Source of the DNA: Duganella sp. BuS-21
Lineage (GTDB): Bacteria; Pseudomonadota; Gammaproteobacteria; Burkholderiales; Burkholderiaceae_D
Direction of reading: 5' to 3'
Length of the DNA stretch: 64,000 nucleotides
Assembly: GCA_041874725.1 (NCBI GenBank)
Contig: CP097466.1
Location: 1,054,001 to 1,118,000 of the forward strand
Below, in pieces: positions 1-64,000 of the stretch. Both the position numbers and the translations under genes were made by a program. Every line of letters begins with the position of its first letter. The first letter of the stretch is position 1. Below the pieces are notes generated by a model that was not told the DNA's origin, did no database searches, and saw only the letters and a list, made by a program, of their open reading frames with translations.

Positions 1-2
1 AC

Positions 3-89
3 GCCTACCGCGCGCGCGAATCGATCATGCAGATGCTGTACGAGACCAATGCCTGGCTGGAGAAATACGTGAAAAACGCAACGGCGTAG
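3..89 (+). CDS. C-terminal tail of a gene cut by the window start, possibly S9-type peptidase
   Basis: Only the last 28 codons and the TAG stop are present. The visible peptide ends with ETNAWLEKYVKNATA. An Asn/Trp-Leu-x-x-Tyr-Val ending preceded by a basic helix resembles the last helix of prolyl-oligopeptidase (S9) or other alpha/beta hydrolases, where a similar WLdrYV ending is common. That is a weak resemblance and the catalytic domain lies outside the window, so the function is a guess. The reading frame itself is secure because it runs open from the edge and is followed by a gene with its own ribosome binding site. Confidence 0.4.
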   Translation, partial: AYRARESIMQMLYETNAWLEKYVKNATA

Positions 90-117
90 AATGGGCTCTT
101 CGACAGGAGAGCCCACC

Positions 118-231
118 ATGAAACTTTTCCACCGCGCACCCGATCCCGTTGTCCCCGTGGACGATCCCGCACCGCCGAACGTGCCGCATCCGGCGCAGGA
201 CGATCCGGTGCCGGACCATCATCCGAGTTAG
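118..231 (+). CDS. small proline/aspartate-rich hypothetical protein (37 aa)
   Basis: A 37-codon frame starts with ATG seven bases after a good ribosome binding site (AGGAGA). The product is rich in Pro, Asp and His: it begins MKLFHRAPDPVV and ends DHHPS. It has no hydrophobic segment and no recognisable domain. Its stop codon overlaps the stop of tamB on the other strand by a few bases, so the two genes are convergent and end-to-end. It follows the upstream + strand gene by 28 bp and may be cotranscribed with it. I do not recognise the family. Support comes from the ribosome binding site and compact placement only. Confidence 0.5.
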   Translation: MKLFHRAPDPVVPVDDPAPPNVPHPAQDDPVPDHHPS

Positions 232-3200
232 TCGAACGCCCAGTTGTAGAGGATGTCGAGCGCGTTGTTGGTGCCGGTCTGGAATTGCAGGGTGATGCGC
301 GGATTGAGCTTGTATTTGAGCTTGACCAGGCTGGTGGCGGTGCCGGCACCCTGTTCGAAACTCAGGTAGGCGCGCGACGAGATGCGCTTGCCGACCGTGA
401 CCACGGTGTTCTGCAAGCCGGTGGCCGCACCGGCGGTCGAGCTGCCGGCCGCCTGTCCCACGCCCAATTCATCGACGCCCAGCGCGTTGGCCAGCTTGCC
501 CTGGCCGGCGCCGCCGAACAGCGCGCCGGCGGCGGTGCCGAGCAAGGCCATGTCGTTGCCGGCCGTGTTCTCGATGCCGTGGCCCAGCACCAGCCAGGCC
601 AGCTTGTCGCTGTCGGAGACGGCCGGCGTCGACACCAGCTTGGCCTGCGGCGCCAGCGCCGTGCCGCGTACTTCCACGCCTGCTTCCACATTGGTCTCGC
701 TGAGCGCCTCGCCTTCGGGACGGCGGCGCACGGCCAGGATGTTCAGGCCCGGATTGTCGTAGGCGCCGGTGAAGTTGATGACGCCGCGTTCGATCGCCAG
801 CTTCTGGCCATAGGCCGCGTAGGTGCCGCTGACCACGCGGATGCTGCCGTTGACGCGCGGCGGTCGGCGGTCGGCGACGCGGATGCGCAGCGTGCCGGCC
901 AGTTCCGCCTCCAGCCCTTTGCCTTTGAGCGTGAAGTTATCGCCGAGGTCCGCCTCGACGTCGATATTCAGCGGCATGCCTTGCGCCGTCTTGACCGGCG
1001 CCTTGCCCTTGCCGACGATGACCACGTCGTCGCTCAGGGTCGGCGTGTCGGCGCCGGCCAGTTCGATGTTGGCGCGGTCGGCGCGGAATTTGCCGTCCAG
1101 CTGGAAGTGCTTGGCGTCGCGCGTCAGGCTGCTGGTGCCGCTGATGACCAGGATGCGGTCGGGGCGCGACAGCATCTCCAGCTTGTCGGCGCTGAGCTTG
1201 AGCTGCATGGTCGCCTCGTTGGCGGCGTAGCGTATCCAGCCATCGGCCTGGGCGCGGCCCTGGGCGCCGTCGAAGGCCAGTTTTTGCAGTTGCAGCTGGT
1301 CGCCGGTCAGGTGGGCTTGCAGCTGGCCGTTACGCAGCTTGATGCCCTGATCCAGCCAGTTGACGCTCAGCTTGTCGCCGCTGATGTCGCCGTTCAGTTG
1401 CGGCGCGCCGATGGTGCCGGTGCCGCCGACGGCCATCTTCAGCGTGCCGTCGATTTCCAGGCCCGGTTGACCAGCCAGCGGCGCCAGCCAGGCCAGGGAG
1501 CCCATGTTGGCGCTGCCGGTGAAGTGGAAGGCGCTGTCGTCGGCCAGGCGGCCGTCGATCAGTTGCGCGCTGCCGTCTAGTTTGGCCTGGCCGGCGCGGC
1601 TGCCGTCGATGTTGAGCTGAACGCGCAGCGTGCCGTCGGTGACGTCGGCGCGGGCGTCGAGCGTGCGCAGGCCGAGCGCCTGCGGCAGGTCGGCGCCGAT
1701 GATGGTGAGGTCGCCCTGTTCGCGGTAGACGTGGACCATGCCGGCCAGCGTGCGGGTGGCCGCTTGCAGGTTCAGGCCCCATTCGGCGCCGATGGTCATG
1801 TTGCTGCGCACGTTGTCGCGCCAGGCTTCGGAGAGCTGGGCGAGGTAGTTGGCCGGCACGCCGGCGGCTTGGCCTTTGCTGCGCCAGGCGGCGCCGGATT
1901 TTTCCAGGTAGTCGATGCGCACGGAGCCCGATGGCAGCTGGATGGTGGCGGCGCCCAGCGCGATCTGCTCGGGCTTGAGCAGGCCGGCGACGCCGCTGTC
2001 GTCGGGCGCCATCAGTTTCAGCGGCGCCGGGGCGGTGAGGGTGAAGGCGAAGCGGCCTTTGTTTTGCAGGGTGTCGATGGCGCCGGTCCAGGTGTCGTTG
2101 GCCCAGCCGCCTTTAACCCGCAGGGCGGCGTCGAAGTCGGGATTGCTGGCGCTGAGCTGGATGATGTGTGCCGAGCGCGTGCCGCTGGTCTGCAGGCGCG
2201 CCTTGTCCAGCGAGATGGACGGCGATACGTAGCGCGTGATCTCGATGTCGCTGACCAGCGGCACGTCGGCCATCACGTCCGATGCTTTGCCGCGCGCCGG
2301 CGTTACGTTCGCCATGGCGATGGTGTTGCCGAGCGTGGCGCCGCCTTTGATGGCGCCGATTTCCTGCTGGCCCGGTGTGCGGATCTTGCTGCCGTCGAGC
2401 GTCATCGCGACGGCGGGGCGGGCGCTGGTGCCGGACAGCGTGCCGCTGGCGCGCAGCATGCCGCCGAACTGCGGTCCGAGTGCGCCCAACTGCGGCGCGT
2501 CGAGCTTCCATTCCAGTTTGTCGAGCGCGCTGCCGAAACTGCCCTTGGCCTGCAGGCTGTTGGTCGCCAGCCGCAGATCGACATCGGCGTTGCTGATGCT
2601 GCCCTTGGCCGCCGTCAGTTTGGCGTAACCGGACAGCGGCGCATTGGCGAAGGTCGACGGCTGCAAGGTCAGGTTCACGCCCGCGCGCCAGTCGGCGGCC
2701 AGGTGGGCGTCGCCGCTGAAGCTGGCGTTGATGGCGCCCGCCTGCGCGGCGCCGAAGCTGGCTGGATTCAGGCGCTGTATGGTGCCGTTCAGTTTCAATT
2801 CCGGCGTGCCCTTGATGACCGCCACATCGCCGGCGGCATGGATCAGGCTATCGCCAGGCCGCTTGGCCGAGGCCAGGGCCAGGCCGCGCGCGTCGGCTTC
2901 AAAGCTGCTGCGCGGCGCTTCCATGCTGCCGGTGACCACGCCGCTGGCGGCGATCGCGCCCAGCAAATCGCCGCTGACGGCGGACAGCTGTTTCGCATCG
3001 ACCTTCCAGCGCAACTGCTCGCCCGCTGCGCCAAAGCTGCCGCTGATGTCGGCGGTGTTCTGCGCCATGGCCAGGTGGGCGTCGACGCCGCTGATGTGGC
3101 GGGCGTCGGCATTCAGCTTGCCATTGCCGGTCAGCGTTTGTCCCATCAACTTGCTGGCCTTGATCTGGAAGCCGGCCGCCACTTGCCATGCCGGCGCCAG

Positions 3201-4709
3201 CGCGCCGTTGGCCTTGATGTCCGCGTTCAGGTCCGCGATCGGGTAGCGCGGGCCGAGCGCGGAGGGATCGAAGTGGTCGAGGGTCAGTTTGGCGCTGAAG
3301 GGCTGCTTGTCTTTCAGGCTGGCCTGGCCGGTGGCGGTGATGCTGCCTTTCTTTGCCAGCAGGCGCGCCTGGTGCAGTTGCAGCATGGCGTCGGCCAGGG
3401 TGGCTTGCAGGTCCAGGCGCAAGCCTTTTTCGGCCAGGGTGGCGTTCAGCGCTTGCTGCTTCGGCGTGCTGGTGACGGCGATGTCGCCGGCGACTGTGGT
3501 TTTGTTGATGCTGGTGTGGATGTTCTTCAGGTCGAAGCGGTCGGTGTGCAGCTTGAAGTTGGCGGCGTCGATGGCGGCGTCCGGGCCGCTGCGCTGGACC
3601 TTGCCGCCGCCGGTGAATTTGCCGGCCGGGCCGAAGTCGAGCAGGACGTTGTCCAGCAGGGCGGCGGTGAGGGTGCCGTCCAGGCGCCCGCTGAAGGTTT
3701 GCAGCGGCAGGCCGTTCTGGTCGAGTGGCGCGGCCTTGCCCTGGTTGAACAGGGCGAACTGGCCGGCGAGTTTTTGCTCTTTGGTGATGGTGGCGGACAG
3801 TTTGAGGTTGAACTTCGCTTGCGGCCAGGCGGCGTCGAAGCTGGCGGGATCGAGATCGCGGCCGGTCAGGTCGATGGCGCGCAGGATGATGGCGTCGAAC
3901 GGCGCCAGCGCCAGCGTGGCTTCGCCGCTGGCGCCATTGGCTGCGCCTTGCGACTTTAGTTTAAGCAGCGCCAGGTCGCCGCCTGCTTGCAGGGCCAGCC
4001 GCGCTGGATTCGGGCCCGCCGCGCCGTAGACCAGCGAGGCCTTGGCTTGCAGCGCAAATGGTTTGACGCCGGCGATGCTGCCTTCCGCCGTAACGTCGCC
4101 GAACGCGGTGTGCGCCGAGACTTGTCGCAGCTGCCATGCGCTGCGATCGCCGTCAAGCTGGAAGCGCAGGCGTTCGATCACCGTGCTGCTTACTTTGCCG
4201 CCGGCGTCGGCTCCGGTGAGCGTCAGCTTGTCCAGCCGTCCGTCGGCGATGCTGAGCCTAATCGGCGAGGCCAGCGACTCCGGCATCTTCGCCGGCTCCG
4301 ACGGCCCGATACTCTGCACCAGCAGGCTGCGTGCATGCAGCTCGCTGATGGTCAGCCCTTCGGAAAAATACTGCAGCGGCGACCAGTTGATGTCGATCTG
4401 CTCCGCCGTCACCACGCTGTCCTTGCTGCGGTAGACCAGCTTATCGATGTGCATGCGGTGATACAGCGAGCCGCTCACGCCGCTGACGGCAATCTGTCCG
4501 CCGCTGGCGGCGGCCACCCGCTGCACCAACTGCTGCAAAGTGGACTCGCGGCCCAGCAGCCAGAATGCGCCGAACAGCAGCAACGCCACGGCGGCCAGGC
4601 CGATCGCCACGCGGCGCGGCCAACGGCGGCGTGCCGGCGGCGGCTTACCGGCTTCGGCTTCGGCTTCGGCTTCGGCTTCGGCTTGTGGAGTGTGGTCTTG
4701 GTCAGCCAT
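228..4709 (-). CDS. tamB: translocation and assembly module inner-membrane subunit TamB
   Basis: TamB-type AsmA-like protein of 1493 aa, in the normal size range for a large TamB. The N-terminus is cytoplasmic, with an unusual Glu-Ala repeat near residues 10-20. A single membrane anchor follows at about residues 33-53 (RVAIGLAAVALLLFGAFWLL), then a very long periplasmic beta-rich region. The C-terminal 300-350 residues form the TamB/DUF490 domain and end in DILYNWAFD. TamB spans the periplasm and works with the Omp85 protein TamA in outer-membrane protein insertion and, in related proteins, phospholipid transport. Its ATG overlaps the tamA stop by one base (TGATG), so translation is probably coupled. 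Family identity is secure; the substrate is not visible. Confidence 0.95.
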   Translation of the reverse strand: MADQDHTPQAEAEAEAEAEAGKPPPARRRWPRRVAIGLAAVALLLFGAFWLLGRESTLQQLVQRVAAASGGQIAVSGVSGSLYHRMHIDKLVYRSKDSVVTAEQIDINWSPLQYFSEGLTISELHARSLLVQSIGPSEPAKMPESLASPIRLSIADGRLDKLTLTGADAGGKVSSTVIERLRFQLDGDRSAWQLRQVSAHTAFGDVTAEGSIAGVKPFALQAKASLVYGAAGPNPARLALQAGGDLALLKLKSQGAANGASGEATLALAPFDAIILRAIDLTGRDLDPASFDAAWPQAKFNLKLSATITKEQKLAGQFALFNQGKAAPLDQNGLPLQTFSGRLDGTLTAALLDNVLLDFGPAGKFTGGGKVQRSGPDAAIDAANFKLHTDRFDLKNIHTSINKTTVAGDIAVTSTPKQQALNATLAEKGLRLDLQATLADAMLQLHQARLLAKKGSITATGQASLKDKQPFSAKLTLDHFDPSALGPRYPIADLNADIKANGALAPAWQVAAGFQIKASKLMGQTLTGNGKLNADARHISGVDAHLAMAQNTADISGSFGAAGEQLRWKVDAKQLSAVSGDLLGAIAASGVVTGSMEAPRSSFEADARGLALASAKRPGDSLIHAAGDVAVIKGTPELKLNGTIQRLNPASFGAAQAGAINASFSGDAHLAADWRAGVNLTLQPSTFANAPLSGYAKLTAAKGSISNADVDLRLATNSLQAKGSFGSALDKLEWKLDAPQLGALGPQFGGMLRASGTLSGTSARPAVAMTLDGSKIRTPGQQEIGAIKGGATLGNTIAMANVTPARGKASDVMADVPLVSDIEITRYVSPSISLDKARLQTSGTRSAHIIQLSASNPDFDAALRVKGGWANDTWTGAIDTLQNKGRFAFTLTAPAPLKLMAPDDSGVAGLLKPEQIALGAATIQLPSGSVRIDYLEKSGAAWRSKGQAAGVPANYLAQLSEAWRDNVRSNMTIGAEWGLNLQAATRTLAGMVHVYREQGDLTIIGADLPQALGLRTLDARADVTDGTLRVQLNIDGSRAGQAKLDGSAQLIDGRLADDSAFHFTGSANMGSLAWLAPLAGQPGLEIDGTLKMAVGGTGTIGAPQLNGDISGDKLSVNWLDQGIKLRNGQLQAHLTGDQLQLQKLAFDGAQGRAQADGWIRYAANEATMQLKLSADKLEMLSRPDRILVISGTSSLTRDAKHFQLDGKFRADRANIELAGADTPTLSDDVVIVGKGKAPVKTAQGMPLNIDVEADLGDNFTLKGKGLEAELAGTLRIRVADRRPPRVNGSIRVVSGTYAAYGQKLAIERGVINFTGAYDNPGLNILAVRRRPEGEALSETNVEAGVEVRGTALAPQAKLVSTPAVSDSDKLAWLVLGHGIENTAGNDMALLGTAAGALFGGAGQGKLANALGVDELGVGQAAGSSTAGAATGLQNTVVTVGKRISSRAYLSFEQGAGTATSLVKLKYKLNPRITLQFQTGTNNALDILYNWAFD
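4651..4684. repeat. in-frame GCTTCG hexanucleotide tandem repeat in tamB
   Basis: Five exact copies of GCTTCG followed by a partial sixth. On the coding strand they encode alternating Glu and Ala in the cytoplasmic N-terminus of TamB. Because the unit is six bases, slippage would change tail length by two residues and would not shift the frame. Confidence 0.9.
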
Positions 4710-6562
4710 CAGAAAGTGAATCCCAGCGAGAAGTGCAAACGATATTTACGGACCGCGTGTCCATACGCCGCATCGACGTTGATCGGCCCCACAGGACTCT
4801 TCCAGCGCGCGCCGATGCCGTAGCCCGATTTCGGGTGCAGGGCGCTGAAACTGTCGCCGGCATTGCCCGCGTCGTAGAAAACCGCCGCGCCATACTGCGG
4901 CTTGAACCAATACTGATATTCGGCGCTGGCCGTGGCCAGGTAGCGGCCACCGGTGATGGCGCCGTCGACCGGCACCCCCAGCTCCTGATACGCATAGCCG
5001 CGCACCGACTGGTCGCCGCCGGCGCGGAACAGGTACACGGCCGGCACGCCGTTTTTTTCGCGCGAGGCCAGCGCACCGGCCTCGCCACGGAAGATCGCGT
5101 TGGAACTCACGCCCAATGGCAGGTAGGCCACGCCGCGCAGATAGCCGCGCACGAAGGCCTCGTCGGTCAGGATCGGCAGCAGCGCGCCGCCCAGTTGCGC
5201 ATTCAATGCGTAGCCCTTGGTCGGGAACAGCAGGTTATCCAGCTTGCGCCAGGTGACGCCGTAGGTCAGCGGTAAACTCGTGCTCCGGCTGGACGGGATG
5301 CCGCCCACGGACTTGGACTCGGTCAGCAGCTCCAGGCTGATATTGCGCTCCTGGAGCGGCGTGCCCCACGCGCGCTTGGCGGCGACGCTGGTGACGGCGG
5401 TGACTTCGCCGGAAATGTCGCTGCGCTCGAAGGACGCACCGATGCTGTCGTTGTAGCCTTCCGGCGTTACCGGGAAATAGAAGCTGCCGGTGGCGGTCTG
5501 CTTTTTGGTCTCCAGCGTCAGCGCGCTTTTCAGGCGCAGGCCGAACACCGACAGGTCGTCATAGGTCAGCGAGGCGCGGTTGCCGGTATTGGTCGAATAA
5601 CCGACACCGGCGCTGACGTTCTTGCGCTTGTTCTCCACCACGCGCACCAGCAGCGGCAACGGCGCCATGGCGGTGGCCGCGTTCTGCTCCGGCGTCATGC
5701 CGGCGGCTTCCAGCTGCTCGTTGAGGATGGCGCTCATGTCGGCGCTTACGTCCACGCTGGCGAAGTAGCCGGTGTCCTGCAGGCGCGATTGATACGATTG
5801 CAGCGCCGCCTCGCTGTAGTCGTCGCCAGGATCGATTTCATTCAGATTGCGCACCACCGATGCCGGATAGCGTTGCAGGCCCTCGATGCGCAGCTCGCCG
5901 AAGCGCATCTCCGGGCCGCTGTCGATCACCACCCGCAGCAGGGCAATGTGCGATTCCGGGTCCACCGTGGCCTGGCTTTCCACCAGCTGCGCGCGCGGAT
6001 AGCGGGTCTGCACCACCGAGCGCAGGATGCCGCGCTTGGCGCTTTCCCAGGCGTCCTGGCGGAACACCGCGCCTTTTTTCAGCGGCCATCCGGCCTTCAG
6101 CGCATTCACGTCGAACTGCTGGTCGGGCGGCTGCCCGGGATGGGCGGCAAAGCCCTGCAACTGCAGATCGACTTCGCCCACCCGCACCGGTTCACCCGGC
6201 GTGACCTTGATGTTGACCAGCGGCGTGCCGGTCTCGCGGTCCAGCTGCGCGCTCACCAGCGGCGAATAATAGCCGTCGGTCGCCACCAGCGTGCGGATCT
6301 GTTCGGGCGCCACCCGCACCAGCCGTTGCAGCTGTTCGCGGTCGATGCGGTCGTTGCCGCGAAAGCGCACCACGTCCAGGTTTTTCTCCAGCAGTTCGCG
6401 GACGTCGCCGGGCGCGTCGATGCGGACCTCGTACTTGAAGCCATCGGCCGCCTGCGCCGCCATCGCCAGTACGGCCGCGCCGAGGCAGGCCGACCCTTTT
6501 GTCACAACTTGTGCCAAAATTCGTGATCCTGCCCGTTTTTTTGCTGGTGATGCCGGTAACAT
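4709..6562 (-). CDS. tamA: translocation and assembly module outer-membrane subunit TamA (Omp85 family)
   Basis: Omp85/BamA-superfamily outer-membrane protein. From the chosen start it has a basic n-region and a signal-like segment ending AAQAADG. POTRA-type periplasmic repeats follow (FKYEVRIDAPGDVRELLEKNL...), then a 16-strand barrel region with the typical FRAGGDQSVRGYAYQELG element and a terminal Phe (HFSLGFTF). With TamB it forms the TAM complex. An ATG at 6604 is also in frame, but the start at 6562 has a GGAG motif five bases upstream and the upstream one has none, so 6562 is preferred (617 aa). The stop overlaps the tamB start by one base. Transcription is divergent from queC. Confidence 0.93.
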   Translation of the reverse strand: MLPASPAKKRAGSRILAQVVTKGSACLGAAVLAMAAQAADGFKYEVRIDAPGDVRELLEKNLDVVRFRGNDRIDREQLQRLVRVAPEQIRTLVATDGYYSPLVSAQLDRETGTPLVNIKVTPGEPVRVGEVDLQLQGFAAHPGQPPDQQFDVNALKAGWPLKKGAVFRQDAWESAKRGILRSVVQTRYPRAQLVESQATVDPESHIALLRVVIDSGPEMRFGELRIEGLQRYPASVVRNLNEIDPGDDYSEAALQSYQSRLQDTGYFASVDVSADMSAILNEQLEAAGMTPEQNAATAMAPLPLLVRVVENKRKNVSAGVGYSTNTGNRASLTYDDLSVFGLRLKSALTLETKKQTATGSFYFPVTPEGYNDSIGASFERSDISGEVTAVTSVAAKRAWGTPLQERNISLELLTESKSVGGIPSSRSTSLPLTYGVTWRKLDNLLFPTKGYALNAQLGGALLPILTDEAFVRGYLRGVAYLPLGVSSNAIFRGEAGALASREKNGVPAVYLFRAGGDQSVRGYAYQELGVPVDGAITGGRYLATASAEYQYWFKPQYGAAVFYDAGNAGDSFSALHPKSGYGIGARWKSPVGPINVDAAYGHAVRKYRLHFSLGFTF

Positions 6563-6576
6563 GAGACTCCATAAGG

Positions 6577-6598
6577 TGTACGCTGAATGTACGCTAAT
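6577..6598. promoter_or_regulatory. 11-bp direct repeat in the tamA/queC divergent region
   Basis: TGTACGCT occurs twice, at 6577-6584 and 6588-6595, separated by GAA, giving an 11-base period (one helical turn). It lies in the roughly 100-bp gap between the preferred tamA start and queC. An AT-rich -10-like stretch (TAATAAT) follows nearer queC. A helically phased direct repeat in a divergent promoter could bind a regulator. This is inferred from position and spacing only. Confidence 0.3.
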
Positions 6599-6663
6599 GC
6601 GCATGTTACCGGATTGCTCAGAAAGATGGCGTACTAATAATATTGCTTCATCTGGAAAGAACT

Positions 6664-7371
6664 ATGCTGCCTACCGATTCCGCCCTGGTCCTGTTTAGCG
6701 GAGGCCAGGACTCCACCACTTGCCTGGCCTGGGCGCTGAAACATTACGCGCGCGTCGAAACCATCGGCTTCGATTACGGCCAGCGCCACGCCGTCGAACT
6801 GAGCGTGCGCCCGGCGCTGCTGGAGAACCTGCGCGGCCAGTCGGCCGAGTGGAACGCCAAGCTGGGCGAAGACCACATGATCGACCTGTCGCTGATCTCG
6901 GCCATTTCGCACACCGCCATGACCCACGACATCGCCATCGAAACCCAGGCCAACGGCCTGCCCAACACCTTCGTCCCCGGCCGCAACCTGCTGTTCATGA
7001 CGGTGGCCGCCACGGTCGCGTATCGCCGCGGCCTGACGGTGCTGGTGGGCGGCATGTGCGAGACCGATTTCTCCGGCTATCCGGACTGCCGCGACGACAC
7101 CATGAAGGCGCTGCAGGTGGCGCTCAACCTCGGCATGGACACGCGCCTCAAACTGGAAACGCCGCTGATGTGGCGCGATAAAAAACAGACCTGGGAACTG
7201 GCCATGGAACTGGGCGGCCAGCGCCTGGTGGACCTGATCCGCGACGGCACCCACACCTGCTACCTGGGCGAGCGCGGCACGCTGCACGATTGGGGCTACG
7301 GCTGCGGCACCTGTCCGGCGTGCGCCTTGCGCGCCCGGGGCTACCAGCAGTTCGTCGGCGCCGAGGTGTAG
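6664..7371 (+). CDS. queC: 7-cyano-7-deazaguanine synthase QueC
   Basis: ATP-dependent enzyme that converts 7-carboxy-7-deazaguanine to preQ0, on the path to queuosine in tRNA. It is 235 aa, the usual length. The P-loop SGGQDS lies at residues 12-17 ([13 protein letters not shown]). The zinc cluster cysteines are visible at residues 199, 214, 217 and 220 ([10 protein letters not shown]). The ATG at 6664 follows a GGAAAG ribosome binding site; an in-frame ATG at 6643 lacks one. The next gene starts directly after the stop, so the two are probably cotranscribed. No other queuosine gene is in the window and no preQ1 riboswitch was recognised upstream. Confidence 0.95.
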
Positions 7372-10300
7372 ATGCCCTCCGACATCCAGCTACGGCTGCG
7401 CCGCCTGCTGCAGGACTTGCTCTCACCGGGCGTCCTGCCGGCACTGGTGCTCAGCGGCTGCCTGGGTGTGACGGCGGTGTTGTGGCACAGCGCCGACGAT
7501 GACGCCGAGCAGGATGCGCAGGCCGATTTCGACGGCCGCGTGCGCGAACTGGTCAACAATCTCGACCAGCGCATGCAAACCTATGTGCAGGTGCTGTACG
7601 GCGTGCAGGGGCTGTTCGCCAGCTCCCAGTGGGTGGACCGCGACGAATTCCAGACCTACCTCGCCGGCCAGGACCTGAACCGCCATTTCCCCGGGGTGCA
7701 CGGGGTCGGCTACATGCAACTGGTGGGGGCGCACCAGGTCGAGGCGCATCAGGCCATCGTGCGGCGCGGCGGCCATCCCGACTACCGCGTGTTCCCGCCG
7801 GGCCAGCGCGACTGGTACTCGCCCATCATCTACCTCGAACCGTTCAACGACAACAACCGCCTGGCGTTCGGCTTCGATCCCGCTTCGGAGGGGCGCCGGC
7901 GCGCCGCGCTGGAACAGGCGCGCGACTCCGGCCTGCCGGCCATGAGCGCCAGCATCAAGCTGGTGCAGGAAATCGCCGGCACGCCGGAGCAGGCCGGTTT
8001 CCTGATCGTGCTGCCGGTGTACAACCATCCGCAGCCGATCGCCATGCTGGCGCAGCGCCGCGCCGCCATCAACGGCTGGGTGTACGCGCCGTTCCGCGTC
8101 GGCGACCTGATGGCGGGACTGGGTGGGCCGCGCGCGGCCGCGCTGGACGTGGAGATCTACGACGGCGACGCCGTGGCGCCGGAGGCGCTGATGTACGACA
8201 GCGCGCCGCAGGCGAATCTCGGCGACGGCCTGCGCTCCACGCGCCAGCAGATCAGCATCGCCAGCCACCGCTGGACGCTGCGCATATCCATGCTGCCGGC
8301 ACCGTCCGTGCGCAGCGACAAGGCGCAGCAGATCGCCGGCTTCGGCGCGGCGCTCAGCGTGCTGCTGGCCGGGCTGACCTGGCTGCTGGCGCGCGGCCGC
8401 CGGCAGGCGCGGCAAGGGCAGCAGCGCAGCCACGTGCTGGCCGAAGAACTGAAGGAAGGCCAGCACGCGCTGATGGTGCTGGCCGACAGCGCGCAGCGCA
8501 GCCAGGCGATGTTGCGCAGCATCCTGGACTCCACCGTCGACGGCGTCCTGGTCGACGACCTGAAAGGCGCGGTGCTCAACTCCAACCGCCGTTTCCGCGA
8601 GCTGTGGAACGTGCCCGAGCAGCTGGACTGGCAGGGCGACGGCGCCGTGCTGATGCGCCATATGTGCGCGCAGCTGCGCCATCCCGAATGCGGCCTGCGG
8701 CTGGACGCGCCGGCGCAGCTGGTGCTGCCCGGCGTGCAGCGCGGCGCGGCGCTGGAGGAGGAGCACGAGGTGCTGCAACTGAAGGACGGCCGCGTGATCG
8801 AGAAGCACACCCGCGCGCTGCAGATGGGCAGCGCGCCGGCGCGGCTCTGGTCCTTCCGCGACATCACCGAGCGCACCAGCATCGAACAGCGCGAGCAGGC
8901 GCGCCGCCACGTGCTGGAGCTGCTGGCCACCGGCGCGCCGCTGCAAACCATCCTGGAGAGCGTGGTGCTGAGTGTGGAAGCGGCCAACGAGGACATGTTG
9001 TGCAGCATCCTGCTGCTCGATGACAGCGGCGAGCATCTGCTGGTGGGAGCGGCGCCCAGCCTGCCGGTCTTCTTCAACGCCGCCTTGCACGGCAAGCCGA
9101 TCCGCAGCGGGCTGGGCGCCTGCGGCCAGGCCATCCTCACGCGCAGCCGCGTGATCGTGGAGGATATCCGCAGCGCGCCGTCGTGGGCCGAATACCGCGA
9201 CCTGGCCCTGCAGGCCGGGCTGAGGTCGTGCTGGTCCGATCCCATCATCAGCACCAACGGCGCGGTGCTCGGCACTTTCGCCATCTACCACCGCGACGCG
9301 CGCCTGCCCAGCATGGCCAACATCGCCCTGATCGAACAGGGCGCGCGGGTGGCCGGCATCGCCATCGAGCAGGCGCAGGCGGCGGTGGCGCTGCGCGCCG
9401 GCGAAGCGCGCTTCCGCAGCCTGTACGACCACGCGCCGGTGGCGCTGTGGGAGCAGGACTGGTCGGCGGTGCGCAACGCGCTGGCGGAATTCGAAAGCTC
9501 CGGCATCGACGACCTGGAAGCCTATCTGCAGGCCAATCCCAGCCAGCTGCGGCGGCTGGCGTCGCTGGTGCGCATCCTCGACGTCAACGCCGCCGCGCTG
9601 GAGCAGGTGGCGGCGCCGCCCGGCCGCAAGGACTTGACCGAGCTGACGCTGGCACAGAACTTCGACGCCGCCGCCATGCCGAACTTCGCCCAGGCCGTGA
9701 CGGCGCTGGCGCAGGGGCGCCACTTCTTCGCCTGCGAAGGCAGCTTCGAGCGGCTCGACGGCGTGGCCCGCCTGAACGAACTGACCCTGCTGGTGATGCC
9801 GGGCCATACCCACAGTCTCGACTTCGTGATCGTCTCGACGCTCGACATCACCGAACGGCGCCGCATGGACGACGAGCTGCGCGTGCTGGCCACCACGGAC
9901 TTCCTGACCGGCTTGCCGAACCGGCGCGAATTCATGCGCCGCCTGTACGAAGAGCAGGGGCGGCTGCAGCGCGACATCGGCGCCGGCGCGGCGGTGTTGC
10001 TGCTCGACATAGACCACTTCAAGCGCATCAACGACGAGCACGGCCACGCGGCCGGCGACGCCGTGCTGCGCCAGCTGGCCGAGCTGATGCGCGAAGGCCA
10101 GCGCAAGATCGACATGCTGGGCCGCATAGGCGGCGAAGAGTTTGCGGTGTTGTTGCCGGGGACAGAACTGGATGCGGCGGCGGTGTTTGCCGAGCGCCTG
10201 CGGCTGAAGGTGGAGCAGACGCCGATGCTGCTCGATGACGGCCGGCCGCTGGCGATTACGGTCAGCATCGGCATCGCGGCGATGGGCGGCAAGACGCCCG

Positions 10301-10431
10301 CTGGCGACCCGGCCCTGATCCGCGCCGATCAGGCTTTGTATTGCGCCAAGCGTGGCGGGCGCAACCGGGTGGAACTGATGGATGTCGAGGCGGATCGGCC
10401 GGGGCTTCAAGTCCCGGCCGCTTCCGGTTGA
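7372..10431 (+). CDS. membrane diguanylate cyclase with CHASE, PAS, GAF and GGDEF domains
   Basis: Makes c-di-GMP from two GTP. Order of parts: a membrane segment near residues 18-40, a periplasmic CHASE ligand-sensing domain (about 70-290, with FPGVHGVGYM), a second membrane segment (about 320-342), a PAS-like domain (about 384-500), a GAF domain (about 505-660), a second PAS-like stretch, and a GGDEF domain from about 842. The active-site motif is GGEEF at 920-924, and an inhibitory I-site RKID sits at 911-914 with the canonical five-residue spacing, so a catalytically active, product-inhibited enzyme is expected. There is no EAL domain. The start codon abuts the queC stop, which suggests readthrough from the queC promoter. 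Confidence 0.92.
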   Translation: MPSDIQLRLRRLLQDLLSPGVLPALVLSGCLGVTAVLWHSADDDAEQDAQADFDGRVRELVNNLDQRMQTYVQVLYGVQGLFASSQWVDRDEFQTYLAGQDLNRHFPGVHGVGYMQLVGAHQVEAHQAIVRRGGHPDYRVFPPGQRDWYSPIIYLEPFNDNNRLAFGFDPASEGRRRAALEQARDSGLPAMSASIKLVQEIAGTPEQAGFLIVLPVYNHPQPIAMLAQRRAAINGWVYAPFRVGDLMAGLGGPRAAALDVEIYDGDAVAPEALMYDSAPQANLGDGLRSTRQQISIASHRWTLRISMLPAPSVRSDKAQQIAGFGAALSVLLAGLTWLLARGRRQARQGQQRSHVLAEELKEGQHALMVLADSAQRSQAMLRSILDSTVDGVLVDDLKGAVLNSNRRFRELWNVPEQLDWQGDGAVLMRHMCAQLRHPECGLRLDAPAQLVLPGVQRGAALEEEHEVLQLKDGRVIEKHTRALQMGSAPARLWSFRDITERTSIEQREQARRHVLELLATGAPLQTILESVVLSVEAANEDMLCSILLLDDSGEHLLVGAAPSLPVFFNAALHGKPIRSGLGACGQAILTRSRVIVEDIRSAPSWAEYRDLALQAGLRSCWSDPIISTNGAVLGTFAIYHRDARLPSMANIALIEQGARVAGIAIEQAQAAVALRAGEARFRSLYDHAPVALWEQDWSAVRNALAEFESSGIDDLEAYLQANPSQLRRLASLVRILDVNAAALEQVAAPPGRKDLTELTLAQNFDAAAMPNFAQAVTALAQGRHFFACEGSFERLDGVARLNELTLLVMPGHTHSLDFVIVSTLDITERRRMDDELRVLATTDFLTGLPNRREFMRRLYEEQGRLQRDIGAGAAVLLLDIDHFKRINDEHGHAAGDAVLRQLAELMREGQRKIDMLGRIGGEEFAVLLPGTELDAAAVFAERLRLKVEQTPMLLDDGRPLAITVSIGIAAMGGKTPAGDPALIRADQALYCAKRGGRNRVELMDVEADRPGLQVPAASG

Positions 10432-10435
10432 AACG

Positions 10436-10828
10436 TTACACTGGTTGTTGCATCGTCGCATGCAGGCGTTGCTTGCGTGGACGGCTGACGAAGAACCAGT
10501 AGAGGCCGAACGGGATCAGCAGCGGCAGCAACAGCGGCGACACCGCCGTCATGGCGATCACGGCCGCCAGGCCGACGCCGAACACGGCCAGGATGCCGAG
10601 GCTGGCGAACAGGATGCACAGGAAGATCGCCACGCAGGTCAGGACCACGCCGGCCAGCAGCATGCCTGCGCCGCCGAACACCACCGCCAGCAACGCGCCC
10701 AGCGGGCCGTCGATTTCATCGCCATCGATGTTGACGGACATGCCGTCGCCAAACGTCGATTGGCAGATAGCCACCACCATCAGGAAGATCACGGCGGCGA
10801 AGATCAGTTTTTTGGCTTTGGTGTTCAT
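10436..10828 (-). CDS. hypothetical integral membrane protein (130 aa)
   Basis: A small membrane protein with an N-terminal hydrophobic segment (LIFAAVIFLMVVAIC), an acidic loop (NIDGDEIDGP) and two or three further hydrophobic stretches. It ends in a basic tail. I do not recognise a family. The ATG is preceded by GAGGTAA. It converges on the cyclase gene with only four bases between stops. Its leader carries a 16-base motif, GTTACCTCGTGTAGTG on the + strand, that recurs in front of phoX (see findings). Confidence 0.6.
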   Translation of the reverse strand: MNTKAKKLIFAAVIFLMVVAICQSTFGDGMSVNIDGDEIDGPLGALLAVVFGGAGMLLAGVVLTCVAIFLCILFASLGILAVFGVGLAAVIAMTAVSPLLLPLLIPFGLYWFFVSRPRKQRLHATMQQPV

Positions 10829-11057
10829 GGCGTTACCTCGTGTAGTGTGTGTCAGCGGTATTGTCGTTACTTGTTAATGCCGTTTGGCATGGTTGAACTG
10901 TACCGGTGACGCCCCGCGCCAGCCATCGGATTGCGACAGACCGGCGGATTGGCAGGATGGAACGCATCAGGGCCGCGACGAACAGCCGTATTCGACCTTG
11001 ATTTAAAGATATGTTGGTCTAAACTGAACCTCTCACTTCCTTCTGGAGGGCATTAAC

Positions 11058-11300
11058 ATGGCTTGGCTAGCAATCAGCGAAGGGCAATCGATCCCTTCGG
11101 TATGCAACACCACGCGGCGCCAGCGTAGCGCCCAGCGCCTGTCCGGCGGCGGCCCGAAAGGCCCCCCTTCGGCGCCTCCGACGATACCGCCGATTATCAT
11201 CACGCCGTTCAGCTACCAGATGCCGGAGCCGGCCATCGATCCGCGCGTCACGCCGCTGAAACCGCCGATCACCGAGCGGCGCCCCTGCATGACCTGCTGA
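11058..11300 (+). CDS. small proline-rich hypothetical protein (80 aa)
   Basis: The ATG follows a strong GGAGG ribosome binding site. The 80-aa product has a short N-terminus (MAWLAISEGQSIPS), a basic patch around residues 20-30, then a Pro-rich core (GPPSAPPTIPPIIITPF) and a Cys-x-x-Cys end (CMTC). There is no signal peptide and no membrane segment. It stands alone between the membrane-protein gene and the repeat-rich gap. I do not recognise it; codon use looks like that of neighbouring genes and the ribosome binding site favours a real gene. Confidence 0.5.
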   Translation: MAWLAISEGQSIPSVCNTTRRQRSAQRLSGGGPKGPPSAPPTIPPIIITPFSYQMPEPAIDPRVTPLKPPITERRPCMTC

Positions 11301-11374
11301 GGTCGCAACATCCGAACATAAAAAGGGGTGCATCGCGCTTAGCGGGGGAAGCTGGGCTTGACGTTGCTTGTCGC

Positions 11375-11430
11375 TTTAAAGGCACGCGGCACCAGTCAGA
11401 CCCGCACACCGCTGCGGCCAGGGTCAGACC
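11375..11430 (-). repeat. dispersed intergenic repeat, copy A
   Basis: Read on the - strand this holds a 26-base core (11425 down to 11400) that begins GACCCTGGCCGCAGCGG and is identical to the core of the copy at 23194-23219. Similarity continues into the following GGTGCCGCG segment. It lies inside the 415-bp gene-free gap 11301-11715. The rest of that gap is occupied by the MITE and the split terminator; nothing else recognisable was seen between 11301 and 11374. Confidence 0.7.
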
Positions 11431-11523
11431 CTGCGGGTATGACTCTTTCGGTCGGGGTGCTTTTAATTGCATTGCTCGCAGGCCCGTAGCGTAGCCACTT
11501 TTCCCTGTAATCCGCCAAGAACC

Positions 11524-11697
11524 AAAAAAAGCCCGCATGTTGCGTAATGCCGTTAAGTTAAGCGATGTCGTCCCGGCGAAAGCCGGGATCCATGCTGAGT
11601 TAGCAGGGCATGCGCCTCATGGTTTCCCGCATTCGCGGGAATGACGAAGCCTATTTTCAGCTTAACTTAACGGCATTACCGCATGTTGCGGGCTTTC
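11524..11697 (-). terminator. rho-independent terminator split by an inserted element
   Basis: Removing 11545-11678 and one copy of the flanking 12-bp repeat restores a hairpin of stem AAAGCCCGCA and loop TGT with seven A residues to its left. On the - strand this is a GC stem followed by seven T, a classic terminator for the PEP-CTERM gene transcribed leftward. As it stands the two stem halves are 130 bp apart, though a short hairpin can still form in the left half before the T tract. Confidence 0.6.
11545..11678. mobile_element. 134-bp MITE-like element with 19-bp inverted ends
   Basis: The ends are perfect 19-bp inverted repeats: TAATGCCGTTAAGTTAAGC at 11545-11563 and its complement at 11660-11678. 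It is flanked by an exact 12-bp direct repeat, CCGCATGTTGCG, at 11533-11544 and 11679-11690, which looks like a target duplication. There is no coding capacity. The interior contains a REP-like inverted pair (GTCCCGGCGAAAGCCGGGAT and TTCCCGCATTCGCGGGAA). A second, end-truncated copy is at 35444-35545. The exact element boundary could shift by a base or two. Confidence 0.75.
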
Positions 11698-11715
11698 GCG
11701 CTGGCGTGATGCGGC

Positions 11716-12354
11716 CTAGCTGTGCCGGCGGCGGCGCGCGATGGCGCCCACCAGGCCCAGGCCGGCCAGCAGCATGGCGTAGGTTTCCGGTTCCGGTACG
11801 GCCGCGATGTAGGCGTGGTTGTCCGACTCGAACGCATCCTGGCTGGAGGCGAAGGTCACCTTGGAGATCGGCGCGTCGCCCACGAAGTTCATGTAGAAGC
11901 CCACGCCCTGGTCGCCGTTGCCGAGGTGGCCGGCCAGGGCCGCCATCTGCACGCCGTTCAAGGTCAGTTCGTCGGCGCCGGCGTACACGGTCACGGTGTT
12001 ATAAATGTCCGGCGATCCCATGTAGAAGCCGAAGTAGCTGACCCCTGAGCCGCCAAAGGTGACGCTGGACGAGGGCACCTGGCCGTGCGTGGTGCCGACC
12101 GAGAAGAAATCGGTCAGGTCGCCCGGCGGCGCGGCGGCGTAGCCGGAGTTGCCCGGTGCGGCGATCAGCACGAACGCGCTGTCGTAGTTGGCGAAGCCGG
12201 TCGGCAAGGTCATGCCGTCGAAGGTATTGGTCACCAGCCCCGGCCCGGGATTGCTGGAGGTCGAACCGGCGGTGGCGGTGGCGGTCACGGCGGCATGGGC
12301 GCCGAAGACGGCGCCGGCCAGGCCGAGGCCCAGCAGGATTTTTGCGATGCTCAT
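11716..12354 (-). CDS. PEP-CTERM sorting domain-containing exported protein
   Basis: A 212-aa protein with a signal peptide (cleavage likely after AVFGAHA) and a beta-rich, Gly/Thr/Ser-rich middle. The C-terminus is a textbook PEP-CTERM signal from about residue 186: VPEPETYAML, a hydrophobic helix, then a RRRR cluster. Such proteins are processed by an exosortase in the inner membrane and displayed or released with extracellular polysaccharide. No exosortase or polysaccharide locus is in this window. The ATG follows GAGGAG. Its terminator appears to be interrupted by the MITE downstream. Confidence 0.88.
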   Translation of the reverse strand: MSIAKILLGLGLAGAVFGAHAAVTATATAGSTSSNPGPGLVTNTFDGMTLPTGFANYDSAFVLIAAPGNSGYAAAPPGDLTDFFSVGTTHGQVPSSSVTFGGSGVSYFGFYMGSPDIYNTVTVYAGADELTLNGVQMAALAGHLGNGDQGVGFYMNFVGDAPISKVTFASSQDAFESDNHAYIAAVPEPETYAMLLAGLGLVGAIARRRRHS

Positions 12355-12479
12355 AACGCTCCTCTATTTTTATCGGGAAATGGGTAATTCCAAATTAATA
12401 ATAGTAATGACCTATTTGCAATACCAATTGGAATTTAGAACGTTTCATCGGTAAGTGTGTCTTTTAACCTTGGTATGTG

Positions 12480-13547
12480 TCAAAAGTTATGGCGCAGCCC
12501 CAGGGCCACGCCCTTGAGCGTGGCGCCGGGCCGGGCGCCCAGGCTGTTGATGGCGAAGTCCACGACGCCGTTGCCTTGGTTCGACAGCTGGCTGTAGTAG
12601 GCGTACACGGCGCTGCGCGGGGACAGGGTGTAGTCGTAGCCCGCCGTGTAGTGGCGGGCGCCGGTGTCCCTACCCTGGCGGGCGAAGCCGATGGTGGCGC
12701 CGTCCGGCGCGCTGCCGCTGCCGTCGCCGGCGCGGCCGGCGCTGGCCTTGAAGGCATGGCGGCCGATCTGGTGGGTGACGGCGACGAAGGCGTCGTTGCG
12801 CGTCAGCGTGCCGGCCGCCGTTGCATAGCGCAAACGCTCGGCCACCAAGGCCACGCGGGTGTCGCCGAAGCGGTAGGCCGCGCCCAGCCGGGCGGCGCTG
12901 TCGTCCAGGCCCGGTCCTTGATAGGCGCGGTGGCGTTCGTAGGCGGCGCTGGCGTACCACGGGCCGCGTTCGTAGACCAGCGCGCCCGAGCTCAAGGAAG
13001 GCTTGGCGCCGCCGGCCGGTCGCTCTTCGCTCAGGCCGTGGGCCAGGCGCAGCTGCAGGCCGTTCCAGGCCGGGCTCCAGTAGTGCACGCTGTTCTGCTG
13101 GCGGCGGTCGAAGGAGGCGGTGTCGCTGGTGTTGTTGACGCTGGCCGCCGCGCCGTTGCCCATGATGCTCATGTAGCCGGCGGTGGTCGGATAATAAGGA
13201 TCGAGGCCGGCGGTGGCGCCGTTGTAGGGGGTGACCCAGTTGCCGGCGAACAGCGTGCCGGCCGCGCCCTGGATGCCGATGCGGGTGTCGCGCGCGGCCG
13301 GGCTGCCGGCGCCGGTGTCGGGCGACAGCGTGCCTTCGATCTGGAACAGGATGCGGATGCCGCCGCCCACATCTTCGCTGCCGCGAAAGCCCAGCACCGA
13401 GCGGTTGTTGCTCAGGCGCGTGACGCGCGCGCCGTCGTTTTGCAGGCTTTCCAGCGCGAGGTTGAGGCGGCCGTAAATCTGCACCGCGCTTTGGGCGTGG
13501 GCGGCGCCGCAGGCGGCGGCGAGCAGTATGGGGAAAATCTTGCGCAT
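12480..13547 (-). CDS. Gram-negative general porin (OmpC-like, betaproteobacterial type)
   Basis: A 355-aa outer-membrane porin. It has a signal peptide (MRKIFPILLAAACGAAHA) and then the opening typical of betaproteobacterial porins: SAVQIYGRLNLALESLQNDG, a Leu-rich strand, and the FRGSEDVGGGIRILFQIEGTLSPDTG motif. The C-terminus ends in a strand closing with Phe (ALGLRHNF), needed for outer-membrane insertion. It forms passive channels, normally as a trimer. It is transcribed away from the divergent small gene at 13627. Solute preference cannot be read from sequence. Confidence 0.92.
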   Translation of the reverse strand: MRKIFPILLAAACGAAHAQSAVQIYGRLNLALESLQNDGARVTRLSNNRSVLGFRGSEDVGGGIRILFQIEGTLSPDTGAGSPAARDTRIGIQGAAGTLFAGNWVTPYNGATAGLDPYYPTTAGYMSIMGNGAAASVNNTSDTASFDRRQQNSVHYWSPAWNGLQLRLAHGLSEERPAGGAKPSLSSGALVYERGPWYASAAYERHRAYQGPGLDDSAARLGAAYRFGDTRVALVAERLRYATAAGTLTRNDAFVAVTHQIGRHAFKASAGRAGDGSGSAPDGATIGFARQGRDTGARHYTAGYDYTLSPRSAVYAYYSQLSNQGNGVVDFAINSLGARPGATLKGVALGLRHNF

Positions 13548-13626
13548 GGTGCCGGGTTCCTATTGTTGTTACGCTGCGAGGGGCTTATTATTCCACCCCC
13601 ACTTTCCTTTCGAAACGACCATAAGT

Positions 13627-14115
13627 ATGAGTAACGATTACCCCGACGCGGATGAGAACGCCCTGGTACAGGAACACCGCCTGTGGCAAGGCAACGGCTG
13701 GACCGCCCGCGTGATCAAAAACGACGACGACGACGGCTGGGCCGTGGCCATGATCAAGGACGGTGAACCGGAGCCGGCGCTGGTGGGGCCGTGGACCATG
13801 GGCCGCGACAAGAAGAATCCCAAGCCGCTGGACGTCAACGCCTTCAACACCCTGGTCAAGACCGCCAACGAAGTGATCCGCCGCCACGAGCAGCAGTTGC
13901 ACGCCCAGCTGCACAAGAATGTGACGGTCGGCACCGACGACGGCCCGGTCAAGGTGTGCCTCGACATCACGCCCGACGAGGACGATCCCTACGCCACCCT
14001 GAGCGCCTTCGACCAATACGGCGAAGAGCTGGCCCGCGTGCGCGTGGCGCCCACCTTCAAACTGAGCGCCACCTCGGCCTCGGCGTGGATCGAAAACGCT
14101 TATAAAAAACCTTAA
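13627..14115 (+). CDS. hypothetical cytoplasmic protein (162 aa)
   Basis: A soluble, acidic protein beginning MSNDYPDADENALVQEHRLWQGNGWTARVI. It has an aspartate run (NDDDDGWAVAMI), a central basic helix and an amphipathic stretch (FNTLVKTANEVIRRHEQQ), and a C-terminal beta-rich part. No signal peptide or membrane segment. No family was recognised. The ATG at 13627 is chosen because the frame upstream of it overlaps the start region of the divergent porin gene and lacks plausible coding sequence. Confidence 0.65.
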   Translation: MSNDYPDADENALVQEHRLWQGNGWTARVIKNDDDDGWAVAMIKDGEPEPALVGPWTMGRDKKNPKPLDVNAFNTLVKTANEVIRRHEQQLHAQLHKNVTVGTDDGPVKVCLDITPDEDDPYATLSAFDQYGEELARVRVAPTFKLSATSASAWIENAYKKP

Positions 14116-14205
14116 GGCGCTGGCCCGGAGGGCGCACTACCTGCTAGTATTTCCTATGCGCATGTACCTCATGGTCGTAATCGCGGTCACAACCTAGGAA
14201 ATCTG

Positions 14206-16149
14206 ATGGAAAGTCGCCTCACCCGGCTGGAAGCCGTTCAAACCGTGCTGCTTGAAATCGGGCGCAAATCCAGCAGCTGCACCGATATCAGCGAATTCCT
14301 GCAGGCCGTGCATTCGGCACTGGGCCGCATCATGTATGCCGCCAACTTCTTCGTCGCCCTCAGCGACCACGAGCGCCCGGCCAATATGGTGCGTTTCGTG
14401 TACTACGTCGACGAGGTCGACGAGGCGCCGGACCGTGAGGAATTGTTCGAGCTGGTGGCCGGCGAATCGCCGACGGCGGCCGTGATCCTGAGCCGCGCAA
14501 CCATTGTCATGACGGCCGCCGAGCACCACTCCAAGCGCGAAGCCAATGCCGGCTTCGGCATCGGCACGGTGGCCGAACACTGGATGGGTTGCCCGCTGCT
14601 GGACCAGAGCCACCAGGCGCTGGGCGCCGTGGTGATCCAGAGTTACGACAAGGAACACACCTTCAGCGACGAAGACCAGGCGCTGTTCGCGCTGATCGCC
14701 AACCACGTGTCGAGCGCGCTGCAAGGTTTGCAGAGCATGGATCGGCTGGAACGCGCGGTGCTGGAACGCACGGCCCAGCTGCAGCACGAGGTGGCCGAGC
14801 GCCGCCGCGCCGAAAACATCCAGCGCGGCCTGTACGAGTTGGCCAACCTGTCGGCCACGGCCACCGGCGGCAGCCGTCTCAATTTGCGCCTGCACCAGAT
14901 CATCAGCGAGCTGGTGCCGGCCAAGAATTTCCTGATGGCGTTGTACCACCCCGACACCAAGGAAATCAGCATCCCGTATTTTGTCGACGAGAAGGACGAG
15001 CACGCGCCGGTCAAGCGCTTCGACTATGGCGTCGGCATGTCGTCCTATGTGCTGCAGCGCAAGCAGGCCATGCTGCTCGACCGCGACGGCTTCCGCGCGC
15101 TGGTCGACAGCGGTGAGATGGAGCACCCGCTGGGTCACGTCGGCATCGCCAGCTGGATGGGCGCGCCCATGCTGCTGGGCGACCAGGCCTACGGCGTGAT
15201 CATCGTGCAAAGCTACGACGACACGGTGCAATACACCCAGGCCGACCTCGACATCCTGGCCTTCATGGCCAGCCACGTGGCGGTGGCCATCGCACGCATG
15301 CAGGCCGACCGCCAGATCCGCATGTCCAAGGAACAGCTGGAAGAGCAGAACGCCGCGCTGGAAAGCGCGCTGACCTCGCTCAAGGACGCGCAGGGCGAAC
15401 TGGTGCGACAGGAAAAGCTGGCCTCGCTGGGCCGGCTGGTGGCCGGCGTGGCGCACGAGATCAACACGCCGCTGGGTATTTGCGTGACGGCCACCAGTCA
15501 CCTGGTGGAAGAACTCAAGCTGACGCGCGAAGACATGGCCAGCGGCGTGCTGGACGAGGACGGCCTGAAGCAGTTCTTCGACATCATCGACCAATCGCTG
15601 AAGATCATGACCACCAACACCCAGCGCGCGGCGGCCCTGGTGCGCAGCTTCAAGCAGGTGGCGGTGGACCAGTCCTCGGACGATATCCGCAGCTTCAACC
15701 TGCGCAAGTACCTGGATGAGGTGCTGCTGTCGCTGCAGCCCAAGCTCAAGGGCAAGCCGATCCAGATCGAGATCAACTGCGAAGAGCACATCAACATGGC
15801 CAGCTTCCCCGGCGCGATTTCGCAGATCGTCACCAATATGGTGGTCAACTCGCTGGTACACGGCTTCGAGGAGGGGCAGTCGGGCAAGATCACCATCAGC
15901 GGCAAGGTGGACGGTGATTTCGTCGACTTCGACTACAGCGACGACGGCGCCGGCATGGACAGCAGCACGCTGGGCCAGCTGTTCGACCCCTTCTTCACCA
16001 CCAAGCGCGGTTCGGGCGGCAGCGGGCTGGGCGCCCACATCCTGTTCAACCTGGTGACGGGCGCGCTGGGCGGCACGGTCAAAGTAGTCAGCGCGCCCGG
16101 CATGGGCCTGCACTACAAGTTGCGCTTCCCCAAGATCAAACGCAAGTAA
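14206..16149 (+). CDS. soluble sensor histidine kinase with two GAF domains
   Basis: A 647-aa cytoplasmic kinase without membrane segments. The first GAF domain spans about residues 20-180 and the second about 215-370. A coiled coil (SKEQLEEQNAALESALTSLKDAQ) leads to a phosphoacceptor helix with His417 in the H-box AHEINTPLG. The C-terminal HATPase domain (about 530-645) shows the N-box (TNMVVNSLVHG), the G1 box DDGAGMD, and FFTTKRGSGGSGLGAHI. It presumably binds a small ligand through GAF and phosphorylates an unidentified response regulator; none is adjacent. The ribosome binding site is AGGAAA. Confidence 0.9.
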   Translation: MESRLTRLEAVQTVLLEIGRKSSSCTDISEFLQAVHSALGRIMYAANFFVALSDHERPANMVRFVYYVDEVDEAPDREELFELVAGESPTAAVILSRATIVMTAAEHHSKREANAGFGIGTVAEHWMGCPLLDQSHQALGAVVIQSYDKEHTFSDEDQALFALIANHVSSALQGLQSMDRLERAVLERTAQLQHEVAERRRAENIQRGLYELANLSATATGGSRLNLRLHQIISELVPAKNFLMALYHPDTKEISIPYFVDEKDEHAPVKRFDYGVGMSSYVLQRKQAMLLDRDGFRALVDSGEMEHPLGHVGIASWMGAPMLLGDQAYGVIIVQSYDDTVQYTQADLDILAFMASHVAVAIARMQADRQIRMSKEQLEEQNAALESALTSLKDAQGELVRQEKLASLGRLVAGVAHEINTPLGICVTATSHLVEELKLTREDMASGVLDEDGLKQFFDIIDQSLKIMTTNTQRAAALVRSFKQVAVDQSSDDIRSFNLRKYLDEVLLSLQPKLKGKPIQIEINCEEHINMASFPGAISQIVTNMVVNSLVHGFEEGQSGKITISGKVDGDFVDFDYSDDGAGMDSSTLGQLFDPFFTTKRGSGGSGLGAHILFNLVTGALGGTVKVVSAPGMGLHYKLRFPKIKRK

Positions 16150-16212
16150 GTTTAACGAAAGCGCTGGTCACGTCGCCTGTATAGATAGACCAGCCTCTAG
16201 TGAGACTTTCCT

Positions 16213-16794
16213 ATGTTTGCCATACCATCCTCCTCCAGCGCCGGCTTTCATAGCGACGCTTATCAAGACCTGCTGCAAAAACAGCTCGATATTGCCAAGA
16301 AGAACGCTGCGACGGTCGATGGCTTGTCCATGCGCGCCGACCAGGACCAGAAGGCCCAGGCGCGCGACCGCGTGATCGAGATCAAGAAGCAGATTGAAGC
16401 GCTGCGGCGCATGTTGCTGCTGTTTGGCGGCAAGGACGCCAAGGCGGTATTGCAGCAATTGAAAACCCTGGCCGCCCAGCTGAAACAGGCGGCCGGCGTA
16501 TTGAAGACCGCGTCCGACAGCGGCCTGCCGGACGTCAGCGCCGTGCCGTCGGACGCCGGCGTTCCTGCGGCCGAGGCGGAAACCGCCGATGCCTATTCGG
16601 AGGGCCGCAGTGCCTACGCCGAGCAGCAGGCCTCGGTCGAGGCCGAAGCCTCCGGCGCCTACCTGCCGCCCGCCGCGCCCTTCGATGCGCAGCGCGCGGA
16701 GGACGAGAAGCTGCTGGAATATGTGACCCAGGCGCTCAAGTCGCTGCGCTCAAGCACTGAGCGGCTGGTGAAACAGCAGCAGAATGAACGCTGA
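16213..16794 (+). CDS. hypothetical coiled-coil protein (193 aa)
   Basis: A soluble, Ala/Gln/Lys-rich protein predicted to be mostly helical. Residues about 20-100 show heptad-like patterns (QKQLDIAKKNAATVDG, RVIEIKKQIEALRRMLLLF, AVLQQLKTLAAQLKQAAGVL). An acidic, Ala-rich linker follows, then a C-terminal helix (EYVTQALKSLRSSTERLVKQQ). There is no signal peptide. I do not recognise a named family. It converges on the exported SAM-hydrolase gene with about 15 bases between the two stops. A role as a scaffold or structural protein is speculation. Confidence 0.6.
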   Translation: MFAIPSSSSAGFHSDAYQDLLQKQLDIAKKNAATVDGLSMRADQDQKAQARDRVIEIKKQIEALRRMLLLFGGKDAKAVLQQLKTLAAQLKQAAGVLKTASDSGLPDVSAVPSDAGVPAAEAETADAYSEGRSAYAEQQASVEAEASGAYLPPAAPFDAQRAEDEKLLEYVTQALKSLRSSTERLVKQQQNER

Positions 16795-16809
16795 ATCGTC
16801 AACGCCAGA

Positions 16810-17712
16810 TTACTTCCTGGCTTTGCTGATTTCCACTTCCCAATCCACGCCCGAATCGATCTTGTACTTGGCGGCATAGTTGCCCTGGCTGGTGGCCAGC
16901 GCCACGTCGAGCAGGCTGTTCAGGTAGACCAGCGGCTTGCCTTTCGCCACGCCGCCAAAAGTGTGCTCGAACGGCGCCACCACCTTGTTGACCTCTTTGC
17001 CCTTGTGCAGGATGCGCACTTGCACCTTGTCGTGCAGGCCGATCTTCAATTCTTCAAACAGCGACTTCGGCACATTGGTCCAGACGTTGCCGTACTTGAC
17101 GTCCAGCACCGGGATGATGCCGCGTATGGTGTCGCCGCTGCGTACCGCCTTTTGATACGGAATCTTGACCACGGAATCGACCGGCAGCACCGGGCCGACC
17201 TGCTCGTAGCCGATGGCGCCCGAGGCCAGGCGCGCGCCGACGTAGGCGTACACATCGCGGCCATGGAAGGTGTAGGACTCGCCGGAGCCGGCCAGGCGGT
17301 TGACCGATTCGTCGATCTCGCGCAGCTCGGCCACGCCGTCGCGCTCGGCGATCAGGGTGAACTGGCCGTTGTCCGGACCGACGAAGTAACGGCCGCCCTT
17401 GGTCTTCAGCACCACCGATTTGCGCGCGGTGCCCACGCCCGGATCGATCACCGAGACAAACACCGTGCCTTCCGGCCAGTAGTTCGCGGTCTGGAACAAG
17501 CGGTAGCCGCCGACCCAGATGTCGTAGTCGGGAATGTTGTGGGTCAGGTCGGCCACGGTCAATTTGGCGTCGACGCCGTAGGCCACGCCGCGCATCGCGG
17601 AGACGGCGCCGTCGGAGGTGCCGAAATCGGTCTGCAAGACCAGCGCATGCTGGGCCAAGGCCGGGGCGGCCAGCGCGGCGCCGAGGGCGAGCGCGGTAAT
17701 CAGTTTTTTCAT
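16810..17712 (-). CDS. exported SAM hydroxide adenosyltransferase (DUF62 family)
   Basis: Belongs to the family that cleaves S-adenosylmethionine to adenosine and methionine; fluorinases and chlorinases are relatives. Family motifs: LQTDFGTSDG at about 26-35, DPGVGTARK with Asp90 and Arg97, GPDNG, and TFHGRD with His150. The Asp-Arg-His spacing matches the triad known in hydroxide adenosyltransferases, so hydrolysis rather than halogenation is expected. Unusually the protein has a clear signal peptide (MKKLITALALGAALAAPALAQ), placing it in the periplasm or outside. It starts eight bases after the TonB-dependent receptor gene, so the two form an operon. What supplies SAM in that compartment is unknown. 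Confidence 0.85.
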   Translation of the reverse strand: MKKLITALALGAALAAPALAQHALVLQTDFGTSDGAVSAMRGVAYGVDAKLTVADLTHNIPDYDIWVGGYRLFQTANYWPEGTVFVSVIDPGVGTARKSVVLKTKGGRYFVGPDNGQFTLIAERDGVAELREIDESVNRLAGSGESYTFHGRDVYAYVGARLASGAIGYEQVGPVLPVDSVVKIPYQKAVRSGDTIRGIIPVLDVKYGNVWTNVPKSLFEELKIGLHDKVQVRILHKGKEVNKVVAPFEHTFGGVAKGKPLVYLNSLLDVALATSQGNYAAKYKIDSGVDWEVEISKARK

Positions 17713-17720
17713 GGTGTCCT

Positions 17721-20156
17721 TTAGAAGGTGTAGCGCAGGCGGCCGTAGAAGTATGCGCCGTTGACGCCGATCGGGTTGATAAAGTTGTAGGGCAGGGCGC
17801 CGCCATAGGTGGCGTTGTTGGTCTCGCGCACGCGCTGCGGATAGCGGTCGAGCAGGTTGTCCGCGCCCACGGCCAGCGTCAGCTGCCTGGTCAGCTTGTA
17901 CTGCGCTTCCAGGTCCAGCGTCCAGACGGCGCCGAAGCGCTGCGCGTGCACGCCGTCGATGATTTCGGCGTCTTCATCATAGGAGAAGTCTTTCAGCGGA
18001 CCGAAGCGGGTGGCGCGCGCCAGCAGGCTCCATTGCGCGGCTTGCCAGTCGGCGCTCAGCACCAGCTTGTTCTCGGGCGAGGCATTGCGGATGCGGAACA
18101 GGCTGGTGTCGGTCAGCACGGTCAGCTCGGGGTCTATCCTGGCCAGCGCCGCCGAGCTTTGGTGCACCTGATCGATGCGGGTCTTGTTCAGGTTAAGCGC
18201 CGCGCTCAGATTCAGCTTGCCGCCGGCGACCGCCAGGTCGTGGTTCAGCACGGCGTCCAGGCCGGTGGTGGTGGTGTCCAGCAGGTTGGCCAGGTAGGCC
18301 ACGGACTGGATGTCGCTGCGGCCGATGCCGGCCAGGTAGGCGGTGGCGGCGTCGCTTTGCAAGTCGCTGGTGCGGGTGATGCGGTCCTTGATCTTGATGC
18401 GGTAGCCGTCCAGCGTGAAGCTGGTGTTGCGCGCCGGTTTCCACGCCAGGCCCAGCGACAGGTTGGTCGACTTTTCAGGTTTCAAGGCCTGGGCGCCGAA
18501 GGCGCGCGCCAGCGGATCGCTGGCCGGCAGCAGCGAGGCGGCCTGCAAGGCGCTGCCGTCGCTGTTGAAGTTGAGTGTGGAGAAGCGGAAGCCGGTCTGC
18601 ACCAGCGCCGGCGCACGGAAGCTGTTCGACAGCGAGCCGCGCAGCAGGAATTGTTCGGTGAACTTGTAGCGCGCCGACAGCTTGCCGGTGCTGGCGCTGC
18701 CGAAGTCGCTGTAGTCCGAGTAGCGCGCGGCCGCGCCCACCAGCAGCTGTTTGGTGATGTCGCTTTCGATGTCGGCGTAGACCGAGCTGATATTGCGGCT
18801 GCCGTCGAACGCATCTTGCGGGCGCAGGCCGGGGCCGGCTTGCGCGCCCGGCGGCGCATCGGTCACTGCGCCAGCGGCGTAGGAGGCGGCGTCGCCCGGC
18901 GAGCTGGTGTAGGTCTCGCGGATGACTTCCACGCCCAGCGCCAGGTTGACCGGCACGCCGAAGTCCAGCGCGCGCGTGACGTCGGCGTTGACCGCGTTCT
19001 GGCGATAGTCGAAGGTGGCGAGGTGGAAGCTGGTCGGGCTTTGCGCGCCCAGCGAGGCGTTGGCCGAGTTGCTCAAGTCGTAATGGAAGATGTTGCTGCC
19101 GTGGCGTGCGCTGAGATCCCAGTGCCATGCGCCGCTGCTCACGCGCAAGCCGGCCACCACGCTGAGGTCGCTGGCGTCGCCGTGCGTCACCGGGCGGTAG
19201 CCGTTCGGGTACAGCGCCGCGACGTTGGACGGATCGCCCGGATAGCGGAAATAGGCGCTGCCGTCCGACTGGCGCTGGTTGGCGGTGGCGAAGGAGTAGG
19301 CGTCCACGCCCTCGCTCAGCGGCAGCAGGGCGTTGTAGAACAGGTAGTTGTTGTGCGACTGCGCATCGCCGGATTTGAAGACCACCTTGCCGTCCAGCGC
19401 CAGGTCGGCTGGGGTGGCATTCCACGAGGTCCAGCCGGCGTCGCTGAAGCCGGCGCGCTGGGTCGGATGGCGGCTGCGGCTCTCGGCGCCGAAGCGGAAG
19501 AAGCCGGCGTCGCCCAGCGGAATGCCGTAGTCGGCGTTGACGATTTTGGTCTGGCCGTCGGTTTTCTTTTCCCTGGTCGGCTCGAAGTCGGTGTGGTTGG
19601 CGCCGTAGCTGACCGAGGCCGAGCCGCCCGTGCGCTGCTGCTTGAGCACGATGTTGATGACGCCGGCCACGGCGTCGCTGCCGTATTGCGCGCCGGCGCC
19701 GTCGCGCAGGATTTCAATGTGGTCGATGGCGCCCGGCGCAAGCGCGTTGACGTCGACCGGCACGGTGCCGGCAAAGCTGCTCTCGGTGTCCAGCACGGCG
19801 CTGGCGTGGCGGCGTTTGCCGTTGATCAGCACCAGTACCTGGTCCGGCGCCAGGCCGCGCAGCTGCACCCCGCGCACGGAGTCGGCAGCGCCGCTCGATT
19901 CGATGCGCGGGAAGTTGATGGACGGCGCCAGCGCCTGCAGGGCGGCGCCCACTTCGCCGCTGGACAGGGCGTTTTCCACCTCGCGCGCGCCAAAACGGTC
20001 GATCGGCACGGCGCTGTCGAACACGGTGCGGTTGCGGGCGCGCGAGCCGACGATGGTGACTTCGTCGATGGCGGCGGTTTCCTGAGCGTGTACGGTGGGC
20101 AGCGCGGCCGGCAAGGCGGCCAGCAGCATCAGTGGTGGGAGTACATGTTTGTGCAT
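17721..20156 (-). CDS. TonB-dependent outer-membrane receptor
   Basis: An 811-aa receptor with a signal peptide (cleavage likely after PTVHA), a TonB-box-like EVTIVGSR start, a plug domain (about residues 45-165, with LVLINGKRRH and VEILRDGAGAQYGSDAVAGVINIVL-type motifs) and a 22-strand barrel ending in a Phe-terminated strand (FYGRLRYTF). It imports a ligand across the outer membrane using TonB energy. The ligand is not evident; the plug resembles receptors for siderophores as well as for organic substrates. It is cotranscribed with an exported SAM-cleaving enzyme, hinting at a nucleoside- or SAM-related substrate. A strong dyad covers its ribosome binding site. Confidence 0.93.
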   Translation of the reverse strand: MHKHVLPPLMLLAALPAALPTVHAQETAAIDEVTIVGSRARNRTVFDSAVPIDRFGAREVENALSSGEVGAALQALAPSINFPRIESSGAADSVRGVQLRGLAPDQVLVLINGKRRHASAVLDTESSFAGTVPVDVNALAPGAIDHIEILRDGAGAQYGSDAVAGVINIVLKQQRTGGSASVSYGANHTDFEPTREKKTDGQTKIVNADYGIPLGDAGFFRFGAESRSRHPTQRAGFSDAGWTSWNATPADLALDGKVVFKSGDAQSHNNYLFYNALLPLSEGVDAYSFATANQRQSDGSAYFRYPGDPSNVAALYPNGYRPVTHGDASDLSVVAGLRVSSGAWHWDLSARHGSNIFHYDLSNSANASLGAQSPTSFHLATFDYRQNAVNADVTRALDFGVPVNLALGVEVIRETYTSSPGDAASYAAGAVTDAPPGAQAGPGLRPQDAFDGSRNISSVYADIESDITKQLLVGAAARYSDYSDFGSASTGKLSARYKFTEQFLLRGSLSNSFRAPALVQTGFRFSTLNFNSDGSALQAASLLPASDPLARAFGAQALKPEKSTNLSLGLAWKPARNTSFTLDGYRIKIKDRITRTSDLQSDAATAYLAGIGRSDIQSVAYLANLLDTTTTGLDAVLNHDLAVAGGKLNLSAALNLNKTRIDQVHQSSAALARIDPELTVLTDTSLFRIRNASPENKLVLSADWQAAQWSLLARATRFGPLKDFSYDEDAEIIDGVHAQRFGAVWTLDLEAQYKLTRQLTLAVGADNLLDRYPQRVRETNNATYGGALPYNFINPIGVNGAYFYGRLRYTF

Positions 20157-20195
20157 CGTAAGATCCTGGTCTGAAGACAGACTATGATCTTACGA
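20156..20195 (-). promoter_or_regulatory. 40-base dyad covering the ribosome binding site of the TonB receptor
   Basis: Outer arms TCGTAAGATC (20156-20165) and GATCTTACGA (20186-20195) are perfectly complementary, and inner arms GTCTG/CAGAC (20169-20173, 20178-20182) extend the stem. On the transcript the 3' arm contains AGGATC, the Shine-Dalgarno, and ends on the A of the ATG. A smaller dyad TAGGAA/TTCCTA lies at 20198-20215. The structure could be a translation-blocking hairpin or a DNA operator. Fold and position are seen; function is inferred. Confidence 0.6.
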
Positions 20196-20242
20196 GCTAG
20201 GAAATGTAGTTCCTACGAACAATTGCTAATATGCTTATGCGC

Positions 20243-21748
20243 TTAATCCGGCAGACGCTCGTTGATGGCCATGGCCTGATCGATGTTCTTGATCAGCAGG
20301 TCCACATACACCGGGTCCAGATGGTGGCCGGCGACTTCGCGCAGGTGTTCGATGACCTTGGCGATCGGCCACGCTTCCTTGTAGCAGCGCTTGTGCATCA
20401 AGGCGTCGAACACGTCGGCGACGGCGACGATGCGCGCGTACAGGTGGATCTGTTCGCCCTTCAAGCCTTGCGGATAGCCGCTGCCGTCGAATTTCTCGTG
20501 GTGCTGGTGGGCGATCACGGCGGCCGCCTTCAGGATCGGGCGCTGCGAACCATCGAGGATGGACAGGCCGACCGTCGGGTGCTGCTTCATGATTTCCCAT
20601 TCGGCCGCATCGAGCTTGCCCGGCTTCAGCAGCACGGCGTCCGGCGTGGCGATCTTGCCGATGTCGTGCATCGGCGCGGCGTGGCGCAGCACGGCCACTT
20701 CGTCTTCCGGCATGCCGGAGGCCTTCGCCAGCAGGTGGCACACTTCCGACATGCGGCGCACATGGTTGCCGGCCTCGTTCGAGCGCGACTCCACCACGTC
20801 GCCGAGGCGCAGGATCAGTTCGGCCTGGGTGTCGGTGATTTCCTGATTCAGCAGGATGTTGTCGAAGGCGATCGCCACGCCCGAGCAGAACACTTCCAGC
20901 AGCTTGGTGTCGATTTCCGAAATTTCCGCCACGCCCTTGAGCACCAGCAGCGAAGCCTTGCCGCTGTTGTTGGGGAAGTAGCCGATATAGGTGTCGCCTT
21001 CCACGCGCGAGATCTTGTTGCTCTTGGCGGCGTCGAGCTGGGCGATCACGTCCGCAGTCAGCAGGCTGCCTTCCTCGTCGCCGATCTGGGCCAGGATTTC
21101 ATATTCGTGTTCGCCGCTGATGGCGGTGGCGCCGCGCAGGCGCAGCAGCATGCTGTGTTCCAGGCGCAGCAGCGCCACGACTTGCTGCAGCAAGCCGTTG
21201 GCGAAGTCTTTCAGGTTGCGTTGCTGGAAGATGTGGGCCGAGGCGGCGATCACGCGCTCCAGGCCTTCGCGGTAGTTGACCTGCGCGCGGTGGGCCTCCT
21301 CCACCTTCATGATGTCGCGGTAGGCGCGCAGCGCGGCGAAGGTGGTGGTGAACAGCTTGGTGCGGTCGAGCTCGGTCTTTTCCTTGTAGTCGTTGATGTC
21401 GTAGTTGACGATCACGCGTTCTTCCGGCGCCTGGCCCGGCTGGCCGGTGCGCAGCACGATGCGGGTGAACTGGTTGTCGAGGTCTTCGCGCATCCAGCGC
21501 GCCACTTCCAGGCCGCTGTCTTCCTTCTCCATCACCACGTCGAGGAACACCAGCGCGATATCGGTCTCGCGCGCCAGCACTTCCTTGGCTTCGGCGCCGC
21601 TGTAGGCGTGCAAGAAGGTCAGCGCGCGGCCGTCGAGACGGAAGCGGCTCAGAGTCAGTTTGGTGATGTCATGAATGTCTGGTTCGTCGTCGACCAACAG
21701 AACTTTCCACGGTGCTAACTTGGGCGCAGCAGAGGACAAAAAAGACAT
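20243..21748 (-). CDS. response regulator with DUF3369 and HD-GYP c-di-GMP phosphodiesterase domains
   Basis: A 501-aa protein. An N-terminal receiver domain (VLLVDDEPDIHD) has the phosphoacceptor Asp70 in FLDVVM. A DUF3369 region at about 150-320 is GAF-like. The HD-GYP domain begins near 330, with the HD pair at His361-Asp362 (MHDIGK), HQHHEKFDGSGYPQGLKG with GYP at 424-426, and DVFDAL. HD-GYP enzymes hydrolyse c-di-GMP to GMP. The ATG at 21748 is used because the receiver domain begins shortly after it and the in-frame sequence upstream is AT-rich and non-coding in character. The cognate kinase is not adjacent; the 250-bp gap upstream holds no gene. Confidence 0.92.
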   Translation of the reverse strand: MSFLSSAAPKLAPWKVLLVDDEPDIHDITKLTLSRFRLDGRALTFLHAYSGAEAKEVLARETDIALVFLDVVMEKEDSGLEVARWMREDLDNQFTRIVLRTGQPGQAPEERVIVNYDINDYKEKTELDRTKLFTTTFAALRAYRDIMKVEEAHRAQVNYREGLERVIAASAHIFQQRNLKDFANGLLQQVVALLRLEHSMLLRLRGATAISGEHEYEILAQIGDEEGSLLTADVIAQLDAAKSNKISRVEGDTYIGYFPNNSGKASLLVLKGVAEISEIDTKLLEVFCSGVAIAFDNILLNQEITDTQAELILRLGDVVESRSNEAGNHVRRMSEVCHLLAKASGMPEDEVAVLRHAAPMHDIGKIATPDAVLLKPGKLDAAEWEIMKQHPTVGLSILDGSQRPILKAAAVIAHQHHEKFDGSGYPQGLKGEQIHLYARIVAVADVFDALMHKRCYKEAWPIAKVIEHLREVAGHHLDPVYVDLLIKNIDQAMAINERLPD

Positions 21749-22001
21749 ATGAACGAGTTCCGCAAAATGACACGACAGGGTGAATTTTCCGATTGTAGAC
21801 CGACCCACAGCCATTAACAACAGGCAATAAAAATTCCTGCTGCTATGCACAACACTTGGTGTGAAATTATTGTACGCCAAGCAAACTTTTGACGGCGCGA
21901 TGCTGGCCGGTTGGTCCCATCTGCGCGCCGATAACAATACTTCGTTTTTAGCAATATTGCTATCATTAAACAAAGTTTTTTGAACGCCAGTGTTGTTTTG
22001 C

Positions 22002-23084
22002 TTATGGCAGGGGTAGGCTCAGCAGCCGGTCGTCGCCGGACTTGGGCGTGCCGCGGCCGTCGGTGTTGTTGGTGAGCAGGTAGAGGCGTCCGCCGGGCGC
22101 CGCCACCACGTCGCGCAGGCGGCCATATTCGCGGACATAGAATTCGGTGGCGGTGCCGGTGGCGGCCAGCGGCACCTTGCGCAGCCGCTCACCGCGCAGG
22201 TTGGCGATGTAGAGGTTGGCGCCGCTGATGGCGATGCCGCTCGGGCTGGCGTCGGCGGTGGCCCATTGCTGCAGCGGATCGGTGTACTTGCTGTTGCCGG
22301 CCTTGCCCTCGACATCGGGCCAGCCGTAGTTGGCGCCCGGCTTGATCTGGTTCAGTTCGTCCCAGGTGTTCTGGCCGAACTCGGAGGCGTACATGCTGCC
22401 GTCCGCAGCCCAGGCCAGGCCCTGGACGTTGCGGTGGCCGTAGCTGTAGACGTAGGAGCCGGGGAAAGGGTTGTCCGAAGGCACGCGGCCGTCCGCCGTC
22501 ATGCGCAGAATCTTGCCGCCGAGCGAGTCCAGATTCTGCGAGCGGCTGGCGCTGCCGGCATCGCCGGTGGCGGCGTACAGCATGCCGTCGGGGCCGAAGG
22601 CGATGCGCCCGCCGTTGTGGTTGCTGCCGGAGGGGATGCCGCCGAGCAGCGCCTGCGCGGCGCCCAGTCGCGTGGCGGAACCCGAGCCGCTGAGCGGGTA
22701 GCGCGCGATGCGGTTCTCGGCGCCGGCGCTGAAGTAGGCGTACAGGAAAGTGTCGCGCACGGCGATGCCGAGCAGGCCGCCTTCGCCGGTGCCGTTGACG
22801 CCGGCAATGGTGGCGATGGTGGTCAGTGCGCCGTTGCTGTCCACGGCCTGGATGCGCGCCGTGCCGCGTTCGCTGACCAGCGGCGTACTGCCGTAAAACG
22901 CGACCGACCACGGGATTTGCAGGCCGGAAGCCAGCACGGTGGGGCCGGCGGGCGTGGGCGGGTCGGTCCTGGGCGGCGTCACAACGACGGCGGAGCCGCC
23001 GCCTGAGCTGCCGCCGCAGCCGCCGATACTCAACGACATCATGCACGCCAAAACGGCCGCTGCCGATGCTGTGCTTTTCAGCAT
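22002..23084 (-). CDS. PQQ-dependent sugar dehydrogenase-type lipoprotein
   Basis: A 360-aa member of the glucose/sorbosone dehydrogenase family, a six-bladed beta-propeller that oxidises sugars with PQQ in the periplasm. A lipoprotein signal ends at Cys23 (SIGGCGG), followed by a Gly/Ser/Pro linker. Family motifs include SNHNGGRIAFGPDGMLYAATGD, YGHRNVQGLAW and PGANYGWPDVEG. The His in NHNGG and the Arg in GHRN correspond to PQQ-site residues of the family. The length is typical. Many relatives have no proven sugar substrate, so the exact reaction is uncertain. It is transcribed alone, with a repeat region upstream. Confidence 0.85.
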   Translation of the reverse strand: MLKSTASAAAVLACMMSLSIGGCGGSSGGGSAVVVTPPRTDPPTPAGPTVLASGLQIPWSVAFYGSTPLVSERGTARIQAVDSNGALTTIATIAGVNGTGEGGLLGIAVRDTFLYAYFSAGAENRIARYPLSGSGSATRLGAAQALLGGIPSGSNHNGGRIAFGPDGMLYAATGDAGSASRSQNLDSLGGKILRMTADGRVPSDNPFPGSYVYSYGHRNVQGLAWAADGSMYASEFGQNTWDELNQIKPGANYGWPDVEGKAGNSKYTDPLQQWATADASPSGIAISGANLYIANLRGERLRKVPLAATGTATEFYVREYGRLRDVVAAPGGRLYLLTNNTDGRGTPKSGDDRLLSLPLP

Positions 23085-23170
23085 GATCGCTCTCCTTGAA
23101 TAGGCATGGGCGCATTATCGGCCTGATCGGGCGGCACGCGCCGCACGGTAGGGGTGTACCCCGAGCAAAA

Positions 23171-23198
23171 GGGTCGGACCCCGTACGGGGTCCGACCC
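23171..23198. repeat. 28-bp perfect palindrome
   Basis: GGGTCGGACCCCGT followed directly by its exact reverse complement. It leads straight into dispersed-repeat copy B. A related half, GGCGGACCCCGTGGGTCCGACCC-like, is near 58605. It may act as a transcript hairpin between two leftward genes, but it has no T tract. Confidence 0.85.
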
Positions 23199-23245
23199 TG
23201 GCCGCAGCGGTGTGCGGGTTTCGCCGGTGCCGCGCGCTTTTACAC
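23191..23245 (+). repeat. dispersed intergenic repeat, copy B
   Basis: Holds the 26-base core at 23194-23219 identical to copy A (11400-11425, opposite strand) and nearly identical to copy C (46550-46576). Similarity continues through GGTGCCGCGCG and a T-rich end. It starts at the right half of the 28-bp palindrome. Confidence 0.75.
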
Positions 23246-23261
23246 CTGGTCAGCCGTTCAT

Positions 23262-23297
23262 AAAAAAACCCGCGCAGCGCCGGAGCGCTCGCGGGTT
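23262..23297 (-). terminator. rho-independent terminator downstream of phoX
   Basis: On the - strand, a stem ACCCGCGAGCGC pairs with GCGCTGCGCGGGT around a short CCG-type loop (small internal mismatch), followed by seven T. It lies about 25 bases after the phoX stop, in the right orientation to end that transcript. Confidence 0.8.
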
Positions 23298-23322
23298 GTG
23301 AATTCCCTAAGGAGGAAAACGG

Positions 23323-25248
23323 TTAGAAGCTCAGCGCCGGGAAGCCGGTGATGTAGCCGACCGCCGCGCCGTAGCGGTCGCGGTAGTTGGCGCGGATCAG
23401 CGGGTCCAGCGTGGTCTGCACCTTCGAATGCAGCGCCGCTTCCCAGTCGCCCGGGTGCTGGAAGTTGCTCATAATGTAGGCGAAGCCGTTGATGTCGTCC
23501 ACCGCGTGCAGGCCGGTCGATTCGGCGCCCGACGGCGTCGACAGGATGCGCGTCAGCGCCTTGGTGTCGACGTTGTAGGCCCACAGGAAGTTGTTGACGT
23601 GGGTGCCGCTGTCCTCACCCACGAACAGGGTGCGCAGCTTTTCCGAGAACTTGATGTTGTCCGGGTTGGCGACTTTGTCCGGATTGGCCAGGTTGCCCAG
23701 CGCGTCGGCCGTCTTCAGGTCTTCGCTGACCAACGCCGGCACGGCGGCCATGTCGACCGGCACCCATTCGCTGTTGATGGCGGCGCCGCCCAGGTCGATC
23801 TGGCCGGCCTTCATGTTCAGCGCGTACACGGCGCCGGCGCTCGGGCCCTTGATCGCGATGCCGCCCGAACCGTTGGTCATGGCCGAACCGATGGCGGCGA
23901 TGGCCGAGTAGGCGATCTTGTCCTTGGCGTTGACGGTGGTGCCTTCCATCTTGGTGAAGCCCATGCTGCCGCCCTTGAACGCGGCATAGCGGTGGGTTTC
24001 CAGGAAGGCGGCGGCCTGCTCCATGCCCGGCATGATCTTGATCCAGTTGAACTTGCCGTTGAACGGGATCTTGGTGTACGAGGCGTCGGCCGGATCGGCG
24101 GTTTTCACGTCCATGATGTCGGCCGCTTTCAGCTTGTCGGCCAGGGCCTTGATCTCGGCCGAGGTGGCGCTGCCCAGCTTGATCCACGACAGCGTGGCCG
24201 AGCCGCCGTTGTCGGTGCTGGTCTGGTTCCACTTGGCCACGTACAGGGTGCCGCTCGACAGGTCCTTGGCCTTGTCGGCCACGAACATGAACAGGCCGCC
24301 GTTGGTGGCGTCGTCGCCCATCAGCGCGGTGCGTTCGTCCGGCATCACCTGCACCAGCTCGTGCGAGATGCGGCCCATGCAGTAGTGCTTCTTGCAGCTG
24401 CCGGTGCCGTCCGGGTTGACCGTGATCTCCGGCATGTGGCCGTAGTGGTAGGGATTGGCCTTGGCGGCGTCGCCGTACAGGTTGGTGCTGAAGTTGGCGA
24501 ACTGGGTGTTGCTGGCGATGACGGTCGCATCCGGCTCGTACTCTTCGCTCGACAGGTGGGTGTTCCACGGCGAGCGGCTGGCGCCGCAGGTGATCCACAG
24601 GCCGTTGGCCGGGCTGGTATCGACGTTGTGGTACTTCACCAGCGTCAGCGCGCCGGTGGTCTTGTCCTGGTCCAGGGTCAGGATGGCGATCGGCGACGGC
24701 AACATGCCGTACACCGAGTCACCCTTGACGTTGCGGCTGGTGTATTCGAACTGCACCACGGCGAACACGGCGTTGCCCTTGATGTTGGGCACGGTGGTCG
24801 AGGCCAGCTTCAGCAGCGAGGTGCCGTCCGGCGCGTCGGAGAAGAACTGGCGCGAGTTGGCATCGGTCTTGTCGAGGATGGGCTTGTTGTTGATGTCCCA
24901 ATAGCCGCCGGCCAGGGTGGTGCCGCCGCTACCGTTCGGCACTTGGGCGCCGGTGATGAAGAAGGTCTGGTAAGCCAGGTTGTACGGCACGCTCTTGCCG
25001 TCCGAGTACAGCGCCTGCATGGCCGAGGCCACGGTGGTGGTGGCCATTTTCGGCGCGTCGGCCAGCGATGGCGCGGCCATGCCGGAGAAGCTCACCGACA
25101 TCAGCTGAGCCGGTGGGGTGGAGGCATCGCCGCCGCCGCAGGCGGCCAGCAAGGCGGCGGTGGCGCTGCCGCCGGCCAGCGGCAGCAGCGGTGCGCCGGA
25201 CAGGAATTTGAGGAGGCTGCGACGGGATGAATCTAATTGCTCGGTCAT
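23323..25248 (-). CDS. phoX: PhoX-family (DUF839) Tat-exported phosphatase
   Basis: A 641-aa protein of the PhoX/DUF839 family, calcium- and iron-dependent alkaline phosphatases of the periplasm. The N-terminus carries a twin-arginine signal (SSRRSLLKFLSG, Arg9-Arg10) followed by a hydrophobic stretch and AACGGG, which may also be a lipobox. Family elements include CGASRSPWNTHLSSEEYEPD, TGSCKKHYCMGRISHE and the C-terminal LFVGEDSGTHVNNFLWAYNV block. A Pho-box-like direct repeat sits 52-69 bases upstream of the ATG, consistent with PhoB control under phosphate starvation. Not every DUF839 protein is a proven phosphatase. Confidence 0.82.
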   Translation of the reverse strand: MTEQLDSSRRSLLKFLSGAPLLPLAGGSATAALLAACGGGDASTPPAQLMSVSFSGMAAPSLADAPKMATTTVASAMQALYSDGKSVPYNLAYQTFFITGAQVPNGSGGTTLAGGYWDINNKPILDKTDANSRQFFSDAPDGTSLLKLASTTVPNIKGNAVFAVVQFEYTSRNVKGDSVYGMLPSPIAILTLDQDKTTGALTLVKYHNVDTSPANGLWITCGASRSPWNTHLSSEEYEPDATVIASNTQFANFSTNLYGDAAKANPYHYGHMPEITVNPDGTGSCKKHYCMGRISHELVQVMPDERTALMGDDATNGGLFMFVADKAKDLSSGTLYVAKWNQTSTDNGGSATLSWIKLGSATSAEIKALADKLKAADIMDVKTADPADASYTKIPFNGKFNWIKIMPGMEQAAAFLETHRYAAFKGGSMGFTKMEGTTVNAKDKIAYSAIAAIGSAMTNGSGGIAIKGPSAGAVYALNMKAGQIDLGGAAINSEWVPVDMAAVPALVSEDLKTADALGNLANPDKVANPDNIKFSEKLRTLFVGEDSGTHVNNFLWAYNVDTKALTRILSTPSGAESTGLHAVDDINGFAYIMSNFQHPGDWEAALHSKVQTTLDPLIRANYRDRYGAAVGYITGFPALSF

Positions 25249-25299
25249 GGAGGGTTACCTTGTGTAGTGGGTGGCCGGGCGCAATATTATCGATAAGGT

Positions 25300-25317
25300 A
25301 TGACAGGACTGTGACAA
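25300..25317 (-). promoter_or_regulatory. Pho-box-like PhoB binding site upstream of phoX
   Basis: On the - strand TTGTCAC, four bases, then CTGTCAT: two 7-mers with the 11-base period of a Pho box (consensus CTGTCAT twice). Ten bases further downstream is TAATAT, a suitable -10 element, matching the usual layout in which the Pho box replaces the -35. This fits the phosphatase gene it precedes. Confidence 0.65.
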
Positions 25318-25426
25318 GCTTCCTGCAAGCCGATTGGTAACAAACTTATTCAGCGCGGGCGCAGCCCGGCGAATAGGTCTATATTGGCTATGTTGGATAT
25401 ATGAATCTCACTGAAGGAGACGCATC

Positions 25427-25921
25427 ATGCGCCTGTTCAAACAAACCGTGCTGGCCGCCGTCGCGGCGTTGCTGGCTTCCAGCGCCGTGATGGCGCAAGT
25501 TTCGGTGTCGTACGTCAAGCCGGAAGATTTCAGCGATGTGCCGCGCGGCGTGATCGACCGCGACCGCACGCTCAAGGATTTCACCGACTATTTCAAGTCG
25601 CTGGACAAGAAACTGCCGTCCGGGCAGCAGCTCAAGATTGAAGTGCTCGATATCGATCTGGCCGGGCGCCTGTATCCGCGCCGCGCCGCCGACGACATCC
25701 GCGTCATGAACGGCGGCGCCGACTGGCCGCGCATGCAACTGAAGTACACGCTGGAGCAGGATGGCCAGGTGCTGCGCAGCGGCGAGGAGCAGCTGTCCAA
25801 TATGAACTACCAGCAGGGCCGCCTGGGCGGCTATTTCGACAGCGATCCGCTGCGCTACGAGAAGCAGATGCTGGACGATTGGTTCAATAAATCGATCGTG
25901 CCGAAGGTGGCCAAGCGCTAA
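25427..25921 (+). CDS. DUF3016 family periplasmic protein
   Basis: A 164-aa exported protein. The signal peptide (MRLFKQTVLAAVAALLASSAVMAQ) is followed by VSVSYVKPEDFSDVPRG, the typical start of DUF3016 proteins, in which a beta strand leads to a P-x-x-F-x-D motif. The rest (LKIEVLDIDLAGRLYP, WPRMQLKYTLEQDGQVLRSGEEQLSNMNY) and the C-terminal EKQMLDDWF also fit. The biochemical role of the family is unknown to me. The ATG follows a GAAGGAG ribosome binding site. It converges on the thioesterase gene with three bases between stops. Confidence 0.8.
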   Translation: MRLFKQTVLAAVAALLASSAVMAQVSVSYVKPEDFSDVPRGVIDRDRTLKDFTDYFKSLDKKLPSGQQLKIEVLDIDLAGRLYPRRAADDIRVMNGGADWPRMQLKYTLEQDGQVLRSGEEQLSNMNYQQGRLGGYFDSDPLRYEKQMLDDWFNKSIVPKVAKR

Positions 25922-25924
25922 TCT

Positions 25925-26368
25925 TTAATCGAGCCGGTTCACCTTGGGGAACTTGGCCAGGAACTCCGGCGGCATCGGCGTGACCTGGCTGCTTTTGTAG
26001 TTGAAGAAAACGAAGCCGTACTTGGCCATGGCCACCAGCCTGGCGTCGCGCGGGCGGGTGATGCGGAAGATGATGTCGCCGCCGTACTGGTTGAAGTCCA
26101 TCACGCCGACCTCGAACACCAGCTGGTCGCGCGCATGGGCTTCGGCGCGGTAGGTGGTGGCGAGGTCGGTGACAATGATGCCGGTGCCGTCCTGGCCCGT
26201 CTCCGGCACGCCGTGTTCGTACAGGAAGCGCGCCCGCGCTTCCGAAATCATCGATATCATCGAGTCGTTGCCGAGGTGGTTGGCGCCGTTGATGTCGGTG
26301 ACGCGCACCGTCAGCTGCGTGGAAAAAATAAACAACTCGTCCGGGAAGTCCAGTTTCAGGCGGGCCAT
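25925..26368 (-). CDS. acyl-CoA thioesterase-like hotdog protein (4HBT superfamily)
   Basis: A 147-aa single hotdog domain. It begins with an amphipathic strand and RVTDINGANHLGNDSMISMISEARARFL, the signature of 4-hydroxybenzoyl-CoA/YbgC-type thioesterases: a His-x-x-N loop followed by the long hot-dog helix. Such enzymes hydrolyse acyl-CoA thioesters in the cytosol. The usual catalytic Asp of the YbgC type (D-x-x-G-H-V-N-N) appears here as D-I-N-G-A-N-H-L, so the active-site loop is somewhat altered. Substrate unknown. Divergent from the membrane-protein gene downstream. Confidence 0.75.
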   Translation of the reverse strand: MARLKLDFPDELFIFSTQLTVRVTDINGANHLGNDSMISMISEARARFLYEHGVPETGQDGTGIIVTDLATTYRAEAHARDQLVFEVGVMDFNQYGGDIIFRITRPRDARLVAMAKYGFVFFNYKSSQVTPMPPEFLAKFPKVNRLD

Positions 26369-26486
26369 GATGCGATCCTCGTTAATGATCCCGCCATTCT
26401 ATCGCAGTCCGCAATAGCCCTTTAGTGGTAAGACCGCGCTGCCGATAGTGTGTACGATCAGCGCATCTTTTACGAAAGGATGCGCC

Positions 26487-26972
26487 ATGATCTACGGACT
26501 TACCACCCTCGGAGTGATCCACACCCTGATCAGCCTGGTCGCGGTGGCGGCGGCGCTGACCGCCTTCGCGCGCGACAAGGGCATCGTCGGCCCCAGCACG
26601 CTCGGCAGGGTTTATATCTGGACCACGGTCCTGACCTGCCTGACCGGCTTCGGCATTTTCCAGCATGGCGGTTTCGGCAAGCCGCACGTGCTGGGCATCG
26701 TGACCTTGCTGGTGCTGGGCGTGGCCTGGCTGGCCGACCAGCGCAAGCTCGGCGCGGCCTCGGCCAAGGTCGCCGTCATCAGCTATTCGCTGACGTTTTT
26801 CTTCCACATGATTCCGGCCGTGACCGAAACCAGCACCCGCCTGCCGCTGGGGGCGCCGCTGTTGCCGGGGCACGAGGCGCCTGAACTGAAGGCCATTACC
26901 GGCGTGATGTTCCTGCTGTTCCTGGCCGGCGTGACATTGCAGCTACGGCGTCTGAAAGCACAGGGAAAATAG
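26487..26972 (+). CDS. uncharacterised integral membrane protein (161 aa)
   Basis: Four or five hydrophobic segments are visible: LGVIHTLISLVAVAAALTAF, VYIWTTVLTCLTGFGIF, HVLGIVTLLVLGVAWLA, VAVISYSLTFFFHMIPAV and ITGVMFLLFLAGVTL. Conserved-looking His residues lie in the first, second and fourth (H12, FQHGGFGKPH, FFHMIP), which could bind haem or a metal, but that is speculation. The ATG at 26487 follows AAAGGA. I do not recognise a named family with certainty. It is transcribed alone, ahead of the GGDEF-EAL gene. Confidence 0.6.
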   Translation: MIYGLTTLGVIHTLISLVAVAAALTAFARDKGIVGPSTLGRVYIWTTVLTCLTGFGIFQHGGFGKPHVLGIVTLLVLGVAWLADQRKLGAASAKVAVISYSLTFFFHMIPAVTETSTRLPLGAPLLPGHEAPELKAITGVMFLLFLAGVTLQLRRLKAQGK

Positions 26973-27028
26973 ATGCAATAAGCACATTTTTATGTCACCA
27001 TGGGAGCTAGCCTTTGCAGGGAGCGCGC

Positions 27029-28864
27029 ATGGAAAGCAGCACCTTACAGGAGCCAGAGGCCGAGCAACGACGCCTGGCTGAACTGTCCCGCTATGCCATT
27101 ACGCTCGATGAATCCGACCCCAAGCTGGACTTGATCACCTCGTTGGCGATCAAGTCGGTGGGGGCGGACATCGGCGGCATCAGCATCGTGTACCAATCGC
27201 AGATCTGGCTGCCGTCGCGGGTGGGCATGGAAGCGCGCCACGTGCCGCGCTCGGGGTCGTTTTGCACCTGGGTCGTGGGCGCCGCCACCGAAGCCGATTT
27301 CTTCGAGGTGGAGGACGCCCGCGCCGACCCGCGCTTCCAGCACAATCCGCTGGTCACGCACGCCCCCCATTACCATCACTACGCCGCCGTGCCGCTGCTC
27401 GGTGCGCGCGGCTATCTGTTGGGTACCCTGTGGGTGATGGGCGCGCGCTCGCGCCGTCTCGATCCGGAACAGGTGATGATGTTGCAGGGCATGGCTCGGC
27501 TGGTGGTCGATACGCTGGAGCTGCGCTATTGCGATGAAGTGACCGGCATGTCCAACCGTCATGTGTTCCTGCACCACCTGCAGCTGGGCCTGGAGCAGAC
27601 CGCGCGCCCGCACGTGGCGGTGGGCTTTGTCGACCTGGCCAACTTCCGCCGCCTCAACGAGGCCTTCGGCCGGGCGCAAGGCGACCTGGTGCTGCGTGAA
27701 ATGGGCGAGCGTCTGGCCGTGTGGGCCGGCGCGGAAAACCTGGTCGGTCATCTGGGCGGCGACCGTTATGCCTTCGCCCTGTTCGGCGAGCGCGAAGAAC
27801 ACGCCGCCTTGCTGGATCAGCTGCGCGAGGTGATCAGCCGGCCGCTTCCGCTGGGCCAGGGCGGCGCCCATGTGCTGCATGCGCGGGTCGGCATCGAGCA
27901 TCACGACACGCCGTACAGCGGTTCGGCGGTGGCGCTGCTGGATGCGGCCGACACGGCGTCGTCGTCCATCGCCGGCCATCTGCAGCGCACCACGGTCAAG
28001 GAATACGGCGCCGAACTGCTGACGCGCTCGCACATGGTGTTCGAGCTGCAGGGCGCACTCGATGGCGAGGGCCGGCACGGCGTGCTGGCGGCGCACTACC
28101 AGCCGCAGGTCGATTACACGCGCGGCATCCTGATCGGGCTGGAGGCGCTGGTGCGCTGGCAGCATCCGGCGCGCGGCATGGTGTTCCCCAATAGTTTCAT
28201 TCCGCTGGCCGAAAGCACCGACAAGATCTACCAGCTCGACATGCTGGTGCTGGCGCAGGTCTGCCGCGACATGCGCGCCTGGCTCGACGCCGGGTTGCCG
28301 GTGGTGCCGGTGTCGCTGAATTTTTCGCGCCGCTCGCTGCTGCACCCGCAAGTGATCGGCGACCTCACGCGGCTACTGACGCATTACGACATTCCGGGCC
28401 ACATGCTGGAGTTCGAGGTGACCGAGAGCCAGCTGCTGGAAACGGTGGAGCTGGTGGCGCCGCGCGTGGCGGAGTTCCGCGCGCTCGGTGCGCGCATCGC
28501 GGTCGATGATTTCGGCACCGGTTATTCCAATCTCGATGCGATCAGCAGTTTCCCGTTCGACCGGCTCAAGGTGGACCGGCAGTTTGTCAACGGCGTGGCC
28601 AGCAGCGAGAAGGTGGCCGGCTTGTTCCATCTGATCCAGGGCATCGCGGAACTGTTCAAGGCCGAGCTGCTGTGCGAAGGACTGGAGGAGGAGGCCGACC
28701 TGCAGTGGCTGGCGCAGCGCGGCGCCGACCGCGTGCAGGGCTGGTACTTCAGCGCGGCGCGCACGCCGGAAGCCATCGTGCGCATCCTGACGCAGCTGCG
28801 CGACCGTGCGGCCGATGCGCAGCCGCTGACGGTGGCGCAACTGCGCGCCTTGCTGCGGACTTAG
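27029..28864 (+). CDS. GAF-GGDEF-EAL protein, probable c-di-GMP phosphodiesterase
   Basis: A 611-aa cytoplasmic protein. The N-terminal GAF domain (about 20-170) has the FCTWVVG and HHYAAVPLLGARGYLLGTLWV motifs. In the GGDEF domain the signature is degenerate: GGDRY at 243-247, so cyclase activity is unlikely. The EAL domain keeps the key features: EAL at 372-374 (GLEALVRWQHP), NFSRRSL, EVTES, DDFGTGYSNL, a Lys-x-Asp in KVDRQF, and CEGLEEEADL. It is expected to hydrolyse c-di-GMP under GAF control. The ATG follows GGGAG. A REP-like inverted pair follows the stop. Confidence 0.9.
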   Translation: MESSTLQEPEAEQRRLAELSRYAITLDESDPKLDLITSLAIKSVGADIGGISIVYQSQIWLPSRVGMEARHVPRSGSFCTWVVGAATEADFFEVEDARADPRFQHNPLVTHAPHYHHYAAVPLLGARGYLLGTLWVMGARSRRLDPEQVMMLQGMARLVVDTLELRYCDEVTGMSNRHVFLHHLQLGLEQTARPHVAVGFVDLANFRRLNEAFGRAQGDLVLREMGERLAVWAGAENLVGHLGGDRYAFALFGEREEHAALLDQLREVISRPLPLGQGGAHVLHARVGIEHHDTPYSGSAVALLDAADTASSSIAGHLQRTTVKEYGAELLTRSHMVFELQGALDGEGRHGVLAAHYQPQVDYTRGILIGLEALVRWQHPARGMVFPNSFIPLAESTDKIYQLDMLVLAQVCRDMRAWLDAGLPVVPVSLNFSRRSLLHPQVIGDLTRLLTHYDIPGHMLEFEVTESQLLETVELVAPRVAEFRALGARIAVDDFGTGYSNLDAISSFPFDRLKVDRQFVNGVASSEKVAGLFHLIQGIAELFKAELLCEGLEEEADLQWLAQRGADRVQGWYFSAARTPEAIVRILTQLRDRAADAQPLTVAQLRALLRT

Positions 28865-28876
28865 CGTGCGGTCCCG

Positions 28877-28958
28877 CCGTCATTCCCGCGCAAGCGGGAA
28901 TCCATGCCGAACCGGCAAACAAGCGGCCTATGGATTCCCGCGTGCGCGGGAATGACGG
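28877..28958. repeat. REP-like inverted pair between convergent genes
   Basis: The 29-base arms at 28877-28905 and 28930-28958 are inverted copies with one mismatch; both start CCGTCATTCCCGCG when read inward. Each arm itself is a small hairpin (TTCCCGCG...CGGGAA). The same arm type occurs in the MITE interior and at 63260-63340. Located between two convergent genes, it may act as a bidirectional transcript end. Confidence 0.85.
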
Positions 28959-28964
28959 GGTTGA

Positions 28965-29666
28965 CTACAGCTGCTCGCCGAGGAACAGCAGCGAGTTGCC
29001 GTGCGCCTGAGCGGCGGCGCGCTGGTTGTAGGCGCTGCGGTGGTTGCAGTTGAAGCCGTGCTCGGCGCCGTCGTAGACGTGGATCTCGACTTCTTCATTG
29101 TTGTCGAAGGCTTCGGCGATGCTCTTCACGGCGTCGAGCGGGATGTGGCTGTCGGCGGCGCCGAAGTGCATCACCATCGGCACCTTGATTTCCGGCACGC
29201 GCTGCAGCGCGTTCTGGATGCCGCCGCCGTAGTAGCACACGGCGGCGTCGACCAGGCCGTTGGCGGCGGTGTGGAAGGACAGGCGGCCGCCGAAGCAGTA
29301 GCCGATCGAAGCGAGCTTCTGGCCGGCCGCGCCGTCCAGGCCGCGCAGCACCTTGATGGTGGCGGCGATGTCGGCTTGGGCCTTCGCGAAGTCGGTGGCC
29401 TGCATCAGTTCCACGGCGCGCTTCCAGCTGGCGTCGTCGTAACCGAGTTCGATGCGGGCGCCTTCGCGCCAGAACAGGTCCGGCGCCAGCACCACGTAGC
29501 CGTCGGCTGCGTACTGGTCGGCGACGTTGCGGATGTGCTGGTTGACGCCGAAGATTTCCTGCAGCAGCACGATGGCCGGGCCCTTGCCGCCGCGTGGCAG
29601 CGACAGGTAGGCGCCGAAGCTGCCATCGGCTGTTTCAATATCGATCCACTGTGCGTTGGTTTCCAT
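28965..29666 (-). CDS. dienelactone hydrolase family protein
   Basis: A 233-aa alpha/beta hydrolase of the dienelactone hydrolase type. The nucleophile is Cys124 in GYCFGG, the hallmark of the family. The remaining triad members are an Asp in HFGAADSHIP and His203 in DGAEHGF. The N-terminal LLQEIFGVNQHIRNVADQYAADGYVVLAPDLFWREG block, with a conserved Glu, is also characteristic. Classical members open dienelactone in chlorocatechol degradation, but no aromatic pathway gene is nearby, so this is probably a general carboxyester or lactone hydrolase. Cytoplasmic; no signal peptide. Confidence 0.9.
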   Translation of the reverse strand: METNAQWIDIETADGSFGAYLSLPRGGKGPAIVLLQEIFGVNQHIRNVADQYAADGYVVLAPDLFWREGARIELGYDDASWKRAVELMQATDFAKAQADIAATIKVLRGLDGAAGQKLASIGYCFGGRLSFHTAANGLVDAAVCYYGGGIQNALQRVPEIKVPMVMHFGAADSHIPLDAVKSIAEAFDNNEEVEIHVYDGAEHGFNCNHRSAYNQRAAAQAHGNSLLFLGEQL

Positions 29667-29734
29667 GGTGTCCTTGGGTTTGAGATTCGCAAAGCGGCCA
29701 TCGTAACCCGAAACGCGTCGCCTTGCAGCGCGGC

Positions 29735-32700
29735 TTAATACACTTCGCGCGTGTATATCACCGGGCCGGAACGGTAGACGCCGAAGGTTGCACGGCCGCT
29801 GGTGGACGGCAGGCCGGGGATCAGGTCGCTCAGCGGCGTGTTGGGTTTGTTCAGGTGGACCTCGGCCGAACCGATGCCGGTCAATGTCGGCACCGGCGCG
29901 GCCAGGCGGAAGCTTCCCTTGCCCTTGGTCACGGTCAGCTTGGCTGTGGTATTGGCCAGGTCAACGGTTGCGCAGCTGCCGTCGGGCTTTTTCAATTTGT
30001 TCTGGCAGTTCGCGTAGCCGAACTTCACGCTGACGGCGTCGCTGCTGGTGCCCTCTACCTGCGGATTGAAGACGTAACCGCCTGGCACGTAGTACTGGGC
30101 GCTGACGGACACGGGCAACGGCGCGGTCGGTGAACCGTGGGCGTTGGCTACCAACAGACGGCCGCTGACCACGGTCAACGCCGCCTCCACCGAGTCGCTG
30201 GCGATGCTGCGTTTGGAGGTGGCCCCATCGGTGTCGGTCGCCCGCAGGTAGATTAGAACCGGAATCAAGTCGGGTGGCGTGGGGTAGGCCGATGGCAGCG
30301 TGAAGGAGGGCAGGTTGGCAGCGGTCAGCGTACCGGTGGCGGTACCGATTTTTGTGGTCGAGTCGATCGGGAAAGTAAACGTGGTCGCTCCGGCGGTTTT
30401 GTCACTCCACGCCAGCGTGCCATTGGCGGCGGCGAGACTGCCTTTGGCCTGGTGGGCGCTCAGGGTGACCCGTCTGGACAACGCGCCCGCGTAGTTGGTG
30501 GTCAGGGCCGGCGTGCTCGCGCCGTTGTAGGCCAGCACTTTCACATAGAAGGGCTGGACTGAATTGATAAAGCTACCGGTCCTGATGACGGTGCCGCTGG
30601 CGGTGGCGGCATAGCAGGGATTGACGCCATCGGCCAGCGGCGTACCGTTGACCACACAATCCATGCTGCGCCCAAGGGTGCCGGTGATCTCGGTGTTCGG
30701 CACCAGCACGGTGTCGAAGTGGTCGGGAATGAAGCGGCCGATGAACTGCGACTCGACAGCTGGCTTGAAGGCCGCGATCTGGTGGTTCAGGTAATAGTCT
30801 CCCACCAGCGCCGGCGTCAGCTTGATGGCGCCGACGTCGCTGAAACTGGCCGAGGCGCTCGGCGCCTTGTGCAGCGTGGAGTAGCTGAATGCCCCAAACG
30901 TCGGCAAACCGTTGGTGAGCGTGGCCTCGCCAGGATTGACGGTAAACGTCATGTTGAAGGCAGGCGGCGCGCTTTCCTTGCCGAAGTTGACAGTGTCGAC
31001 GCCCGCGTAGTTACGCGCGATCACGCTAAGGGTGAAATTCTCGCTGGCCTTGGCGAAGAAGGCGGTTGGCGCGGCGCTCAAAGCGGTAGGGCCGATGATG
31101 GTGCCCGCCGCGCTGGTCGCTTTCAACAGCAGCGTGGCCGGCGCGGCCATGAAGGAGCCGCTGCCGCTGGCGGTGTAACTGGGCTTGGTGATGCTGGCGT
31201 TCAATCCGACCAATCCCACTTCCGCATATTCCAGCGCGACCGTGGCTAGCCCTGCGGCGTTGAAGGTGAACGGCACGCTGACCGCGCTGCCGTCCACGCC
31301 CTGGCCGCAGGTGGCGCTGCGCGTCCCCATCTTCACAGGCGCATCGGTTCTCGCACTGGCGGGATTGCTGAACTTGCAGGACATGTCGACATCGACCGTC
31401 TGGCTAGCCACCAGCGGCACGCAACTCTGGTTGCCGGCCGAGGCGGTCAGCGCTTCGACCGTCACCAGCACACCCGGCTTCATCGAGATGTGATTGGTGC
31501 CGCTGACCTTTAGGCCGGTGGTCTTGAAATCCATCGCGCAGGCTGCGCCGTTGCCGCTGTTAATGCAGGTGCTGGCGTTGGTGGCGCCGCTGGCCGACAG
31601 GGTGGAGATGCCCGGCGTTTTGTTCTCCACCGTGGCGGCGGTGTTGACGCCACCGCTGATGGCAAACGCCTTCCCGCCCGGCTGCAGCGTGGCCTCGACG
31701 TTGCCGGTGTAGTGCGGCGCGGTGCAGGCGGCGTTGGCGCAGGCGGTCACCGTCACGGTCTGCGGCTGGCAGGTCAGGGCGGTGCCGCTGTGGCTGATCT
31801 GGAAGTGGTGCGGCAAACTGGGCGGCGGCGAACCGCAGGTCGGGTTGTAGCTGGAGTCGGCCTTGGTCACGCAGCTGCAGCCCACGGCGCCGGGACCGGT
31901 GCAGGTGATGGTCTTGGTGACGGCCGCGCCCCAGTCCAGGTAGATGGCGTTGACCGCCGCGTTGCCGTTGACGGTGGCGTTGCTCGAGTGCGTGTTGACG
32001 TTGCGCGCCGACAGGTCGCCGTTGATGGTGGTGCCCGATCCCATGTCGACGTCGCCGGTCATGGTGACACTGCCGTTAATCACCGCTCCCGAGGCGCGCA
32101 TGGTCAGCGAACCGCCCTTGACGGTGCCGGTGACGGTGTTGCCGCTGCCGATGTCGAGCGAGGTGCTGGCGGTGATATTGCCCTTGACCGTGGAGCTGGA
32201 AGGGCTCAGCGTCACCACCGGCGAGGTGACGTTGCCGTTCACCGTGCTGCCGGAGGCCAGCGTGAACGAGGTGCTGGCCGTGACGTTGCCGTTGACCGTC
32301 ACCGGCGAGGTCGAGGTGATGGTGGTGCCGCTGACGTTGCCGCCCACCGTCAGGCCCGAGCCCATGGCCACGGTGGTGGTGGCGGTGATGGCGCCGCCGA
32401 TGGTGCCGGGCGAATTGGTCTGGACCGCGTTGGCGGTGACGTTGCCGTTGACCTTGATGGCCGAGCCCAGGTCCGCCAGCCCGCTCACATTCACCGAGCC
32501 GGTGATGGTGACGCCCGAGTTGGTGCTGATGCTGGCCGCAACGATCGAGCCGTTGATGGTGACGCTGGAGCCCAGCTTGAAGCTGCCGCCCGCCGTGAGG
32601 GTGCTGCCGCCGGTGCTGACGCTGGCCGGATTGATGCCCGACAAGTCGAGGTTGCCGCTGGTTTGCAGCGCGCCGGTGGCGCTGATCGTCAGGCCCTGGT

Positions 32701-32920
32701 TGTAGCTGGGCGCAAAGCTGGTCATGACCACCGTGTAGCCGCCGGCGATGACGACGACGTCGGTGGGGCCGATGGCGAAACTGCCGGTGCAGTTATAGGT
32801 ACTGGCGCTCAGCGGGCAGTTGGCGACAGCGCCGCCGTTGAAGTTAACGTTGGCCGCGGATGCCGGCGCGGCCGTCATCAATGTGGTTAAAACGATAAGC
32901 CATCCGAAAATTGATTTCAT
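29735..32920 (-). CDS. MshQ-like DUF6701 domain-containing exported protein
   Basis: A 1061-aa secreted or surface protein. The signal peptide (cleavage after APASA) is followed by a repetitive beta-helix-like region at about 80-340 built of VNGNVTA/GGNVSG-type 15-20 residue rungs. A Cys-containing linker (CTGPGAVGCSCVTKADSSYNP) comes next. The C-terminal two-thirds resemble the DUF6701 region of MshQ, a protein associated with MSHA-type IV pili (LTVVSGRLLVANAHGSPTAPLPVSVSAQYY). No other msh or pilin genes are present here, so this is an orphan. A role in adhesion is plausible. Confidence 0.75.
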   Translation of the reverse strand: MKSIFGWLIVLTTLMTAAPASAANVNFNGGAVANCPLSASTYNCTGSFAIGPTDVVVIAGGYTVVMTSFAPSYNQGLTISATGALQTSGNLDLSGINPASVSTGGSTLTAGGSFKLGSSVTINGSIVAASISTNSGVTITGSVNVSGLADLGSAIKVNGNVTANAVQTNSPGTIGGAITATTTVAMGSGLTVGGNVSGTTITSTSPVTVNGNVTASTSFTLASGSTVNGNVTSPVVTLSPSSSTVKGNITASTSLDIGSGNTVTGTVKGGSLTMRASGAVINGSVTMTGDVDMGSGTTINGDLSARNVNTHSSNATVNGNAAVNAIYLDWGAAVTKTITCTGPGAVGCSCVTKADSSYNPTCGSPPPSLPHHFQISHSGTALTCQPQTVTVTACANAACTAPHYTGNVEATLQPGGKAFAISGGVNTAATVENKTPGISTLSASGATNASTCINSGNGAACAMDFKTTGLKVSGTNHISMKPGVLVTVEALTASAGNQSCVPLVASQTVDVDMSCKFSNPASARTDAPVKMGTRSATCGQGVDGSAVSVPFTFNAAGLATVALEYAEVGLVGLNASITKPSYTASGSGSFMAAPATLLLKATSAAGTIIGPTALSAAPTAFFAKASENFTLSVIARNYAGVDTVNFGKESAPPAFNMTFTVNPGEATLTNGLPTFGAFSYSTLHKAPSASASFSDVGAIKLTPALVGDYYLNHQIAAFKPAVESQFIGRFIPDHFDTVLVPNTEITGTLGRSMDCVVNGTPLADGVNPCYAATASGTVIRTGSFINSVQPFYVKVLAYNGASTPALTTNYAGALSRRVTLSAHQAKGSLAAANGTLAWSDKTAGATTFTFPIDSTTKIGTATGTLTAANLPSFTLPSAYPTPPDLIPVLIYLRATDTDGATSKRSIASDSVEAALTVVSGRLLVANAHGSPTAPLPVSVSAQYYVPGGYVFNPQVEGTSSDAVSVKFGYANCQNKLKKPDGSCATVDLANTTAKLTVTKGKGSFRLAAPVPTLTGIGSAEVHLNKPNTPLSDLIPGLPSTSGRATFGVYRSGPVIYTREVY

Positions 32921-32978
32921 TCGATCACCTGAGCATGCCTGCCCGAATTATAGGCGGACATGCCCGGCAACCGTGTAA

Positions 32979-34586
32979 TTAACGTTTGACCTTGCCGAAG
33001 GCGTCGCCTGCCTTCCACGTTTGCATGGTCGGTGCGTTGGCCACGTGGTAGCCCAGGTTGAGCGTGAACTGGGCTTGCTGCACCATGCCCGACAGGTCCC
33101 AGTCGGCGTGGTATTGGTCGCTCGGCTGGTGGTAATCCTGCTTGAAGGCCACCAGGCGGGCGCGGTTGCGCTCCTGGTTGTCGGTGAAGTCGAAGTAGCC
33201 GTCGCCCGAGAACACGGCCGAGCCGACGTTAAACGCCGGCACGCCGGCCTTGGCGAAGCTGAAGTGGTCGGCGCGGAAATAGGCGCCCGACAGGTCGGGA
33301 ATGGCCGGCGCCAGCTTCAGGCCCATCTGCTTGGCCACCACCTCGGCCGCCGCGTACAGGCTGCTGCGCTCGGCGCCGGCGACGCCGATGTCGCGCGTCT
33401 TGCCGACGAAGTTCATGGAGTCGAGGTTGAGGTCGGCCGAGGTTTTGTCCAGCGGCCAGGCCGGGTTGCGGATATAGGCGATGCTGCCGAGGAAGCCGGT
33501 CTCCTCGCCGGCCGGCCACAGGAACACCTGGCTGCGCTTGGCCGGATGCTTGACCGCCTCCTGCGCCATGGCCAGCAGGGCGGCCACGCCGGAACCGTTG
33601 TCGATGGCGCCGTTCCAGATATTGTCGCCCTGCTTGCTGTCGTCGATGCCCAGGTGGTCCCAGTGCGCCGAGTAGACCACGGCTTCCGATTTCAGCTTGG
33701 CGTCGGTGCCGGGCACGATGCCGACCACGTTGTACTGCTCGATCTGGCGGATCTTGCTCTTCACCTCGGCGCGCAGCTTGAGCTTGAGGTCGACCGGGCG
33801 GAAATCGCTGCGTTCGGCGTCGGCGCGCAGCTGGTCGAGGTCGAAGCCGCCGGCGGCGAACAGGGCGCGCGCGGTGTCTTCCTGCAGCCAGCCTTCCAGC
33901 GGATTGCCGCTGCCGGCCAGGTGGAAGCGCTCGTGCGCGAAGCTGGTGGCGGGCACGCTCCAGCCGTAGGAGGCGGACGGCGTGGTGTGGATCAGCAGCA
34001 CGCCGGCCGCGCCCTGGCGCACCGCTTCTTCATACTTGTACATCCAGCGGCCGTAATAGGTGTAGGCCTTGCCGGCGAAGCGGTTCGGCTCGGCGGCGGT
34101 CGGCTGCGGATCGTTCACCATCATCACCAGCAGCTTGCCCTTCATGTCGACGCCCTTGTAGTCGTCCCACTTTTCTTCCGGGGCGACGGCGCCGTAGCCG
34201 ACGAACACCACCGGCGCATCGACCGTGATGTCTTCCTTGCCGCCCATGGTGCCGATCAGGATCTCGGTGCCGATGGCCGGCGTCAGCTCCTTGCCGTTGT
34301 CGGCGCTGACGCGCACGGAGCTGCCGGGCAGCAGCTTGCTGCCTTCGGCCTTGACCAGCTGGCGGTAGCTGCCGTCGGCCAGCGGCTTGAGGCCGAGCAC
34401 CGCCGCCTGCGTCTCCAGGTAGCGCACGGTCAGGTCGCCGCCGCGCTGGCCGGTGCCGCGGCCTTCGAGCAGATCGTCGGCCAGGAAGGACAGGTGGGCG
34501 CGCAGCGGCGCTTCGGCGACGATCGGTTGCCGGGCGTGGGCCTGCAAGGCCAGGCCGGCGGCGAGGGCGATAACTGGAAGACGCAT
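32979..34586 (-). CDS. M28 family zinc metallopeptidase (exported aminopeptidase)
   Basis: A 535-aa peptidase with a signal peptide (MRLPVIALAAGLALQAHA). An N-terminal helical part carries HLSFLADDLLEGRGTGQRG, which is typical of the family, and a PA-domain-like insert lies at about 130-260. The catalytic di-zinc domain shows His308 in SAHWDHLG, Asp329 in GAIDNGSG, Glu361-Glu362 in AGEETG, Asp in LNLDSMN and a C-terminal His (DYHQPSDQYH). It removes N-terminal residues from peptides in the periplasm or outside. The gene is transcribed divergently from an SDR pseudogene. Confidence 0.92.
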   Translation of the reverse strand: MRLPVIALAAGLALQAHARQPIVAEAPLRAHLSFLADDLLEGRGTGQRGGDLTVRYLETQAAVLGLKPLADGSYRQLVKAEGSKLLPGSSVRVSADNGKELTPAIGTEILIGTMGGKEDITVDAPVVFVGYGAVAPEEKWDDYKGVDMKGKLLVMMVNDPQPTAAEPNRFAGKAYTYYGRWMYKYEEAVRQGAAGVLLIHTTPSASYGWSVPATSFAHERFHLAGSGNPLEGWLQEDTARALFAAGGFDLDQLRADAERSDFRPVDLKLKLRAEVKSKIRQIEQYNVVGIVPGTDAKLKSEAVVYSAHWDHLGIDDSKQGDNIWNGAIDNGSGVAALLAMAQEAVKHPAKRSQVFLWPAGEETGFLGSIAYIRNPAWPLDKTSADLNLDSMNFVGKTRDIGVAGAERSSLYAAAEVVAKQMGLKLAPAIPDLSGAYFRADHFSFAKAGVPAFNVGSAVFSGDGYFDFTDNQERNRARLVAFKQDYHQPSDQYHADWDLSGMVQQAQFTLNLGYHVANAPTMQTWKAGDAFGKVKR

Positions 34587-34651
34587 ATTTACTCCATGGT
34601 TTGGTACGGAAGGCGGTAATCTTACTGTAAATCGACCAATAGAGGAGACCT

Positions 34652-35044
34652 ATGAAAACCATCATCACCACCGGCGCATCGGACGGCATCGGCGCGTAAG
34701 TCGCGCGGCAACTGGCGCGCAGGCATGGTGCGCAAGTGGCGCTGGTGCTGGCGGCGCAGTGCGCGCAGGCGGGCGCGCCGGGACGCACGGCCTACAGCGC
34801 CACCAAGTTCGCCATGGGCGGCTTCAACGCCGCCGGCGGCGCTCTGGGCAGCAGCAGCCTGAAGGAAGACAAGGCGATGCCGGTGGAGGAGTGCGCGTCG
34901 CTGATCATCGACGGCATGGAGAGGCGCAAGCGCGAGGTGGTGATGTCGGCCAAAGGCAGGCTGGGCCGCTGGATGAAACTGATCGCGCCGGGGCTGGTGG
35001 AAAAGATGGCCCTGGTGGCGCTCAAGGACGACGTGAAACCTTGA
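34652..35044 (+). pseudogene. broken short-chain dehydrogenase (SDR) gene
   Basis: The frame opens with ATG after GGAG and encodes MKTIITTGASDGIGA, the SDR cofactor-binding start, then an in-frame TAA at 34697-34699. The same frame continues: VARQLARRHGAQVALVLAA, then jumps to GRTAYSATKFAMGGF (the active-site Tyr-x-x-x-Lys region), and jumps again to SSLKEDKAMPVEECASLIIDGMERRK, the C-terminal part. The catalytic Ser region and most of the middle are missing, so only about 130 of some 260 codons remain. The frame is kept through both deletions. It cannot make a working SDR. Confidence 0.85.
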
Positions 35045-35150
35045 TTGTAAGCATTTGTAATGTCCGTCAACTCATCCATTCGAGACCGCGTTTTTTGCTC
35101 ATGCGAGACGGGAATTATCCCGACGCCGAACCCCGAAAAGGAACACTATC

Positions 35151-35399
35151 ATGACCAAAGTAATCGCCACTCTGATCGCCGGCCTGTTCGCAACCGCCGC
35201 ATTCGCTCAAGCGCCAGTCGCTTCGGCTTCCGCCTCGGCCGCCGCCTCGACGCCAGCAGCTTCGGCACCGGCCGCTTCGGCGCCGGTGGTCAAGAAAGCC
35301 GCACACAAAAAGGCTCACAAAGCCAGCGCATCGGCTTCGGCATCGGCCGCAGCGTCGACGCCAGCACCGGCAGCGGCAGCGCCGGCAGCCAGCAAGTAA
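35151..35399 (+). CDS. small exported Ala/Ser-rich hypothetical protein (82 aa)
   Basis: The ATG follows AAAGGAA. The 82-aa product has a signal peptide (MTKVIATLIAGLFATAAFAQ) followed by low-complexity Ala, Ser and Pro, interrupted by one basic block at about 48-57 (KKAAHKKAHK). SASASASAAASTPA occurs twice, so the protein is an internal duplication around the basic block. It resembles acid-shock-like Ala/Lys proteins in composition but not clearly in sequence. Function unknown. The mature part is likely unstructured. Confidence 0.6.
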   Translation: MTKVIATLIAGLFATAAFAQAPVASASASAAASTPAASAPAASAPVVKKAAHKKAHKASASASASAAASTPAPAAAAPAASK

Positions 35400-35443
35400 G
35401 TGTAGTTGCCTGGCGCAAGAGGAAAGATGGATTTCAATTTCCC

Positions 35444-35545
35444 ATGCCGTTAAGCTAAGCGATGTCGTCCCGGCGAAAGCCGGGATCCATGCTGAGCTCG
35501 TCGGGCATGCGCCTCATGGATTCCCGCATTCGCGGGAATGACGAC
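35444..35545. mobile_element. truncated second copy of the MITE-like element
   Basis: Starts ATGCCGTTAAGCTAAGCGAT, matching the left end and interior of the element at 11545 with few mismatches, and runs through both interior hairpins to GCGGGAATGACGA. The right inverted end (CTTAACTTAACGGCATTA) is absent, so this copy looks end-deleted. It lies in the gap between the Ala/Ser-rich gene and the alpha/beta hydrolase gene. Confidence 0.8.
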
Positions 35546-35562
35546 ACCGTTGGTTTTGCACT

Positions 35563-36543
35563 TCAGCGGTTCAATTCCTCCAGCAGCGTGCGATGGAAGG
35601 CCGTCGGGTCTTCCATCTGGGGCGCGTGCCCCATGCCTTTTAATTCCACCAGCCGCGCGCCCGGTATCTTCTTCGCGGTCTCCTTGCCCAGCACGTCGTA
35701 GCGGCCGATCTTCACTTTCACTTCCGGCGGAGCGACGTCCTTGCCGATGGCCGTGGTGTCGGCGTCGCCGATCAGCAGCGTGGTCGGTACTTTCAGCAGC
35801 GGGAATTCGTACACCACCGGCTGCGTGAAAATCATGTCGTAGATCAGCGCCGAGTTCCACGCCACGACTTTTTTGCCGGGACCGTTGTTGAGGCCGGCCA
35901 GCATGTCGACCCATTTCTCATATTCCGGCTTCCAGTTGCCGCTGTAGTAGGTGGCGCGTTCATATGCGCGCACGCTGTCGGCGCTGAGCTTGAGTTCGCG
36001 CGCATACCACTGGTCCACGCTTTGCGACGGCACGCCCAGTGCCTTCCAGTCCTCCAGCCCGATCGGGTTGACCAGCACCAGCCGCGCCACCGCGTCCGGG
36101 TAGCTCAGCGCGTAGCGCGTGGCCAGCATGCCGCCGGTCGAGTGGCCGATCACGATGGCCTGCTTGACGCCGATGTGTTTCAACAGTCCGTCGGTGTTGG
36201 CGGCCAGTTGCTGGAAGGTGTATTGATAGTGCTCGGGTTTGGTGGAGGCGCAAAAGCCGATCTGGTCCGGGGCGACGACGCGGTAGCCGGCCAGGCTCAG
36301 CGCCGTGATGGTCTGTTCCCAGGTCGCGCCGCAGAAGTTTTTGCCGTGCAGGAGCAGCACCGTCTTGCCGTTGGCCGCACCGGCCGGCGCCACGTCCATG
36401 TAGGCCATCTGCAGGTTCAGCCCTTGCGAGGCGAAACTGTACTTGTGGAGCGGGTGCGGGTAGGCGAAACCTTCGAGCTGGGGGCCGTAGGTGGCGGCAG
36501 AGGCTGAGCCTGCAAGCAGGGCGGTGATAAGCAGGGTGCGCAT
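35563..36543 (-). CDS. exported alpha/beta-fold hydrolase
   Basis: A 326-aa hydrolase. The start at 36543 has GGGAG upstream and gives a clean signal peptide (MRTLLITALLAGSASA). Oxyanion and nucleophile motifs: LLLHGKNFCGATWEQ and GHSTGG with Ser135. The acid is probably the Asp in LLIGDADTTAIG, and the His lies in LKGMGHAPQMEDP near the end, completing the triad. The overall form is that of an epoxide-hydrolase or haloperoxidase-like esterase, but the substrate is unknown. Exported, so it probably acts in the periplasm. Divergent from the helicase gene. Confidence 0.85.
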   Translation of the reverse strand: MRTLLITALLAGSASAATYGPQLEGFAYPHPLHKYSFASQGLNLQMAYMDVAPAGAANGKTVLLLHGKNFCGATWEQTITALSLAGYRVVAPDQIGFCASTKPEHYQYTFQQLAANTDGLLKHIGVKQAIVIGHSTGGMLATRYALSYPDAVARLVLVNPIGLEDWKALGVPSQSVDQWYARELKLSADSVRAYERATYYSGNWKPEYEKWVDMLAGLNNGPGKKVVAWNSALIYDMIFTQPVVYEFPLLKVPTTLLIGDADTTAIGKDVAPPEVKVKIGRYDVLGKETAKKIPGARLVELKGMGHAPQMEDPTAFHRTLLEELNR

Positions 36544-36678
36544 GGCTAATTTCTCCCGAAAAGCGTGCAAGTTGAGCCTAATTATTGCAAAAAACAGCTG
36601 GTTCGGCCCAGACAGGGTAAACTATGCACAAATTTCTTTCGCAATTCGGCGATTCGAACAATTTTTTTGAGTGACGCC

Positions 36679-38949
36679 ATGTCTGACACCCCAGTTTCCC
36701 CTATTACCCTTTTTTCCGACCTTGATCTTGGCGCTCCGCTGCTGAAGGCGTTGAGCGACGTCGGTTACGAGTCGCCTTCGCCGATCCAGGCCGCGACCAT
36801 TCCCCTGCTGCTGAATAACCAGGACGTGCTGGGCCAGGCCCAGACCGGCACCGGCAAGACCGCCGCTTTCGCGCTGCCTATCCTGGCGCGCCTCGATATC
36901 AAACAGACCACGCCGCAGGCGCTGGTGCTGGCGCCGACCCGCGAACTGGCGATCCAGGTCGCCGAGGCGTTCCAGACCTACGCCAAGCATATCCCGGGCT
37001 TCCACGTGCTGCCGATCTACGGCGGCCAGAGCTACGGTCCGCAACTGTCGGCCCTGCGCCGCGGCGTCCACGTGGTGGTCGGCACCCCGGGCCGCGTGAT
37101 CGATCACCTGGACAAGGGTTCGCTCGACCTGTCCAAGCTGAAGACCCTGGTGCTGGACGAAGCCGACGAAATGCTGCGCATGGGCTTCATCGACGACGTC
37201 GAGCGCATCCTGCAGGAAACCCCTGAGTCGCGCCAGACCACGCTGTTCTCGGCCACCATGCCGTCGGCCATCCGCCGCATCGCCAATACCTACCTGCGCC
37301 AGCCGAAGGAAGTGACGGTTGCCGCCAAGACCGGCACCAACGAAAACATCCGCCAGCGCTACTGGCTGGTGTCGGGCATGCACAAGCTCGACGCGCTGAC
37401 CCGCATTCTGGAAGCCGAGAACTTCGACGGCATGATCGTCTTCTCGCGCACCAAGCTCGGCACCGAGGAACTGGCGCAGAAGCTGCAGGCGCGCGGCTTC
37501 TCGGCCGCCGCCATCAACGGCGACATCCAGCAAGCCCAGCGCGAGCGCACCATTGCCCAGCTGAAGGAAGGCAAGATCGACATCCTGGTGGCGACCGACG
37601 TCGCCGCCCGCGGCCTGGACGTGGAGCGCATCTCGCACGTGGTCAACTACGACGTGCCGCACGATCCGGAAAGCTACACCCACCGCATCGGCCGCACCGG
37701 CCGCGCCGGCCGCAGCGGCGAAGCCATCCTGTTCATCACGCCGCGCGAAAAAGGCTTGCTGAAGATGATCGAACGGTCGACCCGCCAGCCGATCGGCCAG
37801 CTCGAACTGCCGACCATCCAGGCCGTCAACGACGTGCGTATCGCCAAGTTCAAGCAGCAGATTACCGACACCCTGGCCGAAGGTGGCCTGGAGCAGTTCC
37901 AGGCGCTGATCGAGGCCTTCGAGCAGGAGCAGAACGTGCCAGCGGTGGAAATTGCCGCCGCGCTGGCCAAGCTGGCCCGTGGCGATGTGCCGCTGCTGCT
38001 GGACAAGAAGCAGGTCACGCAGTGGGAAGAACGTCCGGCCCGCGCCGGCGCCGGCTTCGACCGTCCTGAACGCAGCGACCGCTTCGACCGCGGCGACCGC
38101 CCGGAGCGCGGCGACCGTTTCGACCGTGGTGACCGTCCAGAGCGCAATTTCCCGAAGAAGGAGCGCATCGTGCGCGAATCGGAACCGGGCATGCGCACCT
38201 ACCGTATTGAAGTCGGCTACCAGCACGGCGTCAAGCCGGGCAATATCGTCGGCGCCATCGCCAACGAAGGCGGCATCGATTCCAAGAACATCGGCCGCAT
38301 CGAGATCTACGACGACTACGCCGTGCTCGACATGCCGGATACCCTGAGCAAGGATGCGCTGGACCTGATGGCCGGCATCCGCGTGGCCGGCCAGGCGCTG
38401 CGCATCAGCGTCGACGGCCAGGGCGCACCAGCCCCGGCGCCGGCGCAGTCGTTCGCCAAGCCGGCGCGCGCCGAGAAACCGGTGCGTGCCGACGCGCCAG
38501 CCCGTGCGGAGCCGCAGGAACGTGCGGCCAAGCCGGTCGCTTCGTCGCTGGACCAGACCGTGCGCGCGGCCGCTGTCGATAGCGACAGCGATGTCCCGGC
38601 CAAGAAGAAAAAGGAAAAGCCGGGCAAGGTGTCGGTACCGATGTCGGCCTTCCGCGTGGAAGTCGGTCGCGAGAACGAGATCACCCCGGCCAACATCGTC
38701 GGCGCCATCGCCAACGAGACCGGCCTGGAAGCCAAGTACATCGGCCGCATCGAGATCTTCGACAAGCACACCATGCTGGAACTGCCGGACGGCATGCCGG
38801 ACGATATGTTCAAGAGCCTGGGCAAGGTCTGGGTCGGCGGCGCGCAGCTGAAGATCAGCCAGATCGACCGCATGCCGCCGGAGTCGGTCAAGCACACGCC
38901 GCCGAAGAAGCCGGCGCCGGGCGCCAAGCCGAAGTCGAAGAAATACTAA
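36679..38949 (+). CDS. deaD: DEAD-box RNA helicase with two DbpA-type RNA-binding domains
   Basis: A 756-aa cold-shock-type helicase. Core motifs: the Q-motif region, Walker A AQTGTGKT (54-61), PTRELA, DEAD at 160-163, SAT at 191-193, ARGLD, and HRIGRTGRAGR. A charged Arg/Asp-rich repeat (RSDRFDRGDRPERGDRFDRG) leads to a DbpA/CsdA RNA-binding domain at about 505-578. An Ala/Pro linker follows, then a second copy of the same domain at about 655-730; both contain NIVGAIANE and IGRIEI. One such domain is usual. It unwinds RNA during ribosome assembly and mRNA turnover. A terminator follows. Confidence 0.93.
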   Translation: MSDTPVSPITLFSDLDLGAPLLKALSDVGYESPSPIQAATIPLLLNNQDVLGQAQTGTGKTAAFALPILARLDIKQTTPQALVLAPTRELAIQVAEAFQTYAKHIPGFHVLPIYGGQSYGPQLSALRRGVHVVVGTPGRVIDHLDKGSLDLSKLKTLVLDEADEMLRMGFIDDVERILQETPESRQTTLFSATMPSAIRRIANTYLRQPKEVTVAAKTGTNENIRQRYWLVSGMHKLDALTRILEAENFDGMIVFSRTKLGTEELAQKLQARGFSAAAINGDIQQAQRERTIAQLKEGKIDILVATDVAARGLDVERISHVVNYDVPHDPESYTHRIGRTGRAGRSGEAILFITPREKGLLKMIERSTRQPIGQLELPTIQAVNDVRIAKFKQQITDTLAEGGLEQFQALIEAFEQEQNVPAVEIAAALAKLARGDVPLLLDKKQVTQWEERPARAGAGFDRPERSDRFDRGDRPERGDRFDRGDRPERNFPKKERIVRESEPGMRTYRIEVGYQHGVKPGNIVGAIANEGGIDSKNIGRIEIYDDYAVLDMPDTLSKDALDLMAGIRVAGQALRISVDGQGAPAPAPAQSFAKPARAEKPVRADAPARAEPQERAAKPVASSLDQTVRAAAVDSDSDVPAKKKKEKPGKVSVPMSAFRVEVGRENEITPANIVGAIANETGLEAKYIGRIEIFDKHTMLELPDGMPDDMFKSLGKVWVGGAQLKISQIDRMPPESVKHTPPKKPAPGAKPKSKKY

Positions 38950-38972
38950 CTCAGTAGGAATACAGTACACCA

Positions 38973-38994
38973 CGGGGCCGCAAGGCCCCGTTTT
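38973..38994 (+). terminator. rho-independent terminator after the DEAD-box helicase gene
   Basis: Stem CGGGGCC with loop GCAA pairs with GGCCCCG and is followed by TTTT, 23 bases after the stop codon. It separates the helicase from the TnsB-like unit. Confidence 0.85.
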
Positions 38995-39071
38995 CATTTG
39001 GAGGCGTTGCACCTGCGCGACTGCACAGTTCCTGTGCTGCATTGCACCAAAACAAAGCTTGAGAAAGATCA

Positions 39072-39144
39072 AATAGTGACACGTGACTATTGTTGTCATA
39101 GTAGAAGGCCGCTGGCCCGTTTATTGCATATGTGATAGCACATC
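39072..39144. promoter_or_regulatory. two operator-like dyads upstream of the TnsB-like operon
   Basis: AATAGT and ACTATT flank GACACGTG at 39072-39091. A second dyad, ATGTG-ATAG-CACAT, is at 39131-39144. Both lie in the 210-bp AT-richer gap between the helicase terminator and the 46-aa gene. They could be regulator sites or relics of transposon ends. No repeated TnsB-type binding sites were recognised. Confidence 0.35.
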
Positions 39145-39204
39145 GTGATAAAAGGCGGCAACGAAGCGCCTTAACCTGGAGACGTTGGGCATGGGAGCTT
39201 GGCA

Positions 39205-39345
39205 ATGACTTCATTCAGGAAGCTGTGGACGACCTTGGTTGACGCGATTACGCCGCAGGCAGCACGCGCGGTTCCTCCCGCAGACCGGCATGCCATTCAT
39301 GTCGATACGCGGCCTTTCACTGTGGCTCATTTCCAGGAGCGGTAA
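39205..39345 (+). CDS. 46-aa protein leading the TnsB-like operon
   Basis: The ATG has GGGAG eight bases upstream. The product begins MTSFRKLWTTLVDAITPQAA and ends VAHFQER. It is not recognisably TnsA, TnsC or any domain I know. The TAA stop is directly followed by the ATG of the TnsB-like gene, whose ribosome binding site (AGGAG) lies in the last codons of this one, so translation is probably coupled. It may be a leader needed to load ribosomes on the next gene or a small partner protein. Confidence 0.5.
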   Translation: MTSFRKLWTTLVDAITPQAARAVPPADRHAIHVDTRPFTVAHFQER

Positions 39346-41169
39346 ATGCTGCTGCGGAACGATTTGTTGCAATATACGGATCCGTCGCCGCGCACTGTCC
39401 GCATTCTGTGGATCGCTCCCGACCAAAACCACGCCTATGCCTTCGACGTGGCGACCTCTTCGGTCGATGTGGAGCTGATCCAGCTGCCGGCGGTGCTCGC
39501 CGACATTCGTGCCGGCCGCGCCAGCGTGCTGCCGGCCGATCCCTATCTGATGGTAGTCAGCCAGGAGCTGCTGCCAGCTAAACATCTGCAACTGCGCGCG
39601 CGGGCCTGGGAGATCATCGAAGGCCTGGTGGCGCAGGAACCGCAGATCTACGAGCCGCGCCTGCGCGGCCAGCTGGTGGCGCAGGCCACGGCGCGGCACC
39701 AGGTGTCGCATCCGACCATTTACCGCTACCTGCGCCGCTACTGGCAGCGCGGACAGACGCCCAACGCGCTGCTGCCCGATTACAGCAATTCCGGCGCGCG
39801 CGGCAAGGTGCGCCAGTCCTCGGACGGCGTGAAGCGCGGCAGGCCGCGTAAAAACGTCGCTGACGCCGGCGCGGGCCTGAACGCGGACGAGGACATCCGC
39901 CGCACCTTCCGCGTCGCCACGGCCCGCTACGCGGCCGCCAACGCCAAGTTCTCGCGCCTGGGCGCCTACCAGCAAATGCTGGGCGATTTCTTTGTCGAGC
40001 GCCGCATCGAGCCGGACTCCGGCCGTGTGCTGAGCATGCCGGCTGCGGTGCAGGCCTTGCCGACCTTCGGTCAATTCAATTATTGGCTGGACCATGACGA
40101 CGACCGGCCGCCGGAAGTGGGCCGCCGCGCGCCCAGCGTGCTGCCGGCGTCGCTGCAGGCCGCGCCGCCGGCGCTGCCCGAGGGCGCGCTGCCGCCGGGC
40201 CGTCCCGGCGCCGGCTTCTATCTGGACGCGGTGCGCGCCGAGGTGCAGCTGGTGTCGCGTGCGGACCGCAACCAGGCCATCGGCCGGCCGCTGGTCTACC
40301 TGGTGACCGATTGCTTCAGCCGCATGGTGTGCGGCGTCTACGTGGCCCTGGGCGAGGTGCAGTGGACGCACGGCATGCTGGCGCTGGCCAATTGCAGCGC
40401 CGACAAGCAGCGCTTCAGCCAGCAGTTCGGCCGCCGCATCGAGGCCGAGCAGTGGCCCTGCCGCCATCTGCCCGAAGCGCTGTTCGCCAACGCGGCGCTG
40501 ACGCTGGGCTGGAGCGGCGACACGCTGCTCAACAACTTCAACCTGCGCTGCGTGGCGGTGGACAACGGCCCGGACGACTGGCGCGCGGTGCTGGAAAAGC
40601 GCTTTCGCCTGCTGGCGCCGGCGCTGCCCGGTGCGCCGGGGCGGCTCGACGGCGTGCTCGATATCGAGCAATTCACCCGCATCGTGATCGACTGCATCTT
40701 GTACTACAACAGCCGGCAGCAATCCGCCCACGCCAGCGGCGCCACCCCGCTGCAGTTGTGGGACTGGGGCCGCGAGCATCGCGGCGGCGGCTTGAAGATC
40801 TATCCCGAGCACCTGATCCGCTGCAGCCTGATGCCGGTGACCCAGGCCACCGTCACCAGCCAGGGCATCGCGCTGTTCGACAGTCTTTATTGCTGCGCGC
40901 GCGCCATCGACGAGCGTTGGTTCGAGCGTGCGCGCACGCGCGGCCCGTGGCCGGTGCGGGTGGCCTACGACCCGTCCAATCTGGACACGATCTACTTCCT
41001 CGATCCCGCCGCGCCGCTGCAGTTCCACGCCTGCCACCTGGCCGACGCCAGCACGGCGCACCAGCACCTGTCGGCGGCCGAGATCGCGCACCTGCCACGC
41101 ACCCAAATGGCGCTTGCGGCAACGGCGCTACGTAGCACTACGCAGAACCCGCGCAGCCTGGTCGCCTGA
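39346..41169 (+). CDS. TnsB/Mu-type DDE integrase-like protein, probably inactive
   Basis: A 607-aa protein with the layout of Tn7-like TnsB. The N-terminal part (RILWIAPDQNHAYAFDV) and helix-turn-helix region (HQVSHPTIYRYLRRYWQRG) precede an RNase H-like core: Asp294 in FYLDAV, then GRPLVYLVTDCFSRMVCGVYV and ALANCSADKQRF. The usual LaDRGEl motif reads LFANAAL, putting Asn382 where the second catalytic Asp should be. The final Glu is kept at 417 (VLEKRF). The C-terminal Mu-type barrel is recognisable (TPLQLWDWG, VRVAYDPSNLDTIYF). No TnsA, TnsC, TniQ or target-site gene is adjacent. It could be a domesticated DNA-binding protein. Confidence 0.8.
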   Translation: MLLRNDLLQYTDPSPRTVRILWIAPDQNHAYAFDVATSSVDVELIQLPAVLADIRAGRASVLPADPYLMVVSQELLPAKHLQLRARAWEIIEGLVAQEPQIYEPRLRGQLVAQATARHQVSHPTIYRYLRRYWQRGQTPNALLPDYSNSGARGKVRQSSDGVKRGRPRKNVADAGAGLNADEDIRRTFRVATARYAAANAKFSRLGAYQQMLGDFFVERRIEPDSGRVLSMPAAVQALPTFGQFNYWLDHDDDRPPEVGRRAPSVLPASLQAAPPALPEGALPPGRPGAGFYLDAVRAEVQLVSRADRNQAIGRPLVYLVTDCFSRMVCGVYVALGEVQWTHGMLALANCSADKQRFSQQFGRRIEAEQWPCRHLPEALFANAALTLGWSGDTLLNNFNLRCVAVDNGPDDWRAVLEKRFRLLAPALPGAPGRLDGVLDIEQFTRIVIDCILYYNSRQQSAHASGATPLQLWDWGREHRGGGLKIYPEHLIRCSLMPVTQATVTSQGIALFDSLYCCARAIDERWFERARTRGPWPVRVAYDPSNLDTIYFLDPAAPLQFHACHLADASTAHQHLSAAEIAHLPRTQMALAATALRSTTQNPRSLVA

Positions 41170-41187
41170 CCGCACTTCAAATAAAGT

Positions 41188-41257
41188 TTGTTCACCGCCG
41201 CCGTCCGCACACGCATTTTTGTGTGCCTGAACGGCGGCGTGGGCATGCGCGAACAAA
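41188..41257. other. extended stem-loop region downstream of the TnsB-like gene
   Basis: Nested inverted repeats: TTTGTTC/GAACAAA at the outer edges, CGCCGCCGT/ACGGCGGCG inside, and GCACAC/GTGTGC at the centre around a T-run. It could be a terminator-like RNA structure for the TnsB-like operon or a relic of a transposon end. Confidence 0.5.
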
Positions 41258-41412
41258 CATTGTTTTATATTGTTTATCCGGTTTCGTAAGGGAAGCACTG
41301 AGCGCCGAAACTTCTTTATTTTCCAGCCATGCCGTGGCACGCCAATTGCTAGACAGGAACTATGGGATCGCAAGTCGCCCAAGGATCTTTCAGCAGACTG
41401 GTGAGGAAGCAG

Positions 41413-43020
41413 ATGGATAGTAAAACGGTAAAACCATATAAATCGTTTATCTCATTTACGAGGAGGGACTTCCTGTATCGCGCGGCGGCTGTCGGCGGCA
41501 CGGGCTTGCTGTTGAATACCATGAGCGCATGGGGCATGGGCATCGAGTCCACCGCCTCCGCGCCGCCGGCCCTGAGCGGCAGCGGCAAGGGCAAGAAGGT
41601 GCTGATCCTGGGCGCCGGACTGGCCGGACTGACCGCCGCCTTCGAGCTGGAGAAGCTGGGCTACAAGGTGCAGATCCTGGAAGCGCGCGCCTTTGCCGGC
41701 GGCCGCTGCCAGACCGCCCGCAAGGGCTTCAGCCTGACCGAACTCGGTGGCGAGAAGCAGACCTGCGCCTTCGACGACGGCCACTACATCAACCATGGCC
41801 CATGGCGCATTCCGCTGCACCATCAGTCGACGCTGCACTACACCAAGCTGTTCGAGGTGCCGCTGGAGGTGATGGTCAACGATAACGACCATGCCTATGT
41901 CTACTCCGAGAACGCCGGGCCGTTCGCCGGCAAGCGCATGCGCGTCAAGGAGATCAAGGCCGACATGCGCGGCCACGTGGCCGAGCTGCTGGCCAAGTCG
42001 GTCAAGAGCCATGCGCTGGACCAGGAACTCACCGCCGACGACCAGCGCCTGCTGCTCGACTACCTGGCGCGCGAAGGCGCGCTGACGCCGGGTGAACTGC
42101 AATACAAGGGCCGCAGCGGCCGTGGTTTCGCGGTCAATCCGGGCGCCGGCCTGTCGCCGGGACCGGGCACGCCGTCCGATCCGCTGGGCTTCAAGGACCT
42201 GTTGGCCTCGAAGCTGGGCAATGTCTACACCGCCGTGCATGACTTTCCGATGCAGGCCACCATGTTCCAGCCGGTCGGCGGCATGGACGCGATTCCGAAG
42301 GCGTTTGAAAAACGCGTCGGCAAGAACATCCGCTACAAGGCGGAAGTGCAGACCCTGCGCCAGGACGGCAAGGGCGTGACGGTGACCTACAAGGACACCG
42401 GCACCAACCAGCTCGGCACCATCAAGGCCGACTACTGCCTGTGCACCATTCCCCTGTCGGTGCTGCGTCAGCTCGACACCGATTTTTCGGACAAATTCAA
42501 GCAGGCCGTGGCTTCCGTGGCGTATGCGCCGGTGGGCAAGATCGGCCTGCAGATGAAGCGCCGCTTCTGGGAAGAGGACGACCATATCTACGGTGGTCAC
42601 ATCATGACCGACCTGAAAGGCATCAACACCATTTCCGTGCCGTCGTACGGCTTCCAGAAGAAGAAGGGCGTGCTGCTCGGCTATTACCAGTATCAGACGC
42701 AGGCAATTGAAATCAGCGCCTTGTCGCCGCAGGAGCGCGCGCAGTTCGCGCTGGAGGCCGGACAGAAGATCTTCCCGCAGTACAAGGAGAGCTTCGAGAC
42801 GGCGTTCTCGGTGGCCTGGCACCGCGTGCAGTACAACCTGGGCGGCTGGGCCGAGTGGACCGACAAGACCCGCGCCGCCGCCTACCCGACGCTGGTGGAG
42901 GGCGAGGGCCGCGTGCTGCTGGCCGGCGAGCACCTGAGCTACCTGACCGGCTGGCAGGCCGGCGCCATCGAATCGGCGTGGCAGCAGATCGCCAAGATCC
43001 ATGAAAGGGCCAGTGCATGA
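41413..43020 (+). CDS. Tat-exported flavin amine oxidase (L-amino-acid oxidase-like)
   Basis: FAD-dependent amine oxidase or dehydrogenase, 535 aa from the chosen start. The Tat signal SFTRRDFLYRAA is followed by a hydrophobic stretch. FAD binding is seen in VLILGAGLAGLTAAFELEKLG (Gly67-Ala-Gly69-Leu-Ala-Gly72), then the Glu and GGR motif (LEARAFAGGRCQT). The C-terminal FAD loop is GRVLLAGEHLSYLTGWQAGAIESA. Family members oxidise an amine to an imine. The start at 41413 has AGGA at good spacing; an in-frame ATG at 41362 has poorer spacing. The stop overlaps the cytochrome c start (ATGA), so electrons probably go to that cytochrome. The substrate is unknown. Confidence 0.88.
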   Translation: MDSKTVKPYKSFISFTRRDFLYRAAAVGGTGLLLNTMSAWGMGIESTASAPPALSGSGKGKKVLILGAGLAGLTAAFELEKLGYKVQILEARAFAGGRCQTARKGFSLTELGGEKQTCAFDDGHYINHGPWRIPLHHQSTLHYTKLFEVPLEVMVNDNDHAYVYSENAGPFAGKRMRVKEIKADMRGHVAELLAKSVKSHALDQELTADDQRLLLDYLAREGALTPGELQYKGRSGRGFAVNPGAGLSPGPGTPSDPLGFKDLLASKLGNVYTAVHDFPMQATMFQPVGGMDAIPKAFEKRVGKNIRYKAEVQTLRQDGKGVTVTYKDTGTNQLGTIKADYCLCTIPLSVLRQLDTDFSDKFKQAVASVAYAPVGKIGLQMKRRFWEEDDHIYGGHIMTDLKGINTISVPSYGFQKKKGVLLGYYQYQTQAIEISALSPQERAQFALEAGQKIFPQYKESFETAFSVAWHRVQYNLGGWAEWTDKTRAAAYPTLVEGEGRVLLAGEHLSYLTGWQAGAIESAWQQIAKIHERASA

Positions 43021-43436
43021 AAGTCGTATTGATCAAGGCGGCGATGGTGGTGGTGGCGGGGTTCGCGGCGGCGGCCAGTTCGCCCCTGCGGGCGCAAGAG
43101 CCGGCCATCGACGGCAAGACGCTGTTCCAGAAAAACTGCGCGGCCTGCCACATGGCCAGCGGCAAAGGCATCCCGGGCGCCTTCCCGGCGCTGGCCGGCA
43201 GCAAATTCGTGCAGGGCAAGGGCACCGAGGTGGCCGCCGTCCTGCTCAAGGGACGCGGCGGCATGCCGGACTTCAGCGACTCGCTGAGCGACCGCGATAT
43301 CGCCACCGTGCTGACGTTCGTGCGCTCGAACTGGGGCAACAAGGCCGATGGCTTGAGCGAGGCGGACGTGGGCTCGCTGCGGACCACGCTGGGCGTCGAC
43401 CCGTTCGGCAATTCCATGATGTCGAATAAACATTGA
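43017..43436 (+). CDS. exported monohaem c-type cytochrome
   Basis: A 139-aa class I cytochrome c. The signal peptide (MKVVLIKAAMVVVAGFAAAASSPLRA) is followed by haem attachment at Cys41-Ala-Ala-Cys44-His45 (NCAACHMASGKG). The sixth ligand is probably Met83 in GRGGMPDF. It overlaps the amine oxidase stop by four bases, so the two are made together. It most likely accepts electrons from the amine oxidase in the periplasm and passes them to a terminal oxidase, making the flavoenzyme a dehydrogenase rather than a peroxide-producing oxidase. That partnership is inferred from the gene overlap. Confidence 0.9.
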   Translation: MKVVLIKAAMVVVAGFAAAASSPLRAQEPAIDGKTLFQKNCAACHMASGKGIPGAFPALAGSKFVQGKGTEVAAVLLKGRGGMPDFSDSLSDRDIATVLTFVRSNWGNKADGLSEADVGSLRTTLGVDPFGNSMMSNKH

Positions 43437-43464
43437 AACAACACTGAAAACATTGAGAGAGACC

Positions 43465-43980
43465 ATGACCATGAAAAAAGCACTTGCCGCCCTGTCGATC
43501 TGCGCCGCCTTCGGTAGCGCCCACGCCGCACCCAAGGCCGACATCGTGCGCCACAAGATTCCGGGGTCGGACTTCCCGATCGCGCTGGCGGTGACGATTC
43601 CGCCGACGGCCACCATCCACTTCATCAGCGGCCAGGTGCCGGCGGTGGTCAACAAGGACGTGGCGGGCGACACGCTGGAAGCCTTCGGCGACACCAAGAC
43701 CCAGACCGAGACGGTGCTCAAGAAGATCAAGGAAATCCTGCAGGGCATGAAGCTGGACATGTCGGACGTGGTGAAGATGCAGGTGTTCCTGGTCGGCGAT
43801 CCGGCCAAGGGCGGCAAGGCCGATACCAAGGGCTTCATGGAGGCTTATACCCAGTACTTCGGCGCCACCGCCCAACCAAGCCCCCAGCTCAACCTGCCGG
43901 CGCGCGCCGTGGTGCAGGTGGCGGGATTGAGCAATCCGGGCTGGCTGGTGGAGATCGAGGTGGTCGCCGCTAAAAAATAA
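43465..43980 (+). CDS. exported RidA/YjgF family protein (imine deaminase-like)
   Basis: A 171-aa protein. The RidA fold is usually cytosolic, but here it follows a signal peptide (MKKALAALSICAAFGSAHA). Family features are visible: FISGQVPAVVN, the TQTETVLKKIKEILQGMKLDMSDVVKMQVFL helix-strand unit, and the catalytic Arg (Arg147, LPARAVVQV) followed by VEIEVVA. RidA enzymes hydrolyse reactive imines to ketones and ammonia. Placed after a Tat-exported amine oxidase, it would plausibly clear the imine product in the periplasm. ATGs at 43465 and 43471 are both possible starts. Confidence 0.85.
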   Translation: MTMKKALAALSICAAFGSAHAAPKADIVRHKIPGSDFPIALAVTIPPTATIHFISGQVPAVVNKDVAGDTLEAFGDTKTQTETVLKKIKEILQGMKLDMSDVVKMQVFLVGDPAKGGKADTKGFMEAYTQYFGATAQPSPQLNLPARAVVQVAGLSNPGWLVEIEVVAAKK

Positions 43981-44034
43981 TTTGTTCGTGCTTCAGGTCT
44001 TAACTTTTTTCATTCAAAAACGGGGAATATAAAT

Positions 44035-46479
44035 ATGCATAAGGCCACACTAAAGATCGGCGTCGCAGCCGTGTTGTCCACGCTGGCATTCGGTGTTTTT
44101 GCTGAAGATGACGTTGCCGCAGCGGCCGACGCGGGCGCCACGCCCAACGTCGGCGCGGTGATCGTGACGGGTACGCGCACCAGCGGCATCAAGGTGGAAA
44201 ACAGCGCATCGCCGATCCAGGTGCTCGACGCCGCATCGCTGCAGCGCACCGGCCAGCCGGACCTGATCCAGGCGCTGGCGCAGAATCTGCCGTCGTTTAC
44301 GGCGCAGGCCTTCGGCGGCGACACCGCCAACCTGACGCTGTCGGCCCGCCTGCGCGGCCTGAGCCCGAACAACACCCTGGTCCTGATCAACGGCAAGCGC
44401 CGTCACGGCACCTCGAATCTGGCGGTGCTGGGCGGACCATACCAGGGCGGCGCAGCGGCCGACCTGAACTTCATTCCCGTTTCGGCCATCGACCACATTG
44501 AAGTGCTGCAGGACGGCGCGGCCGCGCAATACGGCTCGGACGCGATCGCCGGCGTGGTCAACATCATCCTGAAATCGAACAACCACGGCGGCACCGCCAC
44601 CGCCAACGCCGGCGGCTACGTCGACGGCGGCGGCCGCACCCTGGGCGCCTCGGCCAACATCGGCACCGAGCCGTTCGCGGACGCCTTCCTGAGCCTGACG
44701 GCCGAATCGAAGTATCACGGCTACAGCGACCGTGGCGGCATCGACCCGCGCGTGATCACGCCGGCCAACCAGGCCGCTTATCCCGGCATGTTCCAGCAGC
44801 CCGGCTACCCGCACGTCAACCACATTTCTGGCGACGCGCAGTACCACCTGAGTATCTTCGCCGCCAACTTCGGCTGGGACATCTCGCCGGACACGCAGCT
44901 GTACGCGATCGCCACCGCCGGCCGCAAGGAAGCGCGCGCGTTCGAGAACTATCGCCTGCCGAGCCGTCTGCCGAAGATCTATCCGACCGGCTTCTCGCCG
45001 AAGGAAACCATCCGCGAGGAAGACATGGGCCTGACCGCCGGCCTCAAAGGCAAGGCCGCCGGCTGGAACCTGGACCTGAGCACCACCTACGGCCGCGACA
45101 AGTCGCGCATCGGCGTCGAAGACTCGGGCAACGTCTCGCTGTTCAACGACACCGGCTACACGCCGACCGTGTTCAAGGCCGGCACCTTCATCGCCAGCCA
45201 GTTCACCACCACGCTGGAGGCGAGCAAGGAGTTCGACATCGGCTGGAGCAAGCCGCTGAACATCGCCGGCGGTATCGAGCACCGCATCGACAAGTACGAG
45301 ATCGAAGCCGGCGACGCCGCTTCGCGCTACAAGGAAGGTTCGCAGTCCTATCCTGGCTTCTCGCTGACCGACGCCGGCAGCCATCGCCGCACCAACCAGG
45401 CGGCCTACATCGACTTCGCCGGCAGCCCGATCACCGACCTGACGGTCGACCTGGCCGGCCGCTATGAGCACTTCAGCGATTTCGGCAACGCCAAGGTCGG
45501 CAAGCTGACCAGCCGCTATGACTTCTCGCCGGTGGTGGCGCTGCGCGGCACCTTCTCCAACGGCTTCCGCGCGCCGACCCTGGCCGAGTCCTACTACTCG
45601 GCCACCAACGTCGGCCCGACCTCGGCCTTCGTGCAGCTGGCGCCGAATTCGGCCGGCGCCAAGCTGGTGGGCGTGGATGGTTTGAAGCCTGAGCGTTCGA
45701 CCAACTTCAGCATGGGCCTGGTGCTCAACCCGGTCAGCAACGTGGCCGTGACGATGGACGTGTACCAGATCTCGATCCGCGACCGCATCGTCGGTTCGGG
45801 CGCCTTGTACGGTTCGGGCGGCGGCACCAACTCGCCGGCCGTGATCGCGGCGATCAAGGCCAACGGCAATGTCCTCGATAGCACCGTCAGCCAGACCGGT
45901 ATCAACATCTTCTCGAATGCGGTCAACACCCGCAGCCGGGGCCTGGAGTTCGTCACCACGGTGAATTCCAACTACGGCACCGGCGGCAAGGTGGACTGGT
46001 CGATCGCGGCCAACTACAACAAGGTCGAAGTCACCAAGATCAACCAGGCGCCGGCGCAGTTGCTGCCGCAAACGCTGCTCGACAAGACCGCGATTTCGGA
46101 CCTGGAAACGGCTTCGCCGAAGATGCGCGTCAACCTGGGCGCGTTGTGGAAGATCGGCAACTGGACCGTCAACCTGCGTGAAGCGATCTATGGCAAGGCG
46201 TCGGAGTACGGCAGCGAAGACGGCTCGGTGTATCACCTGACGGAGATCAAACCGAAGGCCATCACCGATCTGGAAGTGGGCTACAAGATCAGCAACGCGT
46301 GGTCGGTGGCGGTGGGTGCGAACAACCTGTTCAACATCTATCCTAACGGCGTCAATCCTGCGCTGCTGGCCGACCAGCGCGCAGCGGGTGACAACGCGGC
46401 GGTCCACGTGCTGGCGACGTTCTCGCCGTTCGGTATCAACGGCGGCTACTACTACGCACGGGCCAACTACAAGTTCTAA
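44035..46479 (+). CDS. TonB-dependent outer-membrane receptor
   Basis: An 814-aa receptor. It has a signal peptide (cleavage after FGVFA), VGAVIVTGTRTSG as TonB-box region and plug start, the plug motif LVLINGKRRHG and VLQDGAAAQYGSDAIAGVVNIIL, and a barrel ending YYYARANYKF. It begins 54 bases after the RidA gene and is followed by a terminator, so it is probably the last gene of the amine oxidase operon. It likely imports the amine or amino-acid derivative handled by the upstream enzymes. The ligand itself cannot be read from the sequence. It resembles the receptor at 17721 in plug region and size. Confidence 0.93.
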   Translation: MHKATLKIGVAAVLSTLAFGVFAEDDVAAAADAGATPNVGAVIVTGTRTSGIKVENSASPIQVLDAASLQRTGQPDLIQALAQNLPSFTAQAFGGDTANLTLSARLRGLSPNNTLVLINGKRRHGTSNLAVLGGPYQGGAAADLNFIPVSAIDHIEVLQDGAAAQYGSDAIAGVVNIILKSNNHGGTATANAGGYVDGGGRTLGASANIGTEPFADAFLSLTAESKYHGYSDRGGIDPRVITPANQAAYPGMFQQPGYPHVNHISGDAQYHLSIFAANFGWDISPDTQLYAIATAGRKEARAFENYRLPSRLPKIYPTGFSPKETIREEDMGLTAGLKGKAAGWNLDLSTTYGRDKSRIGVEDSGNVSLFNDTGYTPTVFKAGTFIASQFTTTLEASKEFDIGWSKPLNIAGGIEHRIDKYEIEAGDAASRYKEGSQSYPGFSLTDAGSHRRTNQAAYIDFAGSPITDLTVDLAGRYEHFSDFGNAKVGKLTSRYDFSPVVALRGTFSNGFRAPTLAESYYSATNVGPTSAFVQLAPNSAGAKLVGVDGLKPERSTNFSMGLVLNPVSNVAVTMDVYQISIRDRIVGSGALYGSGGGTNSPAVIAAIKANGNVLDSTVSQTGINIFSNAVNTRSRGLEFVTTVNSNYGTGGKVDWSIAANYNKVEVTKINQAPAQLLPQTLLDKTAISDLETASPKMRVNLGALWKIGNWTVNLREAIYGKASEYGSEDGSVYHLTEIKPKAITDLEVGYKISNAWSVAVGANNLFNIYPNGVNPALLADQRAAGDNAAVHVLATFSPFGINGGYYYARANYKF

Positions 46480-46498
46480 GCGGGGGCGTTTAGTTTGG

Positions 46499-46526
46499 GC
46501 CGCCCTTTCGGGGGCGGCTTTTTTTT
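46499..46526 (+). terminator. rho-independent terminator after the receptor gene
   Basis: GCCGCC and GGCGGC form the stem around CTTTCGGG, followed by eight T, about 20 bases after the stop. It closes the amine-oxidase operon. Confidence 0.88.
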
Positions 46527-46547
46527 GGTTTGCTGTCGATTCTCACC

Positions 46548-46600
46548 CCGACCCTGGGCCGCAGCGGTGTGCGGGTTTTGCTGGTGCCGCACGTTTTTAG
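46548..46600 (+). repeat. dispersed intergenic repeat, copy C
   Basis: Matches copy B (23191-23245) from CCGACCCTG through GGTGTGCGGGTTT and GGTGCCGC to a T-rich end, with one inserted G near the start and a few substitutions. It lies between the terminator and the next gene. Confidence 0.75.
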
Positions 46601-46666
46601 ACCGGCCGGCAACGTCAACCCCTTCGCTTTGTGGTGTAGCATGCGGGATCGATCAAGGAGTGATGC

Positions 46667-47572
46667 ATGCTGAAGAAAATGCGCAGGACTTTGCTGGCTG
46701 CGGCCATGGCCGGTGGTGTGGGCGGCGCTGTCGTCGCGACAGCCGCGCCCATGACCTTGCAGGATTACCTGGCCCTGAGCGGGCCGGCGCCAACCCGGCA
46801 TGTGGCCTACGGCGCCGCGCCGTCGCAGTTCGCGGAGCTGTTCCAGCCGGCCGGCGAAGGTTTGTTCCCGGTGGCCGTGATCATCCACGGCGGTTGCTGG
46901 ACCAAGGAGTTCGGCGGCATCACGCAGATGCGCAATATGGCCGGCGACCTGGCCGCCCAAGGCGTCGCGGTGTGGAACGTGGAGTACCGCCGCTACGATG
47001 AGGAGGGCGGCGGCTACCCCGGCATGTACCACGACGTGGCCAGCGCCATGGACCGCCTGCGCACGCTGGCGCCCGAACACAAGCTCGATCTGTCGCGCAT
47101 CGTGCTGGTCGGCCATTCGGCCGGCGGACACCTGGCGCAGTGGGCCGGTTCGCGCGCCAGGCTGCCGCGCAGCAGTGCCTTGTACGTGGCCGATGCGCTG
47201 CCGGTGCCGGTGGTGATCAGCCTTGGCGGCCTGGCCGACCTGCGCAACGAGCAGGCGCTGATCAAGACCAGCTGCGACCGCGACATGGCGCAACTGGCCG
47301 GCGTGGCCAGCGCCGCGCGTCCCGACATCTTCAGCGACACCTCGCCGGCCGAACTGCTGCCGGCCGGCGTGCGCACGGTGTTGATCCACGGCGAACACGA
47401 CACCATCTCGCCGCCGCGCGTGGGCCAGGACTACGCGCGCCGCGCGCAAGCCGCCGGCGATGCCGCCGAGGTGCTGGTGCTGCCCGGCGGCAGCCACTAC
47501 GACGAAGTGGCCGCCAGCTCGCCGTCATGGGCCATCGTCTCCGCGCAAATCCGCAAGGCGCTGGGCTTGTAA
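46667..47572 (+). CDS. exported alpha/beta hydrolase (esterase, BD-FAE/kynurenine formamidase-like)
   Basis: A 301-aa hydrolase with a signal peptide (MLKKMRRTLLAAAMAGGVGGAVVATAA). The oxyanion motif HGGCW at about 86-90 and the nucleophile Ser151 in GHSAGGH belong to the HGG-type esterase and kynurenine formamidase group. Asp in LIHGEHDTISPP and His in LPGGSHYDE complete the triad. Export makes a role in tryptophan breakdown less likely than periplasmic ester cleavage. The ribosome binding site is AAGGAG. It converges on the MazG-like gene. Confidence 0.85.
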   Translation: MLKKMRRTLLAAAMAGGVGGAVVATAAPMTLQDYLALSGPAPTRHVAYGAAPSQFAELFQPAGEGLFPVAVIIHGGCWTKEFGGITQMRNMAGDLAAQGVAVWNVEYRRYDEEGGGYPGMYHDVASAMDRLRTLAPEHKLDLSRIVLVGHSAGGHLAQWAGSRARLPRSSALYVADALPVPVVISLGGLADLRNEQALIKTSCDRDMAQLAGVASAARPDIFSDTSPAELLPAGVRTVLIHGEHDTISPPRVGQDYARRAQAAGDAAEVLVLPGGSHYDEVAASSPSWAIVSAQIRKALGL

Positions 47573-47607
47573 AAATCTCAAGCAGTCCGTTTTGATGCCG
47601 CCCAAGG

Positions 47608-47943
47608 TCAGGTAAGCGCGGAGCCTGGTCCCGGCGGGTATTTGATGGCGTTGACGGTCATTTTTTCGACGGCGGCGTCGTGCAGGTCGACATCCAGCTT
47701 GTCGGCCAGTTGCACCAGGTAGAGCAGCACGTCGGCCAGCTCGTGGCGCACGGCGGCGCGCGTCGGGGCATCAAGTTCGTCACCGGCGCCGGTGGGCAGC
47801 CATTGGAAGTGTTCCGCCACTTCGGCGACTTCCACCGACATGGCCATGACCAGATTTTTCGGCGTGTGGTAGGGCGCCCAGTTTCGCTCGAGGGCGAATT
47901 GGCGCGTGCGTTCGCGTAAATCGTGCAGGTCGGATGTTTTCAT
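47608..47943 (-). CDS. MazG-like nucleotide pyrophosphohydrolase
   Basis: A 111-aa all-alpha NTP pyrophosphatase of the MazG-like type. Two metal-binding motifs are clear: E-x-x-E in SVEVAEVAEHFQW and E-x-x-D in HELADVLLYLVQLAD. A Trp near residue 20 (RNWAPYHTPKNLVMAMS) is also typical. It hydrolyses nucleoside triphosphates to monophosphates, often to remove non-canonical nucleotides. The ATG at 47943 is chosen because the family starts with this short amphipathic helix; the in-frame extension to 47982 adds unrelated residues. Cytoplasmic, single gene. Confidence 0.88.
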   Translation of the reverse strand: MKTSDLHDLRERTRQFALERNWAPYHTPKNLVMAMSVEVAEVAEHFQWLPTGAGDELDAPTRAAVRHELADVLLYLVQLADKLDVDLHDAAVEKMTVNAIKYPPGPGSALT

Positions 47944-48068
47944 CCCGCTATGGTAGCACCGGCGTTTGCGCGTTTCATCCACGATTTTCTACCGTTCGTC
48001 GCAAGGCCCCGTTGAGCACCGGCGCTGCTGGCTATAGTGGCGCCACGATAACTTACAGGACAGCCATC

Positions 48069-48947
48069 ATGCGCCGCACTTCCATCGCTCTCGCCACCGT
48101 CGCCGCCTTTTCCATCCTCGCCGGCTGCGCCGTGATCGTGGTGCCGGACAACGGCGACGGCAGCGTCAACTTCAAGTCCGCCTTCAGCGCCGATGCGGTG
48201 CAGGGCAACGGTCAGAACGCCGTCGAGAACCGCCAGATCGCCACGCTCGACGGTGTCGATATCAACGGCCCGATGCAGGTCGAGATCCGTGTCGGCCAGG
48301 CCGCCACACTGCAGGTGGAGGGCGACAGCAATATCTTGCCGCTGCTGCGCACCGATGCCAGCGGCGGCACGCTGCGCGTGTGGGTCGAAGGGAATGTGCG
48401 CACCGTGAATCCGCTGCGCGTGACCTATACCACGCCGTCGCTGCGCCAGCTGGCCGCCAACGGTTCCGGCTCGCTGTCGGTCAATGGCTTGAATGGCGGT
48501 CCGCTGGAGCTATCGCTCAACGGTTCGCGGTCGGTGCGCCTGCACGGTAGCGTGGAGCGCCTGGACGCGCGCCTGAACGGTTCCGGCGGGCTGAATGCTG
48601 CCGGCCTGCGTAGCGGCGCCACCGTGGCGCGCCTGAACGGTTCCGGACGACTGGACCTGGGCCAGATCAACGGCGATTCGCTCCACCTGGATTTGCGTGG
48701 CTCCGGTGGCGCCAACGCCAGCGGCAACGTGCGCCATATGACGGTGCGCCTGAACGGTTCCGGCAGCGCCGACCTTGCCGGCCTGAGCAGCCAGAGCGCG
48801 GACCTGAGCAGCAATGGCTCGGGCAGCATCGCCGCCACCGTAACGCAGTCGCTGGTGGCCAACACCAACGGCTCCGGCGGCGTGACCGTCTACGGCAATC
48901 CGTCGCAGCGCAATGTCAGCGGCAAGCGCGTGACGGTGGTGAACTAA
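48069..48947 (+). CDS. GIN-domain (DUF2807) lipoprotein
   Basis: A 292-aa lipoprotein. The signal ends in ILAGC (Cys20). After a short linker the DUF2807/GIN domain starts at about 60 (IATLDGVDINGPMQVEIRVGQAATLQVEGD). The rest is a repetitive beta-helix with LNGSG-type turns every 15-20 residues (LNGSGGLNAAGL, LNGSGRLDLG, LNGSGSADLAG). Function of the domain is unknown; in other bacteria it is periplasmic or surface. The ribosome binding site is AGGA. The gene ends four bases from the convergent GGDEF-EAL gene. A shorter GIN protein is at 51339. Confidence 0.85.
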   Translation: MRRTSIALATVAAFSILAGCAVIVVPDNGDGSVNFKSAFSADAVQGNGQNAVENRQIATLDGVDINGPMQVEIRVGQAATLQVEGDSNILPLLRTDASGGTLRVWVEGNVRTVNPLRVTYTTPSLRQLAANGSGSLSVNGLNGGPLELSLNGSRSVRLHGSVERLDARLNGSGGLNAAGLRSGATVARLNGSGRLDLGQINGDSLHLDLRGSGGANASGNVRHMTVRLNGSGSADLAGLSSQSADLSSNGSGSIAATVTQSLVANTNGSGGVTVYGNPSQRNVSGKRVTVVN

Positions 48948-48951
48948 GTAG

Positions 48952-51252
48952 TTAGCCGGCCGCCGTCGCTACGGCGGCGCTGCCGGCCAGCTGCGCGATC
49001 ATGGCCGCCAGCGGCATCGGCCGGGCGTACAGATAGCCCTGCATGCAATTGCAGTCGTGGGCGATCAGGAAATCGGCCTGGGCCTGCGTCTCCACGCCTT
49101 CGGCCACCACGCGCAGGCCGAGGTGGCCCGCCATCGCCAGGATGGATTGCACCAGCGCCTTGCTGTTGGCGTCTTCCGGCGTGTCCATGATGAAGCTGCG
49201 GTCGATCTTCAGCTCATACAGCGGCATTTTTTTCAGATAGGCCATGCTGGAATAGCCGGTGCCGAAATCGTCGATCGAGAAACGCAGGCCCAGCGCGGTC
49301 AGCTGGTGCATGCGGGCGATGGTGTCGTCCATCTTGTCGATCAACAGTCCCTCGGTCACCTCCAGCACCAGCAAGTGTGCCGGGGCGCCGGTGTCGGCCA
49401 GCGTGCGCTGCACCTGCTCGACAAAGTCGGCTTGGCGGAATTGGGTCGGGCTGACGTTGACCGACAGCGGCATCTCCAGCCCCGCCGCCCGCAGCCGCAG
49501 CACGGCCTCGCAGGCCTGGCGCAGGGCCCAGGCTCCCAACTCCACGATCAGCCCCGATTCCTCGGCCACCGGAATGAAGACGTTCGGCGGCACCATGCCG
49601 CCGCCGGCCTGCGGCCAGCGCATCAGCAATTCGCCGCCGACGGCGCGGCCGTCGCGGTCCACCTGCGCCTGCACGTGCATCTGCAGGTCGCCGGCGGCCA
49701 GCGCGGCGGCCAGGTCGCGTTCGATGGTCAGGCGCCGCTCGACGTCGGCCTGCATCGCCGCTTCGAAGAAGGCCACGCCGTTGCGGCCGTCGGACTTGGC
49801 GCGGTACATGGCGGTGTCGGCTTCGCGCAGCAGGTCGTGCGCGCTCTGGCTCTGACCCTGGCCATCGGCCGCGCCGGTCTTGGGCAGCATGGTCACGCCG
49901 ATGCTGGCGGTGGACGTGTAGCTCTGTCCCTCGATCTCGAAATCCTGGCCGATGGCGTGGCGGATTTTTTCGGCCACTGTTTGTGCCGCATGGGTGGCGC
50001 CGGGCAGCTCGTGCGACAGGTGGCCGAGCAGCACCACGAATTCGTCGCCGCCGATGCGCGCCACGGTGTCGGCCTTGCGCATCAAGTTGCTCAGGCGGGC
50101 GGCGGCGTTGCGCAGCAGGGCGTCGCCGATGGCGTGGCCGCGCGCGTCGTTGATGGTCTTGAAGCGATCGAGGTCGATGAACATCACCGCGCTGTAAGTG
50201 CCGCCGCGCTCCGAGCTGGCCAGCAGCTTGTCGATGCGGTCCATCAGCAGGCGGCGGTTGGGCAGGCCGGTGAGCACGTCGAAGAAGGCCAGGCGGTGGA
50301 TGTCGTCCTGCGATTTTTTGCGCTCGGTGATGTCGCGCTCGACCGCCACCCAGTGGGTGTTGACGCCGCCTTCGTCGGCAAACGGCACCAGTTCGGTCTC
50401 GACCCAGTAGGCCTCGCCGCCCTTGGTGTAGTTGAGCAGCTCGGCGCGCACCGGCTGGCTGCGCGCCATGTGGCGTTCAATCTCGTCGATCACGGACGAC
50501 TCGGTGTCCGGCCCGCGCAGCATGCGCAGGTTCTGGCCCAGCACCTCGGCGCGCGTGTAGCCGGTGCGGCGCTCGAACGCCTCGTTGACGAAGATGATGT
50601 GCTGCGCGGTTTCCGGGGCGGTGGCGTCCTTGTCGACTTCGGCGATCAGCACCATGTCGTTGAGGCGCGCCACGGCGGCGGCGGTCAGGCGCAGTTCGGC
50701 GTTGAGCTCGGACAGCTTGCCGAGCGAGCGCTCCAGGTGCTGCAGCAGCACCGCGCACGACAGCGTCAGCACGGCCGTCATGAACATGAAGTTGATCGAA
50801 ATGATGGCGGCCTTCAGGAAGCCGTAGTCGGGCAGGCCTTCCAGGTGCAGGCTGGCGTTGTCCTCGAAGCCCAGCACCATGACGGCCAGGCCGGCCAGGG
50901 CCAGGGTCCACAGCGCCGGGCGCAGGCCGAGCAGCAGCGCCGCCAGCACCGGCACCGCCATCAGGTAGATCTGGCTGACCGGCCCCACCTTGAGCAGCAG
51001 CGCCAGGCCGACCACGAAGGCCACCGCCAGGAAGTTCACCACGCGCGCCGTGTAGGCCAGGCTGCGCCAGCGCCAGATCACCCCTATCCATATCAGCGCC
51101 AGGCTGTCGACGACGGCGATCGACCACATGCCTTCGCTGACGGCCAGCAGCACGCTGGGCACCGCCGTGAATAGTCCGAGCAGGAACACGACCAGCAGCA
51201 GCTTGGCGAAGATCTGCGCGCGCCAGTGCGCTATGTCGTTTGCCACAGCCAC
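48952..51252 (-). CDS. membrane GGDEF-EAL protein with PAS domain
   Basis: A 766-aa c-di-GMP enzyme. About six membrane segments fill residues 15-175, forming a MASE-like sensor of unknown ligand. A PAS/PAC domain follows at about 195-320 (FVNEAFERRTGYTRAEVLG). The GGDEF domain carries an intact GGDEF at 401-405 and an I-site RKAD at 392-395. The EAL domain shows Glu541 (GGELLMRW, so ELL instead of EAL), NVSPTQF, EVTEG, DDFGTGYSS, KIDRSF and EGVET. Both synthesis and breakdown look possible. It lies between two GIN-domain genes and converges on the one at 48069. Confidence 0.9.
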   Translation of the reverse strand: MAVANDIAHWRAQIFAKLLLVVFLLGLFTAVPSVLLAVSEGMWSIAVVDSLALIWIGVIWRWRSLAYTARVVNFLAVAFVVGLALLLKVGPVSQIYLMAVPVLAALLLGLRPALWTLALAGLAVMVLGFEDNASLHLEGLPDYGFLKAAIISINFMFMTAVLTLSCAVLLQHLERSLGKLSELNAELRLTAAAVARLNDMVLIAEVDKDATAPETAQHIIFVNEAFERRTGYTRAEVLGQNLRMLRGPDTESSVIDEIERHMARSQPVRAELLNYTKGGEAYWVETELVPFADEGGVNTHWVAVERDITERKKSQDDIHRLAFFDVLTGLPNRRLLMDRIDKLLASSERGGTYSAVMFIDLDRFKTINDARGHAIGDALLRNAAARLSNLMRKADTVARIGGDEFVVLLGHLSHELPGATHAAQTVAEKIRHAIGQDFEIEGQSYTSTASIGVTMLPKTGAADGQGQSQSAHDLLREADTAMYRAKSDGRNGVAFFEAAMQADVERRLTIERDLAAALAAGDLQMHVQAQVDRDGRAVGGELLMRWPQAGGGMVPPNVFIPVAEESGLIVELGAWALRQACEAVLRLRAAGLEMPLSVNVSPTQFRQADFVEQVQRTLADTGAPAHLLVLEVTEGLLIDKMDDTIARMHQLTALGLRFSIDDFGTGYSSMAYLKKMPLYELKIDRSFIMDTPEDANSKALVQSILAMAGHLGLRVVAEGVETQAQADFLIAHDCNCMQGYLYARPMPLAAMIAQLAGSAAVATAAG

Positions 51253-51338
51253 GAGAAAAAACCTCCAGATGCGTTATGTTCTTATGGCACCGATAGTACC
51301 CGCAATCGCTTCTTGTGTCACTGAGGCAATTAAATACC

Positions 51339-51965
51339 TCAATCGCCGGCGCGCACGTTGCCGATGCCGGAGACGTCCTTGTTGACGGTTTTCGGCTTGC
51401 CGTAATAGGTCAGGCCGCCGATGCCCTTGGCCACCGCGTTCAGCAGTTCCGAAGCGTAGACGCTGACATTGCCCACGCCCTCGAACTGGACGTCGACCCG
51501 CTCGGCGCGCAGCTTGCTGGTATCGACTTCGCCCACGCCCTTGGCGTTCAGGCGCAGGTATTTGACCTTGCCGTCGGCGGCCAGGTGGCCGGCGCCCAGG
51601 TAGCTGATGTCCAGGCGGTCGGAGTTGACCTTGTGGAGCAGGGTTTCGCCGGCGCCTTCCACCTTGACCCGGCTCAGCGAGGGCATGGTGATGGTGATGG
51701 TCGGCGCGCCCTTGCTGTTATTGAATTGTTTTTCCGGCAGAATGAGCTGCAACTCGTTGTCGACTACCTCGGTCTTGAGGGCGGCGACGAACTTGTCCTC
51801 GCCGCTGACCACCACCGACTGCGTCTTGCCGACCTCGACCTTCATGGCGAAGGCGCCCTTGGCGTTGATGGCGATGAAGCCGGGCAGCGTGCGGGTGGAT
51901 TCGGCCGCGTGGGCATGGATGGCGAACAGGGCAGGGATCAGGACGGCGACAGCGGTACGGCGCAT
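51339..51965 (-). CDS. exported GIN-domain (DUF2807) protein
   Basis: A 208-aa protein with a signal peptide (MRRTAVAVLIPALFAIHAHA) and a single DUF2807/GIN domain from about 28 (FIAINAKGAFAMKVEVGKTQSVVVSGED). It continues as beta-helix rungs such as RVKVEGAGETLLHKV, YLGAGHLAADGKV and VQFEGVGNVSVYA, and ends SGIGNVRAGD. It is not a lipoprotein, unlike the related protein at 48069. The two share the N-terminal strand pattern and the GIN-type rungs. Its start is followed by a gap to the divergent region, and the GGDEF-EAL gene lies just downstream in the same direction, 86 bp away. Confidence 0.85.
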   Translation of the reverse strand: MRRTAVAVLIPALFAIHAHAAESTRTLPGFIAINAKGAFAMKVEVGKTQSVVVSGEDKFVAALKTEVVDNELQLILPEKQFNNSKGAPTITITMPSLSRVKVEGAGETLLHKVNSDRLDISYLGAGHLAADGKVKYLRLNAKGVGEVDTSKLRAERVDVQFEGVGNVSVYASELLNAVAKGIGGLTYYGKPKTVNKDVSGIGNVRAGD

Positions 51966-52080
51966 GAGAATTCCTCGGTAAAGTTAACAAATCCTACAAT
52001 ATTAATTTTACTGAACTTATTCTCATGCGCCGACAAGTTTACGACGAACGGCGCAAATCCGGGGCTGTGTTGCGCCCGGA

Positions 52081-54639
52081 CTACGAGCTTGCGCCGCGCA
52101 GACGCGCGAACAGGCGCTCGACATCGAGCTCCTGGATCAGCAAGCGGCCGCCGTTGGCCTGGATCAGGCGCGGCGCCAGGGCGTCCTCGCCGCCGCCCAG
52201 CGGCGAGGCGGTCAGGTCGGCGGCGTCGAATTGCTGCACCGCATGCAGCTCGTCGACCAGCAGGCCGATGGTGGCCTGGCCCTGGCGCACCAGCATCACC
52301 TGGCTGTTGTCGCCGGCCACGGCGGCGCGGCCCACCGTCAACTGCGCCAGGTCGAACACCCAGACGAAATGCTGGTGGCCGCCGGCCAGGGCCACGTCCA
52401 GCATGCCGAGGCGGGCCGCCGCCGCTGCGCCGGCGCCGCTGCTGCTGCTGGTGCGCTGCACCTTGGCGAACGGTACCGCTTCCTGGATGTGGGAAGCGCG
52501 CAGCGCCATCAGCGCGCCGCCGGCGCTGAAGATGGCGTAGTCCGGGCCGCTGTCGCGCAGCCGCTCGATGCGCACGCCGGCCGGCGCCGGCAGGCTGTCG
52601 CGCAGCGGTCCGAAGGCTTGCAGCAGTACGGCGATCACCGGCTGCTCGACGCCGTCGGCGGCGCGGAATTCGCGGTAGCCGGCGGCGCGGGTGCAGGCGG
52701 CGATCACGTACTGGCCGTCGTGACGCAGGATGCGCGTGACGCTCGGCGCGTCGCTGCCGGCGGCGCTGGCGGTTTGTTCGAACAGGCCGTCGCCCAGTTG
52801 CAGCAGGTCTCCCGGCGCGCAGGCGGCGTCGGTGCTGGCCAGCACGCGGCCATCCGGCGTGACGAAGCAGGCGCGCAGATTGAGGCGGCCGGCCACGCCG
52901 CTGTTGAGCATATTGCGCAGCTCGGGCTCGGCGTCGAATACGATGCCGATGCCGCCCATCACGTTGGCGGTTTGCTCCGGATGGCGGATCGCCGCGTGGT
53001 AGATGAAGGTGTGGCGGCCGTGGTACAGCGGCGACGGCGCGAACGGCTGCGGATAGTGATCGAGTTCGCTGCGCAGGGCCAGCACCCGGGCCAGCGTCTC
53101 GGCGGCTACGCTGGTGCCCACCGCCTGCTGGTCGCCGCTACTGGCGATGATGCGGCCGCTGCGGTCATAGACGAACAGGCGCGCGTACACCGTGTACAGG
53201 CGGTTGATGTGGCGCAGCACGGCGGCGATGTCCGCATGCTGCTGTGCCGACGGCTGCGCCAGCCCGCGCCGCAACTGGGCCGACAGCGCCCACCAGCGGC
53301 AGTCGTTGGCGCGCTCGTACAGATTGCGGTCGAGCATGTCGACCAGCAACTGCGAGGTCAGTCCCGCTTCGCTCAGGCTGGAGGCCAGCACGGTCTGGTA
53401 CAGGTCGCGGATCGAGTGCGAGAACAGGGCGTCGCTGCGCTCGCCCGTTTCGGTGATCTGGTCGAGCACGGTATTGAGTTTGTTGGTTCCGCCTTGGCCG
53501 CCATCGTTGGCGGCGCTGGTGACCTTGCCGTTCCAGACGATGCGCTCGATGGTGCGGGTGGTGCGCGTGACGGAATTCATCAGCTCGTGCAGCGCCGGGC
53601 TGAACGCTTGCGCGTGCGAGAGCAGGCCCTGCATCAGCGCCGGCTCGACCTCGGCCAGCGCTTGGTCGTCGCCGGCGCGGAAGGCCAGGTCGACCGGCAC
53701 CATCAGCTGCGCCTTCCAGCCGGCCGGGCCGGGATAGCCCTGGTAGCCGGCCGAAGCGAAGGTGCGCACCAGGTACTCGCGGCCGCCGAACATCAGCAGG
53801 CGCGGTTCGCCGCCGGGGTTGACCGGCACCCGCGCGCCGGCCGGTATCCAGAGCGGATCGGCGCTGCTGATGACGCCATCCTGGGCGTCGAGCAGCAGCA
53901 TGTTGGCGCGTTGCGACGGGTCGCGGTAGGCGGCGAAGATGGCGTCCATCTCCTGCTCGAAGTTGAAGCACAGGCACAGCACGCCGGCCGGGGCGCCGGT
54001 GTCTGGATGCAGCATGCGGTGCGAGTACACCAGCGCGCGCGATTTGCCGGGGCGCAGGTCGGTGGCGCGGAAGGTTTCCAGATAGCCGTCGGCATCCAGC
54101 GTCTGCGCCAGCAGCGGATCTCGGCTATGCGTCAGCGGCGTGGCCGGGTCGGCCTGCACCAGCACGTGGCCGGCCGTGTCGAGCAGCACGATCTCGTCGT
54201 AGACGGTGTACTTGTCGCGGTAGTCGGACAGGCGCCGGCGCGCGGCGTCGCGGGCCGGTAAGCTGTCGTCGAGGCCGGCCACGAAGCGGCACAGCTCGAC
54301 GTCGGTGGCGAGGAAGCCGACATCGGCGGTGCGTTCGAACAGGTTGCGCACCAGGATGTCGATGGCGTAGCGCGCCTGGGTGCCGAGTTCGGCCAGCACC
54401 TGGCGCACCTTCTCCTGCACCAGATTGGCGACCAGCGCCTGTTCCAGATGCGCGAAACCGGTGCGCGTGGCCACCATGGCCGGCAACAGCAGACGCGCTT
54501 CGGCAGGGCAATTCATTTTGGCGGACGACTCGATCAGTCGCCACATTTGGTTCAATTCCCGCAGGGATAGTTCGCAGCGGGCAACGTCGGGCATATGGGG
54601 TAGGAACATGCCAGCGTTGGCTACTTGGTAAGTGCTCAT
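52081..54639 (-). CDS. soluble double cache-sensor protein with C-terminal CheW domain
   Basis: An 852-aa protein with no signal peptide and no evident membrane segment. Two homologous modules each begin with a similar helix: LVRNLFERTADVGFL at 96-110 and MLDRNLYERANDC at 435-447. Each is followed by a PAS-like cache fold (YDEIVLLDTAGHVLVQADP; YARLFVYDRSGRIIASSGDQ). The last 150-160 residues are a CheW-like domain (YAIFSAGGALMALRASHIQEAVPF; VFDLAQLTVGR; GLLVDELHAVQQFD). CheW domains bind CheA and receptors. The protein may feed a metabolite signal directly to a chemotaxis kinase. No other che gene is nearby. Confidence 0.8.
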   Translation of the reverse strand: MSTYQVANAGMFLPHMPDVARCELSLRELNQMWRLIESSAKMNCPAEARLLLPAMVATRTGFAHLEQALVANLVQEKVRQVLAELGTQARYAIDILVRNLFERTADVGFLATDVELCRFVAGLDDSLPARDAARRRLSDYRDKYTVYDEIVLLDTAGHVLVQADPATPLTHSRDPLLAQTLDADGYLETFRATDLRPGKSRALVYSHRMLHPDTGAPAGVLCLCFNFEQEMDAIFAAYRDPSQRANMLLLDAQDGVISSADPLWIPAGARVPVNPGGEPRLLMFGGREYLVRTFASAGYQGYPGPAGWKAQLMVPVDLAFRAGDDQALAEVEPALMQGLLSHAQAFSPALHELMNSVTRTTRTIERIVWNGKVTSAANDGGQGGTNKLNTVLDQITETGERSDALFSHSIRDLYQTVLASSLSEAGLTSQLLVDMLDRNLYERANDCRWWALSAQLRRGLAQPSAQQHADIAAVLRHINRLYTVYARLFVYDRSGRIIASSGDQQAVGTSVAAETLARVLALRSELDHYPQPFAPSPLYHGRHTFIYHAAIRHPEQTANVMGGIGIVFDAEPELRNMLNSGVAGRLNLRACFVTPDGRVLASTDAACAPGDLLQLGDGLFEQTASAAGSDAPSVTRILRHDGQYVIAACTRAAGYREFRAADGVEQPVIAVLLQAFGPLRDSLPAPAGVRIERLRDSGPDYAIFSAGGALMALRASHIQEAVPFAKVQRTSSSSGAGAAAAARLGMLDVALAGGHQHFVWVFDLAQLTVGRAAVAGDNSQVMLVRQGQATIGLLVDELHAVQQFDAADLTASPLGGGEDALAPRLIQANGGRLLIQELDVERLFARLRGASS

Positions 54640-54705
54640 CGCTCGTTTTCGCTAAAACAAAGTGTTTAAGCAAGTCATGTGCCATGGGAAATATTGCCGT
54701 TCATG

Positions 54706-54730
54706 AAAAACGCCGCCCTTGGGCGGCGCT
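54706..54730 (-). terminator. rho-independent terminator downstream of psiF
   Basis: On the - strand, GCGCCGCCC with loop AA pairs with GGGCGGCG and is followed by five T. It lies 18 bases after the psiF stop and insulates the CheW-domain gene downstream. Confidence 0.85.
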
Positions 54731-54747
54731 GTCGACGGCGAGATGCT

Positions 54748-55041
54748 TCAGCCGGCGGGCTTGTTGCTCAGGCATTCCTTCATGAAGGCCTTGCGCTCAT
54801 CGCCTTTTTTGCCGGTGGCGTCCGCATTACATTGCTTCATCTTGTCCTGCTGCGTCATCTTCGGCGCTGCGGCCGGCTTGGCAGTCAGGCACTCCTTCAT
54901 GAAGGCCTTGCGCTCGTCGCCTTTCTTGCCGGCGGCGTCGACGTTACAGGTTTTCATCTTGCTCTGCTGCGCGGTCGGTTCGGCTGCGAACACGGCCCCG
55001 CAAAGGGAAAGCATCAGGCTGGCTACGAACAATTTTTTCAT
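54748..55041 (-). CDS. psiF: PsiF-repeat family exported protein
   Basis: A 97-aa protein with a signal peptide (MKKLFVASLMLSLCGAVFA) and two PsiF repeats. The repeats share the pattern QQxKMKxCNxDAxGKKGDERKAFMKECL and start near residues 24 and 65. Each repeat holds two Cys. In Escherichia coli psiF is phosphate-starvation induced; here no Pho box was recognised in the 58-bp gap upstream, so PhoB control is not supported. Function of the family is unknown. A terminator follows the gene. Confidence 0.85.
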   Translation of the reverse strand: MKKLFVASLMLSLCGAVFAAEPTAQQSKMKTCNVDAAGKKGDERKAFMKECLTAKPAAAPKMTQQDKMKQCNADATGKKGDERKAFMKECLSNKPAG

Positions 55042-55099
55042 GGTTACTCCAATGGGTTGGACAACAGTTTCACTATACGGCTTTGTCCGGCCACCGTCA

Positions 55100-58000
55100 C
55101 TAGCCTCCGTAGACGGTGTACTCGAAGCCGTTGCCGATCTTGCCGATCAGGGCGGCCTGGTTCTCGGCGCTTTCGCTGAACGAGGCCAGCACGCCGGCGC
55201 GGCTGACGCCGTCGTGCATGGCGCCGAGCCAGTAATCCTTGCCGGCGGCGTCGGGATCGCGGTGCAGCACGTTGTTATAGAGCAGCGTGAGGAAAGCGTC
55301 GTCGTTCGGCGCACTGCCGTAGCGGTTGCTGAACTCCGTGCTGGCGATGAAGTCCTTGGCCGCCTGGTGCAGGCTGACGCCGTGGTCCATGGCGTTGATC
55401 CAATAGCCGAGGCCCGCGCTGTCAGGCGTGCGGTTGAAGGCGGCCTGGTAGAGCCGGTAGGCCTGGCCGCCATTGCCGTCGATGTCGAGCGCGTAGGCGC
55501 TGTCCCTGAATAACAGGCGCTCAACGCCGTCCAGCAGATCGGTGCCCGGAGTCGGGCCGAACGGGAATTTCACTTCCGTCTGGCTGCCGTTGCGCAGGAT
55601 GCGGAAGAAAAAGTCGTCTTCTTTGTAGAGCACGGTGTCGATGCCGGCGCCGCCGTGCAGCGTGGCGCCGTTGTGCGCGCCTACGAGGAGGTCGGCGCCA
55701 TCGGTGGCGGCCGCTGCCACCGGCGCGGTGGTGAAGGTGTAGCCCTGCAGGCCGGCGAACTGGTGGCCGGCCGCGTCGACAATCGCGCCAGCCGCGATGT
55801 TGAGCTTGTAGGTTTCGCCGGGCGCGAGGGTAAACGATGGATTGATCGACAGGTGGGCGGTCAGTGGATTGTCGGACGAAAACCAGCCAACGCCCAATTG
55901 CTGGCCGCTTGCGTCGAACAGCTTGATGCCGCTGTCATTGACGACGCGCACCTGCTGGTTGAAATCGAGCACGATGTTGTCGCTGACCAGATGCAGGCCG
56001 GGGGCGCTGGACGCCGATCCCTGTAGCTGCGGGGCCGAGCTGATCGTTGTTGCCTGCAGCGCGTAACTGCCGATGGCGTAGATGCTGGCGGACGGCGCGC
56101 CGACCGCGAGGTAATAGTCGCCGCTTTCTGTGGCGGTATAGCCCAGTGTCGTGCCGCTGCGTCCCAAGCCGTCGTAGATCTGGGCGCCATTGGCAGCGTA
56201 CAGCTTCAGGCCCGCACTGTTGCCGGGTAAGGTACCCTGGCCGTCGCCCTTGTCCAATAGATCGAACTGATAGGACTGCCCCGCCGTCAGCGTCAGCTTG
56301 ACCATGTCGATGTCGTCCGCATAGCCGAGCATGCCGCGCAGCGCGCCGCCGATGGGCAGCACCGCCGTGGTGTTGCGGTTGCCGACGTAGTCGTCGGCGC
56401 CCAGCGAGGTCGCGCTCAACTGGTAGCCGACCGCCGGATTGCCGTAGCGCTCGTTTACCTTGAGGTACAGCTCACCGTCCTTGCTGGCGGTGTAGAGCAG
56501 TGATTCGCCGCCACTGGTGCCGCTGTTGCCGCTCACCCTGCGCAGGTAGACAGTGCCGCCGCTGTCGGACGCGGTCAGATTGACGTCCGGCCATTGGCCG
56601 GCCTGCAGCGCGCTGGCGCTGAACTGGATCGCATAGGTATGCCCGGCGGTCACGCTTACCTGGTACATATCGGCATCGCTGCTGACCTCCAGTACGCCTT
56701 TGGCAGGCACGCTGTCGGCCAGAAGCGCGGCGTCGGCGGCCGTGTCGCCGACGAGGTCGCGGGGGACGCCGCTGGCGCTCAGCTGGTATTTGAAGTTGGT
56801 TGGATAGCCGTAGGTGGAGGCGATCTCCACGTAGTAAGTGCCGGCCTGCTCTGCGGTGTAGGCCAGCAAGGATGCTGAACCGCCGGTGCTGCTGGTGACG
56901 GTGGATAGCACCTGGCCCTGCGCATTGAGAATGTTGAGCTTAATCGTCTGTTCCAGGTAGCCGGACGCTGGCGCAGTATCGGTCGGCGCCTTCTGCAACG
57001 CGATCGCATAGGTGTCGCCGGCACCCATCTCGAGCGCGAACCAGTCGCGGTCGCCGCCGCCTGTCTCCAGGGTACCGGTGACGCTGGCGCCGAGCGCCAG
57101 GCGGCCGGCCTTGGCGCTGTTGGCGCCCCAGTCGTCGACGGCCTCGACCGGCGTGAGCTGATAGTGCGCGGCGCCGTTGGCGCTGATGCTGGCGTAGTAG
57201 TAGCCGGTGGTCGATGGCGTGTAGGTGTACTCCGAGCCGCCGCCGTTGATGTTGCCCAGCTTGACGCCATCGGCGCCGGATAGGTTGAGACTGCTCAGTA
57301 GCTGGGTTTCACCGGCGTCGGGACGCAGCTGCAGCGCGTACGTGGTGCCGGCCAACAGCAGCAGCTTGACCACGTCGGCGTCGCCCTTATAGGTGTTGAC
57401 GCCGTGGATGGTGGCGCCGAGGGCCACCGCCGTGGCCTTGTCCGGCGTGTTGCCGAAATCATCAACCACGCCGGCGCTGGCGCTCAGTGTGTAAGCGCGG
57501 TGCAGCGTCAGGCTGGCGTTGCTGGAGTTGACCAGCACCGAATAGGTGCCGCTGGCGGCGGCGGTGAATCCGAAAGTGCGCGGGTCGCCGTTGTAGTACT
57601 GCTCGCCGAGGCGGTCGATGACTTTACCGGCCTCGTCATAGAGCTCGCATTCCAGCGTACGCAGGTCGATTGCGCTGCCGGTCAGTTGCAGCGTGTAGAT
57701 CTTCCCGGCCTCGACTTCGATGATGAAGCGGTCGCTGTCGGCGGCGTACTGGATTTCGCCGCTGATCGAATCACCTGGCCGCAGCACGCCTGGTGAGGCT
57801 TGGTTCTGCGAATAGTCGTCGTTGAGCAGCGTCGCTTTCAAGTTATAGACACCGGGTGCGTAGCCGCTGACGGCGACGAAGTAATCGCCAGCCGTGGCCG
57901 GTTCAAGTATGGTGCTGTCCAGGGCCTTGCCGCTGGCGTCGTAGAGCTGGAAGCCGGTGACCGAAGTGGTGGCGCCATCCTTCGGCAGGTTGAAACCGTA

Positions 58001-58483
58001 GTGCTGGCCCGCTTCGACGTGGATCTTGTACCAGTCCGAGTCGCCCGCCACTTCAAACTCGCCGCGCAAGGCTTCGCCTACCGTCAGCACGCCGGTGGTG
58101 TGGATGTTGCTGGCGATCGGATCGGGCGGCTTGATGGCCCCGCTCAGGGTATAGCCGCCGGTGGCGCCGTACCAGAAATGTACGCTCAGGTAGTATTGGC
58201 CGCTGGTGGCGGGCGTAAACTCGAACGCCGGTCCGGCGCGGAGATCGAAACCCTCGGCCTGAGCCAGGAGGGCGTTGGCGTCGCTGAGAAGCAGGCCCAT
58301 GTTTCCAGCGACGTTGATGTAGGGATTGCTGTCGGCCAGTGAGAACGCATAGCTCACGCCCGCCTGCAGCCAGACCTTGATCATGTCCTGATCGTAGCTG
58401 TAGTCGAGCTTGCCGTTGATGGCGTCGCCGATGACCAGTTCGCCAGTGGTGGAGGAGTTGTCGCTATAGTCGTCGTCGGGCAT
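55100..58483 (-). CDS. large DUF4214 secreted protein with PPC-like repeats
   Basis: A 1127-aa protein from ATG 58483 (MPDDDYSDNSSTTG, a typical family start); a GTG at 58543 would add 20 residues but is less typical. It consists of seven or more tandem pre-peptidase-C-like repeats of about 100-120 residues, each with a DDY/DDF start and a GxYxLxV-type strand. A beta-sandwich follows, then a C-terminal DUF4214 region (YRLYQAAFNRTPDSAGLGYWI; LYNNVLHRDPDAAGKDYW). There is no N-terminal signal, so type I secretion by a C-terminal signal is expected. No ABC exporter is adjacent. A surface or matrix role is inferred. Confidence 0.8.
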   Translation of the reverse strand: MPDDDYSDNSSTTGELVIGDAINGKLDYSYDQDMIKVWLQAGVSYAFSLADSNPYINVAGNMGLLLSDANALLAQAEGFDLRAGPAFEFTPATSGQYYLSVHFWYGATGGYTLSGAIKPPDPIASNIHTTGVLTVGEALRGEFEVAGDSDWYKIHVEAGQHYGFNLPKDGATTSVTGFQLYDASGKALDSTILEPATAGDYFVAVSGYAPGVYNLKATLLNDDYSQNQASPGVLRPGDSISGEIQYAADSDRFIIEVEAGKIYTLQLTGSAIDLRTLECELYDEAGKVIDRLGEQYYNGDPRTFGFTAAASGTYSVLVNSSNASLTLHRAYTLSASAGVVDDFGNTPDKATAVALGATIHGVNTYKGDADVVKLLLLAGTTYALQLRPDAGETQLLSSLNLSGADGVKLGNINGGGSEYTYTPSTTGYYYASISANGAAHYQLTPVEAVDDWGANSAKAGRLALGASVTGTLETGGGDRDWFALEMGAGDTYAIALQKAPTDTAPASGYLEQTIKLNILNAQGQVLSTVTSSTGGSASLLAYTAEQAGTYYVEIASTYGYPTNFKYQLSASGVPRDLVGDTAADAALLADSVPAKGVLEVSSDADMYQVSVTAGHTYAIQFSASALQAGQWPDVNLTASDSGGTVYLRRVSGNSGTSGGESLLYTASKDGELYLKVNERYGNPAVGYQLSATSLGADDYVGNRNTTAVLPIGGALRGMLGYADDIDMVKLTLTAGQSYQFDLLDKGDGQGTLPGNSAGLKLYAANGAQIYDGLGRSGTTLGYTATESGDYYLAVGAPSASIYAIGSYALQATTISSAPQLQGSASSAPGLHLVSDNIVLDFNQQVRVVNDSGIKLFDASGQQLGVGWFSSDNPLTAHLSINPSFTLAPGETYKLNIAAGAIVDAAGHQFAGLQGYTFTTAPVAAAATDGADLLVGAHNGATLHGGAGIDTVLYKEDDFFFRILRNGSQTEVKFPFGPTPGTDLLDGVERLLFRDSAYALDIDGNGGQAYRLYQAAFNRTPDSAGLGYWINAMDHGVSLHQAAKDFIASTEFSNRYGSAPNDDAFLTLLYNNVLHRDPDAAGKDYWLGAMHDGVSRAGVLASFSESAENQAALIGKIGNGFEYTVYGG

Positions 58484-58599
58484 GGCGGCTGGGGGAGATG
58501 TGGGAGCCGCAGCATAGCATTGTTGCTTAGCTGGAAAACTCACACATCGTCACACCTACCCCGCGTGCTTTTGCCTCGACGCCAGCTTTGCTAATTAAG

Positions 58600-58645
58600 G
58601 GGCGGACCCCGTGGGTCCGACCCTGCGTGGCCGTGCGGGGTGGCG
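58600..58645 (+). repeat. partial relative of the dispersed GC-rich repeat
   Basis: GGGGCGGACCCCGTGGGTCC followed by GACCCTG and GTGCGGGG. It resembles the palindrome plus the start of the copy at 23171-23219, but the match is shorter and interrupted. It fills the gap between the DUF4214 gene and the pullulanase stop. Confidence 0.45.
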
Positions 58646-58646
58646 G

Positions 58647-61600
58647 CTAGTCATCCTTCTCCACCAGCACCGCCGTGGTGCGCGGCGGGATGGTGAAGCT
58701 GCCGCTGGCGCTGGCGTAGCTGGCGCCATCGAGCTTGCGCTGCAGCTTGTGCCCGGCCAGCTTGCGGCCGGCCAGTTCCGGCACCACCACCGTCTGCGCC
58801 GTCTTGGTCACGTTGAACAGCGTCACCACCGACTTGTACTTTGCGTCCGCATAGCCACGCCCGTCGATGCTCATCACGATCACGCCCGGCACCTGCGCCG
58901 GTCCGGTGTTGTGGAAGCGCAGGCGTTCGCTGACGTCCTGCGCCGTGCGCAGGCGGAACAGGCTGCTGTCCTGGCGGATCGCCAGCAGCTCGTGCATGGC
59001 GTTGCGCGCGGTGATGATGGCGCGGCTGTCCGGCTTGATCAGCGGATTGGCCAGGATCGGCGCCATCAGCGGCCAGTTGGCCTGGTTGACCGCCGCCAGC
59101 GGCAGGCCGACGCCGAAGTTGTTCGACTGGTAGCTGTAGTCCAGCTTGTTGAACCAGTCGCCGGCGTCATAACTGTCGCGGTCCATCGACTTCGAACGCA
59201 GGATTTCCTGGCCCGCGTGCAGGAAGGGCAGGCCCTGCGACAGCACGGTGAACGCGGCGCCCAGGTTCTGTACGCGCACGCGGTCCGCTGCGCTGGTGTT
59301 CGGCGGCAGTTTGTAGGCGTTGAGGTCGAACAAGGTCTGGTTGTCGTGCGCCTCGACATAGTTGATGGTCTCCGACGGCTGCGCCGCGAAGCCGGCCTGC
59401 TGGCCGAAGTAGTCGATCTCCGAGTTTTTGCGCTGCACGCCGAAACGGTCGGTGAAGCGGTAGTCGCGCAAGGTGCCGGACAGCGCCACCTTGGCCAGGT
59501 CGCCAAGGCGCAGCAGGTCGTCCTTGGTCTGCGTCGAGCGGCCGTTGGGGTCGTAGTAGACGCCGTTGATCAGGCCTTGCTGGGTGAGCAGGGCGTCGCC
59601 GCTGTCGCAGCAACCGCCGCCGCGCATGGTGTCGCGGATGCGGTCATTGAACGAGCCGATGCCGCTGCCGTACATATTGGCCTGGCGCGCCTGCACGAAG
59701 CGGATGTCGTTGGCCACGGCGCCGAAATTCCAGGCTTCGCCGTACAGGTAGATGTCGCGCCCGGCGGCCTGGTTGACCGCCGTTTGCAATTGCTGCATCA
59801 CCGCCAGCGGCGTGAAGCCCATGATGTCGAAGCGGAAGCCATCGACCCGGTAGTCGCGCGCCCAGGTGCTGGTGGAGTCGATCATCAGCTTGGCCATCAT
59901 GACGTTTTCTGCGGCGGTGTCGGCGCAGCAGCTGTCGTTGGTGATGCCGCCGCTGGCGTTCAGCCGGTAGTAGTAGGCCGGCACGATCTTGTCGAGCACC
60001 GACAGCGGTCCCTGCTGCGAGCTGCTGGTGTGGTTGTAGACCACGTCCATCACCACCCGCAGGCCTTGCTTGTGCAAGCCTTGCACCATGGCGCGGAATT
60101 CACGCACGCGCACCGCGCCGTCGGCGGCGTTGGACGAGTAGCTGCCTTCCGGCGCCGTGTAGTGCACCGGATCGTAGCCCCAGTTGAAGCAGTCTGTTCC
60201 GCGCGACGCTTCGACGGCGGCTTGCTGCTCGGTGCCGTTGGCGGCCGCGTTCGGCACCGCCGGCGTGCTGCAGCCGGTTTCGTTGATGCTGGCGATGTCG
60301 AACGCCGGCAGCAGGTGGATGTGGCTCAGGCCGGCCTTTTGCATGTCGCTCAAGTGGCGCATGCCACTCGAGTTGTCATCGGTGAAGGCCAGGTATTTGC
60401 CGCGATGGGCCGGCGGCACGCTGTTGTCGTTGACGCTGAAATCGCGGATGTGCAGCTCGTACAACGAGATGTCGGTGGCATGCGCGAGGCGCGGCAGCGG
60501 GTGGTGGTCCCAGCCGTCCGGCTTGAGCTCGCGGCTGTCGAGGTTGGCGACAAAGCTGCGCTGGCTGTTGGCGCTCAGGCTCAGCGAATACGGATCGGTC
60601 ACCGTGTTGTTGACCAGGGTGTTGTTGGCCCAGCGCGACAGCACCTGTACGTTGTAGGTGTAGTAGTAGCGGTTGACCCAGCTGGCGTCCGGCGCCGTGT
60701 AGCTCCACACGCCGCTGGCGGCATCCTTGCTCATGGCGCGCGTGGCGGTGGCGGCGCTGTCGGCGTCCGGGTACAGGTTGAGGCTGACCGACTTGGCGGT
60801 TGGCGCCCACACGCGGAAGGTCGGTGCGCCGTTGCGCGCATAGCTCAGGCCCAGCGTGGCGTTGCGGGCCGCGTCGGCAAACACGCTGTCGAGCATGCCG
60901 CCGGTCTGCAGCGAAGTCACCTGCACCAGCTTGCCCGCCGCATCGAACTGGGCGATGGCGAACTGGTGGCTGGCCTTGGCGGCGATGCCGTTGCTGTCGG
61001 CGTCCGACATGGCGAGCGCGGTGGCGCCGGCCAGGTGCGGGTACTTTTGCTGCAAGGCTGGGGGCAGGGCGGCCGCGCTGGTGAGCGCGATGCTGCCGTC
61101 GGCGCCGCTGATGCCATCGACGCCCGAGCCGAGGCCGCCATTGGCGGCGTAGTACAGCTTGTAGCTGGCACCGCTGCTCGGCACGCCGGGCCAGGCCAGG
61201 GTGGAGGCGCTGAGCCAGTGGGCGTTCGCGCTGTTGAGGTTGCCGAAGCTGATGGCCGGCTGGCTGTTGTAGACGGTGCAATCACCTTCCAGCAGCCAGA
61301 CTTCCTGGCCGGCGCTGGCGATGTTGCCGCTGAAGGCGGCGGACTGGTCGTTGCCGCAGTTTTTATTGCCGCTGCCGTCGGTGACCAGGAACCAGATCGC
61401 CGATTTACCGGTGTCGACCGGGATGTCGACGTAGCCGCCGAAGCTGTCGCTCTGCGTCATCATGAAGCGGCCGCTGATCCAGGCCGGGCTCGGGTTGACC
61501 GGGCCGTCCCAGGAATACACGCCCCACTGGGTGGCGTCGCCCTGGGTGCGGTGGAAGTGCATGCGGAGGTTGCCGGCCGCGACCGGGGCGGCGGCGATGG

Positions 61601-61754
61601 CGGCGGCGGGTCCACCCTGGATGCGGTTGCCGAGCGACTTGCCGGCCGGTGTCTCGACGGCGGTGTCGCTGCCGCCGCAAGCTGCCAGCACGGCAAGGGT
61701 GCCGGTGGCCAGGGCGAGTTTTAGCCCTGAAACTAAACTACAGTTGAGTTTCAT
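58647..61754 (-). CDS. pullulanase-type alpha-1,6-glucosidase lipoprotein (GH13)
   Basis: A 1035-aa debranching enzyme that cleaves alpha-1,6 links in pullulan or limit dextrins. The lipoprotein signal ends at Cys26 (VLAACGG). An N-terminal pullulanase-associated domain (LRMHFHRTQGDATQWGVYSWDGPV) and a CBM48-like module (APTFRVWAPTAKSVSLNLYPD) precede the GH13 barrel: Asp643 nucleophile in GFRFDIMG, Glu673 acid/base in LYGEAWN and Asp804 in EAHDNQTLFD. The YNHTSSSQQG motif is also present. The ATG at 61754 follows GGAGAC. The signal indicates an envelope-anchored enzyme. No other starch gene is adjacent. Confidence 0.93.
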   Translation of the reverse strand: MKLNCSLVSGLKLALATGTLAVLAACGGSDTAVETPAGKSLGNRIQGGPAAAIAAAPVAAGNLRMHFHRTQGDATQWGVYSWDGPVNPSPAWISGRFMMTQSDSFGGYVDIPVDTGKSAIWFLVTDGSGNKNCGNDQSAAFSGNIASAGQEVWLLEGDCTVYNSQPAISFGNLNSANAHWLSASTLAWPGVPSSGASYKLYYAANGGLGSGVDGISGADGSIALTSAAALPPALQQKYPHLAGATALAMSDADSNGIAAKASHQFAIAQFDAAGKLVQVTSLQTGGMLDSVFADAARNATLGLSYARNGAPTFRVWAPTAKSVSLNLYPDADSAATATRAMSKDAASGVWSYTAPDASWVNRYYYTYNVQVLSRWANNTLVNNTVTDPYSLSLSANSQRSFVANLDSRELKPDGWDHHPLPRLAHATDISLYELHIRDFSVNDNSVPPAHRGKYLAFTDDNSSGMRHLSDMQKAGLSHIHLLPAFDIASINETGCSTPAVPNAAANGTEQQAAVEASRGTDCFNWGYDPVHYTAPEGSYSSNAADGAVRVREFRAMVQGLHKQGLRVVMDVVYNHTSSSQQGPLSVLDKIVPAYYYRLNASGGITNDSCCADTAAENVMMAKLMIDSTSTWARDYRVDGFRFDIMGFTPLAVMQQLQTAVNQAAGRDIYLYGEAWNFGAVANDIRFVQARQANMYGSGIGSFNDRIRDTMRGGGCCDSGDALLTQQGLINGVYYDPNGRSTQTKDDLLRLGDLAKVALSGTLRDYRFTDRFGVQRKNSEIDYFGQQAGFAAQPSETINYVEAHDNQTLFDLNAYKLPPNTSAADRVRVQNLGAAFTVLSQGLPFLHAGQEILRSKSMDRDSYDAGDWFNKLDYSYQSNNFGVGLPLAAVNQANWPLMAPILANPLIKPDSRAIITARNAMHELLAIRQDSSLFRLRTAQDVSERLRFHNTGPAQVPGVIVMSIDGRGYADAKYKSVVTLFNVTKTAQTVVVPELAGRKLAGHKLQRKLDGASYASASGSFTIPPRTTAVLVEKDD

Positions 61755-61925
61755 ACGTGTCTCCGTGTTGTGTAGTGATTTAGCCTCCAGTTTCTGCAGA
61801 CTGGATGGATCTGTAATATTACTACTTAAAAAATAAGAAAATGCTAAATATTTTTCTGGAGTGTGGCGCGACTGGCACAAGGGTGTGACAATGGCTTTTC
61901 ACCTACTTTTTAAATGGAGCGTGTG

Positions 61926-62462
61926 ATGAAACGTATTTCGACTACAACGCGCGTGCTGGCTGCCAGCCTGGCATGGATGACCTTGGGCGTGGCGCAGGCG
62001 GCGCCGTTGACGGCCGACGTGGTGCTGAAACCGACCCAGGGCAGCGCCACCGCCGGCAGCGTGCGCTTCACGCAACAGGACGGCAAATTGCAGATCGATG
62101 CGGACATCGCCGGCCTGTCGCCGGGCGTGCACGGTTTCCATTTGCATGAGAAAGGCGATTGCAGCGCGCCCGACGGCACCAGCGCCGGCGGCCACTTCAA
62201 TCCGGCCGGCCTGCAGCACGGCGGGCCCGAGCACGGTGCGCGTCATGGCGGCGACTTCGGCAACATCACGGCCGACGCCAGCGGCAAGGCCTCGCTGCGG
62301 CTGAGCGTGCCGACCAGCCAGATCACGCTGGAGAGCGGCGTGGCCAACAGCATCATCGGGCGCGGCATCATCGTGCATGCCGATGCCGACGATTTCGTGA
62401 CCCAGCCGACCGGCAACGCCGGCAAGCGCGTGGCGTGCGGCGTGGTGGTAGCCGGGAAGTAA
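61926..62462 (+). CDS. sodC: periplasmic Cu/Zn superoxide dismutase
   Basis: A 178-aa SodC with a signal peptide (cleavage after GVAQA). Metal ligands are in the usual places: the His pair in GFHLHEKGDC, SAGGHFNP, the loop HGGPEHGARHGGDFGNI, and a later copper His (RGIIVHADADDF). The disulphide Cys pair is GDCS and VACGV. It converts superoxide to peroxide in the periplasm and protects against external oxidative stress. GGAG lies upstream of the ATG. The MOSC-ATL gene starts four bases after the stop, so they may be cotranscribed. Confidence 0.94.
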   Translation: MKRISTTTRVLAASLAWMTLGVAQAAPLTADVVLKPTQGSATAGSVRFTQQDGKLQIDADIAGLSPGVHGFHLHEKGDCSAPDGTSAGGHFNPAGLQHGGPEHGARHGGDFGNITADASGKASLRLSVPTSQITLESGVANSIIGRGIIVHADADDFVTQPTGNAGKRVACGVVVAGK

Positions 62463-62466
62463 GCGC

Positions 62467-63234
62467 TTGCGCGCGACCGGCACTTTCGGCTCGATAGAGC
62501 GCTTGTACCTGAAGCCGGCGCGCGGCAAACCGATGCAAGCGGTTGGCGCCGGCGAGTCCGTGGCCTGCGTGGCGGGCTATGGTCTGCTCGGCGACGTGCA
62601 CGCCAGCCGTCTCAGTCCGCGCCAGGTGCTGGTGACCCTGGCCGGCGAGCTTGATGCGCTGCGCATCGCGCCAGGTGCGCTGCTGGAAAATATCGTCATT
62701 GCGTGCGCTGAAGCGGCGCTGTTCCAGCCCGGTGCTGCCATCGTGACGGCGTCCGGCGTCGAGATCCGTCTGACCATGTTTTGCGAGCCGTGCCAGCGCA
62801 TTGCCGCCGTCGGCCACGAGCTGTCCACGCTGCTGCGCAGGCGCGGCGTGCTGGGGGTAATTGAAACCGGCGGCGCACTGCGGTCGGGCGAGCGTATCGA
62901 GCTGATCGCCGATAAATATCCGGCGCTGCCGGAATCGCCGTATCAGAAATTCCTGGAGTTTCTGCCGACGGTGCCGCCGGGGCGGGTGGTGCGCTATCGC
63001 GACATCACCATCGCCATCGGCGCGGCCGACAGCTTTGTGCGGGCTCTGCCCGGCTATATCAAGCGCAGCGGTGGCATCGGCCTGCCGCTGCACCGCATCG
63101 TCAACGCGCGCGGAGAATTGCTGCCGCTGTTGCCGCTGCAGGGCGTGCAACTGCGCGCCGAGGGTGTGCAGCTGCTCGGCGACCATGCAGCTGTCGATCT
63201 GACGCGCTATCTGTGGAACGGGAGTGCGGCGTAG
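62467..63234 (+). CDS. fusion of a MOSC domain and an alkyltransferase-like (ATL) domain
   Basis: A 255-aa protein starting with TTG after GGGAAG. Residues 1-150 form a MOSC domain (GTFGSIERLYLKPARGKPM; a conserved Cys in MFCEPCQRIA), a fold used in molybdenum-cofactor sulfur transfer. From about 155 there is a region like the DNA-binding domain of O6-alkylguanine transferases: YQKFLEFLPTVPPGRVVRYRDITIAIGAADSFVRALPG, then LPLHRIVNARGELLP. In alkyltransferases this site is PCHR; here Leu208 replaces the Cys, as in ATL proteins that bind damage without repair chemistry. The fusion is unusual. It directly follows sodC. Confidence 0.75.
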   Translation: MRATGTFGSIERLYLKPARGKPMQAVGAGESVACVAGYGLLGDVHASRLSPRQVLVTLAGELDALRIAPGALLENIVIACAEAALFQPGAAIVTASGVEIRLTMFCEPCQRIAAVGHELSTLLRRRGVLGVIETGGALRSGERIELIADKYPALPESPYQKFLEFLPTVPPGRVVRYRDITIAIGAADSFVRALPGYIKRSGGIGLPLHRIVNARGELLPLLPLQGVQLRAEGVQLLGDHAAVDLTRYLWNGSAA

Positions 63235-63259
63235 GGCCCTTGTTAGCACCTCGAAACAC

Positions 63260-63340
63260 CGTCATTCCCGCGCATGCGGGAATCCATAGACCGCGTGTGT
63301 GCAGCTTCGGCATGGGTTCCCGCGTGTGCGGGAACCACGG
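63260..63340. repeat. REP-like inverted pair
   Basis: Arms CCGTCATTCCCGCGCATGCG... at 63260-63289 and its degenerate inverse at 63311-63340, the same type as 28877-28958 but with more mismatches in the right arm. It separates the MOSC-ATL gene from the convergent halogenase gene. Confidence 0.75.
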
Positions 63341-63348
63341 GATTGCTC

Positions 63349-64000
63349 TTAGGCCGCCTTGGCGCCGGCGTCCGGGCGGCCGCAATAGCGCTGGACGTAG
63401 GCCTGATGCGTCGGCAGCTGCACCACCGTGCGGTCGATGCGGCCCTTGATGCCGCCGAGGAAGGCTTTCAGCTCCTCGTCGCCCATCAGGTCGGCCGTCT
63501 GGTGGTGCGACTTCGGCATGATGCCCTGGCCCAGCATCACCTGGATCCACGAGTTTTCCGCGAACAGTTCGTTCGGGATGCGGAACACGCGCCCGGTTTC
63601 CTTGAACAGGTCGATGCGGTGCTTGAGCGAGGCCGGGATGCTCATCTCGCGCGCATCGATCCAGAACTGCGAGTCGGTGCGGTTGTTGACGTGGTAGTGC
63701 AGGATGATGAAGTCGCGGATGTGGTCGATCTCGCGGTTGCACTGCTCGTTGTATTCGTCGATCTCGGCCTGCTGAATGCCGTCGGCCGGGAACGATTGCA
63801 TCAGGCGGATCACGCTGCGCTGGATCAGGTGGATGCTGGTCGACTCGATCGGCTCCAGGAAACCGCTCGACAGGCCGATCGCCACCACATTGCCCTTCCA
63901 GGTATTGCGGCGCTGGCAGGGCTTGAATTTGATGACGCGCGGCGTGATCAGGGTCTTGCCTTCGACGTTGGCCAGCAACTGCTTGTGCGCCGTCTCTTCG
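63349..64000 (-). CDS. flavin-dependent tryptophan halogenase, C-terminal part
   Basis: About 217 codons of a longer gene that continues past the window edge. The sequence WKGNVVAIGLSSGFLEPIESTSIHLIQRSVIRLM is a hallmark of tryptophan halogenases (GLSSGFLEPLESTSIHL). The region NRTDSQFW, the long helix, and ENSWIQVMLGQGIMPKSHH are typical C-terminal parts. Family members add chlorine or bromine to indole or other aromatic substrates using FADH2. The FAD-binding GxGxxG and WxWxIP motifs lie beyond the window. Whether it halogenates free tryptophan or another compound cannot be told here. Confidence 0.9.
   Translation of the reverse strand, partial: EETAHKQLLANVEGKTLITPRVIKFKPCQRRNTWKGNVVAIGLSSGFLEPIESTSIHLIQRSVIRLMQSFPADGIQQAEIDEYNEQCNREIDHIRDFIILHYHVNNRTDSQFWIDAREMSIPASLKHRIDLFKETGRVFRIPNELFAENSWIQVMLGQGIMPKSHHQTADLMGDEELKAFLGGIKGRIDRTVVQLPTHQAYVQRYCGRPDAGAKAA

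What the first reader, a model, noticed from the sequence alone, without database searches (positions are those of the whole stretch)
39205..41169. Solitary TnsB-like integrase with a predicted broken DDE triad, coupled to a 46-aa protein
Seen: a 607-aa protein with the full TnsB/Mu-type layout, preceded by a 46-codon gene whose stop abuts its ATG. Asp294 and Glu417 align with the first and third catalytic residues, but the LaDRGEl motif reads LFANAAL, so the middle Asp appears to be Asn382. No TnsA, TnsC, TniQ, cargo or paired ends are visible, the codon use is host-like, and the gene has its own promoter gap with dyads. Inference: this may be a domesticated transposase kept for DNA binding, with the small protein as leader or partner.
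Basis: partly seen in the sequence, partly recalled or inferred. Interest (0 to 1): 0.7.

Follow-up and report, generated by a model that had tools for sequence, protein, structure and literature searches.

The report
Dead transposase turned gene regulator
A bacterial gene that once cut and pasted a Tn7-type jumping element has lost its cutting site, is preserved by selection, and sits next to an amine-oxidase operon whose promoter region carries the jumping element's type of recognition site, so it has most likely become a gene regulator.

Summary
Confirmed and extended. Window 39346-41169 encodes a 607-aa TnsB homologue (Tn7 TnsB, E 4.8e-68) with N382 at the second catalytic Asp. None of 120 homologues keeps D-D-E; 47 of 47 TnsB-type outgroup proteins aligned do. 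The gene keeps one locus (26 of 26 genus loci examined) under purifying selection, strongest in the DNA-binding core. In sister genera only the DNA-binding part (240-265 aa) survives.

New: (1) the TnsB-like gene and the downstream amine oxidase-cytochrome c-RidA-TonB genes each have a sigma-54 promoter, the only two exact matches in 64 kb. (2) Between them lie copies of AAYAAWGT, the core of the roughly 20-bp-spaced arrays I find beside Tn7-like TnsB genes. (3) These sites occur at 59 of 59 examined loci with both genes, 0 of 12 with the TnsB-like gene alone, 0 of 6 with a related oxidase alone.

Best reading: a domesticated, catalytically dead TnsB that regulates a sigma-54 amine-oxidase operon through co-opted transposon-end-type sites. 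Binding and direction of control are inferred. The 46-aa leader protein is real but occurs only in part of one clade. Nine searches of an open-access library listed no TnsB-derived regulator.

The parts
38974..38994 (+). GC hairpin plus T-run after the helicase gene (terminator-like); separates it from the next unit
   Evidence: read by eye; conserved in the alignment; inference
39044..39049 (+). GCACCA element upstream of the sigma-54 promoter of the TnsB-like gene; possible activator half-site
   Evidence: 36 of 41 loci have GCACCA 45-92 bp before the -24 element (mononucleotide shuffles 6%); identity of the activator not known
39113..39128 (+). sigma-54 (-24/-12) promoter P1: TGGCCCGTTTATTGCA
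   Evidence: exact match; 2 in the window, expected 0.08; at most 2 mismatches in 40 of 41 loci
39205..39345 (+). 46-aa leader protein gene (orf46), stop abutting the ATG of the TnsB-like gene
   Evidence: tblastn finds it in 10 of 26 other genus loci; in these and the window, lengths 43-48 aa, dN/dS 0.35, stop overlaps the next ATG by 1 base in 9 of 11
39346..41169 (+). TnsB-like protein (TnsBL), 607 aa: N-terminal DNA-binding region (about 1-250), RNase H-like domain with D294/N382/E417 (about 287-430), Mu-type C-terminal domain
41180..41187 (+). TnsB-type binding-site core AATAAAGT (in CAAATAAAGTTTGTTCAC)
   Evidence: same core in Tn7-like arrays
41257..41264 (-). second TnsB-type core, variant AACAATGT, opposite orientation, 78 bp from the -24 element of P2
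41335..41350 (+). sigma-54 promoter P2 of the amine-oxidase genes: TGGCACGCCAATTGCT
   Evidence: exact match; at most 2 mismatches in 31 of 32 loci and in 42 of 42 oxidase loci
41362..43020 (+). flavin amine oxidase (MAO) with a Tat-like N-terminus; the true start is probably the ATG at 41413, because P2 places the transcript start at about 41362 (inference)
   Evidence: Pfam Amino_oxidase E 1.2e-51
43017..43436 (+). cytochrome c of the cluster
   Evidence: Pfam
43453..43980 (+). RidA-family protein of the cluster
   Evidence: Pfam Ribonuc_L-PSP
44035..46479 (+). TonB-dependent receptor of the cluster
   Evidence: Pfam

Best explanation
TnsBL is a domesticated TnsB. Its catalytic triad is gone, and the retained N-terminal DNA-binding region still reads the ancestral type of transposon-end site (core AATAAAGT). 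Copies of that site, tandem in some loci and inverted in others, now lie about 30-200 bp upstream of the sigma-54 promoter of the adjacent amine oxidase-cytochrome c-RidA-TonB genes, which is where enhancer sites of sigma-54 promoters usually lie (recalled). TnsBL itself has a sigma-54 promoter. I therefore propose a small regulatory circuit: an activator of sigma-54 RNA polymerase (unidentified, perhaps the nitrogen regulator NtrC) switches on TnsBL, and TnsBL binds the sites and modulates the oxidase operon. Shown by sequence: loss of the triad, fixed locus, selection, both promoter motifs, the sites, and their co-occurrence with both genes. Inferred: that the cluster is one operon, binding, and control of transcription. 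I favour a positive or architectural role (coherent feed-forward, about 55%) over repression (about 45%).
For: Triad: 0 of 120 homologues D-D-E against 14 of 14 TnsB/TniA-type ORFs from genomes of the same family and 33 of 33 wider relatives. Locus: 26 of 26 fetched genus loci keep the helicase, 25 of 26 keep MAO. The 14 sister-genus homologues fetched consist of the DNA-binding part only; six of these loci precede the same MAO cluster without the helicase. Selection: dN/dS 0.18 in residues 61-175, 0.40 in 287-430. Sites: 63 AAYAAWGT in 31 of 31 intergenic regions, dinucleotide-shuffle mean 1.1, maximum 5; upstream of TnsBL 1 against 0.9 expected; MAO coding control 0. Both genes: 59 of 59 loci (53 of the 54 MAO-positive genus genomes, G094 not examined, plus 6 other-genus loci). 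TnsBL only: 0 of 12 loci. Oxidase only: 0 of 6 loci. Site identity: arrays of at least two copies at 18-24 bp in 12 of 33 wider Tn7-type loci (shuffles: mean 0.1 of 33, maximum 1) and in 4 of 18 others (shuffles 0) (positions). Tandem-pair scan of 9 whole genomes: 5 hits, of which 3 at this locus, 1 about 7.5 kb from a Tn7-like TnsB gene, 1 low-complexity; reversed-pattern control 0. Sigma-54.
Against: No binding or expression data. Loci share ancestry, so counts are not independent events. The closest intact relative found (Thiomonas, 45% identity) shows no such array in the 9.9 kb held, nor do 21 of 33 wider loci (Thiomonas included) with the exact core; three more do when one mismatch is allowed. 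Four genus genomes and seven g36 genomes keep TnsBL without MAO and without any site within 3 kb, so it has another role there or is in decline. The window itself has two cores in opposite orientation, one of them the AACAATGT variant, and no tandem pair; tandem pairs occur in 8 of 31 regions. Compared with a distant Tn7-type TnsB (L119) the helix-turn-helix part is 20 of 45 identical and the RNase H part 56 of 144, so across that distance the DNA-binding part is not clearly the better kept. In own-genome and genus-wide scans the single motif also occurs elsewhere (13 against 3 control hits; 36 against 10 control hits in 25 genomes).
Confidence: 0.78

Rival explanations
1. The AAYAAWGT sites belong to another, unlinked regulator of the oxidase genes; TnsBL is merely a conserved neighbour whose function lies elsewhere.
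For: TnsBL persists without the oxidase and without sites at 12 examined loci, so it can have functions unrelated to these sites.
Against: Six oxidase loci (59-68% identity to the window's) without TnsBL have 0 sites, although L184 and L185 keep a sigma-54 match with 1 mismatch and L186 one with 2. The core and the roughly 20-bp spacing match Tn7-like arrays. Linkage to the oxidase holds in genera where the left flank is different.
Confidence: 0.12
2. TnsBL is a dominant-negative defence: a dead TnsB that occupies the ends of incoming Tn7-like elements and blocks their transposition.
For: Tn7-like elements in the same family carry the same site core, and a dead end-binding protein could poison them.
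Against: Does not explain the sites at the oxidase promoter (59 of 59 loci), the sigma-54 promoter, or the linkage to the oxidase. Some genomes carry TnsBL and a Tn7-type TnsB together (e.g. G033, G010).
Confidence: 0.06
3. A variant of the best explanation: TnsBL acts as a repressor of the oxidase genes (incoherent feed-forward, or a brake that blocks the sigma-54 activator's sites).
For: Transposases commonly repress promoters in their own ends (recalled); the sites lie where a sigma-54 activator would bind.
Against: No site overlaps the -24/-12 element (sites 32-199 bp upstream of it in 31 regions); TnsBL has the same promoter class as its target.
Confidence: 0.35
4. An ordinary decaying transposase remnant.
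For: Triad lost, no TnsA/C, and two genus genomes have the frame split behind the DNA-binding region (G027, G068).
Against: A single open frame in 55 of 58 genus genomes (the third exception, G063, is cut by contig ends), dN/dS 0.30 overall, fixed locus, conserved promoter.
Confidence: 0.02

Closest known systems
TnsB of Tn7 and Tn7-like elements (PDB 7pik)
   Same: Domain order, fold (Foldseek E 2.1e-39) and recognition-site core
   Different: Catalytic triad lost, no TnsA/TnsC/TniQ beside it, no flanking end pair, fixed locus, sigma-54 promoter, sites at a metabolic promoter
TldR, nuclease-dead TnpB repressors (PMC13418256, passages seen)
   Same: Transposon enzyme inactivated, DNA recognition kept, strongly associated with non-transposon genes, regulator
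   Different: TldR is RNA-guided and derives from TnpB; TnsBL is a DDE-type transposase with helix-turn-helix DNA recognition
Ner/SfsB and other regulators taken from mobile elements (PMC8987985, passages seen)
   Same: A mobile-element protein regulating a host metabolic operon
   Different: Ner was already a regulator in phage Mu; TnsB is the recombinase itself
Phage Mu repressor c and MuA (recalled, not tested)
   Same: A transposase-type DNA-binding domain used at operators
   Different: Stays within the phage; not a host operon regulator
Bacterial enhancer-binding proteins of sigma-54 (NtrC class; features recalled)
   Same: Sites in the enhancer position of sigma-54 promoters
   Different: TnsBL has no AAA+ domain in the Pfam scan, so it should not itself open the sigma-54 complex

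Membership tests
TnsB transposase (Tn7 family), active | D-D-E catalytic triad | tested here: not met
   window D-N-E; 0 of 120 homologues D-D-E; 14 of 14 and 33 of 33 outgroup proteins D-D-E
TnsB transposase (Tn7 family), active | adjacent TnsA, TnsC, TniQ/TnsD | tested here: not met
   six neighbours by Pfam; helicase in 26 of 26 and oxidase in 25 of 26 genus loci
TnsB transposase (Tn7 family), active | paired end arrays flanking an element | tested here: not met
   sites only between TnsBL and MAO; 3 AAYAAWGT in 71 kb downstream of TonB in 31 loci; upstream of TnsBL 1 in 41 regions
TnsB by descent | TnsB fold and conserved helix-turn-helix region | tested here: met
TnsB by descent | recognises the TnsB site | tested here: inconclusive
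   the core is present at the proposed target and in Tn7-like arrays, but binding was not measured
Domesticated transposase | loss of catalysis, fixed locus, purifying selection | tested here: met
Transcription regulator of the adjacent operon | binds the operon's control region and alters transcription | not testable with these tools
   only co-occurrence of sites with both genes is shown
Sigma-54 transcription units | -24/-12 element at conserved position | tested here: met
   (motif only; dependence on sigma-54 not measured)
Bacterial enhancer-binding protein | AAA+ sigma-54 interaction domain | tested here: not met
   Pfam scan lists no such domain at E up to 1

The most novel reading that the evidence does not exclude
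A transposase and the type of site at its element's ends were domesticated together: the dead TnsB became a transcription factor, and end-type sites became its operator array at a sigma-54 metabolic promoter. In sister lineages the catalytic half was then discarded, leaving a dedicated DNA-binding regulator of about 250 residues.
Probability: 0.65. Interest if true: 0.85.

Novelty: new variant of a known kind. Interest (0 to 1): 0.78.

Why it matters
Exapted mobile-element regulators are known in bacteria, but my searches listed none made from a DDE transposase together with its own end-type sites. Here the steps appear side by side: active element, dead full-length protein, DNA-binding domain alone. 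That makes the birth of a transcription factor from a transposase directly testable in harmless soil bacteria. It also suggests that some genes annotated 'Mu transposase C-terminal domain-containing protein' are regulators.

Tried and rejected
Considered and rejected: (a) an element end downstream of the cluster: only 3 AAYAAWGT in 71 kb over 31 loci. (b) A second conserved target: AAYAAAGTYTGT in 25 genus genomes (15 with TnsBL, 10 without) gave 36 hits, reversed-pattern control 10. Twelve lie at this locus in 11 genomes, all TnsBL-positive. Thirteen are one orthologous site by DNA similarity; in the window's genome it lies inside the coding start of an ORF that looks like an alpha/beta hydrolase (by eye). 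It is also present in G014, which lacks TnsBL, so I treat it as a coding coincidence. The other 11 were not shown to be shared; four of them had no locus to compare. (c) Sites at the TnsBL promoter itself: none beyond chance. (d) NtrC as the activator: the GCACCA element is conserved but I could not assign it. (e) An apparent dyad behind TnsBL in some relatives looks like a terminator. (f) In one search the oxidase promoter of L047 scored 4 mismatches and was dropped, with a corrected start, gave 0 mismatches and one site. In one search the minus-strand loci were read in the wrong orientation; one search repeats L172, L175, L176, L179, L181 and L182-L187 correctly. (g) Papers: 9 searches of the open-access library showed no title on a TnsB-derived regulator in their capped lists; most subscription papers are not held. 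Pfam PF27135 and PF27165, printed, did not appear in my Pfam scan, so what they describe was not seen.

Full report

The whole family is dead. The protein search found 295 relatives among 7994 scored candidates and listed 120. In an alignment of all 120 listed with 14 TnsB/TniA-type ORFs from genomes of the same bacterial family (from 15 loci; L118 gave no ORF of 400 aa or more that matched), position 294 is D in 90, 382 is D in 11 (N in 50) and 417 is E in 72 of 120. No sequence has all three, whereas 14 of 14 outgroup ORFs do. A wider set of 33 relatives taken from the 80 loci is D-D-E in 33 of 33; L296, L303, L304, L312 and L314 of that list were left out. Within the family the helix-turn-helix region is nearly invariant.

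Inheritance and selection. Of 74 genus genomes, the window's included, 58 have the TnsB-like gene (60 matches, two of which, G005 and G009, are weak and not this family). In 26 fetched genus loci the DEAD helicase is upstream in 26 and the amine oxidase downstream in 25. Median dN/dS over 55 pairs of 11 loci is 0.30 overall, 0.18 in residues 61-175, 0.40 in 287-430 and 0.66 in the linker. In the other genera sampled (g28, g36, g43) the 14 homologues fetched are 240-265 aa and mostly end just after the conserved TFGQFNYW stretch before the RNase H domain. In a tree of the N-terminal region, full and short forms group apart from seven Tn7-type TnsBs, with weak support (0.54); the short forms are not monophyletic there.

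Linkage to the amine-oxidase genes. Six of the short homologues (L103, L108, L113-L116) lie directly before the same oxidase-cytochrome c-RidA-TonB cluster, without the helicase. The constant partner is therefore the oxidase cluster. In the genus, 54 of 74 genomes have the orthologous oxidase (74% identity or more; one further match in G014 is a 40% paralogue), and all 54 have the TnsB-like gene; four more have the TnsB-like gene alone (G017, G062, G080, G089). Related oxidase genes (59-68% identity) without it exist in other genera.

Sigma-54 promoters. TGGCMCGNNNNTTGCW has two exact matches in the 64-kb window, expected 0.08: 39113-39128 before orf46-TnsBL and 41335-41350 before the oxidase. 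With up to 2 mismatches it is found before TnsBL in 40 of 41 loci (L108 has 3) and before the oxidase in 31 of 32 (mononucleotide-shuffled regions: 6.5% and about 5%). With a corrected start the exception, L047, has an exact match, and 42 of 42 oxidase loci have at most 2 mismatches. P1 lies 47-67 bp before the ATG in one set of lineages, 87-147 bp in others, and 230-241 bp where orf46 is present (248 in L056, where orf46 was not detected). A GCACCA element lies 45-92 bp before P1 in 36 of 41 loci (shuffles 6%).

TnsB-type sites. Between the TnsBL stop and the oxidase promoter, AAYAAWGT occurs 63 times in 31 of 31 regions (10,388 bp; dinucleotide shuffles mean 1.1, maximum 5). Upstream of TnsBL it occurs once in 41 regions (0.9 expected) and in oxidase coding controls never. 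All copies lie 32-199 bp before the -24 element; 8 of 31 regions have a direct pair 18-22 bp apart, and 13 of 31 an inverted copy at 74-80 bp. The same core recurs near Tn7-like TnsB genes: three copies at 20-21 bp in L119, two at 20 bp in L118 (7.5 kb from a TnsB gene that is itself in two pieces), four irregularly spaced in L059, among 15 loci scanned; two at 20 bp, 69 and 89 bp before tnsA, in an E. coli plasmid element, but none in two Azospirillum loci. Arrays of at least two at 18-24 bp occur in 12 of 33 wider relatives, 10 of them with at least three. Dinucleotide shuffles of the same loci give a mean of 0.1 of 33 (maximum 1); for the 18 other loci 4 against 0. Allowing one mismatch adds L276, L277 and L283 of seven re-examined (no shuffle control for that). 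Published work describes such arrays at Tn7-like ends (PMC8649781, passages seen).

Dependence on both genes. Both genes adjacent: 59 of 59 loci have at least one site (53 of the 54 genus genomes with the oxidase, G094 not examined, plus 6 loci of other genera). TnsBL alone: 0 of 12 loci within 3 kb (the stretch held for L221 is shorter; L112 lies in a genome that has the pair elsewhere). Oxidase alone: 0 of 6 loci in 5 genomes within 700 bp; their best sigma-54 matches have 2, 3, 1, 1, 2 and 3 mismatches (L182-L187). A scan of nine whole genomes for the tandem pair gave five hits: three at this locus, one about 7.5 kb from a Tn7-like TnsB gene, one in low-complexity DNA; the reversed-pattern control gave none. 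In the window's own genome 13 single AAYAAWGTNTG sites exist (control 3); two are here, and only these have an exact sigma-54 site within 700 bp (one other, L154, has a one-mismatch match). Ancestry is shared, so these are not independent events.

Mechanism. I conclude that TnsBL most likely binds these sites and controls the oxidase genes. TnsBL has no AAA+ domain in the Pfam scan, so an enhancer-binding protein should still be required; TnsBL would help, bridge or block it. The direction of control is open. The oxidase suggests nitrogen scavenging from amines (inference).

The 46-aa protein. tblastn finds it in 10 of 26 other genus loci (L031-L037, L039, L040, L055), not in the rest, including six loci (L038, L041-L043, L053, L054) that fall in the same clade of the tree. 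In these 10 and the window it is 43-48 aa long, with a conserved start and GGAG, dN/dS 0.35, and a stop overlapping the TnsBL ATG by one base in 9 of 11 (abutting in the window, one base apart in L032). It is a real, lineage-specific, coupled gene and not a general part of the system.

Novelty. Regulators exapted from mobile elements exist: TldR (PMC13418256, passages) and Ner/SfsB (PMC8987985, passages). Nine searches listed none derived from TnsB; their lists are capped and the library is open-access only. I call it a new variant of a known kind.

Noticed in passing
L104-L107, L109-L111 (genus g36): The short DNA-binding-only homologue stands without the oxidase cluster and without any AAYAAWGT site within 3 kb; in the loci whose ORFs I printed (L104, L105, L107, L109, L111) it lies near a phasin-like and an acyltransferase-like or ion-channel-like gene, named by eye. 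Its target there is unknown.
   Followed up: partly
L112 and L113 (genome G218): One genome has two short homologues, one beside the oxidase cluster and one in the other setting.
   Followed up: partly
window 39129-39151: A TGTGATAGCACA-like dyad directly downstream of promoter P1, near the expected transcript start, shared by close relatives; possible operator.
   Followed up: no
window 41362 against 41413: The longest ORF start of the oxidase coincides with the predicted transcript start; the ATG at 41413 before the Tat-like motif is the likelier start.
   Followed up: no
L054 (G027) and L234 (G068): The TnsB-like frame is split after the DNA-binding region (G027) or near residue 343 (G068), leaving the N-terminal part open; real truncation or sequencing error not resolved.
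   Followed up: no
L182-L187: Related oxidase genes of other genera without the TnsB-like gene; L184-L186 keep a sigma-54-like promoter within about 150 bp.
   Followed up: partly
L267 (Thiomonas delicata): Closest intact relative found: a TnsA-TnsB-TnsC-TnsD-like gene set whose TnsB (45% identity) begins almost like TnsBL (the neighbours were named by eye from their sequences).
   Followed up: partly
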